64,000 bases of DNA from contig NC_016935.1 of NCBI RefSeq assembly GCF_000250655.1, forward strand, positions 4,110,001 to 4,174,000. Reading direction: 5' to 3'. This DNA comes from Paenibacillus mucilaginosus 3016. Its GTDB lineage: Bacteria; Bacillota; Bacilli; Paenibacillales; NBRC-103111. Below, in pieces: positions 1-64,000 of this stretch. Below the pieces are notes generated by a model. It saw nothing but the letters and a program-made list of their open reading frames with translations, made no database searches and was not told the DNA's origin. Position 1 is the stretch's first letter, and each line of letters begins with the position of its first letter. The position numbers were made by a program, and so were the translations under genes.

Positions 1-1
1 G

Positions 2-70
2 GCGCTGGGAGAGCTGGCCGGGCGGGATGAGCTGCTGATGCCGCTGCTTGGGTATTTTCGGAAGGGATGA
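2..70 (+). CDS. 3' end of an upstream gene (partial)
   Basis: An open frame runs from the window edge to a TGA at 68-70 and would encode about 22 C-terminal residues ending in GYFRKG. Codon choice (CTG, GAG, GCC) matches the GC-rich genes that follow. Too little is present to identify the product. No gene is visible between it and livJ; about 180-460 is strongly AT-rich and looks like a promoter region. Confidence 0.35.
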   Translation, partial: ALGELAGRDELLMPLLGYFRKG

Positions 71-364
71 AGGTGTACGGAACAAGGGAGCTGCTTGCCG
101 GCCTGGGGTAAGCGGCTCATTGCTGTGTCATGCGGAGAGGTAATGGAGGTGGCGGCGAGCTGTTGGCCGCCGGGCCGGCGGATTAGAACGAAAGGGTACG
201 TGAATTTATGTTAATAACGTGTTATATTAATTAACATATAATAATGTAGTTGATAACCAAATATACAATTCATAAGGATGATCTCTGTAATTTTGTCTTA
301 CCTTTTAGCATTTTACACATGAAAACTCACTTATACGTTACATATAACACAAAAATACCATGTG

Positions 365-423
365 ACAATTGCCAGAATTGTTCTATTTATGTTATTGTCA
401 TGTAAAGATAAATAACATATATA
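365..423 (+). promoter_or_regulatory. Putative livJ promoter and upstream dyad
   Basis: A sigma-A-like promoter is visible: -35 TTGTCA at 395-400, a 17-base spacer, and -10 TATATA at 418-423, 38 bases before the livJ start. Just upstream, at 365-381, lies the dyad ACAATT-GCCAG-AATTGT. It only loosely resembles a CodY box (about 10 of 15 positions), which would suit branched-chain amino acid transport. The operator role is inference. Confidence 0.5.
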
Positions 424-461
424 AATTGCTTTCCACCATTTCATTCACGGGAGGTTGTTTC

Positions 462-1694
462 ATGAGGATACCAAAGACAGCGTTACTGATCTCCAGCTTG
501 ACTTTGTTTTTGACTGCTTGCGGCGGGGGAACTACACCGGCTCCGGCTTCAACCACCCCTGCGGCAGGCGGAACGGCTCCCGCTTCCGGAGGGGGCGGCA
601 CGGCCAAGACGGTGGTCAAAATCGCAACCCAGTCGCCTCTCTCCGGTGGAAGCTCGGTGCAGGGTGAGGCGATCAAGCTGGGCGCCCAGCTGTCTTTGGA
701 GGACCACAAGGCGGAGTTCGAGAAGCTCGGCGTCGATCTGCAGCTCGTCCCCTATGATGACCAGGGCGATCCGAAGAAAGGGGTGGCGAATGCCGAGCTT
801 GTCGGAGCGGACCAGGCGATCCTCGGGGTCGTCGGCCATATGAACTCCGGCGTGGCGATCCCGTCCTCCGTCGTCTATGAGAAATACAGCACGGTCATGG
901 TCTCGCCGTCCAATACGGCCACCGAGGTAACGGACCGCAACCTGAAGGTTGTCAACCGGATTGTGGCGCGGGACGACTTCCAGGGACCGGCGGCGGCGGA
1001 GTATGCGGTGAAGACGCTCGGCGCGAAGAATGTCTTCGTCATCCAGGATAAGACGGCCTACGGGCAGGGGCTTGCGGAAGCTTTCAAGAACGAAGCGGAG
1101 AAGCTCGGCGCCAAGGTAGCGGGGTACGAGGGCATTACGGTCGGGGAGAAGGACTTCAACGGCGTGCTGAACATCGCGCTGAACAAGAAACCGGACTTCA
1201 TCTTCTTCGGCGGCCTCTACGGGGAGGGCGGCCTTCTGATCAAGCAGGCGCGGGATAAAGGCATTATGGTGCCGATGATGGGCGGCGACGCCTGGGATTC
1301 CGCGGGTCTCGTGGATATTGCCGGCGACAAGGTCAAGGATGCGCTCTACAGCTCCATCGCGGCGGACATCACGAAGACTGAGGAGGGCAAGAAGTGGGCC
1401 GAGAAGTACAAAACCAAGTTCGGCAAAGGACCCGACGGCTACTCGGCTTACGCTTATGACTGCATGTCCGTCATCCTGAACGGCCTGAAGAGCGCGATGG
1501 CTGCGAACGGCGGCAAGGTGCCGACCCGCGAGCAGGTGCGCGATGCGGTCCGGGCGACCAAGGACTTCCAAGGGGTAGCGACCAAGGTGACCTTCGACGG
1601 CAAGGGCGACAACACGTACGCCAAGGTATTCATCTATAAATTCGAGGGTCCCGCTTATCCGGGCGCGATGATCTCCGAGGTGGCGAAGAAATAG
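462..1694 (+). CDS. livJ: Branched-chain amino acid ABC transporter, substrate-binding lipoprotein
   Basis: Predicted extracytoplasmic receptor of a LivJ-type importer, 410 residues. The first 20 residues form a lipoprotein signal with lipobox LTAC, so the mature protein would be lipid-anchored at Cys-20. A low-complexity Ala/Pro/Gly/Thr linker follows, then a periplasmic-binding type 1 (Leu/Ile/Val) fold starting at VKIATQSPLSGG. The start at 462 was chosen because GGGAGG lies about 8 bases upstream and the signal peptide begins there; an in-frame ATG at 369 would add a non-signal extension. It is the first gene of a five-gene operon with two permeases and two ATPases. Leu, Ile or Val is the likely ligand, but related proteins bind other amino acids or amides. 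Confidence 0.9.
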   Translation: MRIPKTALLISSLTLFLTACGGGTTPAPASTTPAAGGTAPASGGGGTAKTVVKIATQSPLSGGSSVQGEAIKLGAQLSLEDHKAEFEKLGVDLQLVPYDDQGDPKKGVANAELVGADQAILGVVGHMNSGVAIPSSVVYEKYSTVMVSPSNTATEVTDRNLKVVNRIVARDDFQGPAAAEYAVKTLGAKNVFVIQDKTAYGQGLAEAFKNEAEKLGAKVAGYEGITVGEKDFNGVLNIALNKKPDFIFFGGLYGEGGLLIKQARDKGIMVPMMGGDAWDSAGLVDIAGDKVKDALYSSIAADITKTEEGKKWAEKYKTKFGKGPDGYSAYAYDCMSVILNGLKSAMAANGGKVPTREQVRDAVRATKDFQGVATKVTFDGKGDNTYAKVFIYKFEGPAYPGAMISEVAKK

Positions 1695-1795
1695 ACCGCA
1701 TCCCTCTCCTCGGACCGAATAAGAGGTATGTGCTTCTTTCCAGGACGCATGCCTCTTTGCGGTCGGGCAACCCACCGGCAAAGGAGTTGAAGACT

Positions 1796-2779
1796 ATGGA
1801 AGTCATACTGCAAACCCTGCCGCAGGTACTCATCGACGGTCTGGCGCTCGGCGCGATCTATGCGGTGGTGGCCCTCGGGTACACCATGGTCTACGGCATT
1901 CTCGAGCTGATCAACTTCGCCCACGGCGAGGTATTCATGACCGGCGCTTTCGTAGGTACCACCGTGCTGCTCGTGATGGAATCCACCGGCACGACGGCCG
2001 GCCTGCCCGGCTGGGCCGCTTACTTGCTCATTCTGGTCACCGCCATGCTGTTCACCGGCGTGCTGGGCGTCGGCATCGAGCGGGTCGCCTACCGGCCGCT
2101 GCGCAAAGCGCCCAAGCTCATCTCCCTGATCTCGGCCATCGGGGTGTCCTTCGTGCTGCAGGATCTCGTCCGCTTCATCGCCGAGCTGACGACAGGCAAC
2201 TATATCGTCAGCGGCACGACGCTCTTCGACAAGAGTCTCACCGTGCCCGCCTCGTCGGCGGTCTCCTGGCTCAGCGACGCCTCGCTGAAGACCAACACGC
2301 TGGTGATCATCGGTGTGGCGATCGTGCTCATGATCGGGCTCGACCTGTTCGTCAACCGGACGAAGTGGGGCGTGGCCATGCGGGCGGTGGCCCAGGATCG
2401 CGAGACCGCGGCGCTCATGTCGATCAACGTGAACAAGGTGATCGTCCTGACGTTCTTCATCGGCTCCGCCCTCGGGGGAGCGACCGGCGTGCTGTTCGCC
2501 CAGCAGTACGGGACGATCGATCCGTTCATCGGCTTCATCCTCGGGCTCAAGGCGTTCACGGCGGCGGTGCTCGGCGGCATCGGCAATATCCGCGGGGCGA
2601 TGTTCGGGGGGCTGGCGATCGGCGTGCTCGAGATGTTCGCTTCCGCCAACCTGGGGCTCTTGACAAGCGGGAGCTTCGGCGCGGAATACAAAGACGTGTT
2701 CACGTTTCTGATCCTCATCTTTGTCCTCATCCTGAAGCCTGAGGGCCTCTTCGGCAAAGCCCTCAAGGAGAAAGTGTAG
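1796..2779 (+). CDS. livH: Branched-chain amino acid ABC transporter permease LivH
   Basis: Integral membrane permease of the LivH family, about 327 residues with many hydrophobic segments. Family hallmarks are GYTMVYGILELINFAHGE near the N-terminus and the conserved glycine-rich segment AVLGGIGNIRGAMFGG near residue 255. The start at 1796 follows AAGGAG at 1781-1786; an in-frame ATG at 1730 would add about 22 polar residues with no ribosome binding site. It should pair with LivM to form the membrane channel. The stop codon directly abuts the livM start. Confidence 0.92.
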   Translation: MEVILQTLPQVLIDGLALGAIYAVVALGYTMVYGILELINFAHGEVFMTGAFVGTTVLLVMESTGTTAGLPGWAAYLLILVTAMLFTGVLGVGIERVAYRPLRKAPKLISLISAIGVSFVLQDLVRFIAELTTGNYIVSGTTLFDKSLTVPASSAVSWLSDASLKTNTLVIIGVAIVLMIGLDLFVNRTKWGVAMRAVAQDRETAALMSINVNKVIVLTFFIGSALGGATGVLFAQQYGTIDPFIGFILGLKAFTAAVLGGIGNIRGAMFGGLAIGVLEMFASANLGLLTSGSFGAEYKDVFTFLILIFVLILKPEGLFGKALKEKV

Positions 2780-4096
2780 GTGAACGCCATGGAGCTCCTT
2801 CCGAAGAAGCTGTTGTCCCGTCCGTCCGCCCAGGCGGTAGTGCTGATCGCCTACGCTTTGGTTACTGCAGCGAGCGTACATCTCCTGACAAAATCCGTCA
2901 CGGCCTTCCTTCTGCTGCTGGCCTCGCTGCTCCTGCTCTATTACACCTCCTTCTCGAACCGGACCAAATGGGCGGCCGGCGCGGCGCTCATCTTCCTCGT
3001 TATCCCGCTGGCGACCTCCGGCGGGCCGGCCTACCAGTCGTACATGGAGGTGGCGACGCAGAGCGGGATCTATATCGCGATGGCGCTCGGCTTGAACATC
3101 GTCGTCGGCTTCGCCGGCCTGCTCGACCTTGGCTTCGTGGCGTTCTTCGCCATCGGGGCGTATACGTACGGCATTTTCTCCACGGCCCAGGCGAATCATT
3201 TTATCCCGGGTGATCTGTTCCCGCTCTCCGGCTCCTCGTTCTGGCTCTTTATCGTGATCGGCGGCTTCATGGCGGCGCTGTTCGGCGTGCTGCTCGGCCT
3301 TCCGGTGCTGCGGGTCAAGGGAGATTACCTGGCGATCGTCACCCTCGGCTTCGGGGAGATCATCCGGATCATCTTCAACAATCTCGAGAAGCCGGTGAAC
3401 ATCACGAACGGGGCGATGGGCATCTCCTCGATTGCCCCGCCGACGGCAGGCGGGTATGCGTTCACGCATCCGAACCAGTTCTACTTCATCGTGATGGGGC
3501 TGCTCGTGCTCATCATCTTCGCGGTGGGGCGTTTCGAGCATTCAAGGCTCGGCCGTTCGTGGAAGGCGGTCCGCGAGAACGAGATCGCCGCCCAGGCGAT
3601 GGGTATCCCGCTCATCCGCACGAAGCTGACCGCCTTCGCGATCGGCGCTTCGTTCTCCGGCATGATGGGCGTCGTGTTTGCGGCGAAACAGACGTTCATC
3701 GACCCGTCGTCGTTCACTCTGCTCGAGTCCACCACGATTCTCGTCATGGTCGTCCTTGGCGGAATGGGCAGCGTGCCCGGGGTCATTCTCGGCGCGGCCC
3801 TCGTGACGATCCTGAACCTGCAGGTGCTCACCGAGGTGACGAACTGGCTTAACCAGCTGACCCTGCAGGGCGTGCTGCAGGTACCGAGCGCCTTGTCGCC
3901 GTCGAAGATGCAGCGGTTCATCTTCGGAGCGATCCTCATCCTCATGGCCGTCTTCCGGCCGAACGGCCTGATCGCCTCGCGCAACCGCCGGGTGGACCCG
4001 CCTCATCTGACGGCTCCTGCCCCGAAGGCGGTCGTCTCTTCGGCGGTGAGCTCCGGCACGATCCGCGGCACGAAGGAAGGAGGCATGCTGAGATGA
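2780..4096 (+). CDS. livM: Branched-chain amino acid ABC transporter permease LivM
   Basis: Second membrane permease, about 438 residues. The start is taken as GTG at 2780, directly after the livH stop and about 9 bases after AAGGAG at 2765-2770; an ATG three codons on would be too far from that site. LivM hallmarks include GLNIVVGFAGLLDLGFVAF, PVLRVKGDYLAIVTLGFGE and VVLGGMGSVPGVILGAAL. The N-terminal 90 residues hold extra membrane spans, and a short basic, Ala/Pro-rich cytoplasmic tail follows the last span. The last codons overlap the livG start as ATGA, indicating translational coupling. Confidence 0.92.
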   Translation: MNAMELLPKKLLSRPSAQAVVLIAYALVTAASVHLLTKSVTAFLLLLASLLLLYYTSFSNRTKWAAGAALIFLVIPLATSGGPAYQSYMEVATQSGIYIAMALGLNIVVGFAGLLDLGFVAFFAIGAYTYGIFSTAQANHFIPGDLFPLSGSSFWLFIVIGGFMAALFGVLLGLPVLRVKGDYLAIVTLGFGEIIRIIFNNLEKPVNITNGAMGISSIAPPTAGGYAFTHPNQFYFIVMGLLVLIIFAVGRFEHSRLGRSWKAVRENEIAAQAMGIPLIRTKLTAFAIGASFSGMMGVVFAAKQTFIDPSSFTLLESTTILVMVVLGGMGSVPGVILGAALVTILNLQVLTEVTNWLNQLTLQGVLQVPSALSPSKMQRFIFGAILILMAVFRPNGLIASRNRRVDPPHLTAPAPKAVVSSAVSSGTIRGTKEGGMLR

Positions 4097-4874
4097 GTTC
4101 CCTCAGGGTACGGTCGCTGGTCAAACGGTTCGGCGGCCTCACGGCCGTGAACGGCGTCACCTACACGTTCCCCGAGCGGGCGATCTCTGCGGTGATCGGG
4201 CCGAACGGAGCGGGCAAGACGACGTTCTTCAATATGATTACCGGCATCTACAAGCCGGACGAAGGGGAGATCGAGCTGGGCGGCCGCTCGCTGGTGGGCG
4301 TGAAGCCGGATCGGATCACGGAGCGCGGCATTGCCCGAACGTTCCAGAACATCCGGCTGTTCGGCGGCATGACCGTGCTCGAGAATGTGCTCGTCGGTAT
4401 GCACATTCACCTGAGGTCCGGCGTGCTCGGCACGCTGCTCGGGCTGCCGGGCGTCCGCGCGGAGGAGCAGGCGGCCCGCGAGGAGGCGTACCGCCTGCTC
4501 GGGGCGGTCGGCCTGCAGGAGCTCCTCAACGAAGAGGCGGGGTCCCTCTCGTACGGCGCCCAGCGCAGGCTGGAGATTGCGAGAGCCCTGGCGGCCAGGC
4601 CCAAGGTGCTGCTGCTCGACGAGCCTGCGGCGGGCATGAACCCGCGCGAGACGGCGGAGCTGACGGCGCTGATCCGCTCGCTGCAGGAGAAGCTTGGGAT
4701 CTCGATTATCCTCATCGAGCATGACATGAAGCTCGTGATGGAGCTCTCGGAGCATATCCTTGTGCTCGAGCACGGGGAGAAGATTGCCGAAGGCACGCCG
4801 CAGGAGGTCCGGACGAATCCACGGGTGATCGAGGCTTACCTTGGCCGCAGTGCGGCAGAACAGGAGGCGGGGTT

Positions 4875-4878
<4 letters not shown>
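4093..4878 (+). CDS. livG: Branched-chain amino acid ABC transporter ATPase LivG
   Basis: Cytoplasmic ATP-binding subunit, 261 residues. Visible motifs are Walker A GPNGAGKTT near residues 35-43, a Q-loop within ARTFQNIRLF, Walker B VLLLDEPAAG, and a switch histidine in IIEHDMKLV-like sequence. The usual LSYG signature is present as SYGAQRR. The C-terminal extension after the Walker motifs is typical of the LivG subfamily. The gene overlaps livM upstream and livF downstream by four bases each (ATGA), so all three should be co-translated. It would energise uptake together with LivF. Confidence 0.93.
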
Positions 4879-5579
<701 letters not shown>

Positions 5580-5644
5580 TCGATTTGACTTCACATGAGG
5601 TGAATAATACGACGCGGGAACAAGTGTTTGTGTTGTTTTGGATC

Positions 5645-5682
5645 AAAGAACCTGCCTGCCTCCGGGCAGGTTCTTTTCTTTT
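5645..5682 (+). terminator. Intrinsic terminator of the liv operon
   Basis: The arms AAAGAACCTGCC (5645-5656) and GGCAGGTTCTTT (5665-5676) form a perfect 12-bp stem with an 8-base loop, followed by a U-rich tail. The position after livF and before the germination operon promoter fits an operon end. Confidence 0.9.
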
Positions 5683-5743
5683 CAACCCGATCCGCTCTTC
5701 AGCCCCTCACCACGCCCATTCCGCGCCGCTCGTCAATCGTTCC

Positions 5744-5774
5744 CACATAAACCCATGGTCCCCGTGGCATACTA
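5744..5774 (+). promoter_or_regulatory. Putative sigma-G (forespore) promoter of the ger operon
   Basis: The heptamer CATACTA at 5768-5774 matches the sigma-G -10 consensus. An upstream CACATA at 5744-5749, separated by 18 bases, partly matches the -35 consensus. It lies 50 bases before the gerAA start. Known gerA-type operons are transcribed by sigma-G in the forespore, which supports the call; the -35 match is weak. Confidence 0.6.
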
Positions 5775-5824
5775 ATCCCAAAATAAGGGCGGACGATGCC
5801 CGGTGATCGGAAGGAAGGCGGCTC

Positions 5825-7537
5825 ATGTTCTGGAGCAGGAGAAAATACCGTAAACCGCAGAACCGGCAACCGGAGTCCCCTGCGCCGATGGGAGCGGACC
5901 GGTCATCGACCGGGGAACGTCGGAAGCCTGTCACCCCTGTGCCCGACCGGCTGGAGGAAGCAGTGGAGAAGATAAAGCTGCCGCTTGGCGGCAGTGAGGA
6001 TCTCATCATCCGCCGCTTTCATATCTTCGGCACGTTCCCGGCGGCGGTGATCTATTTCTCGAATATGGCCAATCAGGCGGCCGTCAACGGCGAGATCATG
6101 AAGTCGCTGATGTACCTTCCCGCCCACCTGAATGGCAGGGAGCTCCCGCTTCAGCGGCTGAAGGAGGTCATCCTCCATGATGCGCTGTATCACAGCAACG
6201 GCAAGCTGGAGGAGGAGCTGGAGACGCTGCTCGACGGCATCCTGCGGGGGCAGACGGTCATTGTGGTGGACGGCCTCGGCGAAGGACTGCTGCTGGACAC
6301 GGCGGGTGTCACGAAGCGTTCGATCTCCCAGCCCCAAACCGAGCAGGTCATCCGCGGCGCGCGGGAAGGCTTCATCGAGCAGCTCGACACGAACGTTGCA
6401 CTGCTGCGGTACCGGCTGCCGACGACGGATTTTCGCATCACGGTGACGAAGATCGGCCGCGTAACCCAGTCCCGGGTCGCCGTCTGCTACCTCGAAGGCA
6501 TCGCGAATGAAGCGCTCGTCGAGGAAGTGCAGCGCCGGCTGTCGGCGATCGATACGGACGGCATCCTGGATGTCGGATACCTCGAGCAGTACATCGAGGA
6601 CAATCACTACTCGCCCTTCCCGCAGCTGCAGAACACGGAACGGCCGGACAAGGCGGTGGCGAATCTGCTCGAAGGGCGGGTGATCATCATGGTGGACGGC
6701 TCGCCGTTCGCGTTGATCGCCCCGACCGTCTTCAGCCAGTTCTACCAGACGACCGAGGATTATTCGGAGCGCTTCGTCATGGTGAGCTTCATCCGTCTGG
6801 CCCGGCTTCTGGCGCTGGCCTTCTCACTGATCACGCCGAGCTTGTATGTGGCGATCATCTCCTATAACCCGGAGCTCATCCCGACCGAATTCGCCGTCGC
6901 GGTCTCGGGCGGCCGGGCCGGTGTTCCGTTCCCGTCGGTCGTCGAGGTGCTCATCATGGAGGCCTCGATGGAGGTGCTGCGCGAAGCGACGCTGCGTCTG
7001 CCCCAGCAGATCGGGGGCGCGCTCTCGATCGTCGGCGTGCTCGTCATCGGGCAGGCCGCCGTGGCCGCCGGCTTCGTCTCGCCGATCACGGTCGTCGTCA
7101 TCGCGCTCACGACGATCGGCTCGTTCGCAACGCCGGCCTACAACGCAGCGCTCGCCCTGCGGCTGCTGCGGTTTCCGCTTGTTTTTCTCGCCGGGATGTT
7201 CGGCCTGTACGGCGTGATGATCGGGCTGATCCTCATCGCCAATCATATGCTGTCGCTGCGTTCGTTCGGTGTGCCTTACTTAAGCCCCGTCGTACCGGGC
7301 AATTTTGAGGGCATGAAAGACACCGTGATGCGTGCGCCGCTCTGGTCGATGTGGAGACGTCCGGCCCAGCTGCATACGCCGAATCAGGTGCGTGTGGGAG
7401 AGAAGGTGCAGGAGCAGCTGAACCAGCCGATTCACAATACGCTCGATCCGATCAAAACCGGCAACGAAAAATGGGGGGGAGACGATGGAATATCCGAGGC
7501 AGATCACGGTCATTCAGGCGACCTCCGTTCTGATTAG
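5825..7537 (+). CDS. gerAA: Spore germination protein, GerA A-subunit family
   Basis: A-subunit of a spore germinant receptor, 570 residues. The N-terminal ~290 residues are soluble. The C-terminal half holds the conserved GerA membrane region, including GSPFALIAPTVF, FIRLARLLALAFSLITPSLY and an EVLREATLRLP segment. A basic, proline-rich leader (about residues 1-45) precedes the conserved part. The start is preceded by AAGGAAGG. The last 53 bases overlap gerAB, as is common in ger operons. Receptor complexes of this type sit in the inner spore membrane and sense small nutrients; the ligand cannot be read from sequence. The symbol denotes family position only, since such operons have many paralogues. 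Confidence 0.92.
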   Translation: MFWSRRKYRKPQNRQPESPAPMGADRSSTGERRKPVTPVPDRLEEAVEKIKLPLGGSEDLIIRRFHIFGTFPAAVIYFSNMANQAAVNGEIMKSLMYLPAHLNGRELPLQRLKEVILHDALYHSNGKLEEELETLLDGILRGQTVIVVDGLGEGLLLDTAGVTKRSISQPQTEQVIRGAREGFIEQLDTNVALLRYRLPTTDFRITVTKIGRVTQSRVAVCYLEGIANEALVEEVQRRLSAIDTDGILDVGYLEQYIEDNHYSPFPQLQNTERPDKAVANLLEGRVIIMVDGSPFALIAPTVFSQFYQTTEDYSERFVMVSFIRLARLLALAFSLITPSLYVAIISYNPELIPTEFAVAVSGGRAGVPFPSVVEVLIMEASMEVLREATLRLPQQIGGALSIVGVLVIGQAAVAAGFVSPITVVVIALTTIGSFATPAYNAALALRLLRFPLVFLAGMFGLYGVMIGLILIANHMLSLRSFGVPYLSPVVPGNFEGMKDTVMRAPLWSMWRRPAQLHTPNQVRVGEKVQEQLNQPIHNTLDPIKTGNEKWGGDDGISEADHGHSGDLRSD

Positions 7538-8606
7538 CACGATCGTCGGCGTCGGTGTGCTCCCGCTCCCGTTGTTCGCCGTCCGGGCCGCCGACACGGG
7601 GGCTCCGCTGGTCACGCTGCTTGGCATCCTGCTCGCCTTTACGGGGCTGTGGACCGTGACGAAGCTCGGCATGCGGTTTCCGAACCAGTCGATCATCGGC
7701 TACAGCGAGCATGTACTCGGACGATGGCCGGCGTGGATCGGCAGTGCGCTCATCATCGGCTTCTTCGCCGTGCTGACGTCGCTGGCGGCCAGGGAGTTCG
7801 GCGAGGTTGTCATCACCTCGGTTCTCCGCAAAACGCCGCTCGAGGTGACGGTCATCGTCATGCTGCTGCTCGCCACCTTATCCGCGCGCAACAACCTGAC
7901 GACGTTCGTGTACATTCACCAGTTCTACCTGCCGCTGATCCTGTTCCCGGGCATCCTCATCGTGGCGCTGTCGCTGAAGAACGCCGAGGAGACGAATCTG
8001 CTCCCGCTGCTCGGCAACGAGCCGGTCGGGATGCTGCCCGGGATCGTGACCGTCGCCGCGCTCCTGCAGGGCTCGTTCGTGCATACGATCATCATCCCGG
8101 CGATGCGCCGGCCGGAGAAGGCGATGAAGGCGAGCCTATGGGGCATGGGGATTGCCGGCGGGCTGTACCTCAGCATCGTAACGGCGGCCGTTGCCGTCTT
8201 TGGCCCGGAAGAAACGAAGCTGCTGCTGTGGCCGACCCTGGAGCTGGCTAAGACGACTACGCTTCCCGGCAACATTCTGGAGCGGCTCGACGCGGCTTTT
8301 CTTGCGGTATGGGTAACGGCGGTGTTCACGACGCTTTTCTCGAGCTATTATCTCACGATTAGGGCCGTCTCGAGGCTGCTGCGGCTGCGGGACCACAAGA
8401 TGTTCTCGTTCTTCATGCTGCCGTTCCTGTTCATTCTCGCGATGCTGCCGGACAACATTATTCACATGTACCGGATCGTTGAGGATGTCGGGCGGATCGG
8501 CCTGGGGGTGACCATCCTGTATCCGATGCTTCTGCTGCTGGTGGCCCGGATTCGGGGCAAAAGGGGGGAAACGCATGAGAGCGGGCCGTCTAAAAGCGCG
8601 AAGTAA
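7485..8606 (+). CDS. gerAB: Spore germination protein, GerAB permease-like B-subunit
   Basis: B-subunit of the germinant receptor, 373 residues with about ten hydrophobic segments, belonging to the endospore germination permease branch of the APC amino acid permease superfamily. The N-terminal ISTIVGVGVLPLP segment matches the first-helix unwinding region typical of that fold, the presumed ligand site. It starts inside the end of gerAA (53-base overlap) behind a G-rich ribosome binding site and runs 32 bases into gerAC, so all three genes are coupled. Confidence 0.92.
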   Translation: MEYPRQITVIQATSVLISTIVGVGVLPLPLFAVRAADTGAPLVTLLGILLAFTGLWTVTKLGMRFPNQSIIGYSEHVLGRWPAWIGSALIIGFFAVLTSLAAREFGEVVITSVLRKTPLEVTVIVMLLLATLSARNNLTTFVYIHQFYLPLILFPGILIVALSLKNAEETNLLPLLGNEPVGMLPGIVTVAALLQGSFVHTIIIPAMRRPEKAMKASLWGMGIAGGLYLSIVTAAVAVFGPEETKLLLWPTLELAKTTTLPGNILERLDAAFLAVWVTAVFTTLFSSYYLTIRAVSRLLRLRDHKMFSFFMLPFLFILAMLPDNIIHMYRIVEDVGRIGLGVTILYPMLLLLVARIRGKRGETHESGPSKSAK

Positions 8607-9804
8607 CCTGCTGCTCGTCATGCTGCTCGTGTTCCCGCTGCTCGCCGGCTGCTGGGACCGCCAGGAGATTGAAGAGCGGGCCGTCGTGCTGGGCATCGGG
8701 GTGGATGTCGCGGACCCGGCCGAAGAACGCAAGGAAACGGAATCCTCGCACGAGCGGGGCGCGCTGACAGCCGAAGAGACGGGCCTGCTGCGGCTCACGG
8801 TGCAGATTGCCGTCCCGGGACGGATTCCGCTTGGTCCCGGTGAAGGGGGAGGCGGCGGGGGCGGCCAGCGTACGGTATGGGTCGTCGATGCCGTAGGCCA
8901 CACGATCGGCGATGCGATCAATACGCTGCAGCAGCGGGTGTCGCCGCCCCTCTTTTTCGGCCATCTGCGGATTATCGTGATCTCCGAGGCGCTCGCCCGC
9001 AAGGGCATCAAGAACCTCAACGATTACTTCCGCCGCAATCCGGAAGTCCGGCGGATGAACTGGATGTTCGTCTCCCAAGGCTCTGCCGCGGGGATTATGC
9101 GGGCTTCCCCGCTGCTTGAGCGGGTGCCTACGCTGTACCTCATGACGACAATGGACCAGTCGGTGAAGATGGGACGCTTCCCGAATGATTTTCTCGGTAT
9201 CTTCTGGAGTGCCGTCTCGTCCAAGGGCAAGGAGGGTTATCTGCCTTACGTGGAGCTGATGAAAGAGCAGAATGTACAGATCAGCGGACTGGCTTATTTC
9301 CGCGGGGACCGCATGGTCGGCAGCACGAATCCGATCCAGATTCCCGTCTATATGGGCATTATGGGGATCAGTATGGCAGGGGGGCAAACGTTCGTTCGCA
9401 TCCCCGGAACCGAGGAGCTGTTCATGTTCCAGGGGCGCAGCCGCAAGTCCGTCTTCAAGGTACGGATCGAGAACGGCAAGCCGGTGATTCGCGTCACCGT
9501 GGCAATCGAAGGGAACTTGATCAGCAAGTTTAACGAGACCGTGCAGCTCAGCAGCGAAGTCGTCCGCCGGATTGAAGCGCAGCTGTCACAGCAGAGCAAG
9601 GAGGCCAGCCAGAACCTGATCGCCCTCACCCAGGAGAAGCGGGCGGATATCTTCGGCTTCGGGGAGCAGGTGCGAGCCAAGGAGCCCGACTACTGGAATG
9701 CCCATATCCGAACGAAAGATGCCTGGCAGAAGCAGTACCAGGAGCTGAAGGTCGAGATGGACGTCCGCGTGCATGTCCGCCGCGTAGGGATGAAGGCCAC
9801 GTAA
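8575..9804 (+). CDS. gerAC: Spore germination lipoprotein, Ger(x)C family
   Basis: C-subunit of the receptor, 409 residues. The signal peptide ends in lipobox LLAGC at about Cys-26, and the mature start CWDRQEIEERAVVLGIGVD is the family hallmark. The C-terminal part contains the conserved YWNAHIRTKDAWQ-like end. An insertion around residues 55-100, with a poly-glycine stretch (GEGGGGGGG), is somewhat unusual. It is the third gene of the operon and overlaps gerAB. Confidence 0.92.
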   Translation: MRAGRLKARSNLLLVMLLVFPLLAGCWDRQEIEERAVVLGIGVDVADPAEERKETESSHERGALTAEETGLLRLTVQIAVPGRIPLGPGEGGGGGGGQRTVWVVDAVGHTIGDAINTLQQRVSPPLFFGHLRIIVISEALARKGIKNLNDYFRRNPEVRRMNWMFVSQGSAAGIMRASPLLERVPTLYLMTTMDQSVKMGRFPNDFLGIFWSAVSSKGKEGYLPYVELMKEQNVQISGLAYFRGDRMVGSTNPIQIPVYMGIMGISMAGGQTFVRIPGTEELFMFQGRSRKSVFKVRIENGKPVIRVTVAIEGNLISKFNETVQLSSEVVRRIEAQLSQQSKEASQNLIALTQEKRADIFGFGEQVRAKEPDYWNAHIRTKDAWQKQYQELKVEMDVRVHVRRVGMKAT

Positions 9805-9855
9805 TCAGGAATGACTCAGTAATGAGGAACCAAGCTTGAGAAGGAGGGTCGGGAG

Positions 9856-10065
9856 ATGGGCTCGGGATTGGCGATCGGGTATGCGAATTTTACGATGTTC
9901 CTGCTGCTGCTGAGCGGCTTCCTGATTCTTGCTGTGGACGTCAGAGGCTACCGGCAGGGCGGCATGGACAAGGAAGGCAAGGTGGCCAAGTGGCTCGGCT
10001 GGTCGAATCTGCTGCTGGGCCTGTGTGCGGGGGTCGGGAACTGGCTGTTTCAACGGTGGATGTAG
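9856..10065 (+). CDS. Small two-helix membrane protein behind the ger operon
   Basis: A 69-residue protein with a hydrophobic segment at about residues 10-28, a charged loop, and a second segment at about 46-63. The ATG is preceded by GAAGGAGG. It lies 51 bases after gerAC on the same strand with no terminator between, so it probably belongs to the germination operon. It resembles the short CLC_0170-type proteins often found beside ger operons, an assignment from memory rather than a search. Recently characterised ger operons often carry a small fourth D-type membrane subunit, and this protein is a candidate. Confidence 0.7.
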   Translation: MGSGLAIGYANFTMFLLLLSGFLILAVDVRGYRQGGMDKEGKVAKWLGWSNLLLGLCAGVGNWLFQRWM

Positions 10066-10296
10066 AGAAAAGGTGTTTCCGTGCCATGCTTGGATGTAAG
10101 GCGATGTCTGCTGCGAATCCCGGTCCGTGTCCCGGGCGAATGTGCTGCGGCTCCCAGGTCACAGAACGTTCACGGCCTTCCCGGGAGAGGGGCTTCCGGG
10201 GGCTCCGCTGCCTTGACTTCGCCGCTCGCGATTGCTTATGATCAAAGCAAAGCACAATGCATCGCAATCCACTGTCCAAAGGAGCCGCCGTCATTC

Positions 10297-10827
10297 ATGA
10301 AGCCATCTTCTTCCTTCAACTATGTCCCCTGGGTCGTGGGGCTTTCCATCGGGATCAACGCGATCGTGATCCTGCTTCTGTTCCTGCCGAACATCGACCC
10401 GGCCGAGGGCTTTAATCTGCTGCTGCTGCCGCTGTTCAACGCCGTGATGAACTCCTTCACGTTCGTCTTTCTGCTCGCGGCCCTGTTCCTGATTCTCCGG
10501 GGGAACATCGTGTGGCACCGCCGGTTCATCTATGCGGCGTTCACGACCACGGCGCTGTTCCTGATCTCGTACCTCGCCTACCACGGAATGGCGCCATCCA
10601 CCCCGTTCGGAGGTCAGGGGGCGATTCGTCCCGTGTATTACTTCATTCTTATCACGCATATCGTTCTCGCGGCCGCGATCGTACCGCTTGCCCTGCTGAC
10701 CTTCGCCAGAGGGATTACGAACCAGGTGGACAAGCACCGGAAGATTGCCCGCTGGACGATGCCGCTCTGGCTGTACGTCAGCCTGACCGGCGTGATCGTG
10801 TACTTGATGATTCGGCCTTACTATTAA
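10297..10827 (+). CDS. DUF420 / CtaM-like membrane protein
   Basis: A 176-residue protein with about five membrane segments and four conserved histidines in contexts typical of DUF420: WHRRFIY, SYLAYHGM, LITHIVL and DKHRKIARW. DUF420 members (CtaM in Staphylococcus aureus) are needed to mature heme A-type cytochrome oxidases in the cytoplasmic membrane. The start at 10297 is used because AAAGGAG ends 12 bases upstream; the frame stays open upstream without a ribosome binding site. It is followed by a long terminator hairpin. About 230 bases between it and the previous small gene contain no convincing gene. Confidence 0.85.
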   Translation: MKPSSSFNYVPWVVGLSIGINAIVILLLFLPNIDPAEGFNLLLLPLFNAVMNSFTFVFLLAALFLILRGNIVWHRRFIYAAFTTTALFLISYLAYHGMAPSTPFGGQGAIRPVYYFILITHIVLAAAIVPLALLTFARGITNQVDKHRKIARWTMPLWLYVSLTGVIVYLMIRPYY

Positions 10828-10870
10828 GGCCGGAAGCCCTAAGGAACCATTCATAGGCTGCCTGCCATAG

Positions 10871-10940
10871 GCGCACCCGGTTTATCAGCGAGAGATCACA
10901 CACATCCGTGGTCGTTCGCTGTGAGCCGGGTGCGTTTTTT
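10871..10940 (+). terminator. Long-stem intrinsic terminator
   Basis: The outer arms CGCACCCGG and CCGGGTGCG, with inner arms CAGCGA and TCGCTG, form a long interrupted stem followed by six T residues (10935-10940). It ends the DUF420 gene transcript. Confidence 0.85.
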
Positions 10941-11012
10941 ATTGCCTATTTGCTCCACATGCATGAGGGAGCGGTTGGTTTTTGGAGAAGGAGAGAGGGG
11001 GAACGGGAAGCG

Positions 11013-11690
11013 ATGAATGGTGAAAAAAGCGACCCGCTTTACGAAGGAGCGTGGTGGGATGAGCACTGCACCTTCTTCTCGGACGAGGCGCTGTGGGAGC
11101 GGGGCGGCCGGAAGCAGCTGCTCGCCTACCTGCGCAGCTTTGCCGGGGAGCCGGCAGGCTGCCGTCTGCTCGACGTCGGCTGCGGTCCCGGCATCGGAAC
11201 GCGGCGGTTCGCGGAGCTCGGCTTTTGCGCCAGCGGCGTGGACCTGTCGCCGGGGATGACGGCCGCGGCCCGGCGGACCGGTCTCGACATCCGGCTCGCG
11301 GATGGATGTCAGCTCCCTTACGAGAGCGGGAGCTTCGATTATACCGTCGCCTGTACCGTCGTGGAGTGGGTCCGGCATCCGATGGCCCTGCTGGCCGAAA
11401 TGAAGCGCGTTACCCGGCCCGGCGGCGGGGTGATTACCGCCATTCTGGGGCCCCGGACGCTTCCTCACGACGACGCCTTCCGCAGGCTGTACGGGGAGCC
11501 GGCGAACTACAATATGCTACTTCCTGTGGAGCTTCACCGGGCGCTCACCGAGACGGGCCTGAGCATCCGCTCGACGACCGGCGTGCGGCACCCGGATGTT
11601 CCTGTCGAGCTGTACCGGCAGATGGATATGGTGACGAAGTCCTTTTGCAGCACGATGTGGATCGTAGGGGCGGACAAACCGGCAGAGTGA
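11013..11690 (+). CDS. Class I SAM-dependent methyltransferase
   Basis: A 225-residue protein with a methyltransferase type 11 domain. Motif I is LLDVGCGPGIGTRRF at about residues 54-68, followed by the acidic ribose-binding position in SGVDLSPGM, then FDYTVACTVVEWV and RVTRPGGG. The ATG at 11013 is chosen because an earlier open frame begins inside the preceding terminator. The substrate is not evident; relatives act on small molecules or quinones. Confidence 0.82.
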   Translation: MNGEKSDPLYEGAWWDEHCTFFSDEALWERGGRKQLLAYLRSFAGEPAGCRLLDVGCGPGIGTRRFAELGFCASGVDLSPGMTAAARRTGLDIRLADGCQLPYESGSFDYTVACTVVEWVRHPMALLAEMKRVTRPGGGVITAILGPRTLPHDDAFRRLYGEPANYNMLLPVELHRALTETGLSIRSTTGVRHPDVPVELYRQMDMVTKSFCSTMWIVGADKPAE

Positions 11691-11768
11691 TGGGAATATA
11701 GGGTTGGGAACATATGTTCCGTATCTCCATACGAAGAAGAAACCCCTCCGAAGGAACGCAAAAGGAAC

Positions 11769-11799
11769 CGAGTATCTTTGTGCAGCGGGTGCCATACTA
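11769..11799 (+). promoter_or_regulatory. Putative sigma-G promoter of a small gene
   Basis: CATACTA at 11793-11799, with CGAGTA at 11769-11774 and an 18-base spacer, is the same spacing and -10 heptamer as before gerAA. It lies 44 bases before a small gene with a strong ribosome binding site. Confidence 0.5.
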
Positions 11800-11842
11800 G
11801 GATAGAAGTGGAAACCACGACCGCAGAAGGAGGTACAGCAGC

Positions 11843-12028
11843 ATGACAAAGCAGCCGAAGGGCCATGTGGAATTTCATGCGCCTGTAGTGAAGCTGACAG
11901 CCGACCTGCCCGGTGATGAAGAGATGCGCGAGCATCTGGCGGAAACGATGGCAAACGACGGTTATCCGGGCTCATGCGCCGTCATAGGCACGCAGGCGTT
12001 GGAGCAGTCGGAGAAGGAAGAGGAGTAA
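11843..12028 (+). CDS. Small acidic hypothetical protein, possibly forespore-expressed
   Basis: A 61-residue soluble acidic protein with no recognised domain. The ATG is preceded by AGAAGGAGG at good spacing, a sigma-G-like promoter lies just upstream and a terminator just downstream, so it is a self-contained transcription unit. The C-terminal end is rich in Glu/Lys. It may be a spore core or forespore protein; that rests only on the promoter match. Confidence 0.65.
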   Translation: MTKQPKGHVEFHAPVVKLTADLPGDEEMREHLAETMANDGYPGSCAVIGTQALEQSEKEEE

Positions 12029-12037
12029 GTGAGCGAG

Positions 12038-12090
12038 AAAGGCACTGAACAGCTGCGGATCGGATTGCGGCTGTCCGGTGTCTTTTTTTA
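12038..12090 (+). terminator. Intrinsic terminator
   Basis: An interrupted stem pairs AAAGGCAC and ACAGC with GCTGT and GTGTCTTT, followed by a run of T residues (about 12082-12089). It separates the small gene from the ECF sigma gene. Confidence 0.65.
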
Positions 12091-12098
12091 GGGTAGGA

Positions 12099-12128
12099 TG
12101 AAAACCGTTTGATCTTACCGACCGTCTA
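12099..12128 (+). promoter_or_regulatory. ECF-type autoregulatory promoter
   Basis: TGAAAAC at 12099-12105 and CGTCTA at 12123-12128 are separated by 17 bases. This closely matches promoters read by Bacillus ECF factors such as SigW, SigX and SigV (TGAAAC, 16-17 bases, CGTC). It sits 23 bases before the sigma gene, suggesting autoregulation. Confidence 0.7.
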
Positions 12129-12151
12129 ATCCGGTAGAGGGAGGGGAGGGC

Positions 12152-12664
12152 ATGTCCGTTCATGAGACGGTCCTCGCCGCGATCGATGGCGACGAAGAAG
12201 CGTTCTTCTCGCTGGTCAGCGGCAGGCGGGAGCGGCTGTATCGCATCGCTTTCGCTTATGTAAGGAATGAAGCCGACGCGCTCGAAGCGATCCAGGAGGT
12301 GACCTGCCGTGCCTATCTCCAGCTGTCGAAGCTCAGGGAGCCCCGTTATTTTGACACGTGGCTGACACGGATACTGATTTATTATTGTATCGATGAACAG
12401 CGGCGCCGCCGGCGGGTCTTCCCGGCAGCCAGCATACCCGAGGAGATCGTGACGGACGGAGCAGGCCTGGAGGAGCAGATCCGTATGGAGCAGGCGGTTG
12501 GCGAGCTTCAGCCGAACCTTCGGCATGTCATCATGCTGAAATACGATCAGGATATGACGCTGGCGGAGATTGCACAGCTGCTGAAACGGCCGGAAGGGAC
12601 GGTCAAAACATGGCTGCACAAAGCGCTGAAGCAGCTGCGCCGCTCGATTGGGAGGGATGAGTAG
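12152..12664 (+). CDS. ECF-type RNA polymerase sigma factor
   Basis: A 170-residue sigma-70 family factor of extracytoplasmic function type. Region 2 covers about residues 20-90, with YVRNEADALEAIQEVTCRAY and the promoter-melting part FDTWLTRILIYYCID. Region 4 covers about 112-165 and includes a helix-turn-helix of the form MTLAEIAQLLKRPEGTVKTW. It is followed two bases later by a DUF4179 membrane protein gene, the usual arrangement for a sigma factor and its membrane-bound regulator. The inducing signal is unknown. Confidence 0.9.
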   Translation: MSVHETVLAAIDGDEEAFFSLVSGRRERLYRIAFAYVRNEADALEAIQEVTCRAYLQLSKLREPRYFDTWLTRILIYYCIDEQRRRRRVFPAASIPEEIVTDGAGLEEQIRMEQAVGELQPNLRHVIMLKYDQDMTLAEIAQLLKRPEGTVKTWLHKALKQLRRSIGRDE

Positions 12665-12666
12665 GA

Positions 12667-13993
12667 GTGACTGGTATGCGGGATGAGGGAACATCGAAAG
12701 TTGATGACGTGCTAAGAGAGTCGGGGGAGCGGCTTCAGGCTGTGAGCGTGCCTGCCAGTGAAGCGCTGAATGACAGCATCCGGAGGGGCATCGCTAAGGC
12801 CAAACAGGAGCAGCGTGTACGGAGGGACCGTCGAAAGGGTTTTGTCTGGATCGCTGCTTCGGTCTGTATGCTTATTATGGCCCTAGGGATTACGGTTCGG
12901 GTCTCTCCGGTGTGGGCAGCGGCACTGGGTGAGCTGCCGGGTCTTCGTACCCTCGTTGCGCTTGTAGGTAAATCTTCGGATCAGGGCTTACAAGTGGCTG
13001 TGGCCCACGACTACATGCAGCCGGTTGGTGTGTCGGGCGGGAAGGACGGCTTGTCGTTCACAGTGGACGGTATACTGGCGGACCCGGGACGTCTGGTCGT
13101 ATTCTATTCGCTGCGAAGTGAAACAGGGGGGAAGATGAGAGTAACAAATCCCCAAGTGTTGGACGGAGCTGGTATTTCCCTGCAGGCGAGTTATAGCTAT
13201 GGAGATGCTCATTCGCTGCAAGAAGATGGTGGTGTTCAACGCGGCATGATCGACATCCATATGGCTCAAGGAGTTCTCTTGCCGGATGAGATTCGGCTTC
13301 GAATGGATCTGGTCGCAATGCCGGAGGATCATGCGCCTTCCTGGAGCAGGTCTGCGTCCGCGGATGCAGAGCCTAGGACGGCGGAAGTACAGTTCGGAAT
13401 CGACACCAGTCGGTTCGCGGAGCAGAAGCGGGAGCTCGAAATCAACCGCTCGTTCGAGGTGGATGGCCAGCGGATTACCGTTGTGAAAGCGACCGTTACG
13501 CCTCTACGCGCGGATGTTCTGCTGAAGTACGACGAAGCCAACACGAAGCAGATTTTCTCACCGGTCGGCATGCGACTTACGGACAATGAAGGGCGGGATG
13601 TTCCGCGCGCTGGACAAGGAGGACATGACGGTTGTGATGCGTACAGATACAGGAGAGCTCCTGCGGGCACCGGACAGCAAGCTGACCTTTGGCGGAATGA
13701 GCAGGGAAGGGGATTATACCAAGCTGGTCTTCAGGTTGGAGGGATTGGCGCAAAAAGACCTTGTGGTCGGCTACAATATCCTTGACCATCGGTTTCAGGA
13801 TGCGGAGGGGCGCCCATACGAGCTGGCGGCTCCGGATGAAGCGGGCCAAGGGACTATCAGCGGTATTTCATCGGATGGGATTCAAAGCCGGTTTTATTAT
13901 CTGAAGAACGCGACCTATGCTCAGCCGCTAACCTTTCGTGTGAATGAATATCCGTCATATATCGAAGAAACTTACCGGCTGCAGATTCAGTAG
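12667..13993 (+). pseudogene. DUF4179 membrane regulator, frameshifted
   Basis: Probable anti-sigma partner of the preceding ECF factor. The first frame (from GTG at 12667) has a soluble N-terminal part, one membrane span near residues 57-75 (VWIAASVCMLIMALGITV), then the DUF4179 extracellular domain. Near 13600 the homologous sequence jumps to the +1-shifted frame and continues as FRALDKEDMTVVMRTDTGE to the stop at 13993. A one-base insertion or two-base loss around GGGCGGGATGTTCC explains it. As written, the protein would lose about 130 C-terminal residues and carry an unrelated tail. It could be a real mutation or a sequencing error. The membrane anchor and N-terminal sigma-binding part remain intact. 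Confidence 0.75.
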
Positions 13994-14162
13994 AACACCT
14001 TTTGGCGGGGCGGAGTGGGGGAAATACCTTTAGCAACATCATGGAAAGGGGTGCTGCATGGCTGCTCTTTTGATGAGAGAAGTCCGTGTGGCTGCCCCTC
14101 GGAGCTGTTCGTTATATAAAATCCTAAATATTAACAGATTCGTCGGGTTTTGTAGAATTATT

Positions 14163-14192
14163 TTGCAAGATGTGCCGGATTTGTTGTACTAT
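14163..14192 (+). promoter_or_regulatory. Putative sigma-A promoter of the SGNH hydrolase gene
   Basis: -35 TTGCAA at 14163-14168, an 18-base spacer, and -10 TACTAT at 14187-14192, about 65 bases before the chosen start. The preceding 170 bases after the DUF4179 gene hold no gene that I can see. Confidence 0.4.
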
Positions 14193-14256
14193 ACCAAGTG
14201 GGAGCGCCTCTAACCATATTATAGAAGGCTTAATGAGAGAGGAGAGAAATAAAGAA

Positions 14257-15072
14257 ATGTTACCATGGCTTCTCATGCTTCTGCTTGCGACCGACCAGAG
14301 CGGGCAAGCGGGGCATACAGCAGAGACCTCAGGGAGCGGGAAGACGCTGACGGCAGTACAGCAGACCGCGGCAGCTTGGGGACAGCAGGAGCTGATTAAG
14401 GCGGAGCGGGAGAAAGAATCGCTGTACCAATTCACCAAGGGGCTGGCCAAAACCCGCCAGGCGCAGAAACAGAAGGTGATTTTTGGCACCTTGGGCAGCA
14501 GTGTTACAGTAGGCGCAGGCTCATCGGGACCGGATAAAACCTGGTCTTATTTGGTGCATGAGCGGTTATCCAAGGATCTCGGCGCAGGCCGGCTCAGCTA
14601 TGAGAATACCGGCTTCGGCGGATATTCGACAAACGGCATTCTGAAGGAAAATAAAGTCAGCGTCATCGCCAAGCAAAATTTGGATTATGTTTTCTTCGAA
14701 ACCTGTTTGATCAATGACTACGGATCCAACGTGCCGATTGAGCAAACCAAGAACAACATCCGGGAAATTGTCCGGCAGATGCAGACGCAGATGCCGAATA
14801 CGCGAATCATTTTGACATCCGCGAATCCGATCAACAAAACAACGCCCAACAAGTTAGGACTTACATACGAAGACTATGTGAATCAGGCTGGTGAATTTAT
14901 CAAGCAAAACGGCTGGACGTATTTTGATATTTATCATCCGTTTTTGGATGAAGTTCAAAAATCCAACCTGACACTGGCTGAGCTGCTGCCGGACGATATT
15001 CACCCGAATGACAAAGGTTATGCAATCTGGGGCAGCATATTGAATGATTATGTATATGGTAAGCGATTTTGA
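14257..15072 (+). CDS. Secreted SGNH/GDSL-type hydrolase
   Basis: About 271 residues. A short hydrophobic N-terminus (MLPWLLMLLLA) suggests secretion or anchoring. The SGNH fold shows block I as GTLGSSVTVGAG (catalytic Ser in GSS instead of GDS), a Gly block in GFGGYSTNG, an Asn block in CLINDYG, and block V LLPDDIHPNDKGY with the catalytic Asp and His. Family members are esterases or acetylhydrolases acting on polysaccharide or lipid esters; the substrate is unknown. ATG 14257 follows GGAGAG; an in-frame ATG at 14233 is the alternative. A terminator follows directly. Confidence 0.82.
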   Translation: MLPWLLMLLLATDQSGQAGHTAETSGSGKTLTAVQQTAAAWGQQELIKAEREKESLYQFTKGLAKTRQAQKQKVIFGTLGSSVTVGAGSSGPDKTWSYLVHERLSKDLGAGRLSYENTGFGGYSTNGILKENKVSVIAKQNLDYVFFETCLINDYGSNVPIEQTKNNIREIVRQMQTQMPNTRIILTSANPINKTTPNKLGLTYEDYVNQAGEFIKQNGWTYFDIYHPFLDEVQKSNLTLAELLPDDIHPNDKGYAIWGSILNDYVYGKRF

Positions 15073-15086
15073 TTTGATTTGAAGCC

Positions 15087-15118
15087 GAAAAGAGCGCATC
15101 CGATTGGGTGCGCTTTTT
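15087..15118 (+). terminator. Intrinsic terminator of the SGNH gene
   Basis: The arms AGAGCGCATCC and GGGTGCGCTTTT, with a 4-base loop, are followed by a T-run ending near 15118. This marks the right end of the GC-rich core segment; the cassette-like region starts just after it. Confidence 0.85.
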
Positions 15119-15189
15119 AACCGGCACTACTTCTTCACAAAACCCGTATTTTATACATATGTTCAAGTCCTGTGGCTTCTCAACTTTTG

Positions 15190-15293
15190 TCCCCCGTTAC
15201 TGCATCCTGTGAACATTAAGCGCAGCGAAGGCAACCGGCGATTTGGCCGGCTGCCTTCGTGCGTTCGTTCAACTAACGTCTCCTGTATTGAAC
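15190..15293 (-). repeat. Cassette-associated repeat, copy 1
   Basis: A GC-rich hairpin (arms 15226-15238 and 15246-15259) is followed on the plus strand by a dyad region 15267-15293 containing CAACTAACGTCTCC. To the left, CCCCCGTTACTGCATC resembles the left-hand half-sites of copies 3 and 9. A weak minus-strand frame with an apparent membrane segment lies to its right (about 15300-15395), but no gene can be defended there. Confidence 0.5.
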
Positions 15294-15399
15294 GTTCAGC
15301 AATCAGGCTTTTGCTTTTCATAATCGTTGTACTTTTACTCTTCTTATGGAAGAGTATGTAAACCATCCAATTACCGAACCGATTACATAAAATAAAATA

Positions 15400-15456
15400 G
15401 AGCAGCTGCCGCGGCGGCAAACTGCTCCCTGATTAAACTATCGTCTCCCGTTAGTT
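15400..15456 (-). repeat. Cassette-associated repeat, copy 2
   Basis: The hairpin GAGCAG...CTGCTC (15400-15427, with inner arms TGCCGC/GCGGCA), the linker CCTGATT, and the dyad AACTATCG-TCTCC-CGTTAGTT at 15436-15456. It lies just downstream (minus strand) of the VOC gene stop. The hairpin is nearly identical to copies 5 and 6. On the minus strand it is followed by TATTTTATT, so it may also terminate transcription. Confidence 0.75.
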
Positions 15457-15495
15457 GAACAAACCAGGGTACCTTTACTATTGGCCGTTAGTGTA

Positions 15496-15849
15496 TCAAT
15501 GTTCATGAGTGAGAATATTGATAAGTTTTCCAAACGGGTCGCGGACATAGAATCGTCGAACGCCCCAAGGCTCATCAACAGGCCCATATTCTATCGGAAA
15601 ACCAGATCTCTTCATGCTTTCTAATGTAGCATCAACATTATCGACTTCAATCGATAGATCAGGCGTAGGCGTTTCTGAGCCACCCTGTGAGGCGAAACTT
15701 ATTTGAATGCTCATCTCCTCGTTTAAACCATAAGTTCTTATCCAACCATGATCCATCATTAAATCAAGGCCGAGCACATCCTGGTAGAAGCTTTTAGCTG
15801 CCGTGATATCCTTCGTATTTATATTGGCGACGATTCGTTTGACCTTCAT
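15496..15849 (-). CDS. VOC (glyoxalase/bleomycin-resistance superfamily) protein
   Basis: A 117-residue protein of the vicinal oxygen chelate fold with two beta-alpha-beta-beta-beta modules. N-terminal IVANINTKDITAAKSFYQDV and C-terminal FYVRDPFGKLINIL are typical of the family. The start at 15849 is chosen for GGGAGG seven bases upstream; the frame extends 16 codons further without support. Such small proteins can be lyases, dioxygenases or drug-binding resistance proteins, so function is open. It sits between repeat copies 2 and 3, as a cassette-like gene. Confidence 0.82.
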   Translation of the reverse strand: MKVKRIVANINTKDITAAKSFYQDVLGLDLMMDHGWIRTYGLNEEMSIQISFASQGGSETPTPDLSIEVDNVDATLESMKRSGFPIEYGPVDEPWGVRRFYVRDPFGKLINILTHEH

Positions 15850-15941
15850 TTCAAACCTCCCAGATTTAAACAGATTGTCCTTCAATATAGAATACATTCG
15901 ACATGTAACAGTTAATTCTTCTTTGGCATTAAAATCCCTGT

Positions 15942-16036
15942 TTACTCCGTTATTCTGCCCGTTAACGTAATGAAGCCGCCGATCTGGACCGGCAGCTTCA
16001 TACTGGTTGTTATTTAGCTATCGTTCCCAGATAGTT
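15942..16036 (-). repeat. Cassette-associated repeat, copy 3 (most complete)
   Basis: It shows three parts. A left half-site at 15942-15968 contains CCGTTATTCTGCCCGTTA. A GC-rich hairpin at 15970-16001 has arms ATGAAGC and GCTTCAT and inner pairing GCCG/CGGC. After the linker ACTGGTTGTTATTT comes the dyad AGCTATCG-TTCCC-AGATAGTT at 16016-16036. It begins 17 bases after the DinB gene stop (minus strand). The left and right sites are imperfect inverted copies of each other. Confidence 0.75.
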
Positions 16037-16052
16037 CAATCTTGCTCTACTA

Positions 16053-16517
16053 CTATAACTGCTGCTTTATGGCTTTAATCGCTGCAAAATGCATGCCTTC
16101 ATGATATATGCAAAAACTGAGGCATTCCTTAACTGCCAACAATTCAAGACCAGCCGAGGTAACAAATGGTTCCTCGAGTTTTTCTTCTAGACGGTGTTCC
16201 AAGGTTTGACCAGTTCGTTCGATTTGCATAGATAGCAATAGCAGAATTTCATTCAAGCCAGGTACTTGCGTTCCCCAGTGCTCCGGCATAGTACCTGGAG
16301 CAAACACTTCTGCAAAGTGCTTAGGCAACTCCATTTTTTCGTTCGCTAGTGCAAAAGAGAACTTTTCATGAACAAGAAGAATGTGCCCAAGGTTCCACAG
16401 AATATTGTTGTTGAATCCTCGAGGTACAGTGCGTGCTTCTTCCTCGCTCATCTCTTTAACCTGTTTTATTGTACTGTCTCGAACAAATCTCAATTGTTTA
16501 AACAAGTAATTGTTCAT
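16053..16517 (-). CDS. DinB-like four-helix protein (DinB_2 / YfiT superfamily)
   Basis: A 154-residue helical protein. N-terminal VRDSTIKQVKEMSEEEA and the metal-binding His in ILWNLGHILLVHEKF, with the later EGMHFAAIKA histidine, are the DinB/YfiT signature (three-His metal site). Members include bacillithiol-, mycothiol- or glutathione-dependent transferases; the actual reaction is unknown. The ATG follows CCAAGGAGAGG. It lies between repeat copies 3 and 4, same orientation as the other cassette-like genes. Confidence 0.85.
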   Translation of the reverse strand: MNNYLFKQLRFVRDSTIKQVKEMSEEEARTVPRGFNNNILWNLGHILLVHEKFSFALANEKMELPKHFAEVFAPGTMPEHWGTQVPGLNEILLLLSMQIERTGQTLEHRLEEKLEEPFVTSAGLELLAVKECLSFCIYHEGMHFAAIKAIKQQL

Positions 16518-16572
16518 TGTAATTCCTCTCCTTGGAAAAAGTGGTTACAAGACAGCCTAAGAACGTATGAAC

Positions 16573-16615
16573 AGTTGCTGCAGGATCTTATTCAGCTAAC
16601 GTTCCCAGATAGCTT
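16573..16615 (-). repeat. Cassette-associated repeat, copy 4
   Basis: The dyad AGCTAACG-TTCCC-AGATAGCTT at 16594-16615, preceded by a short weak hairpin (GCTGCAGGATC region). It lies between the 3' end of the isocitrate lyase-family gene and the DinB start, about 45-60 bases from each. Confidence 0.65.
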
Positions 16616-16659
16616 AATGGCACTACAGTATTGCCGTCCTAAAAATCACAGTATTTGTT

Positions 16660-17222
16660 TCATTCAAATAAGATTGCTGCATCATGAGAATCAAGCATTT
16701 CTACTGCACATTGCTCAAGTAACGTAGTCATTTTACGATACAACGATCCACCTAAGCTTAACCGTCGAACTCCCAGTTCCTTTAACTTGTCGTAATCCGT
16801 AAGGTCAGGAAGTGCCATGACATTGAGCGGTGCAGACGCGGAGGAGGCAATCATTCTAATTTCTTCCTTATTCTTTAGTCCGGGTACGAAGATCCCGGAT
16901 GCACCACTCTCTACATAATATTTAGATCGGGTCATTGTCTCGTTAAGCGGGTCATGATGATGGAGAAGATAGGGGTCGGTCCTTGCATTAATAAAAAAGT
17001 CCCCGAAACCGCTATTATCTAGGGCGCTTCTTATTTTGGCAAGAAGACCGCATTGTTCCGACAATGGTTTCAGCCCCGTAGAAGCTTTCAACGAGTCCTC
17101 TATATTGATTCCCACTCCTCCGAGATTCGCCACCTTCAAGACGTTGCTGACAATTGATTCATCGTTAGGTCCATAGCCGGACTCAATATCAGCTGAGACA
17201 GGGACTTGTACATGATGAAGAA
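16660..17222 (-). pseudogene. Isocitrate lyase/PEP mutase family protein, 5'-truncated
   Basis: The frame holds the C-terminal ~185 residues of a carboxyvinyl-carboxyphosphonate phosphorylmutase/isocitrate lyase-like TIM barrel: VPVSADIESGYG, GVGINIEDS, FINARTDPYL, GASGIFVPGL and LNVMALPDL. About 65-70 N-terminal residues, including the usual start of the barrel, are missing. The frame is open up to 17222, where repeat copy 5 begins with its hairpin. The gene therefore appears cut by, or captured with, that repeat. An internal start near 17139 could give a short product, but it would lack the barrel start and is unlikely to be active. Confidence 0.75.
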
Positions 17223-17282
17223 GGGAGCAGCTGCCGCGCGGCGAACTGCTCCCTGGTTGTTGTGCTAACGTTCCCCGATAGC
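17223..17282 (-). repeat. Cassette-associated repeat, copy 5
   Basis: The hairpin GGAGCAG (17224-17230) / CTGCTCC (17246-17252), the linker CTGGTTGTT, and the dyad GCTAACG-TTCCC-CGATAGC at 17264-17282. Its left edge coincides with the truncated start of the isocitrate lyase-family gene, and its right edge lies 45 bases from the stop of the next minus-strand fragment. Confidence 0.8.
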
Positions 17283-17327
17283 TGAATAATGCCCCCTTTC
17301 TCCCCTTGTGGGTATTTATTATTTGTC

Positions 17328-17600
17328 TTATTTATCTAGAGTGTATTCCAAATATGAAATCCTTGCTAATTGTTTAAGAAGTCTTTTCTGAGGATCACCG
17401 TTTACGGTATACGGGATTGTATCGGGTATAATTATTTGTGTGGCATATGTGCCGGGCGGTACTCGGTTCCCAGACTGGTCTTTTAAATCCCATAACGGGA
17501 GCTTCGCCGTATACCATGAGCTGGCCGGTATAACTCCCTCCAGAACAGGAAGCTTGTGGCTATAAAGGTAAACGTCAATAGCCCCAGCCTATCATTGGAG
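17328..17600 (-). pseudogene. C-terminal fragment with an Ig-like/BsuPI-like domain
   Basis: A minus-strand frame of about 88 residues, without a start and preceded by an in-frame stop, ends at 17328. It contains LWDLKDQSGNRVPPGTY, a pattern seen in FlgD-type Ig-like and BsuPI protease-inhibitor domains (W-D...G-x-P-V-P-P-G-T-Y). It reads as the tail of a secreted protein whose 5' part is gone. Repeat copy 5 follows 45 bases downstream, fitting the cassette layout. The 240 bases to its right (17601-17842) hold no supportable gene; a sequence near 17605-17630 may be an insertion-sequence end. Confidence 0.5.
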
Positions 17601-17842
17601 GCCACTGAAAAAGTCCTGTTAACTGTTTGGTGCGATGCAAAAAGACCGTTTTCAGCAGCATTGGAACCTTTTATGCCTTGGTCGCCGTTGCTTCCTGATT
17701 CTTGCCGCCTCACGTAATCTTCATCAATCATACCCGGGCTTCCATCTAACTGCTAGGTGGGGCCTATTTGACGTTCACTTCAACCATAAGCTCTATTTGA
17801 GTCAAATGAAAGTCTACGGTAACTGCGTTGTTCATGCGACTG

Positions 17843-18682
17843 TTAAGGAGAAGGAGATTCGCTTATCAGGTCGTTTAATAAATTAGCGAGCGGCGCCTCC
17901 GTCTCCGCCATTACTGCTCTCTCCTTGAATAACCCAATGTCTTTGACGACAATCCAGCTGTTCGGGAGACCTTGCAACGTAATTTGCTCGGCATTAATCG
18001 CAATTAACTTGCCAAAATTTTGATACACCGGAGCGGTAAACATCGTCCGAGAGAGCATTTCCATCATTTCCGAAGGATTGATTCCGTTTTTTTGCGCCAT
18101 TCTGCACGCCTCCATCATGGCTTCCATGGCCGTAAAGCTAATGAAGTTGCCACAAATCTTGACGATTAAGGCTGAGCCGATCCTTTCACCGAAATCAAAA
18201 ATTCCTTGCCCCATCGCATCCAGAAGCGGCAATGCTCGTTTCTTAGCCTCCTTCGATCCCGCGATGCAGATCCATAGTTTTCGCGCGGTAGCCGCTTCGG
18301 GAGGACCAAAAACCGGCGCTTCAACATAATGACTCCCATATTCGTCATGAAAATCGGCGAGCTGCCGAGAGGTGGCGGGCGAAACGGTACTCATCGAGAG
18401 ATGGAGTCCTCCACGTCCAAGCCGTTCCATAAATCCTTCGCTCCGCACAATATCTTCGAGCGCGGAATCGTCGGTCACCATAGTAATGACGATATTTCCC
18501 TTTGTAGCGGCTTCGCTCGGCCTGGAGACGGATTCGGCCCCGAGCGCGACCAGAGGCTCAGCTCTGCCTGCTGTTCGATTGTATACTCTAAGCGTGTAAC
18601 CGGCTTTGATCAGATTAAGAGCCATAGCTTGCCCCATATTCCCCACTCCAATAAATCCAATAGGTGTTGTCACAGCCTTCAC
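17843..18682 (-). CDS. NAD(P)-dependent oxidoreductase, 3-hydroxyisobutyrate dehydrogenase family
   Basis: A 279-residue beta-hydroxyacid dehydrogenase. The N-terminal Rossmann domain has GFIGVGNMGQAMALNL, the substrate motif lies around LHLSMSTVSP, and the catalytic Lys/Asn pair appears in ALIVKICGNF. Relatives oxidise 3-hydroxyisobutyrate, tartronate semialdehyde or succinic semialdehyde. The C-terminus ends early (NDLISESPSP) and lacks the last ~20-25 residues usual in the family, so the 3' end was probably replaced. It overlaps the upstream merR-type gene by four bases (ATGA) and should be controlled by it. Confidence 0.82.
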   Translation of the reverse strand: MKAVTTPIGFIGVGNMGQAMALNLIKAGYTLRVYNRTAGRAEPLVALGAESVSRPSEAATKGNIVITMVTDDSALEDIVRSEGFMERLGRGGLHLSMSTVSPATSRQLADFHDEYGSHYVEAPVFGPPEAATARKLWICIAGSKEAKKRALPLLDAMGQGIFDFGERIGSALIVKICGNFISFTAMEAMMEACRMAQKNGINPSEMMEMLSRTMFTAPVYQNFGKLIAINAEQITLQGLPNSWIVVKDIGLFKERAVMAETEAPLANLLNDLISESPSP

Positions 18683-19050
18683 TTCCTTTTTTCGTTTTGA
18701 ATTTCCGCATATTTGGCCAGTTTTAGATTGACCGCTTCAAACGCTCTATCGAGCTCCCATTGCCTTTCTTGAAGCTTCTGCTTGTGCTTTTCCAATAAAT
18801 CCTGTCTTTGCGGAATGGTCGAATCGCCCTGGACGGCCAACTCAACGAATTGTTCCAATTCGGCAACGGTCATGCCGGTCGCGCGAAACCATATCATCAG
18901 GTTGATCCATTCCATGTCCCTCTCTTCAAAAATCCGATTTCCGTAAGGGTCGCGTTGAAGAAATGGCAGCAACCCTTTCCTTTCATAAAATCGGATGGTA
19001 TGAGGAGGAATCCCCAGCCTTTCCGAAGCCTCTTTAATGGATAAACTCAC
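18679..19050 (-). CDS. MerR family transcriptional regulator
   Basis: A 123-residue regulator. The N-terminal winged helix-turn-helix reads SIKEASERLGIPPHTIRFYE with the family ERKGLLPF wing, followed by a helical dimerisation region rich in Glu/Lys. There is no cysteine-rich metal site, so an organic effector such as an aldehyde is more likely. It is the first gene of an operon with the downstream oxidoreductase (ATGA overlap) and is preceded by a MerR-type promoter with a 19-base spacer. Confidence 0.87.
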   Translation of the reverse strand: MSLSIKEASERLGIPPHTIRFYERKGLLPFLQRDPYGNRIFEERDMEWINLMIWFRATGMTVAELEQFVELAVQGDSTIPQRQDLLEKHKQKLQERQWELDRAFEAVNLKLAKYAEIQNEKRK

Positions 19051-19127
19051 CTTGAGACCTCCATTTCCGGTAAGATAATATATTCCGATTTACATGACTC
19101 CCACCAATTAGGGAGAATTTTAAATTC

Positions 19128-19158
19128 ATTGTACACCTTAAACTTAAGTTTAAGGCAA
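19128..19158 (-). promoter_or_regulatory. MerR-type promoter with palindromic operator
   Basis: On the minus strand, -35 TTGCCT (19158-19153) and -10 TACAAT (19133-19128) are separated by 19 bases, the overlong spacer typical of MerR-activated promoters. A perfect 20-bp palindrome, CCTTAAACTTAAGTTTAAGG (19136-19155), covers the spacer. It should bind the adjacent MerR regulator and drive the two-gene operon. Confidence 0.8.
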
Positions 19159-19243
19159 CAGCTTCTTGGAAGTGGTTGATGTGCTTTGGAACGTCAAACA
19201 GCCCCCACCTTGTTATTAAGATGAGGGCCAGTATTAGTTACAA

Positions 19244-19435
19244 TCAGGATTTAAATACGCGGCAGGTCAGCGGCAACGATGGCGACCACGGCAGCAGCCT
19301 TTCCAATGATTCAGGATCTTTCGGATCGGTAAGTTGCGGGAGTTGCTCAAACAAATACATCAAGTACTTGAACGGGTTTAACCCGTTTTCTTTTGCCGTC
19401 TCGATGATACTGTAGCCAATGCGCTGCTTCGTCAT
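19244..19435 (-). pseudogene. IS66 transposase C-terminal remnant
   Basis: The frame ends in IETAKENGLNPFKYLMYLFE and LERLLPWSPSLP, which is the conserved C-terminal element of IS66-family (TnpC) transposases. Only about 60 residues remain. It directly abuts an IS110-type fragment on the right, so one insertion probably cut the other. Confidence 0.8.
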
Positions 19436-19444
19436 GCTGGTCTC

Positions 19445-19729
19445 AACCTGGCAGAAGCAAGTTCGGGCAAGTGGACCGGACAGATGAAGATTAGCAAGCG
19501 TGGACGATCTCGACTTCGTCGGTTCATCTTCTTGATGACCATGAGTTTAGTCGCAAATAACCCTGAATTTAAGGCCATACATGCGCACAATGTACAGGTG
19601 AAAAAGATGAAGAAAATGAGGTCTCTTATGAAACTATGCGGTAAATTAGCTCGAGTTCTCGTTGGTATGGCCCGAAGCCGGGAAGCTTACAATCCCCACA
19701 AAACGATACCATTTCAACTAGCTGCTTAA
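19445..19729 (+). pseudogene. IS110-family transposase C-terminal remnant
   Basis: The frame from about 19448 reads LAEASSGKWTGQMKISKRGR and then LVANNPEFKAIH and KLCGKLARVLVGMARS, the end of the Transposase_20 region of IS110-family recombinases. The N-terminal catalytic DEDD part is missing. The next ~370 bases (19730-20105) hold no gene and look like the 3' tail of the same element. Repeat copy 6 begins about 20 bases later. Confidence 0.75.
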
Positions 19730-20127
19730 TCAATATATAACCGTTTCGTCGTACCAATTTTGGCTTATTCGCGGGATTTCAAAAGAAAGCACGGAGTACC
19801 GGATGCATTAAACCAAAGGGCACTGACCCGTACCGATAGCAAGACCGGACTCCACCCCTTGGACAGGCGTAAGGAAGGAATGAGAGGGCATCGACCCGTT
19901 GAGACATGGGAGTGAAAACCTCCAGGGGCGGCGTGGAGCATACGTGCAGTATATGGAAGATATGGGGTTGCGATATTCCCCTCTATTTCCTCACGCCTTC
20001 ATGTTGTCTCGGTCTTCAACCGTGGTCCTCAAACTATCTTTCCGTATTTCTGTCAAAGGTGGAATCCTGCGAATAAGCGAGCATTCGTGAGAAAACTAAA
20101 TCGTATCGAGGGAGCTTAATGACAAAA

Positions 20128-20188
20128 GGAGCAGCTGCCGCGCGGCTATCTGCTCCCTGGTTATTGAGCTATCGTTCCCATATAGCTT
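20128..20188 (-). repeat. Cassette-associated repeat, copy 6
   Basis: The hairpin GGAGCAG (20128-20134) / CTGCTCC (20150-20156), the linker CTGGTTATTG, and the dyad AGCTATCG-TTCCC-ATATAGCT at 20167-20187. It begins only about 10 bases after the stop of the 85-residue gene (minus strand). Its hairpin differs from copy 5 at only a few bases. On the minus strand the stem is followed by TTTTGT. Confidence 0.8.
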
Positions 20189-20196
20189 AATCGTGA

Positions 20197-20454
20197 CTAC
20201 TGAATACAAATCACATCACCATTCAAATTCAACATTTCCCATAGTTCTATCTCATCTTGATCTGAGCATCCAACTACGATGTCATAATGGTCCTTATTTT
20301 TCCTGATCTCCGTTATACAGCCGTTTACTTGTAGGGAATTATTCAGGGGCACATGAACATACATTCCCTTACTTAATTGTCCCTCCAGCAGAATTCCTTT
20401 GATGATAAAAGCTTGTTCTGTCCTCAACGTTTGCGCTACTTGAAACTGTGACAT
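20197..20454 (-). CDS. Small beta-barrel-like hypothetical protein (85 aa)
   Basis: An 85-residue protein starting at 20454 behind a GAGGTGG ribosome binding site. Its pattern (FIIKGILLEGQLSKGMYVHV, later ITEIRKNKDHYDIVVG) resembles the domain-2 beta-barrel of translation GTPases, where a short ligand strand is followed by a G-x-L-x-x-G-M turn. No GTPase domain is present. Function unknown. It is flanked by repeat copies 6 and 7 and packed like a gene cassette. Confidence 0.7.
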   Translation of the reverse strand: MSQFQVAQTLRTEQAFIIKGILLEGQLSKGMYVHVPLNNSLQVNGCITEIRKNKDHYDIVVGCSDQDEIELWEMLNLNGDVICIQ

Positions 20455-20486
20455 ATTCCACCTCAATCTTACATCATAGAAACTGA

Positions 20487-20559
20487 GCGTGAAACTGCCC
20501 AGTGCCGGCAGCTTCGTCCAGGATTGCTTGAGTGAACTAACGTTCCTCGTTAGTTCACT
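20487..20559 (-). repeat. Cassette-associated repeat, copy 7
   Basis: A perfect dyad with 12-base arms, AGTGAACTAACG (20531-20542) and CGTTAGTTCACT (20548-20559), with loop TTCCT. To its left lies GCCGGCAGCTTCGTCC, matching part of copy 3. The stop codon of the fragment at 20555-20653 is formed within the right arm. Confidence 0.75.
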
Positions 20560-20653
20560 CATACTCCTGCATTGGATTGTCTCGCAACACCTGATAAGCG
20601 CAGGCAAGCCAGTCAGTCCAACTCAAAAATTGGGAGTCGTGCTTACCATTATT
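20555..20653 (-). pseudogene. C-terminal gene fragment ending inside repeat copy 7
   Basis: About 32 residues in one frame, including SWTDWLACAYQVLRDNPMQE, end with a TGA at 20557-20555 that belongs to the repeat arm. There is no start codon and the frame is closed upstream. It looks like the tail of a lost cassette gene. I do not recognise the family. Confidence 0.4.
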
Positions 20654-20678
20654 TTATCATAGTGGTATATCTTCCGAA

Positions 20679-21425
20679 CTAAATTTGTGCAGCTCCGCCA
20701 TCCACAAACAATTCGGTTCCTGTGATATAACTACTTTCGTTGGAAGCTAGGAACATAACTGCTTTTGCAATTTCTTCAGATGTCCCCAATCTACCTAACG
20801 GCGTTGTAGACTTGGCATACTCCATTGCATTATCGAGCTCAGCTCCAAATAATTCATCATAAGCTGGTGTAATAATCGTTCCAGGGCTAACCACATTAAC
20901 ACGAATTTGAGTTCCCTTTAAATCAAGAATCCAGTTGCGAATTAGTTGTCTGATTGCCGCTTTTGTAGCGCTGTAGATACTGAATGCCGGCATTCCCATT
21001 GAACCTGCCATAGACCCAGTCAGGATAATCGAACCTACATTGTTCGGAAACAAGGGTAATGCCTTTTGAACTGTGAATATCGTTCCTTTTACATTAACAT
21101 CGAAGGTTTTGTAATAATGCTCCTCCGTAATTTCACCCAACGGAAGAAATGACCCCATTCCAGCATTAGCAAAAAGAATGTCCAAATGACCTTTCTCTTG
21201 CTTCACTGCTTTATACAGCCGGTCCAAATCCGCCAGATTGGAAACGTCGCCTTGAATACCAGTTACATTATCTCCAATCAGCTTCACAGCCGCATCAAGC
21301 TCACTTTGTCTGCGCCCCGTGATATAAACATGCGCCCCTTCTTTAGCAAACTGCTGTGCCGTTACAAGCCCGATACCGCTAGTGCCTCCTGTAACAACTG
21401 CCACTTTCCCATTAAACTTTCCCAT
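20679..21425 (-). CDS. SDR family oxidoreductase
   Basis: A 248-residue classical short-chain dehydrogenase/reductase. The cofactor motif is TGGTSGIG near residues 12-19, NAGMG at about 88-92, the catalytic Ser in TGSMAGSMG, the active-site YSATK tetrad near residue 152, and the C-terminal GTELFVDGG. Arg in ITGRRQSE suggests NADPH preference. It is divergent from an HxlR-type regulator gene, which probably controls it. The substrate is unknown. Confidence 0.9.
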
Positions 21426-21606
21426 GTTATGACTCTCCTTTTAAAGGTGCTTTAAGTATGTCTGTCCGTCGTTTTGTCATCAAACAACTGTTCAGTACAT
21501 CTCATAAATGATATTATGTAATAAAAGTAACCATAATAATAGTACCCACTTTTTTGTTATATAGTAACTAAAAAGTAATAATTGTAATTGAAGGGAGATA
21601 TACAAC
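21426..21606 (+). promoter_or_regulatory. Divergent control region between the SDR and HxlR genes
   Basis: The 181-base intergenic region is AT-rich. Near 21565-21580 it holds closely spaced AGTAACT and AAGTAAT motifs, and a further AAGTAACC at about 21528. These repeats are candidates for HxlR operator half-sites serving both directions. No individual promoter can be fixed with confidence. Confidence 0.35.
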
Positions 21607-21957
21607 ATGAAAGTTTATTATTGTAACCTTGAAGTTACCATGGAGGTAATTGGGGGGAAATGGAAAGGGCTAGTTCTATACTATTTGATAAAAGGTCCGA
21701 AACGAACGAGCGAATTAAAGCAACTTGTGCATGGTATCACTCAAAAAATGCTTATCCAAACTCTCAGAGAATTGGAAGCTGATGGACTTGTTAGCAGGAA
21801 AATGTTCAATCAGGTCCCTCCGAGGGTCGAATATTCGACCACAGAGCTTGGGCAATCGCTTGAGCCGATTCTAAGAGCGCTTTGTCAATGGGGTGACGGT
21901 TATGCGGATAAAACATTCGCTGAAGGAGAGTTTCAAATTCTTAATAATGAATTTTGA
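21607..21957 (+). CDS. HxlR family helix-turn-helix regulator
   Basis: A 116-residue winged-helix regulator. The conserved HxlR start MEVIGGKWKGLVLYYL lies near residues 12-27, then RTSELKQLVHGITQKMLIQT, LRELEADGLVSRKMF and PPRVEYSTTELGQSL. A Cys at position 6 is where redox-sensing relatives such as HypR and YodB carry their reactive cysteine, so thiol or aldehyde sensing is plausible. The ATG follows AAGGGAGA. It is divergent from the SDR gene. Confidence 0.88.
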   Translation: MKVYYCNLEVTMEVIGGKWKGLVLYYLIKGPKRTSELKQLVHGITQKMLIQTLRELEADGLVSRKMFNQVPPRVEYSTTELGQSLEPILRALCQWGDGYADKTFAEGEFQILNNEF

Positions 21958-21974
21958 TTATCCAACTAATTCAG

Positions 21975-22240
21975 GATAGGTTATTGTTTTTGACAAAACA
22001 CAACACTGAGTTAGTCGGTTGAACCGATAGCAGAATTCATCCAGATACGCTTGCAAATGCTTCGAGTCAAGACCGTGAAACGTGCCACCAATAAAGGCTT
22101 TAGCCTTGGAGATGACCGTATGAAGCCACTTGAGATGATCCGCGTTTTCTACAGGGTTAAACAGCTTGGCTTCATGCTGTTATCCTTGTTTAGCCAGAGC
22201 CTGGTAAGACCGGTACTTGTCGCTATTTATTAAGTAATCT
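21975..22240 (-). pseudogene. IS1595-family (ISXO2-like) transposase remnant
   Basis: Reading the minus strand gives INSDKYRSYQALAKQG, a stop codon, then ADHLKWLHTVISKAKAFIGG and LQAYLDEFCYRFNRL. This is the C-terminal DDE region of IS1595-type transposases, with an internal nonsense codon and no N-terminal part. The adjacent IS110 element lies to its right. Confidence 0.75.
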
Positions 22241-22257
22241 GCCCTTTAGCCATCCAT

Positions 22258-22499
22258 GCCGCGCGAACGCGGCACCACGGAATCATGAAAATTTATACTT
22301 CCTGCCTTATACTATTCTTACGGCTGGTGAGGAAGGTCGATAAGCTATGGTGTTGCGAACCCAACCTTTAGTCTGACTCCGACGACCATGGTGCACCACG
22401 GAATGTCGCTCCCTTTGGGGAAGCACGCAGGGTAGATTAACCCTTTTGCTGGTTGTTGCGCCAGTCCTCAATTCAATTTGCCGAAGAAAGGTGAGTATC
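22258..22499 (+). other. 5' non-coding region of an IS110 element (possible bridge RNA)
   Basis: IS110-family elements are known to carry a structured bridge RNA in the non-coding region next to the recombinase gene. Here about 240 bases precede the transposase start. They contain a hairpin, GCCGCG-CGAA-CGCGGC (22258-22273), and a 12-base direct repeat, GCACCACGGAAT, at 22272-22283 and 22393-22404. The exact element end was not found, so the RNA call is inference. Confidence 0.4.
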
Positions 22500-23723
22500 A
22501 TGGAAGTTCTTATTGAACGAGCTTGCGGGTTGGATGTTCATAAGAAGTCCATCACAGCCTGCATCGTTACTCCTGAAGGAAAGGAGATCAAGACATTCCG
22601 TACCCATACAGTCTTTCTTCTTGAACTTATCGATTGGATCAAGGAACACCGCTGCACCCACGTGGCCATGGAGAGCACCGGCGTTTTTTGGAAGCCAATC
22701 GTCAACCTGCTTGAAGCGGAACAGATTGAATTTCTGGTTGTGAATGCACAGCATATGAAAGCCGTTCCCGGCCGCAAGACAGACGTGAAAGATGCGGAAT
22801 GGATCGCCGATTTATTACGGCACGGCCTGCTTAAAGCGAGCTTTATTCCGGACCGAAACCAACGTGAATTGCGAGAGCTGGTTCGCTACCGCCGAAGCTT
22901 AATCCAGGAGCGTGCCCGTGAACACAACCGGATTCAGAAGGTTCTGGAAGGGGCTAACATTAAGCTGGCTTCTGTCGTTTCTGACATTATGGGCGTCTCG
23001 AGCCGGGACATGCTGGAGGCCATGGTGAATGGGGAGACGGATCCGGAGAAGCTGGCAGGCTTCGCACGCCGAACCATGAAGAAAAAGAAAGAAGAACTAG
23101 AGCTTGCGCTGCGGGGGAACATGACTGCACACCAGCGTCTCATCCTCAAAAGCATGCTGACGCATATCGACTTCCTAAATGAACAGATTTCCGAACTGGA
23201 TATGGAGGTAGCCAAACGGCTCGACCCTTTTCAGCAAGATCTGGATCGCCTGGATACCATTCCAGGGGTCGCCAGACGGACCGCTGAGCAAATCCTGGCT
23301 GAAATCGGCACCGATATCGCCTCCCGTTTCCCGAGTGCACCACACCTCTGCTCGTGGATCGGCCTTGTGCCGGGGCATAATGAGAGTGCAGGTAAGCGCA
23401 AACCCTCCAAAACCCGAAAAGGCAACAAGTACCTCCGCTCTGCCCTCATTGAAGCTTCCCATTCCATTCGAGGATCGAACAACTACCTCGGTGCTCAGTA
23501 TAGACGCATTGCAGCCCGTAAAGGCGGACATAGAGCAGCTGTTGCAGTTGCTCACTCCATCATGACTATTGCATACCATCTGATAACACGCCAGGAAGAT
23601 TACACGGATTTAGGCTCTGATTACTTTGAGAAGCGAAAGCAAGACGCCATTGTCAGACAGACGGTTCGAAAGTTAGAAAACTTAGGATACTCTGTTACTT
23701 TGGCCACTACCGAAGTATCTTAG
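22500..23723 (+). CDS. IS110-family transposase (complete)
   Basis: A 407-residue DEDD recombinase. The N-terminal RuvC-like domain starts GLDVHKKSITACIV with the first catalytic Asp, continues with HVAMESTGVFWKP, and includes NAQHMKAVPGRKTDVKDAEW. The C-terminal Transposase_20 domain has LDTIPGVARRTAEQILAEIG and CSWIGLVPG with the conserved serine region SAGKRKPSKTRKGNKYLR. Length and motifs are intact, so it may be active. The start at 22500 follows AAAGGTGAG. A hairpin just after the stop (23768-23815 region) could be the element's terminator or end. Repeat copy 8 lies about 120 bases to the right. Confidence 0.9.
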   Translation: MEVLIERACGLDVHKKSITACIVTPEGKEIKTFRTHTVFLLELIDWIKEHRCTHVAMESTGVFWKPIVNLLEAEQIEFLVVNAQHMKAVPGRKTDVKDAEWIADLLRHGLLKASFIPDRNQRELRELVRYRRSLIQERAREHNRIQKVLEGANIKLASVVSDIMGVSSRDMLEAMVNGETDPEKLAGFARRTMKKKKEELELALRGNMTAHQRLILKSMLTHIDFLNEQISELDMEVAKRLDPFQQDLDRLDTIPGVARRTAEQILAEIGTDIASRFPSAPHLCSWIGLVPGHNESAGKRKPSKTRKGNKYLRSALIEASHSIRGSNNYLGAQYRRIAARKGGHRAAVAVAHSIMTIAYHLITRQEDYTDLGSDYFEKRKQDAIVRQTVRKLENLGYSVTLATTEVS

Positions 23724-23839
23724 TTCTGAAATAACATCATTACTTGGAGGAAGACGCAGCTTTTAAAAAATTGAAGCAGCTGCGCCTAGTTTCGTGCTGC
23801 CTTTTTAGGCTATACGCTATGAGTTATTTTCAGGGTAGC

Positions 23840-23911
23840 TGAGAAGGCCACCGTTTCGTGCCGGTAGCCTTCCCATGGTGTATTCATTGAACTTTCGTAT
23901 CCGATAGCTTA
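23840..23911 (-). repeat. Cassette-associated repeat, copy 8
   Basis: A GC-rich hairpin at 23843-23872 (GAAGGC...GCCTTC with inner CCG/CGG pairing), then a dyad with AACTTTCG and CGATAGCTT at 23890-23910. It starts 8 bases after the stop of the 82-residue gene on the minus strand. Confidence 0.65.
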
Positions 23912-23918
23912 AGAAAGT

Positions 23919-24167
23919 CTAGCCTAAATAAACCATGTCACCGTTTTCTCTCTTAGCTCGAATTGTGATTTTACCTAAAGATTGTTGTGGATTTGAATAT
24001 CCATTTTCAACCTCATCAAATAACTTGGTTAATAATGACTCAAGCTCACCTATTGTTGTTTCTTTTGGTAGTTTGTAGACGCGGGCGAATTCCGTACTCT
24101 GATAAGCATCTTCTGTACCTTGAACCTCCACTTTCCCAAATGCCCTCACTTCAAGTTCAATCTTCAT
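23919..24167 (-). CDS. Small hypothetical protein (82 aa)
   Basis: An 82-residue protein preceded by TTGGAGGTGA, a strong ribosome binding site. Secondary-structure pattern suggests beta-strand/helix alternation (KIELEVRAFGKVEVQ, then TIGELESLLTKLFDEVENG, then KITIRAKRENGDMVYL). No family recognised. It lies between repeat copies 8 and 9 in the cassette orientation. Confidence 0.65.
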   Translation of the reverse strand: MKIELEVRAFGKVEVQGTEDAYQSTEFARVYKLPKETTIGELESLLTKLFDEVENGYSNPQQSLGKITIRAKRENGDMVYLG

Positions 24168-24232
24168 GAAATCACCTCCAAAGTCATTTTACAAATTATA
24201 GGAATCTAAATCAAAGATTAGGGCTACTTTAT

Positions 24233-24273
24233 AACGCTATCGTCCATTGTCGTAATCTGCCAGTTAGTTGAAC
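24233..24273 (-). repeat. Cassette-associated repeat, copy 9 (half-site type)
   Basis: Contains ACGCTATCG and, 10 bases on, CGTAATCTGCCAGTTAGTTG. The second part matches the left half-site of copy 3 (CGTTATTCTGCCCGTTA). No GC-rich hairpin is seen between them. It lies just upstream of the 82-residue gene, where the previous cassette's site would be. Confidence 0.5.
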
Positions 24274-24301
24274 GACCACCCGAGAATTTTAAGCTATAAT
24301 G

Positions 24302-24440
24302 CAATGAATACATGTTCTTGTCATTTACGGCTAAGGATGTATGTTCTTGTCATGCACTTTTGACAAGAACATACATCCTTAAAAAGAAAAAACCGCAACT
24401 TATGCGGCCCTTAATGAATATATGTTCTTGTCCTCCGACA
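24302..24440. repeat. Block of ATGTTCTTGTC repeats with a perfect 20-bp inverted repeat
   Basis: The 11-mer ATGTTCTTGTC occurs at about 24311, 24341 and 24422 and inverted at about 24361. Two of the copies extend to TGAATACATGTTCT and TGAATATATGTTCT, resembling the Bacillus LexA box (GAAC-N4-GTTC) with one core mismatch. The middle copies form a perfect stem with 20-base arms (24333-24352 and 24361-24380) and an 8-base loop. Nothing obviously expressed lies beside it. Confidence 0.6.
24381..24407 (-). terminator. Intrinsic terminator (minus strand)
   Basis: On the minus strand the stem CCGCA-TAAGT-TGCGG is followed by TTTTTTCTTTTT. It lies downstream of the glycosidase-like gene at 24663 and its truncated follower. 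Confidence 0.7.
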
Positions 24441-24549
24441 TTTAGTGTCATACACTCCCTCGTAAAATGCTCGCTATCGATCGATTCCGGTTCAGCAGCC
24501 CGCTCGGCGACATCGCCGAGCGTGTTCTTCCATCGGTATCGATTCGGAG

Positions 24550-24666
24550 TCATCCGCAAGTAGCCTCGCTTCGTATTTCGTCAATTGGTCCGATGCGGCC
24601 GAACAGGTCGCCCATCTCCGCTCTGCGGTCTTTCGTATTTATGGCCAAAGTCTCTTGCAAGCTCAT
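24550..24666 (-). pseudogene. Stub of a GH51 alpha-L-arabinofuranosidase-like gene
   Basis: The ATG at 24666 overlaps the stop of the preceding gene as ATGA. The first 22 residues (LAINTKDRRAEMGDLFG) look like the start of GH51 arabinofuranosidases, which continue with a G-(I/L)-F-F-E-D motif. Here the homology breaks after GDLFG and an unrelated 15-residue tail follows to a stop. It is probably a gene cut off by a deletion or insertion. Confidence 0.45.
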
Positions 24667-26585
24667 CTCCGCTCATCTTCTCCGCCAGATGCTAGATTTA
24701 GTTCGAATTCTTCTACAACCTCCATGCCCACCCGGCGCAACACTTCAAGCCGGAAGGCTGTCGGCCACGCCACCAGCCATTGCGAAACGTTAAACTTATC
24801 TCCCCAGCGAGTGTGTAAGAAGCCCTCGTCCTGGCTGCCCTCTGGGCGCAGCTTGCCCATGAGCGTCAGGCTGCCGTCCGAAATGCCAATCGTCGCATTC
24901 GCCCATGCGGCAATAGCTCGATCGCGCCATATCCTGTTACCCGTGAGTTCGGCCAGCTCAAGCCAGTCCTCGATAAAAACCAATGCGAAGGGATCTATAT
25001 GATGGTGCTGAGTGGATACTGCCGTTCCGCCAAACGTATCATACCCCATGTCTCCCAGTGCGGTTCCTGCATCATACCCGACGGTATGATGCCATTGCCA
25101 CGTGGCCAGATACCAGGCGGCATGCTCCGCCCATTCGAGATACGTCCTCTTGCCGGTGATCTGGAATAGGGCAAGTCCCGCCTTCAGCAAAGGGATAGAG
25201 GATTCCTTATCAACGCAATACGTATCCAGCGCCCCCGCCGTCGTGTAACCGTTTTCGAGCAGTTCCCTTATATAATAGCGGTAGCCAAGCTCGGCCCCAT
25301 GAAGATAGGCTTCGTTACCGGTAAGCTCGTATGCCTTAACCATAGGCGGGATGAGGAAGCAGCCTACCGTACCCTCTGGATCATGCGGCGTCCCGTCGTA
25401 CTTCCATGATTTACCAATCTGACCTTCCGGCGACTGCACAGATAAGGCAAAATCACAAATGCCCAGCGCGGTTTCGCGGTAGATCGGCCGCTCCACTCCG
25501 CATCTCCGGGCCAATTCTTCCGCTTCGAACAGGTTTAACGCAGCCGTGCCGAGGTTGCAGGCGTCCTGCACTTCCCGCTCTGCCGACTCGAATCCTATGA
25601 CATAGTCGTAATGACAATGAATCATCCCGTTCGGCAGCCTTCCGCTGGCTGTCCAGTTGTCCAGAACTGCGAGGCCTCTATGAAGCGAATCCTCATTGCC
25701 GGAATTCAGATAATCGACAAGCATGGAATTGGCCAACGAGGCGTTCTGCCCGCACCAGCCTATTTCATAATGACGTCTTTGTACCCACTTTTCGCCGTCC
25801 CAGTATCTGCCGATTGCGAATCCCCGAAAATCCCCGTCTTCGGCCCATAGGCTATTCTTGGCATACGCCATGCCCAGTTCCCAGATGCGCTCTGGTTCGA
25901 ACCATACCTGAAGCGGATGTTGTTGCATCCGCCAAGCCTCTTCGAGCATCATTCTCCACGCCGTGCGCGGCTCGGTGTAAGCGTTAAGCGCCAGAAACGC
26001 ACGGGCCGTAAACGTCTCGCCCGGCACAAACGTCCTTTCCACTTCGAATGCCTCACTGTAATGGTCACGGTAATAGTAGGTCGCAGGTGTCTCTGCCACC
26101 GGCCAGATCAGCCGATGGATGATGCGTCCTGCAGCCGGCACGAGTGAGCAGGAAAAGCCTTGCATATCCAGGGGAGGCTCACCGAACAAGGCTACGGAGA
26201 TCCCGCCTCCCTCCGAGTAGGTTGCGCCGGCCACTGCCGCCCGATGCCACGCAAATACCCAAGGTTGCCCATCACGCACCAGCCCTTTGGGCTCCAGGCC
26301 ACTGCCCCAACCGTTCCCGTTATAGGTGACGGAAGGAATCATATAATACTCGGGCTCGTAGTCGGTGGCGAAATCCATCGAAAGCTTGCTTGGCGCGGTC
26401 GATTCGCCTCGATAGGTGAACTGCCGCGTCCACTGCAACAGTCCCTCCCGCAACGGTTCGAACGTATCGGTTACGGCAAAGCGTTCGTCCTCGAACGGCA
26501 AAACGTCGCCGATGGTCCTTTCGCCCAATAGGAACCTATAGCCATTGTCATGTTCACGTTGTTTCCAGTTGATCTTGATCGTCAT
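24663..26585 (-). CDS. Putative (alpha/alpha)6-barrel glycosidase-like protein
   Basis: A 640-residue cytoplasmic protein with no signal peptide. An N-terminal beta-rich part (about 1-220) precedes a long helical part. Repeated helix pairs with aromatic/acidic loops (RHYEIGWCGQNASLANSM, MIHCHYDYVIGFESAER, QHHHIDPFALVFIEDW) are typical of six-hairpin glycosidases. The exact CAZy family was not recognised. Its context (GH2, GH29, GH51 stub) suggests a role on hemicellulose side chains. The ATG has a weak upstream GGAGGAATATTG-type site. An ATGA overlap with a truncated GH51-like gene marks a former operon. Confidence 0.6.
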   Translation of the reverse strand: MTIKINWKQREHDNGYRFLLGERTIGDVLPFEDERFAVTDTFEPLREGLLQWTRQFTYRGESTAPSKLSMDFATDYEPEYYMIPSVTYNGNGWGSGLEPKGLVRDGQPWVFAWHRAAVAGATYSEGGGISVALFGEPPLDMQGFSCSLVPAAGRIIHRLIWPVAETPATYYYRDHYSEAFEVERTFVPGETFTARAFLALNAYTEPRTAWRMMLEEAWRMQQHPLQVWFEPERIWELGMAYAKNSLWAEDGDFRGFAIGRYWDGEKWVQRRHYEIGWCGQNASLANSMLVDYLNSGNEDSLHRGLAVLDNWTASGRLPNGMIHCHYDYVIGFESAEREVQDACNLGTAALNLFEAEELARRCGVERPIYRETALGICDFALSVQSPEGQIGKSWKYDGTPHDPEGTVGCFLIPPMVKAYELTGNEAYLHGAELGYRYYIRELLENGYTTAGALDTYCVDKESSIPLLKAGLALFQITGKRTYLEWAEHAAWYLATWQWHHTVGYDAGTALGDMGYDTFGGTAVSTQHHHIDPFALVFIEDWLELAELTGNRIWRDRAIAAWANATIGISDGSLTLMGKLRPEGSQDEGFLHTRWGDKFNVSQWLVAWPTAFRLEVLRRVGMEVVEEFELNLASGGEDERR

Positions 26586-27005
26586 CGCAATATTCCTCCA
26601 ATAAGTATAATCATATGTCCTTGAAATCTTGTTTTACTGCTACTCTTAACACTGCTACGTTGTCCATGCGAAATCTGAAAAGCTCCAACAAGTTGCTTCT
26701 TTTTGTCTTCGATTTGAGCAGCCGTTTCCGATTGTTCATATATACCGCGCAGCATGGAGGTCACAAACCAGTGCCTTGCTTTATGCGGGTTTAGTTTGAT
26801 TCCAGCGTGGTTGGTGATCGTGGTCCAATTCGAATAAAACGCTGAGTAAGTGTATGGAGTACCTCTGTTTGATAAAAACAATGGTTCGCCATCAGGCAAG
26901 TCGTTGAACTTTACTTGTGTGTTTGCGAATTGACGCCGCTCAGAATTCACGTATTTGATCAAGAGCTTTAATGTCTCTGGATTAGCTTTATAGAGTAAAA
27001 GCGTT
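26582..27005 (-). pseudogene. Tyrosine recombinase (phage integrase family) fragment
   Basis: The frame contains EPLFLSNRGTPYTYSAFYSN and the catalytic box HKARHWFVTSMLRG, matching box II (H-x-x-R-H) of tyrosine recombinases. The N-terminal part is absent and the C-terminal active-site Tyr region is replaced by unrelated sequence reading into the next gene. It is a leftover of a mobile element at the junction with the sugar locus. Confidence 0.65.
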
Positions 27006-27086
27006 CTTCAACGAAACAGCCGGAACAAGACTTGCTTGTTCCGGGCTGCCGATCATTCTGAGGCTCCTATTAACATACGGTAAAAC

Positions 27087-30000
27087 TTAATTCTGATAAA
27101 CGCCAAATTCGTTAATGCTCACCCAACCGCCCGTATAATTGCTGGCGCCGGTAACGGTCAATCTCACATATCGCGCTGTAACGGCGGAGAATGTATCCAT
27201 CAGCACAGTGCTGCCCTCGGTATTGGCCGTACGATTCACCACTTGCGTATAATTCGTTCCGTCCATGGATACCTCTATTTTGTATTGATAAGCCCGGTTT
27301 TGGTAAGGTGCAAGCTCTGTTTTGTTGATTAAAGTATTTTGACCCAGATCGATTTGTACCCATTGCGGATAAGTCTCGGCAGACCATTTCGTTCCCGCGC
27401 TGCCGTCGACAATGTTGGATGCTTCGTTACCCGCTTGCTGTGCCGAGAAGGTAATCGGCTTGTTTAAAGCCAGATTTACGCTCTTGAATACTCTGAACTC
27501 GTTAATGCTTGCCCAGCCGCCCGTATAATTGCTGGCGCCGGTAACGGTCAATCTCACGTATCGCGCGGTAATGGTGTTAAATCTGTCCGTCAACAGAGAG
27601 CCGCCTGCGGTATTGGCCGTTCGATCCACAACCTGCGTATAATTCGTTCCGTCCGTGGATACCTCTACTTTGTATTGATATGCCCGGTCAAAATAAGGCA
27701 CAAGCTCAGTTTTATCGATCGAATAATTTTGACCCAGATCGATTTGTGCCCATTGCGGATAGGTTTGCGCGGACCACTTGGCGGTCGTTGTACCGTCAAC
27801 AATGTTCGATGCCTCGCTGCCCACTTCTTGCGCCGAGAAGGTAACCGGCTTATTGAATGCGATATTACCGCCTGCTGTAGCGGGTGCGCTAGACGTATCT
27901 ACCTTGAAGCTGATCGTTCTTGTATAATCTCCAGCCGCGACGTTCTTCTCCCCTTGAGGCCCAGTGTCTGCCGCTGTACTTAACTTGTTGCCGATTGCCG
28001 AAATGCCGTCCAGGAAGGAAATGTCGCCCACTGGCATCACTGCTGTTGCTGATACGGGGTTGTTTCCGAAGAATGGATTAAACAGCCGCAGGAACAAATT
28101 CTCGTCTTTGCTCGAGAAAGTGATATTTCCTTCGGCGGTCTTTAATACCGCCCAGTACGTATCGCTGTAATACCCGTTAAATTCAGGATATTGGAAAGGT
28201 ATAGTTTGATCCATGTACGTCTTATTCCATACACTCAGCTTCGGACCTCTCATCCGATTCTTGTAAACACGGAACGGTCCTTTACCCAGCCATTTGACTT
28301 CCTGCACCTTGTTCTCAGGGTAGCTGAAGCTGACTCCCATCGTATCGTAGCTGCCGTTCAAGTTGTATTTATACTCCAGGTCGACCCAGCCTGACGGATA
28401 AACCGTCCACTTGGCGTAGTTCATGTTGCCCGTATAATTAACGGTTACGACGATATTGCTGCCGCTGGCAGCTGCGCTGATGCTGCTGAAGGTCTGCGTG
28501 CCTGCGGTAAGAATCGGTCCTTTATTGAAGGAGAACGGCTTGCCATTCTGCGAGATACTGGTCAGGTTGCCTGTTGACTTGCTGAACTTGAGGACGGTCT
28601 GACCCGCCGTAACGACGACCTCATTGGCGTCTTGCGTCGTCGTAACCGTCCCTGTACCCGCCGTTACCAACTGGCTGTGCAGCGCAGCCGCACTCTTGAT
28701 CATCCAGGTCCAGGAAGTAATCTCCTTACCTGCTGAATCTTTCACAATGACGCGCAGAGCGTCGTGATTTTGCCAATTGGTCGGTAAGTTCAGATTCAAC
28801 TGGCCGCTGGTTCTGGCCGGTATATTGGGACTTGCCGGCGTTCCGCTTGCCACCGTGTCAAATCCGGTTACGCCTGAGGAAACCGTCTTGAAATTAATAA
28901 GCTGCCATTCGTAATTTAGTTGATTCAAGTTGGTGTAATCATAGGCATTCGTAATTCCCACGCTGCCGCTGAAATTGGTCGGGAACGTGTTCTCATAGTA
29001 GGACAGATTCGTCAATTGAACCGGAGACCAAATATCCTTGATCGTATAAAAGCTTCCGCTTTTTTGCCGATATGGTCCTACAATACCGTCCGGCGCATTG
29101 CTGCCCGCGACGTCAATCGTGCCGTCCTGTCTTTTGATCCCTTCATCCATAAGCGCCCATATAATTCCGCCTGCCGCTTTCGGCTTAGTTACGTCGCCCA
29201 TGTATTTCCAGTAATCATCCAAGCCCGCGCCTGCCCCGCCGTCATACAACGCATGCAAAAACTCGGTTGGCATGAATACGTTAGTGGAGGTTCCCTCGAT
29301 TTTATTCTTCGTGCTGTCGAAGAATTCATAGTGATCCGAGTCTATCCCGTCATTCACGGCCCAAGGATGAAGCAGCGGACGCTGCTGCGGATCGAGTTGT
29401 TTAAACAACGGATCAAGAGCCGTATTCCATCCGCCTTCATTCCCGTTGGCCCAGAAAATAATGCTTGGATGATTCACATCGCGTTTCACCATTTCATTGG
29501 TAAGGATCGTGCCCACGGTCGTATCGTAAGACTTTTGCCAGCCGGCCAGTTCATTGACCACATACATGCCCATTTCATCCGCCAAGTGAAGGAAGCTTTG
29601 ATCCGGCGGATAATGCGACATACGAACGGTATTCATATTCATCTCTTTCATTAATTCAATATCCGCGCGATCGATTGCAGGACTGATCGTTCGGCCGGAA
29701 TCCGGATGGAAAGCATGACGGTTAGCACCCTTGAAAATAATCTTTTTGCCGTTAATGTAAATCCCATCGTTCGACCTTACTTCAATCGTTCTGAAGCCAA
29801 ACCGTTCGGCAGTCTTATGCACGACCGTACCCGAATTTTCCAGTGTGACTTCCACTCTGTAAAGGTTGGGTGTCTCAGCCGTCCACAAATTGGGGTTCAA
29901 AATTGTCGTATTCAACGTTGTTTTGGTTGCTCCCGCACTGATGGATGCCGTCATCGGCGAACCTACCGCAACGCCGTCCAACGTCTTGATTTGAGCCTTG

Positions 30001-30680
30001 ATCGTATTGGTGGACGTGATGCCTTGCGTATGAACATCGACCTTAAAGCTGCCGTTGGCTTTTCCATCCACAGCGATTCTGTCAATGTACTGTTGAGGCC
30101 TCGCTTCCAAATAAACAGGTCTGTAAATACCGCCGAACTGCCAATAATCAGCTTCCCGTTCCGCAGCATTGACGCTGGCGTTCGAAGAATATTTGGCAAC
30201 CGATACCTCAAGCAAATTATTGCCTGTCAAGTTAACCTTGTCTGTGATATCATACTTGAATTGATAGAAGGAGCCTTTATGCGTAGGTCCTGCCGATACT
30301 CCGTTGATCTTAACCGAGGTGTCCGTCATGGAGCCTTCAAAAACGATAAATATCCTACTCCCGTTCCAATCCGCAGGCATTGTAAAATTCTTCTTATAAC
30401 TTCCGACCTCATTAGCAGTACTCCACCCGTAGGACAGCACGCCGAAACCATGCGACTCCCACACGGAAGGCACGGGTAGGGTTGTCCAGCCCTCGCTGCT
30501 CCTATCACCGGCGGAAACCATGAAGTCCCAGTTCACCGTGTTATCCACGTCCGTGCCGGATAAATACTGAACCTGTGTTTCGACACCCGCGGCTTTAGCC
30601 GGCGCCGGCATCATCGCAATTGCAGAAAAACCGAGCACAAACGACAGGAAACACAACAATGATGCTTTTATTGCTTTCAA
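27087..30680 (-). CDS. Secreted GH2 beta-galactosidase-like enzyme with two discoidin (CBM32-like) domains
   Basis: A 1197-residue exported enzyme. The Sec signal ends around AKA-A at residue 31. The GH2 sugar-binding and Ig-like domains occupy about 40-310, followed by the TIM barrel with GANRHAFHPDSG, proton donor Glu in WANGNEGG (about residue 413), and a probable nucleophile Glu in PTEFLHALYDG. Later beta-sandwich domains precede two tandem F5/8 type C domains (about 935-1065 and 1066-1197), over 75% identical to each other. The start is TTG at 30680 with AAGGAGG 8 bases upstream. A cre-like site lies just upstream. It probably releases terminal galactose from polymer or oligomer outside the cell. 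Confidence 0.87.
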   Translation of the reverse strand: MKAIKASLLCFLSFVLGFSAIAMMPAPAKAAGVETQVQYLSGTDVDNTVNWDFMVSAGDRSSEGWTTLPVPSVWESHGFGVLSYGWSTANEVGSYKKNFTMPADWNGSRIFIVFEGSMTDTSVKINGVSAGPTHKGSFYQFKYDITDKVNLTGNNLLEVSVAKYSSNASVNAAEREADYWQFGGIYRPVYLEARPQQYIDRIAVDGKANGSFKVDVHTQGITSTNTIKAQIKTLDGVAVGSPMTASISAGATKTTLNTTILNPNLWTAETPNLYRVEVTLENSGTVVHKTAERFGFRTIEVRSNDGIYINGKKIIFKGANRHAFHPDSGRTISPAIDRADIELMKEMNMNTVRMSHYPPDQSFLHLADEMGMYVVNELAGWQKSYDTTVGTILTNEMVKRDVNHPSIIFWANGNEGGWNTALDPLFKQLDPQQRPLLHPWAVNDGIDSDHYEFFDSTKNKIEGTSTNVFMPTEFLHALYDGGAGAGLDDYWKYMGDVTKPKAAGGIIWALMDEGIKRQDGTIDVAGSNAPDGIVGPYRQKSGSFYTIKDIWSPVQLTNLSYYENTFPTNFSGSVGITNAYDYTNLNQLNYEWQLINFKTVSSGVTGFDTVASGTPASPNIPARTSGQLNLNLPTNWQNHDALRVIVKDSAGKEITSWTWMIKSAAALHSQLVTAGTGTVTTTQDANEVVVTAGQTVLKFSKSTGNLTSISQNGKPFSFNKGPILTAGTQTFSSISAAASGSNIVVTVNYTGNMNYAKWTVYPSGWVDLEYKYNLNGSYDTMGVSFSYPENKVQEVKWLGKGPFRVYKNRMRGPKLSVWNKTYMDQTIPFQYPEFNGYYSDTYWAVLKTAEGNITFSSKDENLFLRLFNPFFGNNPVSATAVMPVGDISFLDGISAIGNKLSTAADTGPQGEKNVAAGDYTRTISFKVDTSSAPATAGGNIAFNKPVTFSAQEVGSEASNIVDGTTTAKWSAQTYPQWAQIDLGQNYSIDKTELVPYFDRAYQYKVEVSTDGTNYTQVVDRTANTAGGSLLTDRFNTITARYVRLTVTGASNYTGGWASINEFRVFKSVNLALNKPITFSAQQAGNEASNIVDGSAGTKWSAETYPQWVQIDLGQNTLINKTELAPYQNRAYQYKIEVSMDGTNYTQVVNRTANTEGSTVLMDTFSAVTARYVRLTVTGASNYTGGWVSINEFGVYQN
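27100..27860 (-). repeat. Tandem duplication of the discoidin-domain coding sequence
   Basis: Two ~375-base direct repeats (about 27100-27470 and 27484-27860) share long identical stretches such as TATAATTGCTGGCGCCGGTA (27129-27148 and 27528-27547 regions) and encode the paired C-terminal discoidin domains. They indicate a recent internal domain duplication. Confidence 0.8.
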
Positions 30681-30733
30681 TACGCTAGCCTCCTTGAAAA
30701 ATGTGTAGTTAAATCAGTTGCAGTATTACTATA

Positions 30734-30748
30734 ATGAAAACGAATTCA
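30734..30748 (-). promoter_or_regulatory. CcpA cre site before the secreted GH2 gene
   Basis: ATGAAAACGAATTCA matches the cre consensus WTGNAANCGNWNNCW at all 15 positions. It lies about 55-70 bases upstream of the TTG start, a place where CcpA would repress. About 400 bases between this gene and the divergent GH29 gene hold no other gene that I can see. Confidence 0.65.
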
Positions 30749-31156
30749 AGCTTGTAGGGGGGGATTTTGATATTTTTTTGTGTTTTCTTCATTCGTTTGC
30801 AGATGCCCCTTTCTATACTCGCTAGGTTGCTGATGCGACAGATCCCCAGCTGTAAAAGACAGTTGTAACCATCACGGCCATAGCTAACAAGAAGCATCGG
30901 ATTGAATTTCCGTGTAAGCGGATACAAATTACCTCCGCCTGAATGAATTTGAGCTTGCTCATTACAAGAGTTTCAACGGCATTGTCGGTTCGATCTCAAT
31001 CCCCCCCTTCCTTCATGAATCTCTTCTGTCAACCATGAGGAGTCGTGCAACCAGATTATATAGTATGAAGCACCTGCCCATTACCCCTTAAATTGTCACA
31101 GAATTCATACCAAAATATTGAAAAGGCTTACATTTCTGCGCACAACGAATTTCGAT

Positions 31157-32671
31157 ATGATATTAAATTCATTTTTTGCTAAAACGCATATCGCCAAAGG
31201 TCCTTTCGAACCCACATTTGAATCGCTCGGGAAATTCGAGTGTCCGGAATGGTTTCGTGACGCGAAGCTAGGAATATGGTCGCACTGGGGCGCGCAATCT
31301 GTGCCGATGTACGGGGATTGGTACGCCCGGAACATGTATGTGGAAGGTTCCGAGCAATACCGGTACCATATTCGCCATTACGGACATCCGTCGACATTCG
31401 GCTACAAAGATATCGTTCAGCTGTGGAAAGCGGAACATTTCGATCCGTACTCACTGATGGACCTATACGTAGCTGCCGGCGCCAAGTATTTCGTCGCGCA
31501 GGCGATGCATCACGACAACTTCTTCAACTACGACTCAAAACTCCACCGTTTCAATTCAGTCAACATGGGACCGAAAAAAGATATCCTAGCGCTATGGAAA
31601 GCCGCCGCTTCCCGCCGGGGACTTCCTTTCGGTTTGAGCGAGCATCTGGGAGCGACGTTCAGCTGGTTTAAATTCAATAAAGGACTGGACAAGGAAGGTC
31701 CTTATGCGGGCGTCCATTATGACGGTAACTCCCCGGAGTACGAGGATTTATATTTGCCGAACCGCGAGCATTACGATCCGGACAATCTGTCGTCCGAGCC
31801 AAGGCCTTGGTATACTGATAATCCTTGGTGGCATCAGCGCTGGCTCGACGTGATGAAGGAAATCATTGATTTCTACCAGCCGGATCTGCTGTACTCCGAC
31901 GGCGGGCTGCCGTTCGCAAGCGCTTGGGATCAACGAGACGCTCCCTTGGACGACCCCTTGTTCACGGCCGGACTGCGAGCGGTTGCACACCTTTACAATA
32001 CCAGCGCAGCGGCCAACGGCGGGGTGAATCGCGCCATTTTTAATCAAAAAGACCGCAGGCAGGACGTGTATCGCATAGGAATCCTCGACATTGAGCGCAG
32101 CCAGTCGCCTGACATCAGACTTGACCCTTGGCAGACCGATACATGTGTCGGGGATTGGTTCTACAATGTGAGAACCGAATACAAAAAACCGGGGCATGTC
32201 ATCGAAATTCTTGTCGATATTATAGCCAAGAACGGCAACCTGCTCCTCAATATTCCGCAGAAGCCGGACGGTACGATTGATGACGAATGCACGTATATCT
32301 TGCAAGAGATGGCGAAATGGATCCGGGTTTGTGAGGAGGGCGTATACGGCACTCGGCCATTCCGCGTATCGGGCGAAGGGCTCTCCCGCGTAGTCATCGA
32401 CCATTTTACGGAGGATCGGGTGGATTGGAACGCTGGCGACTTCCGTTTCACGCAAAAAGGGAATACGCTGTACGCCTTCCAGATGCGGTGGCCGGAGGAT
32501 CATCGCGCCGTGATTCGTACGTTGACGCCAGCAGACCAAGTGAAGTCCGTCCGGTTGCTTGGAGTGGGTGAAGTTCCGTTCGAACAGTCGTACGGCGCTC
32601 TGATCGTATCGCTGCCGGACAGACGTCCTACGCCATACGTGAACTGCTTAGCGATCGAACTACATGCTTAA
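31157..32671 (+). CDS. GH29 alpha-L-fucosidase
   Basis: About 504 residues, no signal peptide, so probably cytoplasmic. The family signature is clear: WFRDAKLGIWSHWGAQSVP near the N-terminus, AKYFVAQAMHHDNF, the nucleophile Asp in PDLLYSDGG, and IAKNGNLLLNIPQ PDG further on. The C-terminal ~100 residues form the usual beta-sandwich. It would remove L-fucose from xyloglucan side chains. The start is uncertain: ATG 31157 or TTG 31118, neither with a good ribosome binding site. It is the only plus-strand gene in the sugar locus and ends in a strong terminator. Confidence 0.85.
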   Translation: MILNSFFAKTHIAKGPFEPTFESLGKFECPEWFRDAKLGIWSHWGAQSVPMYGDWYARNMYVEGSEQYRYHIRHYGHPSTFGYKDIVQLWKAEHFDPYSLMDLYVAAGAKYFVAQAMHHDNFFNYDSKLHRFNSVNMGPKKDILALWKAAASRRGLPFGLSEHLGATFSWFKFNKGLDKEGPYAGVHYDGNSPEYEDLYLPNREHYDPDNLSSEPRPWYTDNPWWHQRWLDVMKEIIDFYQPDLLYSDGGLPFASAWDQRDAPLDDPLFTAGLRAVAHLYNTSAAANGGVNRAIFNQKDRRQDVYRIGILDIERSQSPDIRLDPWQTDTCVGDWFYNVRTEYKKPGHVIEILVDIIAKNGNLLLNIPQKPDGTIDDECTYILQEMAKWIRVCEEGVYGTRPFRVSGEGLSRVVIDHFTEDRVDWNAGDFRFTQKGNTLYAFQMRWPEDHRAVIRTLTPADQVKSVRLLGVGEVPFEQSYGALIVSLPDRRPTPYVNCLAIELHA

Positions 32672-32686
32672 TCCCAAGCCAAATAG

Positions 32687-32728
32687 CGAAGCCGGCTGAC
32701 GTTCCCCCGTAGCCGGCTTCGTTGTTTA
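32687..32728 (+). terminator. Intrinsic terminator of the GH29 gene
   Basis: The arms CGAAGCCGGCT (32687-32697) and AGCCGGCTTCG (32711-32721) form a perfect 11-bp stem, followed by TTGTTT. Confidence 0.85.
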
Positions 32729-32785
32729 CTATAAGAGGATGCATTCCGATTATGGTTAGGTAAATATAAGCTACGCGATGAGAAA

Positions 32786-34489
32786 TTACTCCTGTTCAGA
32801 GCGCAGTTGTCCTGCATAATATTTCTTTACCACGGCATAAGCCAACTTGGGTCGGCGGTACCGGTCGACGATTCCCTTGCTGTTCTGCGTTCCGGCGCGG
32901 GTCAGCAGCCATCCCGTCCCTTCCGTTACCTTGCAATCGCAAAATTGCCAGATCAGCATGCCGGACAAGAATGGGACGGACGTATAAGCTTCCAGATTGC
33001 GCTCGATGATATCGGCATGGCGCTCCTCCGTTCCTTTCACCCGGCTCGGATCGCGATAGCCATAATAGCCGTCGGCCCCGAATTCGCTCATGATCATCGG
33101 CTTCTCCAGACCGCCGGCTTCGTCCGCCCACCGCCTCGCCTCCTTGACAAGCTCCAGCGGATCCTCCTCTTCGTACCAGAGCGGATACAAGTTGAACGAG
33201 ACGATATCCGCAAGATCGAAGCAAAGCTCGCGATCGCGGTGATGCGAAGCAAAGCTTAGCGGCCTTGACGAATCCATCGTTCGGATTTGCTCGAGCTGCG
33301 TCCGATATATCTCCCGGCCTTCCGGCGTATCGCTCGCGCATTCGTTCAGAATTGCCCAAATGATGATGCTTGGATGATTGAAATGAGTCTCTACCATCTC
33401 CCGGTTGCAATCCTCGCATTGCTTGGCGAACAGCGGATGCTTCATTTGCTCCAGACTAAGGCCGCGCGCATGATTTTCTTCCCATACAAACATGCCTCGC
33501 TCATCGCACAAATCAAGAAACCGTTCGTCGTTCGGATAGTGGCTGGTCCGTACGGTATTGGCGCCCATGTCCAGCATCAACTCGATGTCGTGCACCATAA
33601 GCGGATAAGGAATGGCGGCTCCTGCCAGCGCATGATCCTCGTGCCGGTTGAAGCCCTTCAGCACAACGTCCTCGCCGTTTACCTGGATGCGCCCGTTCTT
33701 CGTCGACACCGTTCGAAAGCCGACCCGCTCAATCAAATCGTCCATGGGGGCTTCCTGCCCCTCTACATACAGACTCGCCTTCAGCAGATAAAGCGTTGGA
33801 TCACTTGCCGACCAAGGAGTAATGCCAGGAAACGGCTCCGTAATCGATAGCTCGACGGTTTCACCCGGCATCACGCTCGCCTCACCTGCATCAATGTCCC
33901 GGCCCGCCAGACTGAGCTGCAGCCGTGCGCGGCAAGCCCGTTGCCCGATATTCCGTACATAGAGCCGAATCGTCCCCTGCCAGCCTTCGGCTGTACAAAT
34001 CGGCGTAAACGCGATTCGTTCGATGAATAATTCATCCAGCAGCTCAATGGCCGAAGGTCGGATTAAGCCCCCGTAGGTATAATAATCGTTCGGAACATGG
34101 AGCGCGGACGATTCGCCGAACGAATTGTCCACGATCACGGCAACTTCATGCATTCCCGGTTCGACATCCGGAATGACGAGAGCAAACGGCGTGTACGCAT
34201 TATAATGGCGTCCTGCCGGTATACCGTCAAAAAAAATATCAGCTGTATGGCTCACACCTTTGAAAACAAGCCGGATTGCGCCTTTCCGCGATATTTCTAC
34301 CATTCGCCGGTATACGGCTTTGCCCCGATAGGTTGAAAACTGCGGATGCATCTCCCAGCACCCGGGTACGGGCATTCGGTATTCGTAGCGGGACGGCAAC
34401 CCGTCCTTTCCGTTAGTCGGTTGGAAATCCCAATCGCCTTCCAACTCTTGCACGTCGCGTATTTCATTCGTTCTAAACAATCGCAGCAA
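32786..34489 (-). CDS. GH2 family glycoside hydrolase (beta-glucuronidase/galactosidase-like)
   Basis: A 567-residue cytoplasmic GH2 enzyme, about the length of beta-glucuronidases. The N-terminal jelly roll runs to about residue 160, then an Ig-like domain, then the barrel with GFNRHEDHALAG, the proton donor Glu in WAILNECASD, and the nucleophile Glu in MIMSEFGADG. The start is TTG at 34489, with GGAGG seven bases upstream. No signal peptide, so it acts on imported oligosaccharides. Glucuronidase, galactosidase or arabinosidase activity cannot be separated by eye. Confidence 0.85.
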   Translation of the reverse strand: MLRLFRTNEIRDVQELEGDWDFQPTNGKDGLPSRYEYRMPVPGCWEMHPQFSTYRGKAVYRRMVEISRKGAIRLVFKGVSHTADIFFDGIPAGRHYNAYTPFALVIPDVEPGMHEVAVIVDNSFGESSALHVPNDYYTYGGLIRPSAIELLDELFIERIAFTPICTAEGWQGTIRLYVRNIGQRACRARLQLSLAGRDIDAGEASVMPGETVELSITEPFPGITPWSASDPTLYLLKASLYVEGQEAPMDDLIERVGFRTVSTKNGRIQVNGEDVVLKGFNRHEDHALAGAAIPYPLMVHDIELMLDMGANTVRTSHYPNDERFLDLCDERGMFVWEENHARGLSLEQMKHPLFAKQCEDCNREMVETHFNHPSIIIWAILNECASDTPEGREIYRTQLEQIRTMDSSRPLSFASHHRDRELCFDLADIVSFNLYPLWYEEEDPLELVKEARRWADEAGGLEKPMIMSEFGADGYYGYRDPSRVKGTEERHADIIERNLEAYTSVPFLSGMLIWQFCDCKVTEGTGWLLTRAGTQNSKGIVDRYRRPKLAYAVVKKYYAGQLRSEQE

Positions 34490-34751
34490 CGTTTTCCCTC
34501 CAAACTCTTCATATAATTCGATGATTGCTCTTATATTCCATTACTTTCACATCAAATTATAGAGTACGGTTACATTGTGAACCATGATTTTCAGGTCATG
34601 GATTAGCATGATTTAGCCTCTAGGACTCGCGCCTGTAGCCAAGAGACTTTCAGGCTTACATTCGCTTTTACAACAACAATCGATTGCAAGCAAAATTAAA
34701 CGGCCTTAGTCCGATAGATGACCGGATCAAGGCCGCCGAAATAACATTGAT

Positions 34752-34890
34752 TCATTCATAGTTATTTATGGATTGTTGAAAGAACTCTTGTTCTCTCCAT
34801 CGTGAGGGAGTCATATTAAAGTGTTTTTTTAACGTTGATATTCTCGTAAAGCCTCTTGCGAACGGAGATATTGCCATATCCTTTATAAAT
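34752..34890 (-). pseudogene. AraC-family regulator 3' remnant
   Basis: About 45 C-terminal residues, including TRISTLKKHFNMTPSRWRE, match the second helix-turn-helix of AraC/XylS regulators. Upstream the frame runs into a GC-rich terminator-like segment, so the rest of the gene is missing. It ends just before 34752. Confidence 0.5.
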
Positions 34891-34987
34891 CTCGGCGACT
34901 CAAAAGATACGAAGGGCGGGGGCTTGGCCCCTCCCACGGCCGGACTTTCTCCGGCTAGAGAATGCGTGCCTCTGGGCACGCCTAAAA

Positions 34988-35031
34988 CGAAAAAGGCACC
35001 AGGGCTTCGAAAAGAAGTGCCCCGGCACCTT
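34988..35031 (-). terminator. Intrinsic terminator of the deacetylase gene
   Basis: On the minus strand AAGGTGCCGGGGCACTTC pairs with GAAGCCCTGGTGCCTT and is followed by a T-run. A closely similar hairpin, with AAGGTGCTGGGCCACTTC, follows the GH43 gene at 40865-40909. Confidence 0.7.
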
Positions 35032-35069
35032 ACTAACATTTTCGTTATCATGGAGAAATCTGTTACTTG

Positions 35070-35879
35070 CTATCGCAGCCTCTTCGTTTCGCCTCCCGCA
35101 ATACGGACGGCTTCGCCGTCTGCGCTAATCCAAACCTCACGGGCATTCGGATTATGCACCATGCTTCGATCAACCGAGAAACGGAGCGCTTTAAGGGCAT
35201 TCTGATAGGTTACAATGTCCGTCATCGACGCTTTCCAGACCGATTCCTCGCCGCCGATCAGCTCGCCCACCTTGTCTACCAGGTCCCAGTTGTCATCATG
35301 ATCGAATTCGTAGCTGTGGCCCCAGATAAACAATAGTTCCATCCGGCTGAACCACTGCTTGGACGACAGCAGCTGTTCCGCCTTCTCGACCATGTCTTTA
35401 TGGTGGCAGGTCGGATGCCATCTCAGCGGATCATCCGGCATGTGGAAGCCGCCATGGCTCTGGACGGTGCGGGCATATTCGATACCGAGCACCGGCAGCG
35501 CGTGCACAACGCGGTCGTTGTAGGTGCCGAACGGATAACTCATGCCGCGAACTGGGTATCCCGCAATCGCCTCCAGATTACGGCGGTCCGCGATCAGTTC
35601 CTCCGCGATCTGGTCATCCGGAGACTGCTCCAGGAAGGGATGCGTGACGGTATGGGCCGAAATCTCGTGACCGCGAAATAAGTCCGACGCTTCTTCGGCA
35701 GTGATATATCCTTCCTGGCCGAAATTGCCGGAATTCAGATGGAACGTTCCTTTGAGGCCATATCGATTAAAAGCCTCCACCAGCCTCCTGTCTTGCTCGC
35801 GGCCATCGTCAAAACTAAACACGACCGCCTTGCCAAGCCCTCTCGGAAACCGGTCGAATTGAATGCTCACGTTACCCAT
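35070..35879 (-). CDS. Polysaccharide deacetylase family (NodB homology) protein
   Basis: A 269-residue protein without a signal peptide. NodB motifs are visible: FSFDDGREQD (general-base Asp and metal Asp), metal His pair in HEISAHTVTHPFL, and MSYPFGTYND. The C-terminal ~60 residues contain FIWGHSYEFDHDDNWD. CE4-like enzymes remove acetyl groups from sugars; a cytoplasmic member here may deacetylate imported oligosaccharides. The ATG is preceded by TTAAGGAGGAG. Confidence 0.82.
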   Translation of the reverse strand: MGNVSIQFDRFPRGLGKAVVFSFDDGREQDRRLVEAFNRYGLKGTFHLNSGNFGQEGYITAEEASDLFRGHEISAHTVTHPFLEQSPDDQIAEELIADRRNLEAIAGYPVRGMSYPFGTYNDRVVHALPVLGIEYARTVQSHGGFHMPDDPLRWHPTCHHKDMVEKAEQLLSSKQWFSRMELLFIWGHSYEFDHDDNWDLVDKVGELIGGEESVWKASMTDIVTYQNALKALRFSVDRSMVHNPNAREVWISADGEAVRIAGGETKRLR

Positions 35880-35997
35880 TATGACTCCTCCTTAAGTTTT
35901 GTGGAACGGAGTGGAACAAAACCGCATCGGAAGCTTCCGTTACCATTACACCTGAATACCTCCGAACCATTACGGCCGGAGGCATCAAGCTTCTGAA

Positions 35998-38900
35998 CTA
36001 GCTTATTCTTTCTCCTGATTGATCATGAGGAACAGTAACGGTGGAAGATGCTTCCGTTACATTCCCTGCTTGATCGGTCGCTCTATAAGTAATCGTATAA
36101 ACTAGAGGCCCTTTACCCTTGGATTTTTTGGCGAGAAGCAAGAATTCCGTATCGAATGTGCTGAATTCGGCTTCTTGTACCATAGATTCATAGCTGTCGA
36201 CGGCAGCGCTCGGCGTAATGGACAGCAATTCCACTTGAGACAGCTCATTATCCGTTTCAATAGTTGCCGTTACTTTAACCAGCTTATTGTTGGCCGGCCA
36301 CAAGGTTTCCTTATCCAGGACAACTTTCAGGGTAGGAGCAGCCGTATCAATGACCAAGCTTCTGTACGCCCACTCCGACCAGGTGCCCCCATTGTCCTTC
36401 AAGCGAACCCTGATCGACCAATTTCCGTCCGCCAATCCATTCAAAGTGTATGAACCGGATGCGCCCGCCAGTTCGCCGCTGTCCACATCGACCGTCTCCC
36501 AACCGTTGCTGGAGGCTTGAACCTGATAAGCAGATTGAACATCCGCATCGTCGGCGTCATGGAACGTCCAGTTAAGCTGCAGATTGTTCAGATTGATCGC
36601 CTGGCCATCCTCATACGAGGTGATCGAGACGGATGGAGCCGAATTGCCGGCACCTGTGCCTGTAACGGTTGTGCCGTTCTTGGTCATTGTGTATGTGACT
36701 ACCTTGCCGCTCCAGAAGTGGAACGTCAGATTCACAACTCCGTCATTCGTATTCTGGAAGAAATTTGGCGTAAGCCTGATTCTTCCATTGGCGTAGTCAG
36801 GATTGTAGGAATCATAAATTTCCTTGTACGAAGTCCAATTATGCGGACCGGCATTGCCGCCATCAGCATATTTTGCCTCCATCGTAGCGACTCGATCGCC
36901 ATTGAAGGCTGTAGGAATATCAAAGCCTTGGGAGGTGATCGTGCCGGAAACGCTGGACAACGTCGCTGTATCATAATAATTAACGTACAACTTCCACGCA
37001 GGACCCGCGCTGAAATGGGCCGACAATACCGCCTTCTGGCCTAATGCGCCTGTAGCGAGACTTGAAAGATAGCTTGCTTTGAGCGTTAATACGTCCCCGT
37101 CCACCGTATAGTCTGTGCCGGGTACGAGCGTTTGATCGCCATTCTTCAGCGAGACAAAGCTGTTGCCGTTCAGGTTCAAGGTGACCGATTGGTCGCTGAC
37201 CGTCTCCCCGCTCTTGATGAAGATTCGATCGAAAGACGTCGTCGAAGTGCGGCCGGTCAAGCTATGCATAATAATATGATATAGCTCCGGGTCACTCCAC
37301 TCGAAAGTTGTCCGGTTAACGTACGGGCCGTAATCCCACATCATCGTCGCAATGCTCTTCGACTGCATGGCATGGAGGAAGTATTCGAAATACTTGAGCA
37401 TCTCGCCGCGCTCGACGGTTTCCTCACCCTTACCGTAACCGAGTATTCCGTATTCGCCTATGACAACAGGAATGCCTTTCGATACGAACGTATTATAGAC
37501 ATTGTTAACCGTTGTATCGATATCGTTTTTCACTTCGGCATTAAACGTTGTGTAGCCTGCGATGTTTACAGAGAAATGCCACAAGCCGTAAAAATGAACG
37601 GTAGTGATCAGATTCGGGTCGTTCAATTGTTCTATCGTGGCTGCAAGCGAATCCACATATTTTTGGCTGGCATTCGTCCACAGCGACGGCAAAACAAGCG
37701 GACGAACCCCATTATTGCCGCCGGACTCTCTTACAATGTTGAAGAAGGTCGTATTCAATTCATCGAGCAGCGACATTTGCGTTGTGTCTGCTAGGTTGTT
37801 GCCGAAAACCGGCTCATTGATGCTTTCGAACACCAGTTTGTTGGGATAATCCTTGAACGTGTTGGCGATTTGCTTCCAGACCGCCGTGTATTCGGCTACG
37901 ACCTGGTCATGGTTCGTGTCCATCGTGTTGACCCATTCCACCGAATCGTGGTGCATGTTGATCATGACGTGCAGGCCGGCTTCGAGCGACCAGTCGACAA
38001 TTTGCTGTACCCGGCTCATCCACGCCGGGTCAACCGTGTAGGATGGCGCAGGTCCCGTGTGCTGATACCAGGTCACGGGAATCCGGATGCTTTTGAAGCC
38101 CTGGGCGGCAATTTGTTCAATAAATGCTTGAGTGACAACCGGATTGCCCCAAGACGTTTCATCCGGGCCTCTTGCATCCAGGGAATTCCCCAGATTATAT
38201 CCCGGCTGCATCGCGTTGACATAGGACTGCATTGGCGTCTGCACCGTCGCACCCTCTTTAATATCGCCGCGCACGATGCCCATACCGTTCGTTCCGATAT
38301 AGACCCGGCCGTACACTTGCCCATCGCCCGTAATCGTTCCTCTTGCATTCGCGAATTGATGCTGTTCGTCGTTAATACGGATCCAGCTCGCCCCTTCATC
38401 CTCCGATCGGTAGAACCCGAACTTGCCGCCGTTCACTCTCATCCCGGCATAGATCGTTTTATACGTTTGGCCTGGCGCTTCTTTGCCGAAACCGACGGAT
38501 ACCGCCTCGTCGACGCCGCCTATCTTCCCGAAACTCGCTCCTGAATCCGTCGAACGGAATAGTCCTTCCTCGCTGGCAAGCCAAATATCGCCTTCGGCCG
38601 TAGGAGCAGCCTTGAATTTGCCATTCAGATTATTCGGCAGTCCGGAAGCCGCCGAAGCCGTGAAGTTGGCGCCGCCATCCGTGCTGACATAGAACTTCCC
38701 GTCAAGGAAACCGTAGAATTTGTCCGGATTGACGCGGTCCGAAGAGACGCTCGCGCCTTGCGGGATGCCTTTCGAGGCCGTCCACGTCTTGCCAAGGTCG
38801 GTAGAGAAGCTCACCGGCCGGACAGCGCTACCATCCGGATGCGGAGCCCATACGATCGTATGGCCGTTCGCGCCGACCGCGACCCATCCTCCGCTCGTGT

Positions 38901-40638
38901 TGTCGCCATTCTCCGCCTGCCAGGCATTGGTCGCCGGCGTCCAGGTGACGCCGTTGTCCGTCGATATGCCCATCCGCGCGTCTTGGTTCGATGCATGGCC
39001 GACCCGCACGATCAAATTCGAATTCGTCTCCGCGTAGTCCAGATCGGTGCTGGTTCCGATATAAGGATTCCTGATCATGCGCGGCGCCGTATTCAGGTCT
39101 TCGTGACGGAACCCTCCAATATCGCCCATCGCGCTAATCAACGGCGCCCCGGATGAAGGGCTAATCAAGCCGAGAACCGCGGTCTCTTCGATCCCGTCCG
39201 CCATGACGGAGATCCCGATTTTCTCGCCTTTGTCGAGATTGGTCACGTTCTCGGAGCCGAACAGCGTCGCCCCGGTACCGTACATGATCCGGTCGGAGTT
39301 GAACGGATCGATCTCCAGGTCGCCGATCATCCAACCCAGCTTCGGCGAGGTCTCCGGATCGGTCTCAGGATCGCGCTGAACGCCCCAGTCGAGCCATGGC
39401 GAGATGGAATAATCGATCGTGTACCGGTTGTCTCGCTTCGGATAGGAGCTGAACTGCCACAACGAATTCCATGTTTTCCCGCCGTCCGTACTGCGGTAAA
39501 TCGATTCCTCCGGCCACCATTTGTTCATCGTGGCGACCATCAGCGTATCCGGATGCTGAGCGTCGACGGCAAGACCGCCGTACGGATTGCTCGTATTGCC
39601 GGCTCCTTCCGGGCTGATGTCCGTCCACTCGCCCGTCTTCGTATCCAACTTCCATACTGCGCCATTGCCGCCGAGGTAGGGTCCGATCGTCGAGTTAAAC
39701 GATACGTACAGCATACCGTTGGAACCCAGCGTACCGTGGTGGGGCAGGAAGCCCTGTTTCGGCTGACCCGCTACCGGTTCCCAAGTAGCCCCGCCGTCGA
39801 CCGACTTGTAAATGCTCGTCTGGGTATCCGCCAAGCCGACATATATCGTCTGCGTCGCATGGCCTGCAGAGCCCGTCGAAGGATCGAAGGTGACCCATAC
39901 TGGGCCGACATTGCCGCCGTAGTCATCCTTTACATCGCCGACTGCAGTGAAGCTGCTCACCTTATGCCATGTCGCTCCGTAGTCCTCGCTCTTCCACAAT
40001 CCGTTCCCGTTGCGGGCTCCCAAGTAGAGGATCCGGTTATCGTTCGGGTCGACAACCAGACGTTCGCCCATGGAACGGCCGGGCATGTTGCCGCCGAATT
40101 TGAACGGCATTTCCGTCTTCTCCCACGTTTGCCCGCGATCCTGCGAACGGAGAATGTAACCGTTCGACTGCACCCAGTCGTTCGAGTAGGTGCCGGCAGC
40201 AATATAGACGCGATTCGGATCGACAGGGTCGGTAGCGATACTCTCTACGCCCGATAGGTTCCAGTCTTCTAAGCTCACCCATTCCAACAGCTGAATCCAC
40301 TTCTTCGTCGCGGGGTCCCAGCGATACGCGCCCCCCATATCCGTGCGGGCATAGATGAGATCCTTCTCCTTCGGGTTGTAAATAATGCCCGGAATGAATC
40401 CGCCTCCGACGATCTTCACCCTGCCCCAATCATAGGCTTGTGACTTCATTGGCACGATGTCCGACTGTACGGCCGCTGCTGCGCTTCCGGTCGAATCCGC
40501 CGCGAATGCCTTGTTAGGGAGCGTCAAGGCAGGGCCAATGCTTACCATTAACGCGGCGGTCGTCACCAGAATTGAAGCGGACTTACATAAGGAAATCATT
40601 TGTTTGGTGAATCCACGCGACGTTTTCCTTGTTTTCAT
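35998..40638 (-). CDS. Bifunctional xyloglucanase/endoglucanase: GH74-GH5-X2-CBM46-like-Fn3/Ig
   Basis: A 1546-residue secreted multimodular enzyme. The signal peptide ends near ANKAFA-A (about residue 48). The GH74 double beta-propeller spans about 60-795, with catalytic Asp in ARTDMGGAYRWD (about 100) and MGDIGGFRHED (about 505). The GH5 barrel spans about 805-1125, with proton donor Glu in FESINEPV (about 940) and nucleophile Glu in VIGEYGILG (about 1060). An X2/Ig-like module (about 1130-1220), a CBM46-like module (about 1225-1330), and two Fn3/Ig-like modules follow. The GH5-Ig-CBM46 order matches known GH5_4 xyloglucan-active enzymes. The ATG at 40638 follows AAGGAG; the longer frame lacks support. 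It would depolymerise xyloglucan outside the cell. Confidence 0.9.
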   Translation of the reverse strand: MKTRKTSRGFTKQMISLCKSASILVTTAALMVSIGPALTLPNKAFAADSTGSAAAAVQSDIVPMKSQAYDWGRVKIVGGGFIPGIIYNPKEKDLIYARTDMGGAYRWDPATKKWIQLLEWVSLEDWNLSGVESIATDPVDPNRVYIAAGTYSNDWVQSNGYILRSQDRGQTWEKTEMPFKFGGNMPGRSMGERLVVDPNDNRILYLGARNGNGLWKSEDYGATWHKVSSFTAVGDVKDDYGGNVGPVWVTFDPSTGSAGHATQTIYVGLADTQTSIYKSVDGGATWEPVAGQPKQGFLPHHGTLGSNGMLYVSFNSTIGPYLGGNGAVWKLDTKTGEWTDISPEGAGNTSNPYGGLAVDAQHPDTLMVATMNKWWPEESIYRSTDGGKTWNSLWQFSSYPKRDNRYTIDYSISPWLDWGVQRDPETDPETSPKLGWMIGDLEIDPFNSDRIMYGTGATLFGSENVTNLDKGEKIGISVMADGIEETAVLGLISPSSGAPLISAMGDIGGFRHEDLNTAPRMIRNPYIGTSTDLDYAETNSNLIVRVGHASNQDARMGISTDNGVTWTPATNAWQAENGDNTSGGWVAVGANGHTIVWAPHPDGSAVRPVSFSTDLGKTWTASKGIPQGASVSSDRVNPDKFYGFLDGKFYVSTDGGANFTASAASGLPNNLNGKFKAAPTAEGDIWLASEEGLFRSTDSGASFGKIGGVDEAVSVGFGKEAPGQTYKTIYAGMRVNGGKFGFYRSEDEGASWIRINDEQHQFANARGTITGDGQVYGRVYIGTNGMGIVRGDIKEGATVQTPMQSYVNAMQPGYNLGNSLDARGPDETSWGNPVVTQAFIEQIAAQGFKSIRIPVTWYQHTGPAPSYTVDPAWMSRVQQIVDWSLEAGLHVMINMHHDSVEWVNTMDTNHDQVVAEYTAVWKQIANTFKDYPNKLVFESINEPVFGNNLADTTQMSLLDELNTTFFNIVRESGGNNGVRPLVLPSLWTNASQKYVDSLAATIEQLNDPNLITTVHFYGLWHFSVNIAGYTTFNAEVKNDIDTTVNNVYNTFVSKGIPVVIGEYGILGYGKGEETVERGEMLKYFEYFLHAMQSKSIATMMWDYGPYVNRTTFEWSDPELYHIIMHSLTGRTSTTSFDRIFIKSGETVSDQSVTLNLNGNSFVSLKNGDQTLVPGTDYTVDGDVLTLKASYLSSLATGALGQKAVLSAHFSAGPAWKLYVNYYDTATLSSVSGTITSQGFDIPTAFNGDRVATMEAKYADGGNAGPHNWTSYKEIYDSYNPDYANGRIRLTPNFFQNTNDGVVNLTFHFWSGKVVTYTMTKNGTTVTGTGAGNSAPSVSITSYEDGQAINLNNLQLNWTFHDADDADVQSAYQVQASSNGWETVDVDSGELAGASGSYTLNGLADGNWSIRVRLKDNGGTWSEWAYRSLVIDTAAPTLKVVLDKETLWPANNKLVKVTATIETDNELSQVELLSITPSAAVDSYESMVQEAEFSTFDTEFLLLAKKSKGKGPLVYTITYRATDQAGNVTEASSTVTVPHDQSGERIS
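38261..39328 (-). repeat. Near-identical tract shared by the two GH74 genes (copy 1)
   Basis: These ~1068 bases match 61040-62107 (offset 22779) with, as far as I can read, one difference (39177, C versus T, giving Val versus Ile). Sequence on both sides drops to clearly lower identity. See the matching copy and the finding. Confidence 0.85.
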
Positions 40639-40709
40639 CAAGCGAATCTCCTTCTTCAATCGTTTTCTTCTTGCGATCATGCCACTTGCCCTTGTTGAAA
40701 GCCGATATA

Positions 40710-40723
40710 TGAGAGCGTTCTCA
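40710..40723 (-). promoter_or_regulatory. cre-like palindrome before the GH74-GH5 gene
   Basis: TGAGAGCGTTCTCA is nearly palindromic and resembles a LacI/CcpA-family operator, with one departure from the cre consensus. It lies about 72-85 bases upstream of the start. Confidence 0.45.
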
Positions 40724-40864
40724 GTTTTCGATAACCACTCCTCCTCATCCCACATCTTTCCTTGCATAACTACTTTATCAACAGGTTGAATCGCGAACCT
40801 TAATTTTTTGGACATGTATAGCACGATTTAGTCCGGTTAAATTTGGATTTTCTCGATAGAGACG

Positions 40865-40909
40865 AACAAGGTACCAGGGCTTCGTAAGGAAGTGGCCCAG
40901 CACCTTGTT
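40865..40909 (-). terminator. Intrinsic terminator of the GH43 gene
   Basis: On the minus strand AACAAGGTGCTGGGCCACTT pairs with the complementary arm ending in ACCTTGTT. It lies about 80 bases after the GH43 stop. Confidence 0.6.
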
Positions 40910-40988
40910 GTGATCTACCATTTTTCGCAATGCGATGCCCGCTGCCCAATAAATCTGCCAATTCGTCTTGTCCTGTTTCGCCGCAACA

Positions 40989-42524
40989 TCATCCGTTCAA
41001 CGGTTCATATTCGAACCAATCAAAGCATGCCGGTGAACCTTGCCCCGTTTCGCAGACCGCGTACATCGCAATGATTACTCCCGTAAATCCGCCCGCTACC
41101 TCTGTCGAGAGCAGATGCGATTCTCCGGATCCCACTTCAAGAACATCGGATGGATGCTGCTGAAGCTTGAAGTGAAACCATTCCGGCTGCGCTTCAATCT
41201 TAAGAACAACAGGCCCGTCTAAGCATACTAGCGTGCTCTCCGATCTCAAAGATCCTACCGTTCGCCGGAATACGATCACTTTCCGCCCTTCTTTACGCGT
41301 TACGGCCAGGTCGTAATGATAGTTTTCGTTCATAAACACGGTAAGTCCGGCTTCCTCGCCATCTTGCTGCGGTTCGAAATTCAGCAAGGCGGCAATGTTG
41401 CTTGACCAGTGGCGCAAACGACGGCCTACAAAGGCTGGAGCGCCGGCATCGTCTAGAGACGCCTCGTTTCCGCGCAATACAAGATTCCCCGGCGATTCGC
41501 TGAGCGACCAGCATAACGGATTCGGATTTCGCAGGAACACCCAATCGAAGCCTAAGGTTGCATCGTCAAAATCATCTCGGGTTGAGTGCGTCTGCCACCG
41601 GACCTCCGACAACTGCGGAGCATCCATGACGCTCTCGACGCTTCCCCCATTACCGATGATTGGCCAGCCGTCGGCCGTCCATGACACGGGCGCCAGAAAC
41701 GTCTCTCTGCCCAAATGATGCCGGTAGGGATAGGAGACAGGTCTGACACCCAAGAAAACCGCCCACCAGCTGCCGTCATGCGCTTGTACCAAATCTGCAT
41801 GCCCGGTTGCCTGTATGCTGTTCTTCCGGCTTCGGTGAGAAAGAATCGGATTATGGGGGCATGGTTCGTAAGGTCCATATGGAGCGTCGCTCCTCGCTAT
41901 CGTCGCCATATGACCGTACTCCGTCCCGCCTTCGGCAATCAACAAATAATAAAGTCCGTTGATTTTGTAAAGATGAGGCGCTTCCGCATGCGCTCCGCCC
42001 GTTCCTCTCCAGATCAGGCGACTCACTGTCAGCATTGTCCCGGTCGCTATGTCAATCTCACACTGATAAATGCCGTAGCCTTCATTGCCGGAATAAGTGG
42101 ATTGAAAGTATACGCTGCCATCTTCATCGAATAAAAGAGATGGATCGATGCCACCCTGCACCACAGGTATCATCTCGGACCAAGGACCTTCCGGCCGTTG
42201 GCTGCGAACATAGAAGTTGCCGACCCCGCTCACATTCGTCGTAACCATATAGAACCAGCCATCGTGATAGCGGATCGTCGGGGCGTAAATCCCTCCCGAT
42301 AACCAGGCGTTGGCCAGCGGCAATTGCTGCTCGGTCGTCAGACAATGTCCGATCTGGCGCCAATTGACAAGATCCTTGCTATGAAATATAGGAACTCCAG
42401 GAAAATAAGCAAAAGTGCTTGTCACCAAATAATAATCATCTCCGACACGGCAGATGCTCGGGTCGGGATAAAAGCCTGGTATTACCGGATTGCTATACGT
42501 CGCGGTGCTACACGTCGTCTCCAT
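40989..42524 (-). CDS. GH43 beta-xylosidase/alpha-L-arabinofuranosidase-like
   Basis: A 511-residue cytoplasmic enzyme. The five-bladed propeller starts NPVIPGFYPDPSICRVGDDY with the general-base Asp, GGIDPSLLFDEDG holds the pKa-modulating Asp, and GGAHAEAPHLYK holds the proton-donor Glu. The C-terminal ~200 residues form the beta-sandwich seen in GH43_12-type enzymes. The ATG at 42524 follows AGGAG seven bases upstream. It likely removes xylose or arabinose from imported oligosaccharides. A decayed copy of its 3' end lies at 48341-48420. Confidence 0.88.
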   Translation of the reverse strand: METTCSTATYSNPVIPGFYPDPSICRVGDDYYLVTSTFAYFPGVPIFHSKDLVNWRQIGHCLTTEQQLPLANAWLSGGIYAPTIRYHDGWFYMVTTNVSGVGNFYVRSQRPEGPWSEMIPVVQGGIDPSLLFDEDGSVYFQSTYSGNEGYGIYQCEIDIATGTMLTVSRLIWRGTGGAHAEAPHLYKINGLYYLLIAEGGTEYGHMATIARSDAPYGPYEPCPHNPILSHRSRKNSIQATGHADLVQAHDGSWWAVFLGVRPVSYPYRHHLGRETFLAPVSWTADGWPIIGNGGSVESVMDAPQLSEVRWQTHSTRDDFDDATLGFDWVFLRNPNPLCWSLSESPGNLVLRGNEASLDDAGAPAFVGRRLRHWSSNIAALLNFEPQQDGEEAGLTVFMNENYHYDLAVTRKEGRKVIVFRRTVGSLRSESTLVCLDGPVVLKIEAQPEWFHFKLQQHPSDVLEVGSGESHLLSTEVAGGFTGVIIAMYAVCETGQGSPACFDWFEYEPLNG

Positions 42525-42663
42525 GTTACAACTCCTAATCATTCTAAAGTTTGATAGTACCGAAACCTTCCATTCGGATTATAAAACACGGCATAGGCTT
42601 GCACCTTCATTTTCAGGTCCTCGAATAGCATGATTTAGCCATTTGTATTTCAAGCTCTAAACA

Positions 42664-42850
42664 GCAAAAAAAAAGGATTGCCCAAGACCAGTAAACCAGT
42701 AAAAGGCAAACCTTTCTGAGTATGTTTAAGGCAAGCCGTTAGCTGATCCGCTTGCACTTATTTCGACCAAAGCTCAGCGCGGGCTTTCACCATATTTGTA
42801 AATTCTTCATTCAGCTTCGCAGATCCTTGTAAGTCGTTGCGCCGTAAGCC
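42664..42850 (-). pseudogene. Solute-binding protein 3' remnant and its terminator
   Basis: The minus-strand tail AKLNEEFTNMVKARAELWSK is nearly identical to the C-terminus of the solute-binding protein at 48537. The DNA just upstream, matching 48801-48840, is joined to it with about 180 bases missing. The degenerate terminator at 42664-42713 matches 48451-48496. The following ~330 bases (to about 43180) hold short fragments of unknown origin, one with a membrane-like stretch, but no intact gene. Confidence 0.7.
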
Positions 42851-43214
42851 GCCAGGTTTATTGTTCGCTCGTGTAATGTAAATGGTGAGTATAAGCCCGC
42901 CCACAAACACAAGTACGCCGACTGCAAACCAAACGCTGGAGAATGCCGATGTTGACCGGGCAATCGATAAACGGCACTTCCTGCTTCCATTCGTTGAGAC
43001 GCTCCAGAACCTCATAGTTTAAATACTTCAAGTTGTCTGCAGGTAGGTGGAGCTTCGCGTCTAGCAAATGTCCTGCGCCAGCTTCGCGAATATGACAATA
43101 TCTTTTGCAAAGCTTAAGCTTGAAGGTGGTTGGGCTCGTTATAGCGGGCAGTGAGCCCCACTGATAGCTGAAAGATAACAAGTATTCTGTTGTTTTGCGT
43201 TTCCTTGGTTTTAT

Positions 43215-44882
43215 TTAATTAATCGGAACCAACTGCCATTGCTGATTAAAGTTATACTGATTGCCTAATGACCATTGACCAACTGTTGCACTATCATTAG
43301 TAGACCAACCGAATACTTCCAGATACTTGCCGCTTGCAGCATTTTTAAATTCGTAATAACCACCGCCTACATCAATCATCTGCCAATGTTGATTATAGCT
43401 GCCAAGACCAGAATGTGCCCATTGTTGAGCTGCAGCTCCGTCAGAAGAAGACCACCCCCCGATTTCCAGAACCTTGCCGCTATTACGATTTATGAGTTCA
43501 TAACTGTTAAGTCCGACATGAAGCAATTCCCATTGCTGATTGTAGCCGCCAGTATACGTATACTGATTTACAGCAGCGCCATCGGCAGTTGAGTAGCCAT
43601 TTACATCCAGAACCTTGCCGCTATGGCGGTTGACGATCCTATAATAATTACCTATTCCGCTCATGATGGCATCGATGATTCCTTGCTGTGTTATGGAGAG
43701 GTTATGTCTGTTAATCAAACTAAAATTGGATCCATTGTCCCACCATACAGGAACTAAGCTATACTTCTTCGCTGTTGAGACAACTGCTTTTGTCCAAATG
43801 GCACGATAAGTATTGTTGGACGAGTCATAAGCCGACTTATCGATTGCACCGTATTCTCCCACGACTACAGCATAACCTTGTTTAACGAACTTATCGTACA
43901 TGGATTTGAATTGTGACTCCAAGTGGGCTTCCTGTCCCCCGGAGTCTTTTTTGGCAGGGTCGGCTGTTGCTCCCCATTGGGTAGCCCCTCCGTTTTCTAC
44001 TAGGCAGAAGGTGTAAGGATCGTAATAATGGACAGAAATCATGATTCTCTTTTCGGAGCTAGGAACTGTACTTGATCTGTTATAGTCTGTCGGAAGTACA
44101 AAGCCAGTATAACCATTGTTGCCTGCCGTGTAATCAATGTTCGTATTCCATCCTGGAATCAACAGCCATCTTGCCGCATTGTTTCCGCCGGTCAGTCTCA
44201 CGGTGTCCACAAAGATTTGATTCAATGTATTAATGTTTGAATATATCGTGAGGTCAGGCTGTACCCCGCCATATGTCACCCCATCGAATACTTCGTTCAT
44301 CGATTCGAAGATCAAATGCTCGTTATAATCGATGAATGTCTGGGCAATTTGCTGCCAAACCTTTTTAAATTTGTCTCGAATCGTAATTTGATCGCTTGCA
44401 TTCGGCAACAACCAATTATCTGACGGGGTATTGGGGGTAGTAGAGTGAGCGCCATCATGGTGAATATTGAGAATGACAAACAGGCCCTCGCTGTAAGCAT
44501 AATCGACAACTTCTTTCACTCTGGCCAGATACGCAGCATCAATGGCGTAATTCGGAGCAGATCCGATTTTTTTCATATACGTAACCGGGATCCGAATGGA
44601 TTTAAACCCTGCTGCTTTTACCTTTTGAATTAACGCTTTTGTGATAACTGGATTACCCCATGCTGTTTCGCTAGGAACACCATTAATATTAGCATCTAAT
44701 GCGTTTCCTAGATTCCATCCAGCACCCATAGCTGAAGTAATTTGAGCGGCGTTATATGGCGTGAAATCCCATGTCATAGTAGCCGCCGATACTGTGGATC
44801 CCAGGCTTGCAAAAACGGTTGTAAACATAATAATCAATGCGATCATGAATAACTTGCAGGACTTGAACGTAAATTTGGACAT
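43215..44882 (-). CDS. Secreted GH5 endoglucanase with C-terminal ricin-type lectin domain (CBM13)
   Basis: A 555-residue protein. The signal peptide ends near VSAA (about residue 33). The GH5 barrel spans about 40-405: MGAGWNLGNALDANI, IPVTYMKKIG, proton donor Glu in FESMNEVFDG (about 193), HYYDPYTF, and nucleophile Glu in VVVGEYGAID (about 341). Three beta-trefoil repeats (about 414-555) with QQW motifs form a CBM13/ricin lectin that binds galactose or xylan-type chains. The start at 44882 follows AGAGGGTG. A cre-like site is about 100 bases upstream. Confidence 0.9.
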   Translation of the reverse strand: MSKFTFKSCKLFMIALIIMFTTVFASLGSTVSAATMTWDFTPYNAAQITSAMGAGWNLGNALDANINGVPSETAWGNPVITKALIQKVKAAGFKSIRIPVTYMKKIGSAPNYAIDAAYLARVKEVVDYAYSEGLFVILNIHHDGAHSTTPNTPSDNWLLPNASDQITIRDKFKKVWQQIAQTFIDYNEHLIFESMNEVFDGVTYGGVQPDLTIYSNINTLNQIFVDTVRLTGGNNAARWLLIPGWNTNIDYTAGNNGYTGFVLPTDYNRSSTVPSSEKRIMISVHYYDPYTFCLVENGGATQWGATADPAKKDSGGQEAHLESQFKSMYDKFVKQGYAVVVGEYGAIDKSAYDSSNNTYRAIWTKAVVSTAKKYSLVPVWWDNGSNFSLINRHNLSITQQGIIDAIMSGIGNYYRIVNRHSGKVLDVNGYSTADGAAVNQYTYTGGYNQQWELLHVGLNSYELINRNSGKVLEIGGWSSSDGAAAQQWAHSGLGSYNQHWQMIDVGGGYYEFKNAASGKYLEVFGWSTNDSATVGQWSLGNQYNFNQQWQLVPIN

Positions 44883-44978
44883 CAAATGGCACCCTCTTCT
44901 CTGAAAAGTAGTTGAAAAGAATAATACCTCGCTAATCACCTCCTAATTCGCTTCAACAGACGCTTCTGATAATGCAAA

Positions 44979-44993
44979 AGTAAGCGTTTTCAG
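44979..44993 (-). promoter_or_regulatory. cre-like site before the GH5-CBM13 gene
   Basis: The minus strand reads CTGAAAACGCTTACT, matching the cre consensus at 14 of 15 positions. It lies about 97-111 bases before the start codon. Confidence 0.6.
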
Positions 44994-45201
44994 TTCCTTG
45001 TGTTTTCATTATAGTCGAGATCAGTTAGAACCCACCTTTATTATCTAGCCATCGATTAGCATATTATAGACTAAAACGCCGGGTGTTGCTCTTTACAAAG
45101 TAATGAGGCGCCTCGTGTCAATTAAATAGATCCGAAGCGCCCTTATTAGCTACCTGGAATATCTCGTTTACATGCATCTTCAAAAGTAAAGCGGAGTTTA
45201 T

Positions 45202-48119
45202 TTATGCTTTGTCGGCCAACATCCGGAACCAAGAGAGAGAGACGGGACCATCCAAGATTACGTACACGTCGCGCTTGCCGGAGACGCCTGTCAGCCCGCA
45301 AGTGAGGCTCCGCCAGTCACGTTCCCCGCCAGCTGGAATCTTGCACTTACCTGCAATCGGACCATCCAGTCCATCCAATCGAAATTCAACCTCAGCATCC
45401 TCAGTAGCGGCGGCCCGCAGCTCGACCGCGAAGATGCCTGCACCGAGTTCTGCGTCATGGAATGCAAGCCAGCCTCTATTGCCGTATACGGCTGCGGCGC
45501 TCCCGCCTTCGATGCATTCACCGAGATGGATGCCTTGGTACGCATCGTAATTTGCGGCCCGAGTCACAATCGTAAGGTCACGCGGCGGAATCGTCTCGCC
45601 TGAGACTGTAAGGCTGCCATCGAGCCGCAAATCGACGGAGGAAGCGCCGAGCATGACCGTGTACGTTCCGCTTTCTAAGCAGAATCGGTCGCGCGTTACG
45701 TCCCAGATGGCGAGCGATTCGAGCTGTAGTTGGAACGTCACCTCCGCAGACTCTCCCGCAGCCAGAGCGATACGTTTGAAGTCCGCCAGCTGAAGGCGCG
45801 GGCGCTTGACCCGGGATGCGTCTGCGCGAACATAAAGCTGTACGACCTCTTCACCCTCACAGTCGCTTATGTTCGTCACACGGCAGGAAACCTGGACTGC
45901 CGTGTCTGTCCCGGCCTCAGCGCGGTTCGGCAACAACTGCAAGGCTTCGTAACGGAAGTCGCTGTACGATAGGCCGTGTCCGAACGGATATAGCGGTTCG
46001 CCTTCAAAATATTGATACGTTCGGCAGCCACGGATGATGTCATAGTCCATGAATGGCGGAAGCTGATCGACGGACTTGTACCACGTCATGTTCACTCGGC
46101 CTGCGGGATTGACATTGCCAAACAGAACGTCCGCAACAGCACGGCCGAGTTCCTGACCTGCATGAGACGTGTAGATAATCGCTTTCGCCTTCTCCTGTAA
46201 AGCGTTCAAGGCGAACGGGTAGCTGCCGACGACCACTATAATCGTGTTCGGGTTTTTCTCTATTACAGCAAGCGCCAGCTTTTCCTGTGATTCCGCCAGC
46301 GTGATGTCGGGCCGATCCATCGTCTCCTTGCCGTTGATCAGTGGATGATTCCCGACAAACACGATTGCCGCGTCGGCTCCGCGAGCCGATGCGACGGCCG
46401 CGTCCAAACCGCTCGACACGCATTCAATCTCGAATGTGTCGGCTTGCGTTCCCACAACCGAACTGCCCACCTCCGCTGCTCCTCCGACGTTAATATCGTT
46501 CGACATCTCAACCTCTTGGCCATCACCTACGAGCAGTATACCTGTCTCATCATCAACCGTTACAGGTGTTCCGTTCCAGGTCGAGAAGGTAACTAGCGAA
46601 CTGTCCTGGTCTACAGGTAGTATCTGGAACACTTCCTTCGTAAACCATTCCCAAATCCGATGAGCCGACGCTTGCAAATTCTTGTCGTCCGTTGTCACGA
46701 AGAGGCTATTGCGCAGTGCAATTAATGTATGGCTACCCCAGCCCCAGTCCGATATTTCGAAAATGTCGCCTTCTTCGGGCCTCTCCGCACGAGCAGCGAG
46801 AGGCGACTTTGAATCTTCGCCGAGCCGGACATACCGTCCGCTAGATATAGCCTTAATGCGCATGCGATCGGTGCCGGCGGCGTATGACGTTACGGCGTCT
46901 TTCCCCTCCGCTGCCAGCCTCTCGCGAATTCCCTGCAGCGGGGTAACCGCATATGGCAATGAACCGCTATACCAGTCTTGATAAACAACATCGGCAAGCG
47001 GGCCGATGACGGCAACCTTGCTCAGTTTGTCTGCCTGCAACGGCAGCGTCTTCCCGTCGTTCTTGAGCAGCACGACAGCTTTTTGCGAAGCCTCCCTCGC
47101 GAGCTTGGCGTGCTCTGGATGGAGAATTGCCGACTCGTCGATCGCGGCATATGGATTCCGTTCCGGCGGGTCGAACTCCCCAAGCCGAAAACGAACGCGA
47201 AACATGTTACGCAGAGCGGTATCCAGATCATTTTCTGTCAATAGCCCGTCCTTTAATGCTTCATGGATCGCCTCCGTCACTACGGCTGCATCGTCCGTAA
47301 TACTGTCGATTCCGCCTTCCCGAATCGACCGGGCCACCGCTTCCTTCAGCGTCTCTACGTAGTGATGATCCCGCATCGTGCCCGTTACGTCGAAAGCATC
47401 ACTCACGACAAAGCCGTTCATTCCCCATTCGCCCTTAACGATGTCTATCACGAGCTCGCTGAGATTGGCCGGCACGCCGTTGACCGCATTGTATGCCGTC
47501 ATCATCGACTGGGCTCCGCCTTCTTTGAACGTGATCTCGAATACCTTCAGGTAATATTCGCGCAGGTTGCGTGGATCGAGGCTGACAGATGTATCGCCTC
47601 TTCCTGCCTCATTATTGTTACCAATAAAATGCTTCAGCGTTGCAACGGCTTTCAAGTAAAAAGGATGGTCCCCCTGAATGCCTTGCGTGAGTGCAGCGGC
47701 TAGTTTGCCGGCCAGAACCGGATCCTCGCCATACGCTTCTTCCGTCCGACCCCACCGAGGGTCCCGCTCCAAGTCAACCGTTGGCGCCCACAGCGTCAAG
47801 CCGTTAAAATTCGGATTCTGCTTGTAAAAGCCGCGAGCTTCGTCCCCAATTGCGCTGCCGATTCTCTTTAGTAACTCGCTATCCCATGTACAAGCGAGAC
47901 CGATCGGTTGAGGATAACTGGTCGCTTCCCCGAGCCAAGCCATGCCGTGTGCCGCCTCCGTGCCATGCTTGTACGCCTGTATGCCTAGACGCTCTATTGC
48001 TATCTGGTACTGCGGCATAAGCTCAATTTTCTCATCCAGTGTCAGTTGGGCAATCAAGTCGTTTACACGGTCCTCGAGAGGCGCATTGAAATATAAAGGT
48101 AATCCTTTTCGATTGTCAT
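45202..48119 (-). CDS. GH3 beta-glucosidase/xylosidase-like enzyme, frameshift near the start
   Basis: About 970 residues if the start is repaired. Catalytic nucleophile Asp is in GFVVSDAFDV (about residue 220). The C-terminal GH3 domain, a fascin/beta-trefoil-like insert of about 110 residues (starting RMRIKAISSGRYVRLGEDSK), an Fn3-like domain and a CBM6-like tail follow. The only start with a good ribosome binding site is ATG 48119 (behind TAGGAG), but it is one frame off. Restoring one A in the run at 48106-48109 yields MTIEKGLPLYFNAPLEDRVN, joined to the conserved DLIAQLTLDEKIEL. As written, only a weak TTG at 48057 is in frame. There is no signal peptide, so it is cytoplasmic. Confidence 0.8.
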
Positions 48120-48340
48120 TTTCTCACTCTCCTAGGAAATCCTTAAATATCTCTCCAATCACCATCAGCGACACACTCTAAAATTTGCTTCCGAACAGTG
48201 GAGAGCGGACGACGTTCTCTATCGCATTTTGGGCGATAAAACCCTCGTATACCCGCCTTTACTCATTCTTCTAGCATTTTAGTTCAAAAATGACATGCAA
48301 ACCTCGATTTTTTGGTCTTTTTACTAGCATAATATAGACA

Positions 48341-48420
48341 TTGCCGGCGAACCTTACCCCGTTTCGTAGACGGCGTACATGGCAACGATGACCCCAGTAA
48401 AGCCGCCCGCTACCTACGTA
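48341..48420 (-). pseudogene. GH43 C-terminal remnant
   Basis: The minus strand reads VAGGFTGVIVAMYAVYETG followed by a stop and GSPAM, matching the C-terminus of the GH43 protein at 40989 (VAGGFTGVIIAMYAVCETG). It is an orphan tail of a second, lost GH43 gene. Confidence 0.7.
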
Positions 48421-48450
48421 ATAGCAGATAGCCAAGGGCATCATGCCAGC

Positions 48451-48496
48451 AAAAAAAGGATTGCCCAAGACCAGTAACCAGTCAAAGGCAATCCTT
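48451..48496 (-). terminator. Intrinsic terminator of the transporter operon
   Basis: Arms AAGGATTGCC and GGCAATCCTT (48457-48466, 48487-48496), followed on the minus strand by TTTTTTT. It lies about 40 bases after the solute-binding protein stop. Confidence 0.85.
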
Positions 48497-48536
48497 ACTC
48501 ATAAAAGCATATGCCCCACACTTCAATGGGAGCTTA

Positions 48537-50240
48537 TTATTTCGACCAAAGCTCAACGCGGGCTTTCACCATCTTGGTAAACTCTTCATTCAGCTTGGCA
48601 ACTCCTGCGTCTTCCAGGTCCTTCAGGAATTGATCATAGATCTTATCGAAATCTTCCGGCTTCGCCATAATCGCTTCCGGTATGCGTTTCTTCATAATAT
48701 CTTGCGTTTTCTGGAAAATAACGTTCGCCTGGGAGCCCGTGTCGAACTGAAGCGTCCATGCCGCGCCGTATTTGCGTTCGGGGAACGCGTCTTCAGAAGG
48801 CCACAGATCCTTGTAAGTCGTTGCGCCGTAAGCCGCCAGCGTCTTTTTGTCTTCATCCGAGTAAGCTTTTTGGATCTGCTCGGGGAATGTCGTCGTGTAG
48901 TAGTTTCCGGACGGATCCTTCACGCCGTCGCCGTAACGGGCGGATAGGTTGTAGTTGCCGATACCCGTTGTTTTCGTAAAGGCATTGTTATCGTTTGATT
49001 TTTGCTCTTGCACATCGGCAGGGATGACGCGTTTGCCGTCAACCACATTGTAATGCTTGCCTTCAATACCCCAGTTTATGAGCACTTGGCCTTCATCGGA
49101 AGCAAGGTAGTCCAGGAATTTGATCAAACGAACCGGATCATTAGCATCTTTCGTAATACCAGTGCCCCAGCCAGCAAGGTAACCCGTACCTTGGAAGGAA
49201 TGATCCTGGTACGTTTCGTTCAATGTGACAGGGAAACGAGCGTATGTCGAAGCAAATTTGCCTTCCGCTTTCAAAGCGTTCTCAGCTTGGCCGTAATCCC
49301 ATTGCTGGTCGATAAGACCCAGAACGCGGCCGGAAGCGATTTTTGCTTTGTATTGATCGTATTTTTGAATGAAGCTCTCCGGGTCTAGCAAACCGATATC
49401 GTTCATATGGTTCAGCCAACGGAAGTATTCTCTTTCTTCAGGGCGTTGGTAGTGCATCATAGCTTTATACGTATCTTGATTAATGAACATCTCACCGTCG
49501 TCCGGTGCTCCGGTTGCGTAGAATGCAGGGTTTGTTACGGAAATCAGAATTTGCCATTCCCCGCCGTTAAGAGACAACCCGATTGTCGGTTGGCCGTCTG
49601 CCGTTTTCGGGTGTTTCTCCATGTAGGCTTTAATTGCGGCTTCGTAATCCTTAACGGTTTTGATTTTCGGGTAGCCGGCTGCTTCAAGCACTTGGTGCTG
49701 CAATTGGAATCCGCCACCCGCATCAAAGTACTTATGACCTACGGCGGCTAGTGATGGAAGGATATAAATCGCGTCATCATCCGCGCTCCAACGAAGACGG
49801 TTAAAGTATTCGCCGTAAACTTTTTTAAGGTTAGGACCATGCTCTTCGATCAATGGACGAAGGTCGATCAAAGCGCCTGCATCAACCAATTTGCCTGCGC
49901 TGCCAGATGGCATAACCAGATCCGGATACTCATCGTTTGCTACCATAAGCGCAAACATGTCCGTGTCGGTACCACCGACGGGGAATTCTGGTTTAAGTGT
50001 AATGCCTGTTTTTTCTTTAATAAATTTGCCGACATCGGATTGCATGTCATCCCAGTTCGGGTTGTTACCGGTTGCCAAGCGAATCGTAATTGGCTCAGCT
50101 GCCCGCTCATTTGTTGCATTTGTTGTTTCTGGCGTCGCCGTGTTATTACCGCCTTCTTGATTCGAATTGCGGCATGCCGTGACGAAAACGAATACGAGTG
50201 CCAACATCAAGCTAAGAGCCATGTGCATCTTTCTTTTCAT
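48537..50240 (-). CDS. Sugar ABC transporter substrate-binding lipoprotein (LplA-like), copy 1
   Basis: A 567-residue extracellular solute-binding lipoprotein. The signal ends in lipobox FVTAC (Cys about 23), then a Thr/Asn-rich linker and a large type-1-like fold. Length and the MQSDVGKFIKEKTGI start of the mature domain resemble LplA-type receptors for complex oligosaccharides. The ATG at 50240 follows GGGAGG. It is the third gene after the two permeases and probably shares their operon. It is strongly similar to copy 2 at 52465. Confidence 0.88.
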   Translation of the reverse strand: MKRKMHMALSLMLALVFVFVTACRNSNQEGGNNTATPETTNATNERAAEPITIRLATGNNPNWDDMQSDVGKFIKEKTGITLKPEFPVGGTDTDMFALMVANDEYPDLVMPSGSAGKLVDAGALIDLRPLIEEHGPNLKKVYGEYFNRLRWSADDDAIYILPSLAAVGHKYFDAGGGFQLQHQVLEAAGYPKIKTVKDYEAAIKAYMEKHPKTADGQPTIGLSLNGGEWQILISVTNPAFYATGAPDDGEMFINQDTYKAMMHYQRPEEREYFRWLNHMNDIGLLDPESFIQKYDQYKAKIASGRVLGLIDQQWDYGQAENALKAEGKFASTYARFPVTLNETYQDHSFQGTGYLAGWGTGITKDANDPVRLIKFLDYLASDEGQVLINWGIEGKHYNVVDGKRVIPADVQEQKSNDNNAFTKTTGIGNYNLSARYGDGVKDPSGNYYTTTFPEQIQKAYSDEDKKTLAAYGATTYKDLWPSEDAFPERKYGAAWTLQFDTGSQANVIFQKTQDIMKKRIPEAIMAKPEDFDKIYDQFLKDLEDAGVAKLNEEFTKMVKARVELWSK

Positions 50241-50310
50241 TTTGTTAAAGCCTCCCTTTTTCATGAGCAAGTTTTGCATGTATATAACAGCAACCTGCTA
50301 CTACCAAAAA

Positions 50311-51204
50311 TTAGCTTTTTACTGCGCCAAGTGTCATTCCTTTGACAAAATACTTTTGAAGGAATGGATATACGAGCAAGATGGGTACGGTAACGACGAT
50401 CGTAATCGCCATCTTAATGGATTCGGGCGAAACCGCCGCCATCGCTTGCTGTGCGTTCGGGTCGCGGTAATCGCTGCCCGTCTGCGTAGATAACAGCACC
50501 TTCATCAGCTCGAACTGCAACGTCGTATTTTCCGGACTCCTGTTATTGAACAAGTACGTATCAAACCAGGAATTCCAGTGTCCGACCGCAATGAACAATG
50601 CGACTGTCGCCAATACGGGTTGACAAAGCGGAAAAATAATTCTCCAAAATATCGTCCAATCACTCGCGCCGTCAATTTTCGCCGATTCTTGAAGCGCATA
50701 CGGAAGTCCGTCGATATACGAGCGGATAACGAACACGTTCCACACGCTGAGCAGTGCAGGAATGATGTAAACGGAAAAGGTACCGATCAAGCCTAAGTGT
50801 TTCATCAAAAGGAAGCCCGGAATGAGTCCGCCTGAGAAATACATCGTGAGCGCGAACATAACCGACATCCATCTTCTGGCCTGAAAATCAGGACGGCTTA
50901 ACGTGTAAGCCATCATGGAAGCTGCCACAACCCCGATTGCCGTACCGACAACCGTACGGATGACGGAGTTTTTAAAGCCGGTAACCAAGCCCTCAAAACC
51001 GAAAATCGTTTCATAGTTTTTCAAGGTAAATTCTCGCGGGTAAATCGTCAGACCGCCTCGTACGGTATCCACCGAATCGTTAAATGAAATCGCGAGTACG
51101 TTTAAAAATGGATATAAGGTTACAATGGCTACCACCGTCATGAATACATAGATGAATAGGTCAAATATTTTATCGCCAATATTTTTTTGAACAACGCCTT
51201 GCAT
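50311..51204 (-). CDS. Carbohydrate ABC transporter permease (LplC/YtcP-like)
   Basis: A 297-residue permease with six membrane segments and the EAA motif in LQESAKIDGASDWTIFWRII. C-terminal KYFVKGMTLGAVKS is typical of LplC/YtcP. The ATG follows GGAGG at nine bases. It pairs with the permease at 51218 (13-base gap). Confidence 0.9.
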   Translation of the reverse strand: MQGVVQKNIGDKIFDLFIYVFMTVVAIVTLYPFLNVLAISFNDSVDTVRGGLTIYPREFTLKNYETIFGFEGLVTGFKNSVIRTVVGTAIGVVAASMMAYTLSRPDFQARRWMSVMFALTMYFSGGLIPGFLLMKHLGLIGTFSVYIIPALLSVWNVFVIRSYIDGLPYALQESAKIDGASDWTIFWRIIFPLCQPVLATVALFIAVGHWNSWFDTYLFNNRSPENTTLQFELMKVLLSTQTGSDYRDPNAQQAMAAVSPESIKMAITIVVTVPILLVYPFLQKYFVKGMTLGAVKS

Positions 51205-51217
51205 AAAGTCGCGCCTC

Positions 51218-52177
51218 CTATATGACGGTTTCTTTGGTAACTCTCTTGTATATTCCGTTCGCGATAAACACGAGCAGGATGCTGACTATGGAATTAACGA
51301 TACCGATTGCCGTACCGTACGAATATCGGCTCATTTGAATTCCGTACTTGAGCGCATACAGATCGGATACCTCGGAATAATCAGATACCAGAGGGTTGCC
51401 AAGCAAGAATTGCTTCTCGAATCCAATACTGATTAAGTGTCCAATCGACAAGATGAAAAGGACCATGAAGGTGGTACGAATGCCAGGCAGCGTAATATGC
51501 CACATCTTGCGGAATCTGCCTGCGCCGTCAACCGTTGACGCTTCGTAAAGCTCGGGATCGATGCCTGCCATCGCGGCCAGGAAAATAATCGAGTTCCAGC
51601 CCACTTCCTTCCATAAATCTGAAGCGGTTACAATTCCCCAGAACAAATTGCCTTTAGCCATAAACTGAATAGGCTGGTCGATAATGTTAAGCCACATGAG
51701 CAATTGGTTCACCGCTCCGCCGTCTGTCGAAAGCATCTTATAGACGAGTCCGGCTACGACAACCCATGAAACAAAGTGAGGCAAATACGAAATCGTTTGA
51801 ACCGACCGTTTGAAAAACTGACCTTTCATCTCATTTAACAATAAGGCGAATATAACCGGAACCGTGAAGCCTACAAGGAGTCCCATCGTACTCATGGCCA
51901 GCGTATTTCGCAAAACAAGATAAAATCGTTCATCTTGGAATAATTCAATGAAATTATCAAACCCGACCCATTCCTGATCGAGAATGGAATCTTTCGGCTT
52001 GTAATTTTGAAATGCGGTCAGCCAGCCCCATATAGGTACATAACTGAAAACAAAAATCCAAACTACGAATGGGAGTGACATCATGTACAAGTAACGCTGC
52101 TGGAATGCTTTGATCCAGAACCGGTTCCTTTTGAGCGTCGATCCTGCTTCCGGGGTAGCTGCTGTTAGCGATTTCAT
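51218..52177 (-). CDS. Carbohydrate ABC transporter permease (LplB-like)
   Basis: A 319-residue permease with six membrane segments. The LplB hallmarks are VPIWGWLTAFQNYKP near the N-terminus and the EAA motif YEASTVDGAGRFRKMWHITL. The ATG is preceded by TAGGAGGAG. It is the first gene of the permease-permease-receptor operon, with a cre-like site about 140 bases upstream. No ATPase is encoded nearby, so a shared MsmX-like ATPase is expected. Confidence 0.9.
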   Translation of the reverse strand: MKSLTAATPEAGSTLKRNRFWIKAFQQRYLYMMSLPFVVWIFVFSYVPIWGWLTAFQNYKPKDSILDQEWVGFDNFIELFQDERFYLVLRNTLAMSTMGLLVGFTVPVIFALLLNEMKGQFFKRSVQTISYLPHFVSWVVVAGLVYKMLSTDGGAVNQLLMWLNIIDQPIQFMAKGNLFWGIVTASDLWKEVGWNSIIFLAAMAGIDPELYEASTVDGAGRFRKMWHITLPGIRTTFMVLFILSIGHLISIGFEKQFLLGNPLVSDYSEVSDLYALKYGIQMSRYSYGTAIGIVNSIVSILLVFIANGIYKRVTKETVI

Positions 52178-52315
52178 CTTTGCTCCTCCTAGCTTCGTAA
52201 GCTTCCTCTTTACATGTGATAGCTTACCCTCTCTTATTTGTACTTATCATAAACGGTAGAGACCACTCCCTTGCACCCTTTAGAGTAGACCTAAAATCAT
52301 ATCAAAAGAAATGCT

Positions 52316-52330
52316 TTCAAACGCTTTCAT
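52316..52330 (-). promoter_or_regulatory. cre-like site before the permease operon
   Basis: The minus strand reads ATGAAAGCGTTTGAA, 14 of 15 matches to the cre consensus. It lies between the copy-2 receptor terminator and the first permease gene. Confidence 0.55.
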
Positions 52331-52405
52331 AACCGCACTAGAATTCGGATTCGACAGTCCTGCCCTCACTAGGCACTCCGGGTATCCGTACTATACAATC
52401 CATAG

Positions 52406-52438
52406 AAAAATACCCCCAACCCATCTCGGTTGGAGGTT
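52406..52438 (-). terminator. Intrinsic terminator of receptor copy 2
   Basis: Arms ACCTCCAACC and GGTTGGGGGT, with a short loop, then TATTTTT on the minus strand. It separates the second receptor gene from the permease operon. Confidence 0.85.
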
Positions 52439-52464
52439 TCCACAATAGCATGATATGAAAAAAT

Positions 52465-54153
52465 TTATTCATTCCAAAGTTTCACGCGGTCCTTCACCAG
52501 CTTAGTATACGCTTCGTTTAGCTTCTCGACGCCTGCTTTCTCCAGCTCCTTCATGAAGTCATCCCATATGGCGTCGAATTGTTCCGGCTTTGACAGAATG
52601 GCTTGGGTGATGCGCTTCTTCACAATGGCTTCGCACTGTTGAAAGATGATATTCGCTTCAGAGCCGGTCTCCATGTTGATGGTCCATGCCGATCCCCACG
52701 GTTTGACCGTGAATTCTTTCTCGGACGGCCACAGATCCTTGTAACTTTTGACCTTGTACGCAGCCAATGTCTCCCTGTCTTCTTGCGTGTATTCCTTCTG
52801 GATTTGTTCCGGGAAGACAGGCGTGTAATAATTGCCCGTTGGGTCCTTCACGCCATCTCCGTAGCTCGGTCCGAATCGATACATATCTACGCCGGTCGTT
52901 TTCCTAAAGTTCCAGTTGTCATTAAATTTCATCTTCGAAATGTCTTCCGGAATGACGCGTGTCCCGTTTTCCACCTTGTAATGCTTGCCTTCGATTCCCC
53001 AGTTGACTAGTACTTGCCCTTCGTCGGACGCCAGATAATCTAGAAATTGGATGATGCGAACCGGGTCTTTGGCACTCTTCGTGATCGAGATGCCGATCCC
53101 CGCCAAGTAGCCGGTGCTCTGGAAGTCATGTCGCTTGAAGGATTCATTAAGGGTAACCGGGAAGTGGGCGTAGGTTTGATCAATCTTGCCTTCCTTCTTC
53201 AATGCCGCTACTTCACCGGCGAAGTCCCAATCCGCATCGATGAGTCCCAGAACGCGGCCGCTTGCAATCTTCGCCCTGTACTGGCCAACCTTCTGAACGA
53301 AGCTCTCGGGGTCCAGCAAGCCGATGTCGTGCATATGATTCAGCCATCGGAAGTATTCCTTCTCTTCCGGGCGCAGGTAATGCAATTTTGCCTCATACGT
53401 ATCCTGATCGATATAAAATTCACCATCATCCGACGCGCCAGTCGCTGCGACAGCCGGGTTGGTGACGCTGATCAAAAATTGCCATTCCCCTCCGTTCAGG
53501 GACAAAGGAATGATCGGTTGACCGTCGGCCGTGGTCTTGTGTTTGTTATAATAGGTTTTGAGCGCATGCTCGAAATCCTTCACCGTCTTGATCTGCGGAT
53601 AGCCAAGCTCCTTCAGCACGGCGTGCTGCAGCTCGAAGCCGCTTCCTGCCTTGAAGTAGGTTTGGTTGACCGGTGCTGTCGGCAGGACATAAATGCCATG
53701 GTCGTCATTGCTCCAGCGCAACCGTTTCATGTATTCGCCATAGAGCTTCTTGATGTTCGGCGCGTGCGCATCAATGAGCGGCGTCAAATCGATCAATGCG
53801 CCAGCGTCCTTCAGCTTGCCCACGCTGACTTTGGCCGAAACCATGTCCGGATATTCGTTGCTTGCCACCATCCGCGCGAACATATCCGTATCCGTGTCAT
53901 TGCCCGGGAATTGCGCTTTGATCGAAATGCCGGTTTTTTCTGTAATGAGCTTGCCGACCTCGCTTTGCATGTCATCCCACAGCGGGTTGTTGTCGCCCGA
54001 TGCGAAAGTGATCGTCACTGGCGTGAGATCTTTCTTCGACGGTACGTCAAAGCTGTTGGAGCGATCGAAATCCAATCTGTCGCTGCAGCCGGCGGCTACA
54101 AGAAGGGTTCCGATCATGAACAAGCTTGCCGCTTTTGTTTTGCTGGCTTTCAT
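52465..54153 (-). CDS. Sugar ABC transporter substrate-binding lipoprotein (LplA-like), copy 2
   Basis: A 562-residue lipoprotein with lipobox LVAAGC (Cys about 23). It aligns throughout with copy 1 at 48537 (shared DDMQSEVGKLITEKTGI, QWDYG versus DWDFA, VLVNWGIEGKHY), so the two are tandem paralogues. The ATG at 54153 follows GGGAGG. It has its own terminator and lies between the two-component genes and the permeases. Two receptors may serve one permease with different oligosaccharides. Confidence 0.88.
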   Translation of the reverse strand: MKASKTKAASLFMIGTLLVAAGCSDRLDFDRSNSFDVPSKKDLTPVTITFASGDNNPLWDDMQSEVGKLITEKTGISIKAQFPGNDTDTDMFARMVASNEYPDMVSAKVSVGKLKDAGALIDLTPLIDAHAPNIKKLYGEYMKRLRWSNDDHGIYVLPTAPVNQTYFKAGSGFELQHAVLKELGYPQIKTVKDFEHALKTYYNKHKTTADGQPIIPLSLNGGEWQFLISVTNPAVAATGASDDGEFYIDQDTYEAKLHYLRPEEKEYFRWLNHMHDIGLLDPESFVQKVGQYRAKIASGRVLGLIDADWDFAGEVAALKKEGKIDQTYAHFPVTLNESFKRHDFQSTGYLAGIGISITKSAKDPVRIIQFLDYLASDEGQVLVNWGIEGKHYKVENGTRVIPEDISKMKFNDNWNFRKTTGVDMYRFGPSYGDGVKDPTGNYYTPVFPEQIQKEYTQEDRETLAAYKVKSYKDLWPSEKEFTVKPWGSAWTINMETGSEANIIFQQCEAIVKKRITQAILSKPEQFDAIWDDFMKELEKAGVEKLNEAYTKLVKDRVKLWNE

Positions 54154-54192
54154 GAAATGCTTGCCTCCCTTTCTCCCCCATGCTATACACAA

Positions 54193-55770
54193 CTATGTGG
54201 TTTCCAGTGAAAATGCCTTGGCCTTGGGAGGAGCTCCTTTGATTGAAGAAGGGGGAGCCCCGACATATTTCTTGAATTTGCTGTGGAAATAATCCACGTT
54301 GGGATATCCGACACGCTCCGAGACCTCGTAGACCTTGTGTCCTTCCCGGAGGAGCCGGATCGCTTGCTGAATACGGACCTTATCCAAGTAGGTGTGGAAG
54401 GAGTCGCCCGTATGCTGCTTGAACATTTTCCCCAAATACCCCTTGTGGTAATTGAATATTTCCGCCATCGTCTCCAACTTTAAATTCTCATGATAATGAC
54501 GCTGGATAAAATCCATCACTTGCTTGACCACAGGCAGGCTGCGTTCCCCCCCAGCCTTCCCGCCAGTTCGACGAGCTGGGTCCGTAGCGGCGCAGAGCGC
54601 CTTATCGTAATGGGTGTGTTGATAAAGCGCGGCCAGTAGCGGCGCATAGTCCTGGATATTGACGTTCTGATGGAGAGCTGCCAGATTGCTCAGCGCAATT
54701 GACAACACTTGCACCAGGCCGGACTTGATCGCGGACTCGGAAGAATCATAAGCCGCAAGCGCTCTTCCCGCTTCCTCCAGCGTCTCCGCCACACCCTCGC
54801 CTCTGCCGAGATCCAGCATGTAGAACAGCTTGGTTGCGAGCGCCTCGAGATCCGGGGGAGCATGCCTGTTCGGCTCCGTCGCCGTATGGCTCAAGACGGG
54901 TTCCGTCACCAAGTGGATCTGCCCTTCGGCAAGCAGGAAGCGGTTTCTCAACACGCCTAAGGCGCCTTCATACGATTGACGGATATCCGCAAGTTTATAG
55001 ACAATCCGTCCCGCTGCAGCAGTAAAGCCTACCTGAAGACCGCCGGCGTCCTGCAGAAGCCGGATCCATTCGCTTTTGACGCCGTGTCGGTTCAGATCCC
55101 CCTTCAGAAGGAATCCGATATACGGGCCGGTCTGAAACCCGTACCCGAGATCCTCCTCCTCCGCGGCTTCCAGCCATTTCGTCTTAACCGACTCCAGACG
55201 CTCAAGTCCTGCCTGAGAGATGTCCTCCGCCTCAACCAACAGAATCTGCTTGGATTTACCTACAAAATTGGTTAAGGGCAGCAGCTCGCTTTCCAGTGCC
55301 GGAGCGTCTGCCGGGTCAGCCGCGATCAACTTGAGGATCAGTTCCTCCCTTAGCGCGTCGACATGGAATTCGGACAATTTGGCGTGACCCGACCGCTGGT
55401 CCAGTTTGGATCGGATGCGCAGCAGCTCTCCCTTTAGTTCCAGTTCATCGATCGGCTTGAGCACATAGCCGCTCACCCCCATCTCCATGGCTTGCTTGGC
55501 GTAGGCAAAATCAGCGTATCCGCTCAGGATCAGAAATTGGCATTCCCCATCCGTCTTGCGAATTTCTCGGATCGCTTGAAGACCATCCATGCGCGGCATC
55601 CGGATATCAATGACGATCAGATCAGGAGAAAGCTCCTGATGGAGGGCAACCGCTTTTATTCCGTTTGAGACGTCTCCCACCACGCAGAAGCCAAGCGATT
55701 CCCAATCGACGATCTTCAGGAGTCCCTTCCGGATGGCCGGCTCGTCGTCAACCACTAGCACTTTATACAT
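54193..55770 (-). CDS. Response regulator, YesN/AraC type
   Basis: A 525-residue regulator. The receiver domain (1-125) has acidic pocket DDE at 8-10 and phospho-acceptor Asp-55 in IDIRMPRMDG. A long middle region (about 140-400) is helical and variable. The AraC-type DNA-binding domain (about 415-515) shows EIFNYHKGYLGKMFKQHTG and VSERVGYPNVDYFHSKFKK. Such regulators usually activate adjacent sugar transport and hydrolase genes. It overlaps the sensor kinase gene by 8 bases. Confidence 0.9.
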   Translation of the reverse strand: MYKVLVVDDEPAIRKGLLKIVDWESLGFCVVGDVSNGIKAVALHQELSPDLIVIDIRMPRMDGLQAIREIRKTDGECQFLILSGYADFAYAKQAMEMGVSGYVLKPIDELELKGELLRIRSKLDQRSGHAKLSEFHVDALREELILKLIAADPADAPALESELLPLTNFVGKSKQILLVEAEDISQAGLERLESVKTKWLEAAEEEDLGYGFQTGPYIGFLLKGDLNRHGVKSEWIRLLQDAGGLQVGFTAAAGRIVYKLADIRQSYEGALGVLRNRFLLAEGQIHLVTEPVLSHTATEPNRHAPPDLEALATKLFYMLDLGRGEGVAETLEEAGRALAAYDSSESAIKSGLVQVLSIALSNLAALHQNVNIQDYAPLLAALYQHTHYDKALCAATDPARRTGGKAGGERSLPVVKQVMDFIQRHYHENLKLETMAEIFNYHKGYLGKMFKQHTGDSFHTYLDKVRIQQAIRLLREGHKVYEVSERVGYPNVDYFHSKFKKYVGAPPSSIKGAPPKAKAFSLETT

Positions 55771-57571
55771 GCAACTTTCCTCCCAGCGGTATGGAAAATG
55801 ATAGGCGCGTACCGGATCCGGGCGGGCAGTCCAGCTTTAGCCCGAACCCTTCTCCGTAGGTTAGAATCAGGCGCTGATGCACGTTGCGAAGACCTATCCG
55901 ATGCTCATCGGCATCTTCCATATCCTGAAAGGAATGCTCGATTTCCCGCCATTTCCCTTCCGGTATGCCGCACCCGTTGTCCTCTACCGTAATCACGACT
56001 CGGTCCGACTCCACACGCGTACCGATGATGACAATTCCCCCTTCTTCTACATCCTCCAGCCCATGCACCACCGCATTTTCCACTAGAGGCTGAACGATGA
56101 GCGGCGGAATCTCCACGCTCATGGCCGAATGATCCAGATGGAGCTCGTAGGTCAATCGTTCGTCGTCGAACCGGAATTGCTGAAGCTCCAAATAGCAGCG
56201 CGCAATATCAAGCTCTTCCCGGAGCGTGATTTTGCGGTCACCGATTTCAATGCTGCGCCTCATCAGTTTCCCCAAGAGATGCACGACATTGGAGATCTCC
56301 GCATCCCCTTTCGCAAAAGCTTTCATTCGAATGGATTCCAGCGCATTGAACAGAAAGTGCGGGTTCATTTGACTGGCCATCATCTTCAGCTTGATGTCGC
56401 GCTGCCGCAGCTCCAGCAGGTTTTTCTGCCTGTGGGACTCGCTCACTTCTTCCATCAGGCTCCGGATGCTGGCTAGCATATGGTTGAACTGCCTGGATAA
56501 CGTGCCAATTTCATCATTTCCGTCCACATCGGACTTGACGTTCAAATTGCCCATGGCGACCTTGTTCAACACCTTATTAAGCAGAAGCAGTCTGCGGGAC
56601 AAGAAAGACGAGGTGAAATAAATGAGCACAATCGCGATGGACAAGCTGGCCGCAATGATGGTGAACCCCAACCTGCTGACCCGGTTTGCGTCGCTCACGA
56701 TACTGTCGATCGTAAAGACCGAAATGACTTTGAGCCCGTTCCGGCTAAATGGCGGAACCACCTCTTCCACCACAATCTTCGAAGGCTTCCCCTCGTAATT
56801 AAAATCGTAGACGCCAGCGCGCCGATCGCTCAGATCCTTGGCGAAATCCATGCTTTCGATATTCCGTCCGACCCATTGCGGTTGTTTGGCAGCGACAATG
56901 GAGCCCTTCTCATCAATAATCATCGTATCGAACGGTTCCTGGCTTAGAATCCCATTGAGTTCATCCTGGTCCAAATTGATGACCAGTACTCCATGGGAAC
57001 GGTACAGCGGAAAATCGATCCTCCGAACGAGGCTGAGATAAGCGCGATTTTCTTTCGTCTCGTCCTTGATGTAATGCCAACCGATGAACGAACTGGATTT
57101 GTCCAGCGCCTCCCGATACCAGTTCGAGTTCTTGACAAACGCATCTGCGCTTAGAAAATCCCAGTTGCTAATCGGCAGCGGAGGGTCTGTATAGAAGCGG
57201 ACGTTATCAATTTCCTTGTATAACTGCACGGAGTCCCGGAAATAGCGAAAATCCCAATAGGCCGTAACCAAGTCGAAGGTGGTCTCATAGCGGGCATTGA
57301 CCAAATTGGATAACCGATCGTCCACTTGCAATTTGTTCGATATTTCAATCGGCATGCGAAGAATATCCGTTATGTGCTTCTTAATCTTATCCACGTTGTT
57401 CATGGTTTGCTGTGTAGCTTGGTCTAGTACGTTCTGGCGGTAGGAAGCGGTCAAGATAAGGCCCACGAGAAGAACAGGGATGAACACCACTGCGACGATG
57501 GAAATGACCATCTTGTTCTTTAACCGGATATTGTTCGTCTTCCTAAGGGCGGCTAGGATCATGCTTCCCAT
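55763..57571 (-). CDS. Sensor histidine kinase, YesM type
   Basis: A 602-residue membrane kinase. One membrane span near residues 20-45, an extracytoplasmic sensor of about 245 residues, a second span near 300, a HAMP domain, then the His_kinase domain with phospho-acceptor His in MNPHFLFNALESI (about residue 403). The ATP-binding part has N-box IVQPLVENAVVHGLED and DNGCGIPEG. The start at 57571 follows AAAGGAG. It likely senses an oligosaccharide or a loaded receptor and signals to the YesN-type partner. Confidence 0.9.
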   Translation of the reverse strand: MGSMILAALRKTNNIRLKNKMVISIVAVVFIPVLLVGLILTASYRQNVLDQATQQTMNNVDKIKKHITDILRMPIEISNKLQVDDRLSNLVNARYETTFDLVTAYWDFRYFRDSVQLYKEIDNVRFYTDPPLPISNWDFLSADAFVKNSNWYREALDKSSSFIGWHYIKDETKENRAYLSLVRRIDFPLYRSHGVLVINLDQDELNGILSQEPFDTMIIDEKGSIVAAKQPQWVGRNIESMDFAKDLSDRRAGVYDFNYEGKPSKIVVEEVVPPFSRNGLKVISVFTIDSIVSDANRVSRLGFTIIAASLSIAIVLIYFTSSFLSRRLLLLNKVLNKVAMGNLNVKSDVDGNDEIGTLSRQFNHMLASIRSLMEEVSESHRQKNLLELRQRDIKLKMMASQMNPHFLFNALESIRMKAFAKGDAEISNVVHLLGKLMRRSIEIGDRKITLREELDIARCYLELQQFRFDDERLTYELHLDHSAMSVEIPPLIVQPLVENAVVHGLEDVEEGGIVIIGTRVESDRVVITVEDNGCGIPEGKWREIEHSFQDMEDADEHRIGLRNVHQRLILTYGEGFGLKLDCPPGSGTRLSFSIPLGGKLHV

Positions 57572-57736
57572 TCTAGGTCTCCTTTCGGATGCAGGAGTAA
57601 GTCGTGAGCGGATGGCTCCGTTATCAACGATAGAGCTTGGCTTGGTGGCGCTTACAACACAAAGCCGCGTTTCGCTCTTCTGGACGGGTAAGAGCGTAAA
57701 TAATAGCTTCTTATCCCTTCCGCCTTTAAGCGGATT

Positions 57737-57792
57737 TCAGAGTTTGGAACAGCCCTCAAGGAGAGCGCTTGGCCGCTGTTCCAAGCTCTGAA
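57737..57792. repeat. Long hairpin upstream of the sensor kinase gene
   Basis: Arms TCAGAGTTTGGAACAGC and GCTGTTCCAAGCTCTGA form a 17-bp stem with one mismatch and a ~20-base loop. TTGTTTT follows on the plus strand, so a plus-strand terminator is possible, although no plus-strand gene precedes it. The rest of 57572-57950 contains no gene that I can see. Confidence 0.5.
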
Positions 57793-57954
57793 TCTGTTGT
57801 TTTAGACTGTCGAGGACGTCTCGTACGCTGGTTGTAGTAGATTTAATATACACTATTTTCACCATAATCCGCTACCAATTGTTAGGTTTCTACATTCAAC
57901 AAATTCGTCAGGATCTGTAAGGCTGACATTCATTCGGTTCCCAGCACCAGATGC

Positions 57955-57995
57955 AAGAAAAGACCCTCCAAACGATACATTTGGAGGGGGATTTG
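57955..57995 (-). terminator. Intrinsic terminator of the modular deacetylase gene
   Basis: The minus strand reads CCCTCCAAA-TGTATCG-TTTGGAGGG followed by TCTTTTCTT, about 90 bases after the stop. Confidence 0.85.
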
Positions 57996-58083
57996 AGTTT
58001 ACCTACTTTACCTTCAATAAAACCGGGCGTAATAACGATTGAGAACATTCGCATTTCCGGTTAAAGTCAACTGGTTCCTGGAT

Positions 58084-59949
58084 CTACGTGCGAGAGAACT
58101 GGACGTTATTCATGTAGAACGTAGCTGGATTGGTAACACTGGTAACCGTAATTGTTTTCCATTTCGTGAAATTGACCCCAGTCATAGTGGCTAAAGGAAT
58201 AGAAACATGTTTCCATGAAGCATCGGAAGGCGTTTGTATGTTTACGGAATAACCATTCGTCCCATCGCTAACATACATGGAAAGCGTGACGCCTCCAGCT
58301 CCCGCTTTCACCCAAAAGTCTAACGTATTGTAAGCAGATACGTCATGTGAGGCCCAATCATTCGTATAAAAAGCCCCGTTCCAGCCGCTTCCTGCATAGA
58401 CAAACTTCTGTGAAGCGACACCGGTATTTCCGGGTACAACCGTAGCGTCCGTACTTGCTGTTAGGTTATTCGAATTGCTGTAATTTACAGCATATGGCTT
58501 ACGCTTCAATTCAAGTGACTTGGCACCAAAGGAGATCGTATAATTACCGCCTGCATCAGGTTGAATGACCTGACCATTTTGTACGACCTGATAACCATCC
58601 CCGTTCTTTAGCTTCACCTTTAGATTGATATTATTGGGGAAATAGGCTGGAACGTTCCAATTATAACTCGTTCCGGTTAAAGTCGCATTTGGTGTAAGGT
58701 TTTCGATTGTTTTCTGCGCTCTCCAGTAGCCGCTTACCGTCCCGTAGGGAGCGATCCAGATGCTGGATCGTTTGGTATCCAAATAGTTAATCAATGCATT
58801 CATCTGATCCAGCGGCAAGGAAGTAGCAGTACCACCAACATCATGTGCCGTAATTACTGTCCAGGCACCTTGGCTTATTGCATTATCTACCCAACTCTTG
58901 TAGTCCGTATTGAAGCTTCCCTCTTCCCATGTAAACCGGGAAGAGATATTCATCCAATCGGGGGTGTCTGATGGGTTCATATAGTAAGTTCCGTTACCCC
59001 AACCCCCTCTTGCTGAAAGGTGCGTATCTTTCAGGTATTTGACGAGATAGGGATCATTATTCGTGTAAGGATAGGCATAAGTTACAACTGGTGTGCCCAT
59101 CGCTTGTGCAATCTCTGTTTGAGCTGCGACAGTTTCATCATAGCCTAAAGTATCGTCATAAGTCCTTTGATAGGGTTGGGTTGGATTGGCACTTGGTTCA
59201 TAGTGATGTTTGGAATGGTTTCCAATTTCATGACCAGCCAAGGGGAGTTTTTTCCAATCCTCTTTTCGGCTACCCGTTATTGCCGTTTCCGTTATAAAAA
59301 ACGTAGCCTTCATGCCTTTTGCATTTAAAGCCGGGACCGCATAATCAAGCTGCGAATCAACACCATCATCAAAGGTAAGAGATACTGCTGATTGTGCTCC
59401 ATTCCAGGGCACGACTGTTATTTGTGGTCCAGTGTACGGATCTAGGTAGGAGAACTGAACGTTATTCATATAGAACGTCGTATTAACAGTACTCGTATTA
59501 CAGGTAAATGTAATTGATTTCCACTTAGTAAAATCAACCCCGGTCATAGCAGAGAAATCAATGGAGACGTGCTTCCAGGATGCATCGGAAGGCGTTTGTA
59601 TGTTTGCGGTATAACTATTCGTCCCATCGCTAATATTCATGGAAAGAGCTTCGCCGCCAGCTCCTCCTTTAACCCAAAAATCTAACGTATTGTAAGCAGA
59701 TACATCATGTGTGCCCCAATCCGTGTAAAACGCCCCGTTCCAGCCGCTCCCTGAAACAACAAATCTCTGGGAGGCAACACCGGTGCTTCCAGGTACAACG
59801 GTGGAATCATTACTTGCAGATAGATTATTACTACTACTGTAATTCACAACATAGGGGGCTGATGGTGCCGCCGATGCAGTCTGAGACACAATCGGTAATG
59901 GAGATATAAGAATGAAGAGAGCTATGAATAGTGAAAAAATTCTTTTCAT
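58084..59949 (-). CDS. Secreted polysaccharide deacetylase flanked by two copies of a carbohydrate-binding-like module
   Basis: A 621-residue exported enzyme. The signal peptide ends near TASAA (about residue 28). A beta-sandwich module (about 30-170) is followed by the NodB domain (about 180-400): SLTFDDGVDS, metal-binding HEIGNHSKHHYEP, PYTNNDPYL and a late TVITAHDVGG. A short beta-rich linker precedes a second copy of the same beta-sandwich (about 480-621). The two modules share long identical stretches (SGSGWNGAFYT, VSAYNTLDFWVK, YMNNVQFS). Esterases of this type deacetylate xylan or other acetylated polymers. Confidence 0.85.
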   Translation of the reverse strand: MKRIFSLFIALFILISPLPIVSQTASAAPSAPYVVNYSSSNNLSASNDSTVVPGSTGVASQRFVVSGSGWNGAFYTDWGTHDVSAYNTLDFWVKGGAGGEALSMNISDGTNSYTANIQTPSDASWKHVSIDFSAMTGVDFTKWKSITFTCNTSTVNTTFYMNNVQFSYLDPYTGPQITVVPWNGAQSAVSLTFDDGVDSQLDYAVPALNAKGMKATFFITETAITGSRKEDWKKLPLAGHEIGNHSKHHYEPSANPTQPYQRTYDDTLGYDETVAAQTEIAQAMGTPVVTYAYPYTNNDPYLVKYLKDTHLSARGGWGNGTYYMNPSDTPDWMNISSRFTWEEGSFNTDYKSWVDNAISQGAWTVITAHDVGGTATSLPLDQMNALINYLDTKRSSIWIAPYGTVSGYWRAQKTIENLTPNATLTGTSYNWNVPAYFPNNINLKVKLKNGDGYQVVQNGQVIQPDAGGNYTISFGAKSLELKRKPYAVNYSNSNNLTASTDATVVPGNTGVASQKFVYAGSGWNGAFYTNDWASHDVSAYNTLDFWVKAGAGGVTLSMYVSDGTNGYSVNIQTPSDASWKHVSIPLATMTGVNFTKWKTITVTSVTNPATFYMNNVQFSRT

Positions 59950-60030
59950 TCGATGTCATTCCTTTCGTTGTGCTGTAGTATACGTATTGAACTTATGTCC
60001 AGTCATACTAGCGAGAATGGAATTCACTCT

Positions 60031-60126
60031 TCACACGACGATGCGATTAATCAAGACGGCGGTTTCGGCCCGAGTGACCTTATCGAGAGGACGCGGCGTC
60101 AGTGTTGATTGACTGCTGTCCAAGGT
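60031..60126 (-). pseudogene. S-layer homology (SLH) domain remnant, in frame with the GH74 gene
   Basis: The minus strand reads TPRPLDKVTRAETAVLINRI then a stop; TRAE-x-A-x-x-x-x-R is the SLH domain hallmark. It lies downstream of the GH74 stop at 60172 and in the same frame, with two stops in between. A nearby GGGGCTGTCCCAAAG sequence resembles an insertion-sequence end. It appears to be the last part of SLH anchors once fused to the GH74 protein. Confidence 0.6.
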
Positions 60127-60171
60127 AGGTGAATTCTACTTTGGGACAGCCCCATCGTCTAAAAGGATGAC

Positions 60172-63100
60172 TTAGTTATACTTGACTGCGTACTTGCCGA
60201 GCTGCTTCGCTTTGAACTCGACATGGCCTGTTTTCGGATTGTACTTCGCATTTTTTATGATTTCCAGTTTTCCGTTATCGTTCAAATAATAGAGCGTAAC
60301 CCGGTTCGGTTTCTCTCCGTCCTTAAGCGTATAGCCGATCGCCACGCGGACGTCGTTGCCGTCGAATTTCGTCACCGGCTTCCCGGCAACTGTCAAGCTG
60401 AAGTCGAGCACCCTGCTGTCGCCCAGCTTGTTCCGCACGTCGCCTGGTAGCGTGCTTGCATCCACGATGCCGACTTGAACCGCAACGCTGGCCGTTGGCG
60501 ACGGACGGGTTCCGCGTACCAGCTTCGGATCAATCGAGACTACGGCAAGTCCGTTGTCGACCGCGATCGTTTTGACACCGCGGTCGTCCGCATAGGAAAG
60601 CGACTGGGCCGGCATTTCGACTATCACGGCTTTGACGTCTGCCAGCGGCTTCACCTCGGCGGTCACCTTCTTGTCCCGCGTCTGCTCAATCGCGTTCCGC
60701 ACGATGTCCCCGCCTAAGGATACGGATGCCGTTCCCACGGCGTTCACGGTCGGCTCGGCATGGATCTTGCCGTTGCTCTGCGTAATTGCCGGCATGACGG
60801 TGACCACCGCCGTGGCGGCATATTGGCCGTCAGCGCTAACAGCGGCGATCGCTGCCGTCCCCGGCTTCAGTCCGGTTATCTGGTCTCCCGAGATGCTCGC
60901 AACGGATGCGTCGCTCGATGACCAGACGACCGGACGGCTGGATGCGCCGCCGTCGAATACCGGAGCCAGTGCAGCCGATTTGCCGGCCTCAACCGTCAAA
61001 TCGTTCACATGGAACCCCCGCACCGCCGCATCCTGTTTCATATCGCCGCGCACGATGCCCATACCGTTCGTTCCGATATAGACCCGGCCGTACACTTGCC
61101 CATCGCCCGTAATCGTTCCTCTTGCATTCGCGAATTGATGCTGTTCGTCGTTAATACGGATCCAGCTCGCCCCTTCATCCTCCGATCGGTAGAACCCGAA
61201 CTTGCCGCCGTTCACTCTCATCCCGGCATAGATCGTTTTATACGTTTGGCCTGGCGCTTCTTTGCCGAAACCGACGGATACCGCCTCGTCGACGCCGCCT
61301 ATCTTCCCGAAACTCGCTCCTGAATCCGTCGAACGGAATAGTCCTTCCTCGCTGGCAAGCCAAATATCGCCTTCGGCCGTAGGAGCAGCCTTGAATTTGC
61401 CATTCAGATTATTCGGCAGTCCGGAAGCCGCCGAAGCCGTGAAGTTGGCGCCGCCATCCGTGCTGACATAGAACTTCCCGTCAAGGAAACCGTAGAATTT
61501 GTCCGGATTGACGCGGTCCGAAGAGACGCTCGCGCCTTGCGGGATGCCTTTCGAGGCCGTCCACGTCTTGCCAAGGTCGGTAGAGAAGCTCACCGGCCGG
61601 ACAGCGCTACCATCCGGATGCGGAGCCCATACGATCGTATGGCCGTTCGCGCCGACCGCGACCCATCCTCCGCTCGTGTTGTCGCCATTCTCCGCCTGCC
61701 AGGCATTGGTCGCCGGCGTCCAGGTGACGCCGTTGTCCGTCGATATGCCCATCCGCGCGTCTTGGTTCGATGCATGGCCGACCCGCACGATCAAATTCGA
61801 ATTCGTCTCCGCGTAGTCCAGATCGGTGCTGGTTCCGATATAAGGATTCCTGATCATGCGCGGCGCCGTATTCAGGTCTTCGTGACGGAACCCTCCAATA
61901 TCGCCCATCGCGCTAATCAACGGCGCCCCGGATGAAGGGCTAATCAAGCCGAGAATCGCGGTCTCTTCGATCCCGTCCGCCATGACGGAGATCCCGATTT
62001 TCTCGCCTTTGTCGAGATTGGTCACGTTCTCGGAGCCGAACAGCGTCGCCCCGGTACCGTACATGATCCGGTCGGAGTTGAACGGATCGATCTCCAGGTC
62101 GCCGATCCCCCAGCCAAGCGTTGGCGAGGTTACCGGATCGGTCTCCGGATCGCGCTGAATGCCCCAATCGAGCCATGGCGAGATCGAATAATCGATCGTG
62201 TACCGGTTGTCGCGCTTCGGATACGAGGTGAACTCCCAAAATGGTTTCCATGTTTGTCCGCCGTCCGTACTGCGGTAAATCTGGTTATCCGGCCACCATT
62301 TGTTCAACGTCGTAACCATCAGCGTATCGGGATGCTGAGCGTCGACGGCAAGACCGCCGTACGGATTGCTGGTGTCGCCGGCTCCGCCCGGACTGATGTC
62401 CGACCACTCGCCCGTCTTCGTATCCAGCTTCCATACCGAACCGCTGCCGGCGGTGAACGGTCCGATCTCCGAGTTGTACGTTACGTACAGCATACCGTTG
62501 GAACCCAGCGTTGCGTGGTGGGGCAGGAATCCCTGCTTCGGCTGGCCCGCCACCGGTTCCCAGGTAGCCCCGCCGTCGACCGACTTGTAAATGCTCGTCT
62601 GCCTGTCCGCCAAGCCGACATAAATCGTCTGCGTCGCATGGCCTGCGGAGCCCGTTGAAGGATCGAAGGTGATCCATACAGGGCCGACTTTGCCGCCGTA
62701 ACCATCCTCGACGTCGCCGACTGCAGTGAAGCTGCTCACCTTATGCCATGTCGCTCCATAGTCCTCGCTCTTCCACAACCCGTTGCCGTTGCGGGCTCCC
62801 AAATAGAGGATCCGGTTATCGTTGGGGTCGACAGCCAGTCGTTCGCCCATGGTCCGGCCGGGCATGTTGCCGCCGAATTTGCACGGCATTTCCGTCTTCT
62901 CCCACGTTTGCCCCCGGTCCTTCGAACGAAGAATGTAACCGTTCGATTGCACCCAATCGTTCGAGTAGGTGCCGGCCGCAATGTAGACGCGGTTCGGATC
63001 GACAGGGTCGGAAGCCAGACTCTCCACGCCCGACAGGTTCCAGTCTTCCATGTTCAGCCACTCCAGCAGCTGAATCCACGTCTTGGTCGCCGGGTCCCAG

Positions 63101-63372
63101 CGATAGGCGCCCCCCATGTCCGTACGGGCATAGATGAGATCTTTCTCCGTCGGGCTATAAATGATGCCCGTAATGAGTCCGCCCCCGACGATCTTCACCC
63201 TGCCCCAATCATAGGCTTGCGTTTTCACTGGCACGATGTCCGACTGTACAGCTTCGCTTCCGATCGATTCCGCTGCGAATGCCTTGCCGGGAATCGTTGT
63301 CAACGAAGAGCCCGTGCTTGCCGTCAACGCGGCGGCCGTCAGCACAGCCAGCCACTTATTCTTTTTTTTCAT
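60172..63372 (-). CDS. GH74 xyloglucanase with Ig-like (Big_2) domain, apparently lost S-layer anchor
   Basis: A 1066-residue secreted enzyme. The signal peptide ends near AFAAE (about residue 32). The GH74 propellers span about 40-780, with catalytic Asp in ARTDMGGAYRWD (about 85) and MGDIGGFRHED (about 490). A Big_2 domain (WSSSDASVASISGDQITGL) follows at about 800-870, and a C-terminal beta-rich domain ends GKYAVKYN. In other Paenibacillus surface enzymes this domain leads into SLH repeats; here a stop occurs instead. The start at 63372 follows GGAG 13 bases upstream. About 1.07 kb is near-identical to the other GH74 gene. Confidence 0.88.
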   Translation of the reverse strand: MKKKNKWLAVLTAAALTASTGSSLTTIPGKAFAAESIGSEAVQSDIVPVKTQAYDWGRVKIVGGGLITGIIYSPTEKDLIYARTDMGGAYRWDPATKTWIQLLEWLNMEDWNLSGVESLASDPVDPNRVYIAAGTYSNDWVQSNGYILRSKDRGQTWEKTEMPCKFGGNMPGRTMGERLAVDPNDNRILYLGARNGNGLWKSEDYGATWHKVSSFTAVGDVEDGYGGKVGPVWITFDPSTGSAGHATQTIYVGLADRQTSIYKSVDGGATWEPVAGQPKQGFLPHHATLGSNGMLYVTYNSEIGPFTAGSGSVWKLDTKTGEWSDISPGGAGDTSNPYGGLAVDAQHPDTLMVTTLNKWWPDNQIYRSTDGGQTWKPFWEFTSYPKRDNRYTIDYSISPWLDWGIQRDPETDPVTSPTLGWGIGDLEIDPFNSDRIMYGTGATLFGSENVTNLDKGEKIGISVMADGIEETAILGLISPSSGAPLISAMGDIGGFRHEDLNTAPRMIRNPYIGTSTDLDYAETNSNLIVRVGHASNQDARMGISTDNGVTWTPATNAWQAENGDNTSGGWVAVGANGHTIVWAPHPDGSAVRPVSFSTDLGKTWTASKGIPQGASVSSDRVNPDKFYGFLDGKFYVSTDGGANFTASAASGLPNNLNGKFKAAPTAEGDIWLASEEGLFRSTDSGASFGKIGGVDEAVSVGFGKEAPGQTYKTIYAGMRVNGGKFGFYRSEDEGASWIRINDEQHQFANARGTITGDGQVYGRVYIGTNGMGIVRGDMKQDAAVRGFHVNDLTVEAGKSAALAPVFDGGASSRPVVWSSSDASVASISGDQITGLKPGTAAIAAVSADGQYAATAVVTVMPAITQSNGKIHAEPTVNAVGTASVSLGGDIVRNAIEQTRDKKVTAEVKPLADVKAVIVEMPAQSLSYADDRGVKTIAVDNGLAVVSIDPKLVRGTRPSPTASVAVQVGIVDASTLPGDVRNKLGDSRVLDFSLTVAGKPVTKFDGNDVRVAIGYTLKDGEKPNRVTLYYLNDNGKLEIIKNAKYNPKTGHVEFKAKQLGKYAVKYN
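61040..62107 (-). repeat. Near-identical tract shared by the two GH74 genes (copy 2)
   Basis: Matches 38261-39328 with one visible difference at 61956. Flanking GH74 sequence is only about 85-90% identical by eye, so the tract stands out as recently homogenised. Confidence 0.85.
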
Positions 63373-63542
63373 GTCCTTTATTGTTCTCCTTCTGACTATG
63401 ATATTGTAAACGTTGTCATTAGCGTTGATACTAATCATATTGAAAACGATATTCGATGAATACCCAGAAAAAACAACTAAAAATCATATTAAAAATTATG
63501 CATATTAGTATGTCCATCGCCATCATGTCGCACTGCCCATAA

Positions 63543-63601
63543 GAAAGCAACCCCCGATCAATACCGTGCGTCATTAGCCGGTCATTAATCGGGGGTTGCG
63601 T
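63543..63601 (-). terminator. Intrinsic terminator after the partial permease gene
   Basis: On the minus strand GCAACCCCCGATTAAT pairs with ATTGATCGGGGGTTGC across a 27-base loop, followed by TTTCTT. It closes the transporter operon that enters from the right edge. Confidence 0.85.
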
Positions 63602-63607
63602 TTGGCC

Positions 63608-64000
63608 TTAACCGACAATACCTGTACGCTCAATTCCTTCAACGAAGTATCGCTGCACGCAGAAGTACATGAGGATAAGCGGGAGGATCGCCAACAGGAT
63701 GCCTGTATCCTGCACCATACTCAAATAAAAAGGGTCCGACTGGGATGAAACCCCGTCCGTAATTCCGGATAGATTATAGGGCAGCGCAGCCAACTGCACG
63801 GACATAACCTTACCTGAAGCCAAATACGTTGTCGTAAAGAAGCTATCATTCCATTGCCACACGAACGAAAAGAGCAGCACGGTGATCATCGCGGGGAGCG
63901 CGTTCGGGAGCATGATTCGGGAAAACGTCGTCCCGATCCCTGCTCCATCGATATAGGCGGCTTCCTCGACCTCTTTGGGGATTCCCCGGAAGAACTGTCT
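63608..64000 (-). CDS. Carbohydrate ABC transporter permease (MalG-like), partial
   Basis: The C-terminal ~130 residues of an inner-membrane permease. The EAA motif reads PKEVEEAAYIDGAGIGTTFS, followed by LPNALPAMITVLLFSFVWQW and the family ending YFVEGIERTGIVG. The gene continues beyond the right edge. It belongs to another sugar importer next to the second GH74 gene. Confidence 0.88.
   Translation of the reverse strand, partial: RQFFRGIPKEVEEAAYIDGAGIGTTFSRIMLPNALPAMITVLLFSFVWQWNDSFFTTTYLASGKVMSVQLAALPYNLSGITDGVSSQSDPFYLSMVQDTGILLAILPLILMYFCVQRYFVEGIERTGIVG

Follow-up and report, generated by a model that had tools for sequence, protein, structure and literature searches.

The window analysed here, a 64,000-nucleotide stretch of Paenibacillus mucilaginosus 3016 (contig NC_016935.1, positions 4,110,001 to 4,174,000), carries on its minus strand a predicted GH74 xyloglucanase gene (63372..60172) that encodes a protein of 1066 amino acids and ends at a natural TAA stop. 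Behind this stop, on the same strand, lie a hairpin (60115..60153), a remnant of the C-terminal part of an SLH repeat (approximately 60031..60099) that is not part of the GH74 gene, and a gene for a CE4 polysaccharide deacetylase (58084..59949) preceded by its 5′ leader (59950..60015). The GH74 protein begins with a signal-peptide-like N-terminus, and its catalytic part (approximately residues 50-782) matched PDB 2cn2 over the full length when searched with phmmer against PDB chains (E 7.3e-247). A catalytic Asp pair and cleavage of xyloglucan are the expected marks of a GH74 xyloglucanase. A Pfam scan of the 1066-residue protein detected BNR/Sortilin repeats and a Big_2 domain (approximately 810-857) and found no SLH domain, so that the protein does not class as an SLH-anchored surface protein. 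The whole catalytic part (residues 50-782) is alike in the GH74 endo-xyloglucanases 2cn2/2cn3 and 6mgj, to which the window protein adds, after the catalytic part, Big_2 and an SLH-adjacent tail. The product is best explained as a xyloglucanase that is predicted to be exported and that has the SLH-adjacent domain at its C-terminus but no SLH repeats. The window also holds a second GH74 (GH74-GH5-CBM46; 35998-40824) that shares 91% identity with the first across residues 10-785, a value similar to that of the Paenibacillus caseinilyticus orthologue (90%), suggesting a recent duplication or gene conversion between the two.

The tail (60172..60792, minus strand) ends at residue 1066, where most of its homologues go on into SLH repeats, and it has matches in many proteins other than GH74 enzymes. 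The 20 top-ranked tail-only matches were taken by rank, with the GH74 of Paenibacillus sp. P25 itself skipped; in 19 of the 20, a set that is not 20 independent cases because several come from one genome or are orthologue-like, the tail runs straight into an SLH region of approximately 180 residues, whereas the remaining protein (L150) is truncated. A Pfam scan of ten of the SLH-bearing homologues showed three SLH stretches in each. The GH74 protein stops 1-2 residues before the conserved start of SLH in these homologues. Thus, the initial annotation correctly described a protein that ends in GKYAVKYN and rightly placed this end at the point where related proteins continue into SLH. The closest architectural counterparts are tail/3xSLH proteins of Paenibacillales (L131-L149, some with Big_2), whose tails are 32-41% identical and end at the same boundary; they have three SLH repeats, whereas the window GH74 has none. 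Because the GH74 protein stops precisely where SLH would begin in its tail family, both descent from an SLH-bearing protein and free secretion at present are reasonable inferences: a clade ancestor may have borne SLH repeats, and the enzyme itself is likely to be secreted freely into the medium.

It had been proposed that the switch from a cell-bound to a secreted form was recent. Tail matches at E<=1e-50 were confined to four of the 392 genomes of the order, namely that of the window, G016, G012 and G318, which all belong to this clade, and three other full-length GH74 proteins with the tail were recovered, from Paenibacillus caseinilyticus (L032, the same genome as G016; 90% identity to the window GH74), Cohnella sp. 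CFH 77786 (L033; 87%) and Paenibacillus sp. P25 (L039, the same genome as G012; 82%). The locus L194 (G318) has the same sequence as L033 at this place. In the deposited P25 assembly, frameshifts break up the gene (L039 6001-9200). All three relatives stop at the same residue as the window protein (KYN or KYS followed by the stop) with no SLH behind. Since three relatives from two genera share an end without SLH, the anchorless form did not arise recently in this genome, and the proposal of a recent switch is largely refuted. Among the 42 GH74-matching open reading frames in the fetched loci, a count that includes the window's own, duplicates and fragments, one carries SLH: the protein of G128 (L006), whose GH74 catalytic domain is 63% identical to that of the window (residues 6-801) and is soon followed by an SLH-type C-terminus, without the tail of the window GH74.

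The hairpin 3′ of the GH74 stop has arms GGGGCTGTCCC and GG-ACAGC. The initial annotation had taken GGGGCTGTCCCAAAG (60153-60139), which forms one of its arms and has its partner approximately 20 nt further on, for the scar of an insertion sequence. As an exact 15-mer, GGGGCTGTCCCAAAG has one copy in the window and one in the 8.74-Mb genome, and no direct repeat was found in 59900-60400. The scar was rejected on these three grounds (a single copy, pairing with a nearby arm and no direct repeat in that interval), and nothing ties GGGGCTGTCCCAAAG to an insertion sequence here. The same stem-loop is present in all four species, those of the window, L032, L033 and L039 (z -2.6 to -4.65), with two-sided compensatory changes at 0 of 15 pairs; the window copy is somewhat decayed, bulged and lacks a T run. 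The same hairpin also stands after an unrelated gene in L192.

A 14-mer, GGGGYTGTCCCAAA, was found in 86 of the 147 genomes searched, while its reversed control gave one match in all of them. It is strongly enriched in Paenibacillales (L159-L188), and a single genome, G079, holds 32 copies. Of 30 inspected loci with GGGGYTGTCCCAAA, 11 gave a folding energy of -19 kcal/mol or lower across 52 nt; T runs accompany several loci (e.g. L159 and L174). At three of the 30 an inverted partner lies 146-150 nt away, so that a few copies in other places may mark the termini of mobile elements. Judged by its sequence, the hairpin belongs to a terminator-like type common in Paenibacillales, and it may terminate transcription of the GH74 gene. 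A hairpin of this type can resemble the end of an insertion sequence, which calls for caution.

Reading on in frame past the GH74 stop gives KYN, a stop (TAA), VILLDDGAVPK, a second stop (TAG), NSPTLDSSQSTLTPRPLDKVTRAETAVLINRIVV and a third stop (TGA). The SLH C-terminal scrap DKVTRAETAVLINRI therefore lies in the GH74 frame beyond two stops, and the remnant as a whole reads LTPRPLDKVTRAETAVLINRIVV up to its own stop; the earlier report of an SLH piece in this frame thus holds, at approximately 60099-60031. Its matches to SLH proteins mark the scrap as genuine SLH code: a protein search at E<=1 returned many weak SLH matches, spread over 110 of 147 genomes with the window's own included, and the best non-self match had an E-value of 0.006. 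Pfam matched the 34-residue downstream piece, which is too short, to 0 families. At the DNA level no convincing match was found in its own genome or in 25 genomes of the genus, where a match in G016 reached 74% over 53 nt with E 0.12. Compared with 19 SLH3 ends linked to the tail the scrap scored 28-48; five further SLH sequences, chosen as its best matches and therefore favoured by the comparison, gave 63-69. Its PLDKVTRAETAV subtype is unlike the RAQAA/RAEAA ends of tail-linked SLH3.

The hexamers that follow the stop in the different species (VILLDD, VILIDV and GILLDD) were also considered as a trace of SLH1 (VSFxD). When scored against VSFxD, they were equalled by 21, 1 and 83, respectively, of the in-frame post-stop hexamers of 538 other open reading frames. 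The trace was rejected as weak because GAC GAT forms part of the hairpin unit GACGATGGGGCTGTCCC, the one that recurs after the unrelated gene in L192.

The neighbouring CE4 protein (Polysacc_deac_1) also has CBM30/CBM11-like modules, and its 5′ leader is common to CE4 homologues in other genomes. At E<=1e-60, homologues occur in three of 104 genomes of the family and six of 392 of the order; full-length copies are 87-95% identical across genera and stand in differing upstream contexts, a combination that suggests horizontal movement of the gene. In G074, which belongs to another genus, TCACTCGGGCCGAAACCGC lies 22 nt before the CE4 start and matches the scrap's core letter for letter; here, within the 1.5 kb that was read, the gene upstream of CE4 is not a GH74. 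The 19-mer core (60077-60059) occurs exactly at two places in 147 genomes, the window and G074, both just upstream of CE4. Copies with one or two mismatches exist, and 10 of the 18 that were read look like SLH reading frames, so some similarity to the core is expected from SLH coding alone. The scrap is missing from G016, which has the GH74-CE4 order of the window, and from the CE4 loci of G340 and G201; two genomes and 19 nt are thus the basis for linking scrap and CE4. Upstream of the CE4 leader, the window, G016 and G074 each have a different filler, whereas those of G340 and G201 resemble each other. The initial annotation had treated the downstream piece as the GH74 protein's own and had asked whether it might belong to another gene: the CE4-linked core, exact in two of 147 genomes, and a subtype unlike tail-linked SLH3 ends argue that it does, while the three genomes with CE4 and no scrap argue the other way. 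The scrap most likely came in with the CE4 segment, as far as its sequence context indicates. In general, a domain fragment that is read in frame past a stop may be part of an adjacent gene. As a separate observation, a reading frame near the 3′ side of CE4 in L190 joins, in translation, an SLH-like motif to a rhodanese-like stretch.

We consider it probable that the locus combines an old anchorless GH74 clade, a terminator-like hairpin and a scrap tied to CE4 rather than to GH74. According to this account, the GH74 gene is intact and ends where expected, and the anchorless form, common to all members of the clade found, is older than the divergence of its host species or than the spread of the gene among them. 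The stop is followed by a terminator-like hairpin of the type common in Paenibacillales, and the SLH scrap would have arrived with, or been left beside, the mobile-looking CE4 gene and would not be the lost anchor of GH74. Several observations pull against this account: the scrap lies in the GH74 frame on the 3′ side, as the protein's own SLH remnant would; CE4 occurs without the scrap in G016 (there behind GH74), G340 and G201; the five comparison sequences were picked as best matches; and the window hairpin is bulged, has no T run and shows 0/15 compensatory pairs. Scrap and hairpin give no evidence of a recent SLH loss, and the anchorless state is old and fairly ordinary, not a recent change in this bacterium. 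A literature search at abstract level, too little to claim absence from print, returned nothing on this locus.

The alternatives differ in when, and whether, SLH was lost. A recent loss in this genome driven by an insertion sequence, of which a scar and the final portion of SLH would remain, fits a tail ending at the SLH boundary, an SLH end in frame downstream and a 14-mer that is repeated in the order with mobile-element-like inverted partners at 3 of 30 loci; it is very improbable, given that three relatives in two genera share both end and hairpin, that the motif is single-copy and folds with a nearby arm, and that the scrap, which is linked to CE4, represents a different SLH subtype. An old SLH loss in a shared ancestor is plausible. 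One version of it, in which a stop and hairpin replaced most of the SLH of a GH74-tail-SLH ancestor, the scrap survives as a relic in the window alone, and CE4 with 19 nt later moved to G074, draws on the SLH of 19 of 20 tail homologues and on the matching frame and order. We judge this version unlikely: hairpin and SLH-less end also occur at loci without scrap and without CE4, the PLDKVTRAETAV subtype differs from the RAQAA/RAEAA ends, and VILLDD, which lines up with VSFxD, includes a GACGAT that is part of a hairpin unit also seen after an unrelated gene (L192). The GH74 may instead have gained its tail by fusion and never had SLH, a history that departs from the preferred account in the ancestral state only and that we hold to be a serious possibility at somewhat under even chances; SLH in 1 of 42 GH74-matching frames (duplicates and fragments included), in a protein lacking the tail, speaks for it, but the tail almost always precedes SLH (19/20). 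That the protein stops precisely at this domain boundary is compatible with either history. A fuller scenario, in which a single old loss of SLH was followed by retention of the tail under selection for another role and by spread of the anchorless gene through Paenibacillus and Cohnella, is offered tentatively and seems rather doubtful.

Pairwise dN/dS of the tail, computed for the window against L032 and L033 with L039 left out (frameshifted in the P25 assembly), was 0.32 and 0.30, respectively; the catalytic part gave 0.35 and 0.26 in these comparisons. Purifying selection thus acts on the tail about as it does on the catalytic part, indicating that the anchorless GH74 protein is maintained. 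If selection keeps an SLH-adjacent domain in the absence of SLH, the domain may have a role of its own, such as substrate or wall binding or spacing.
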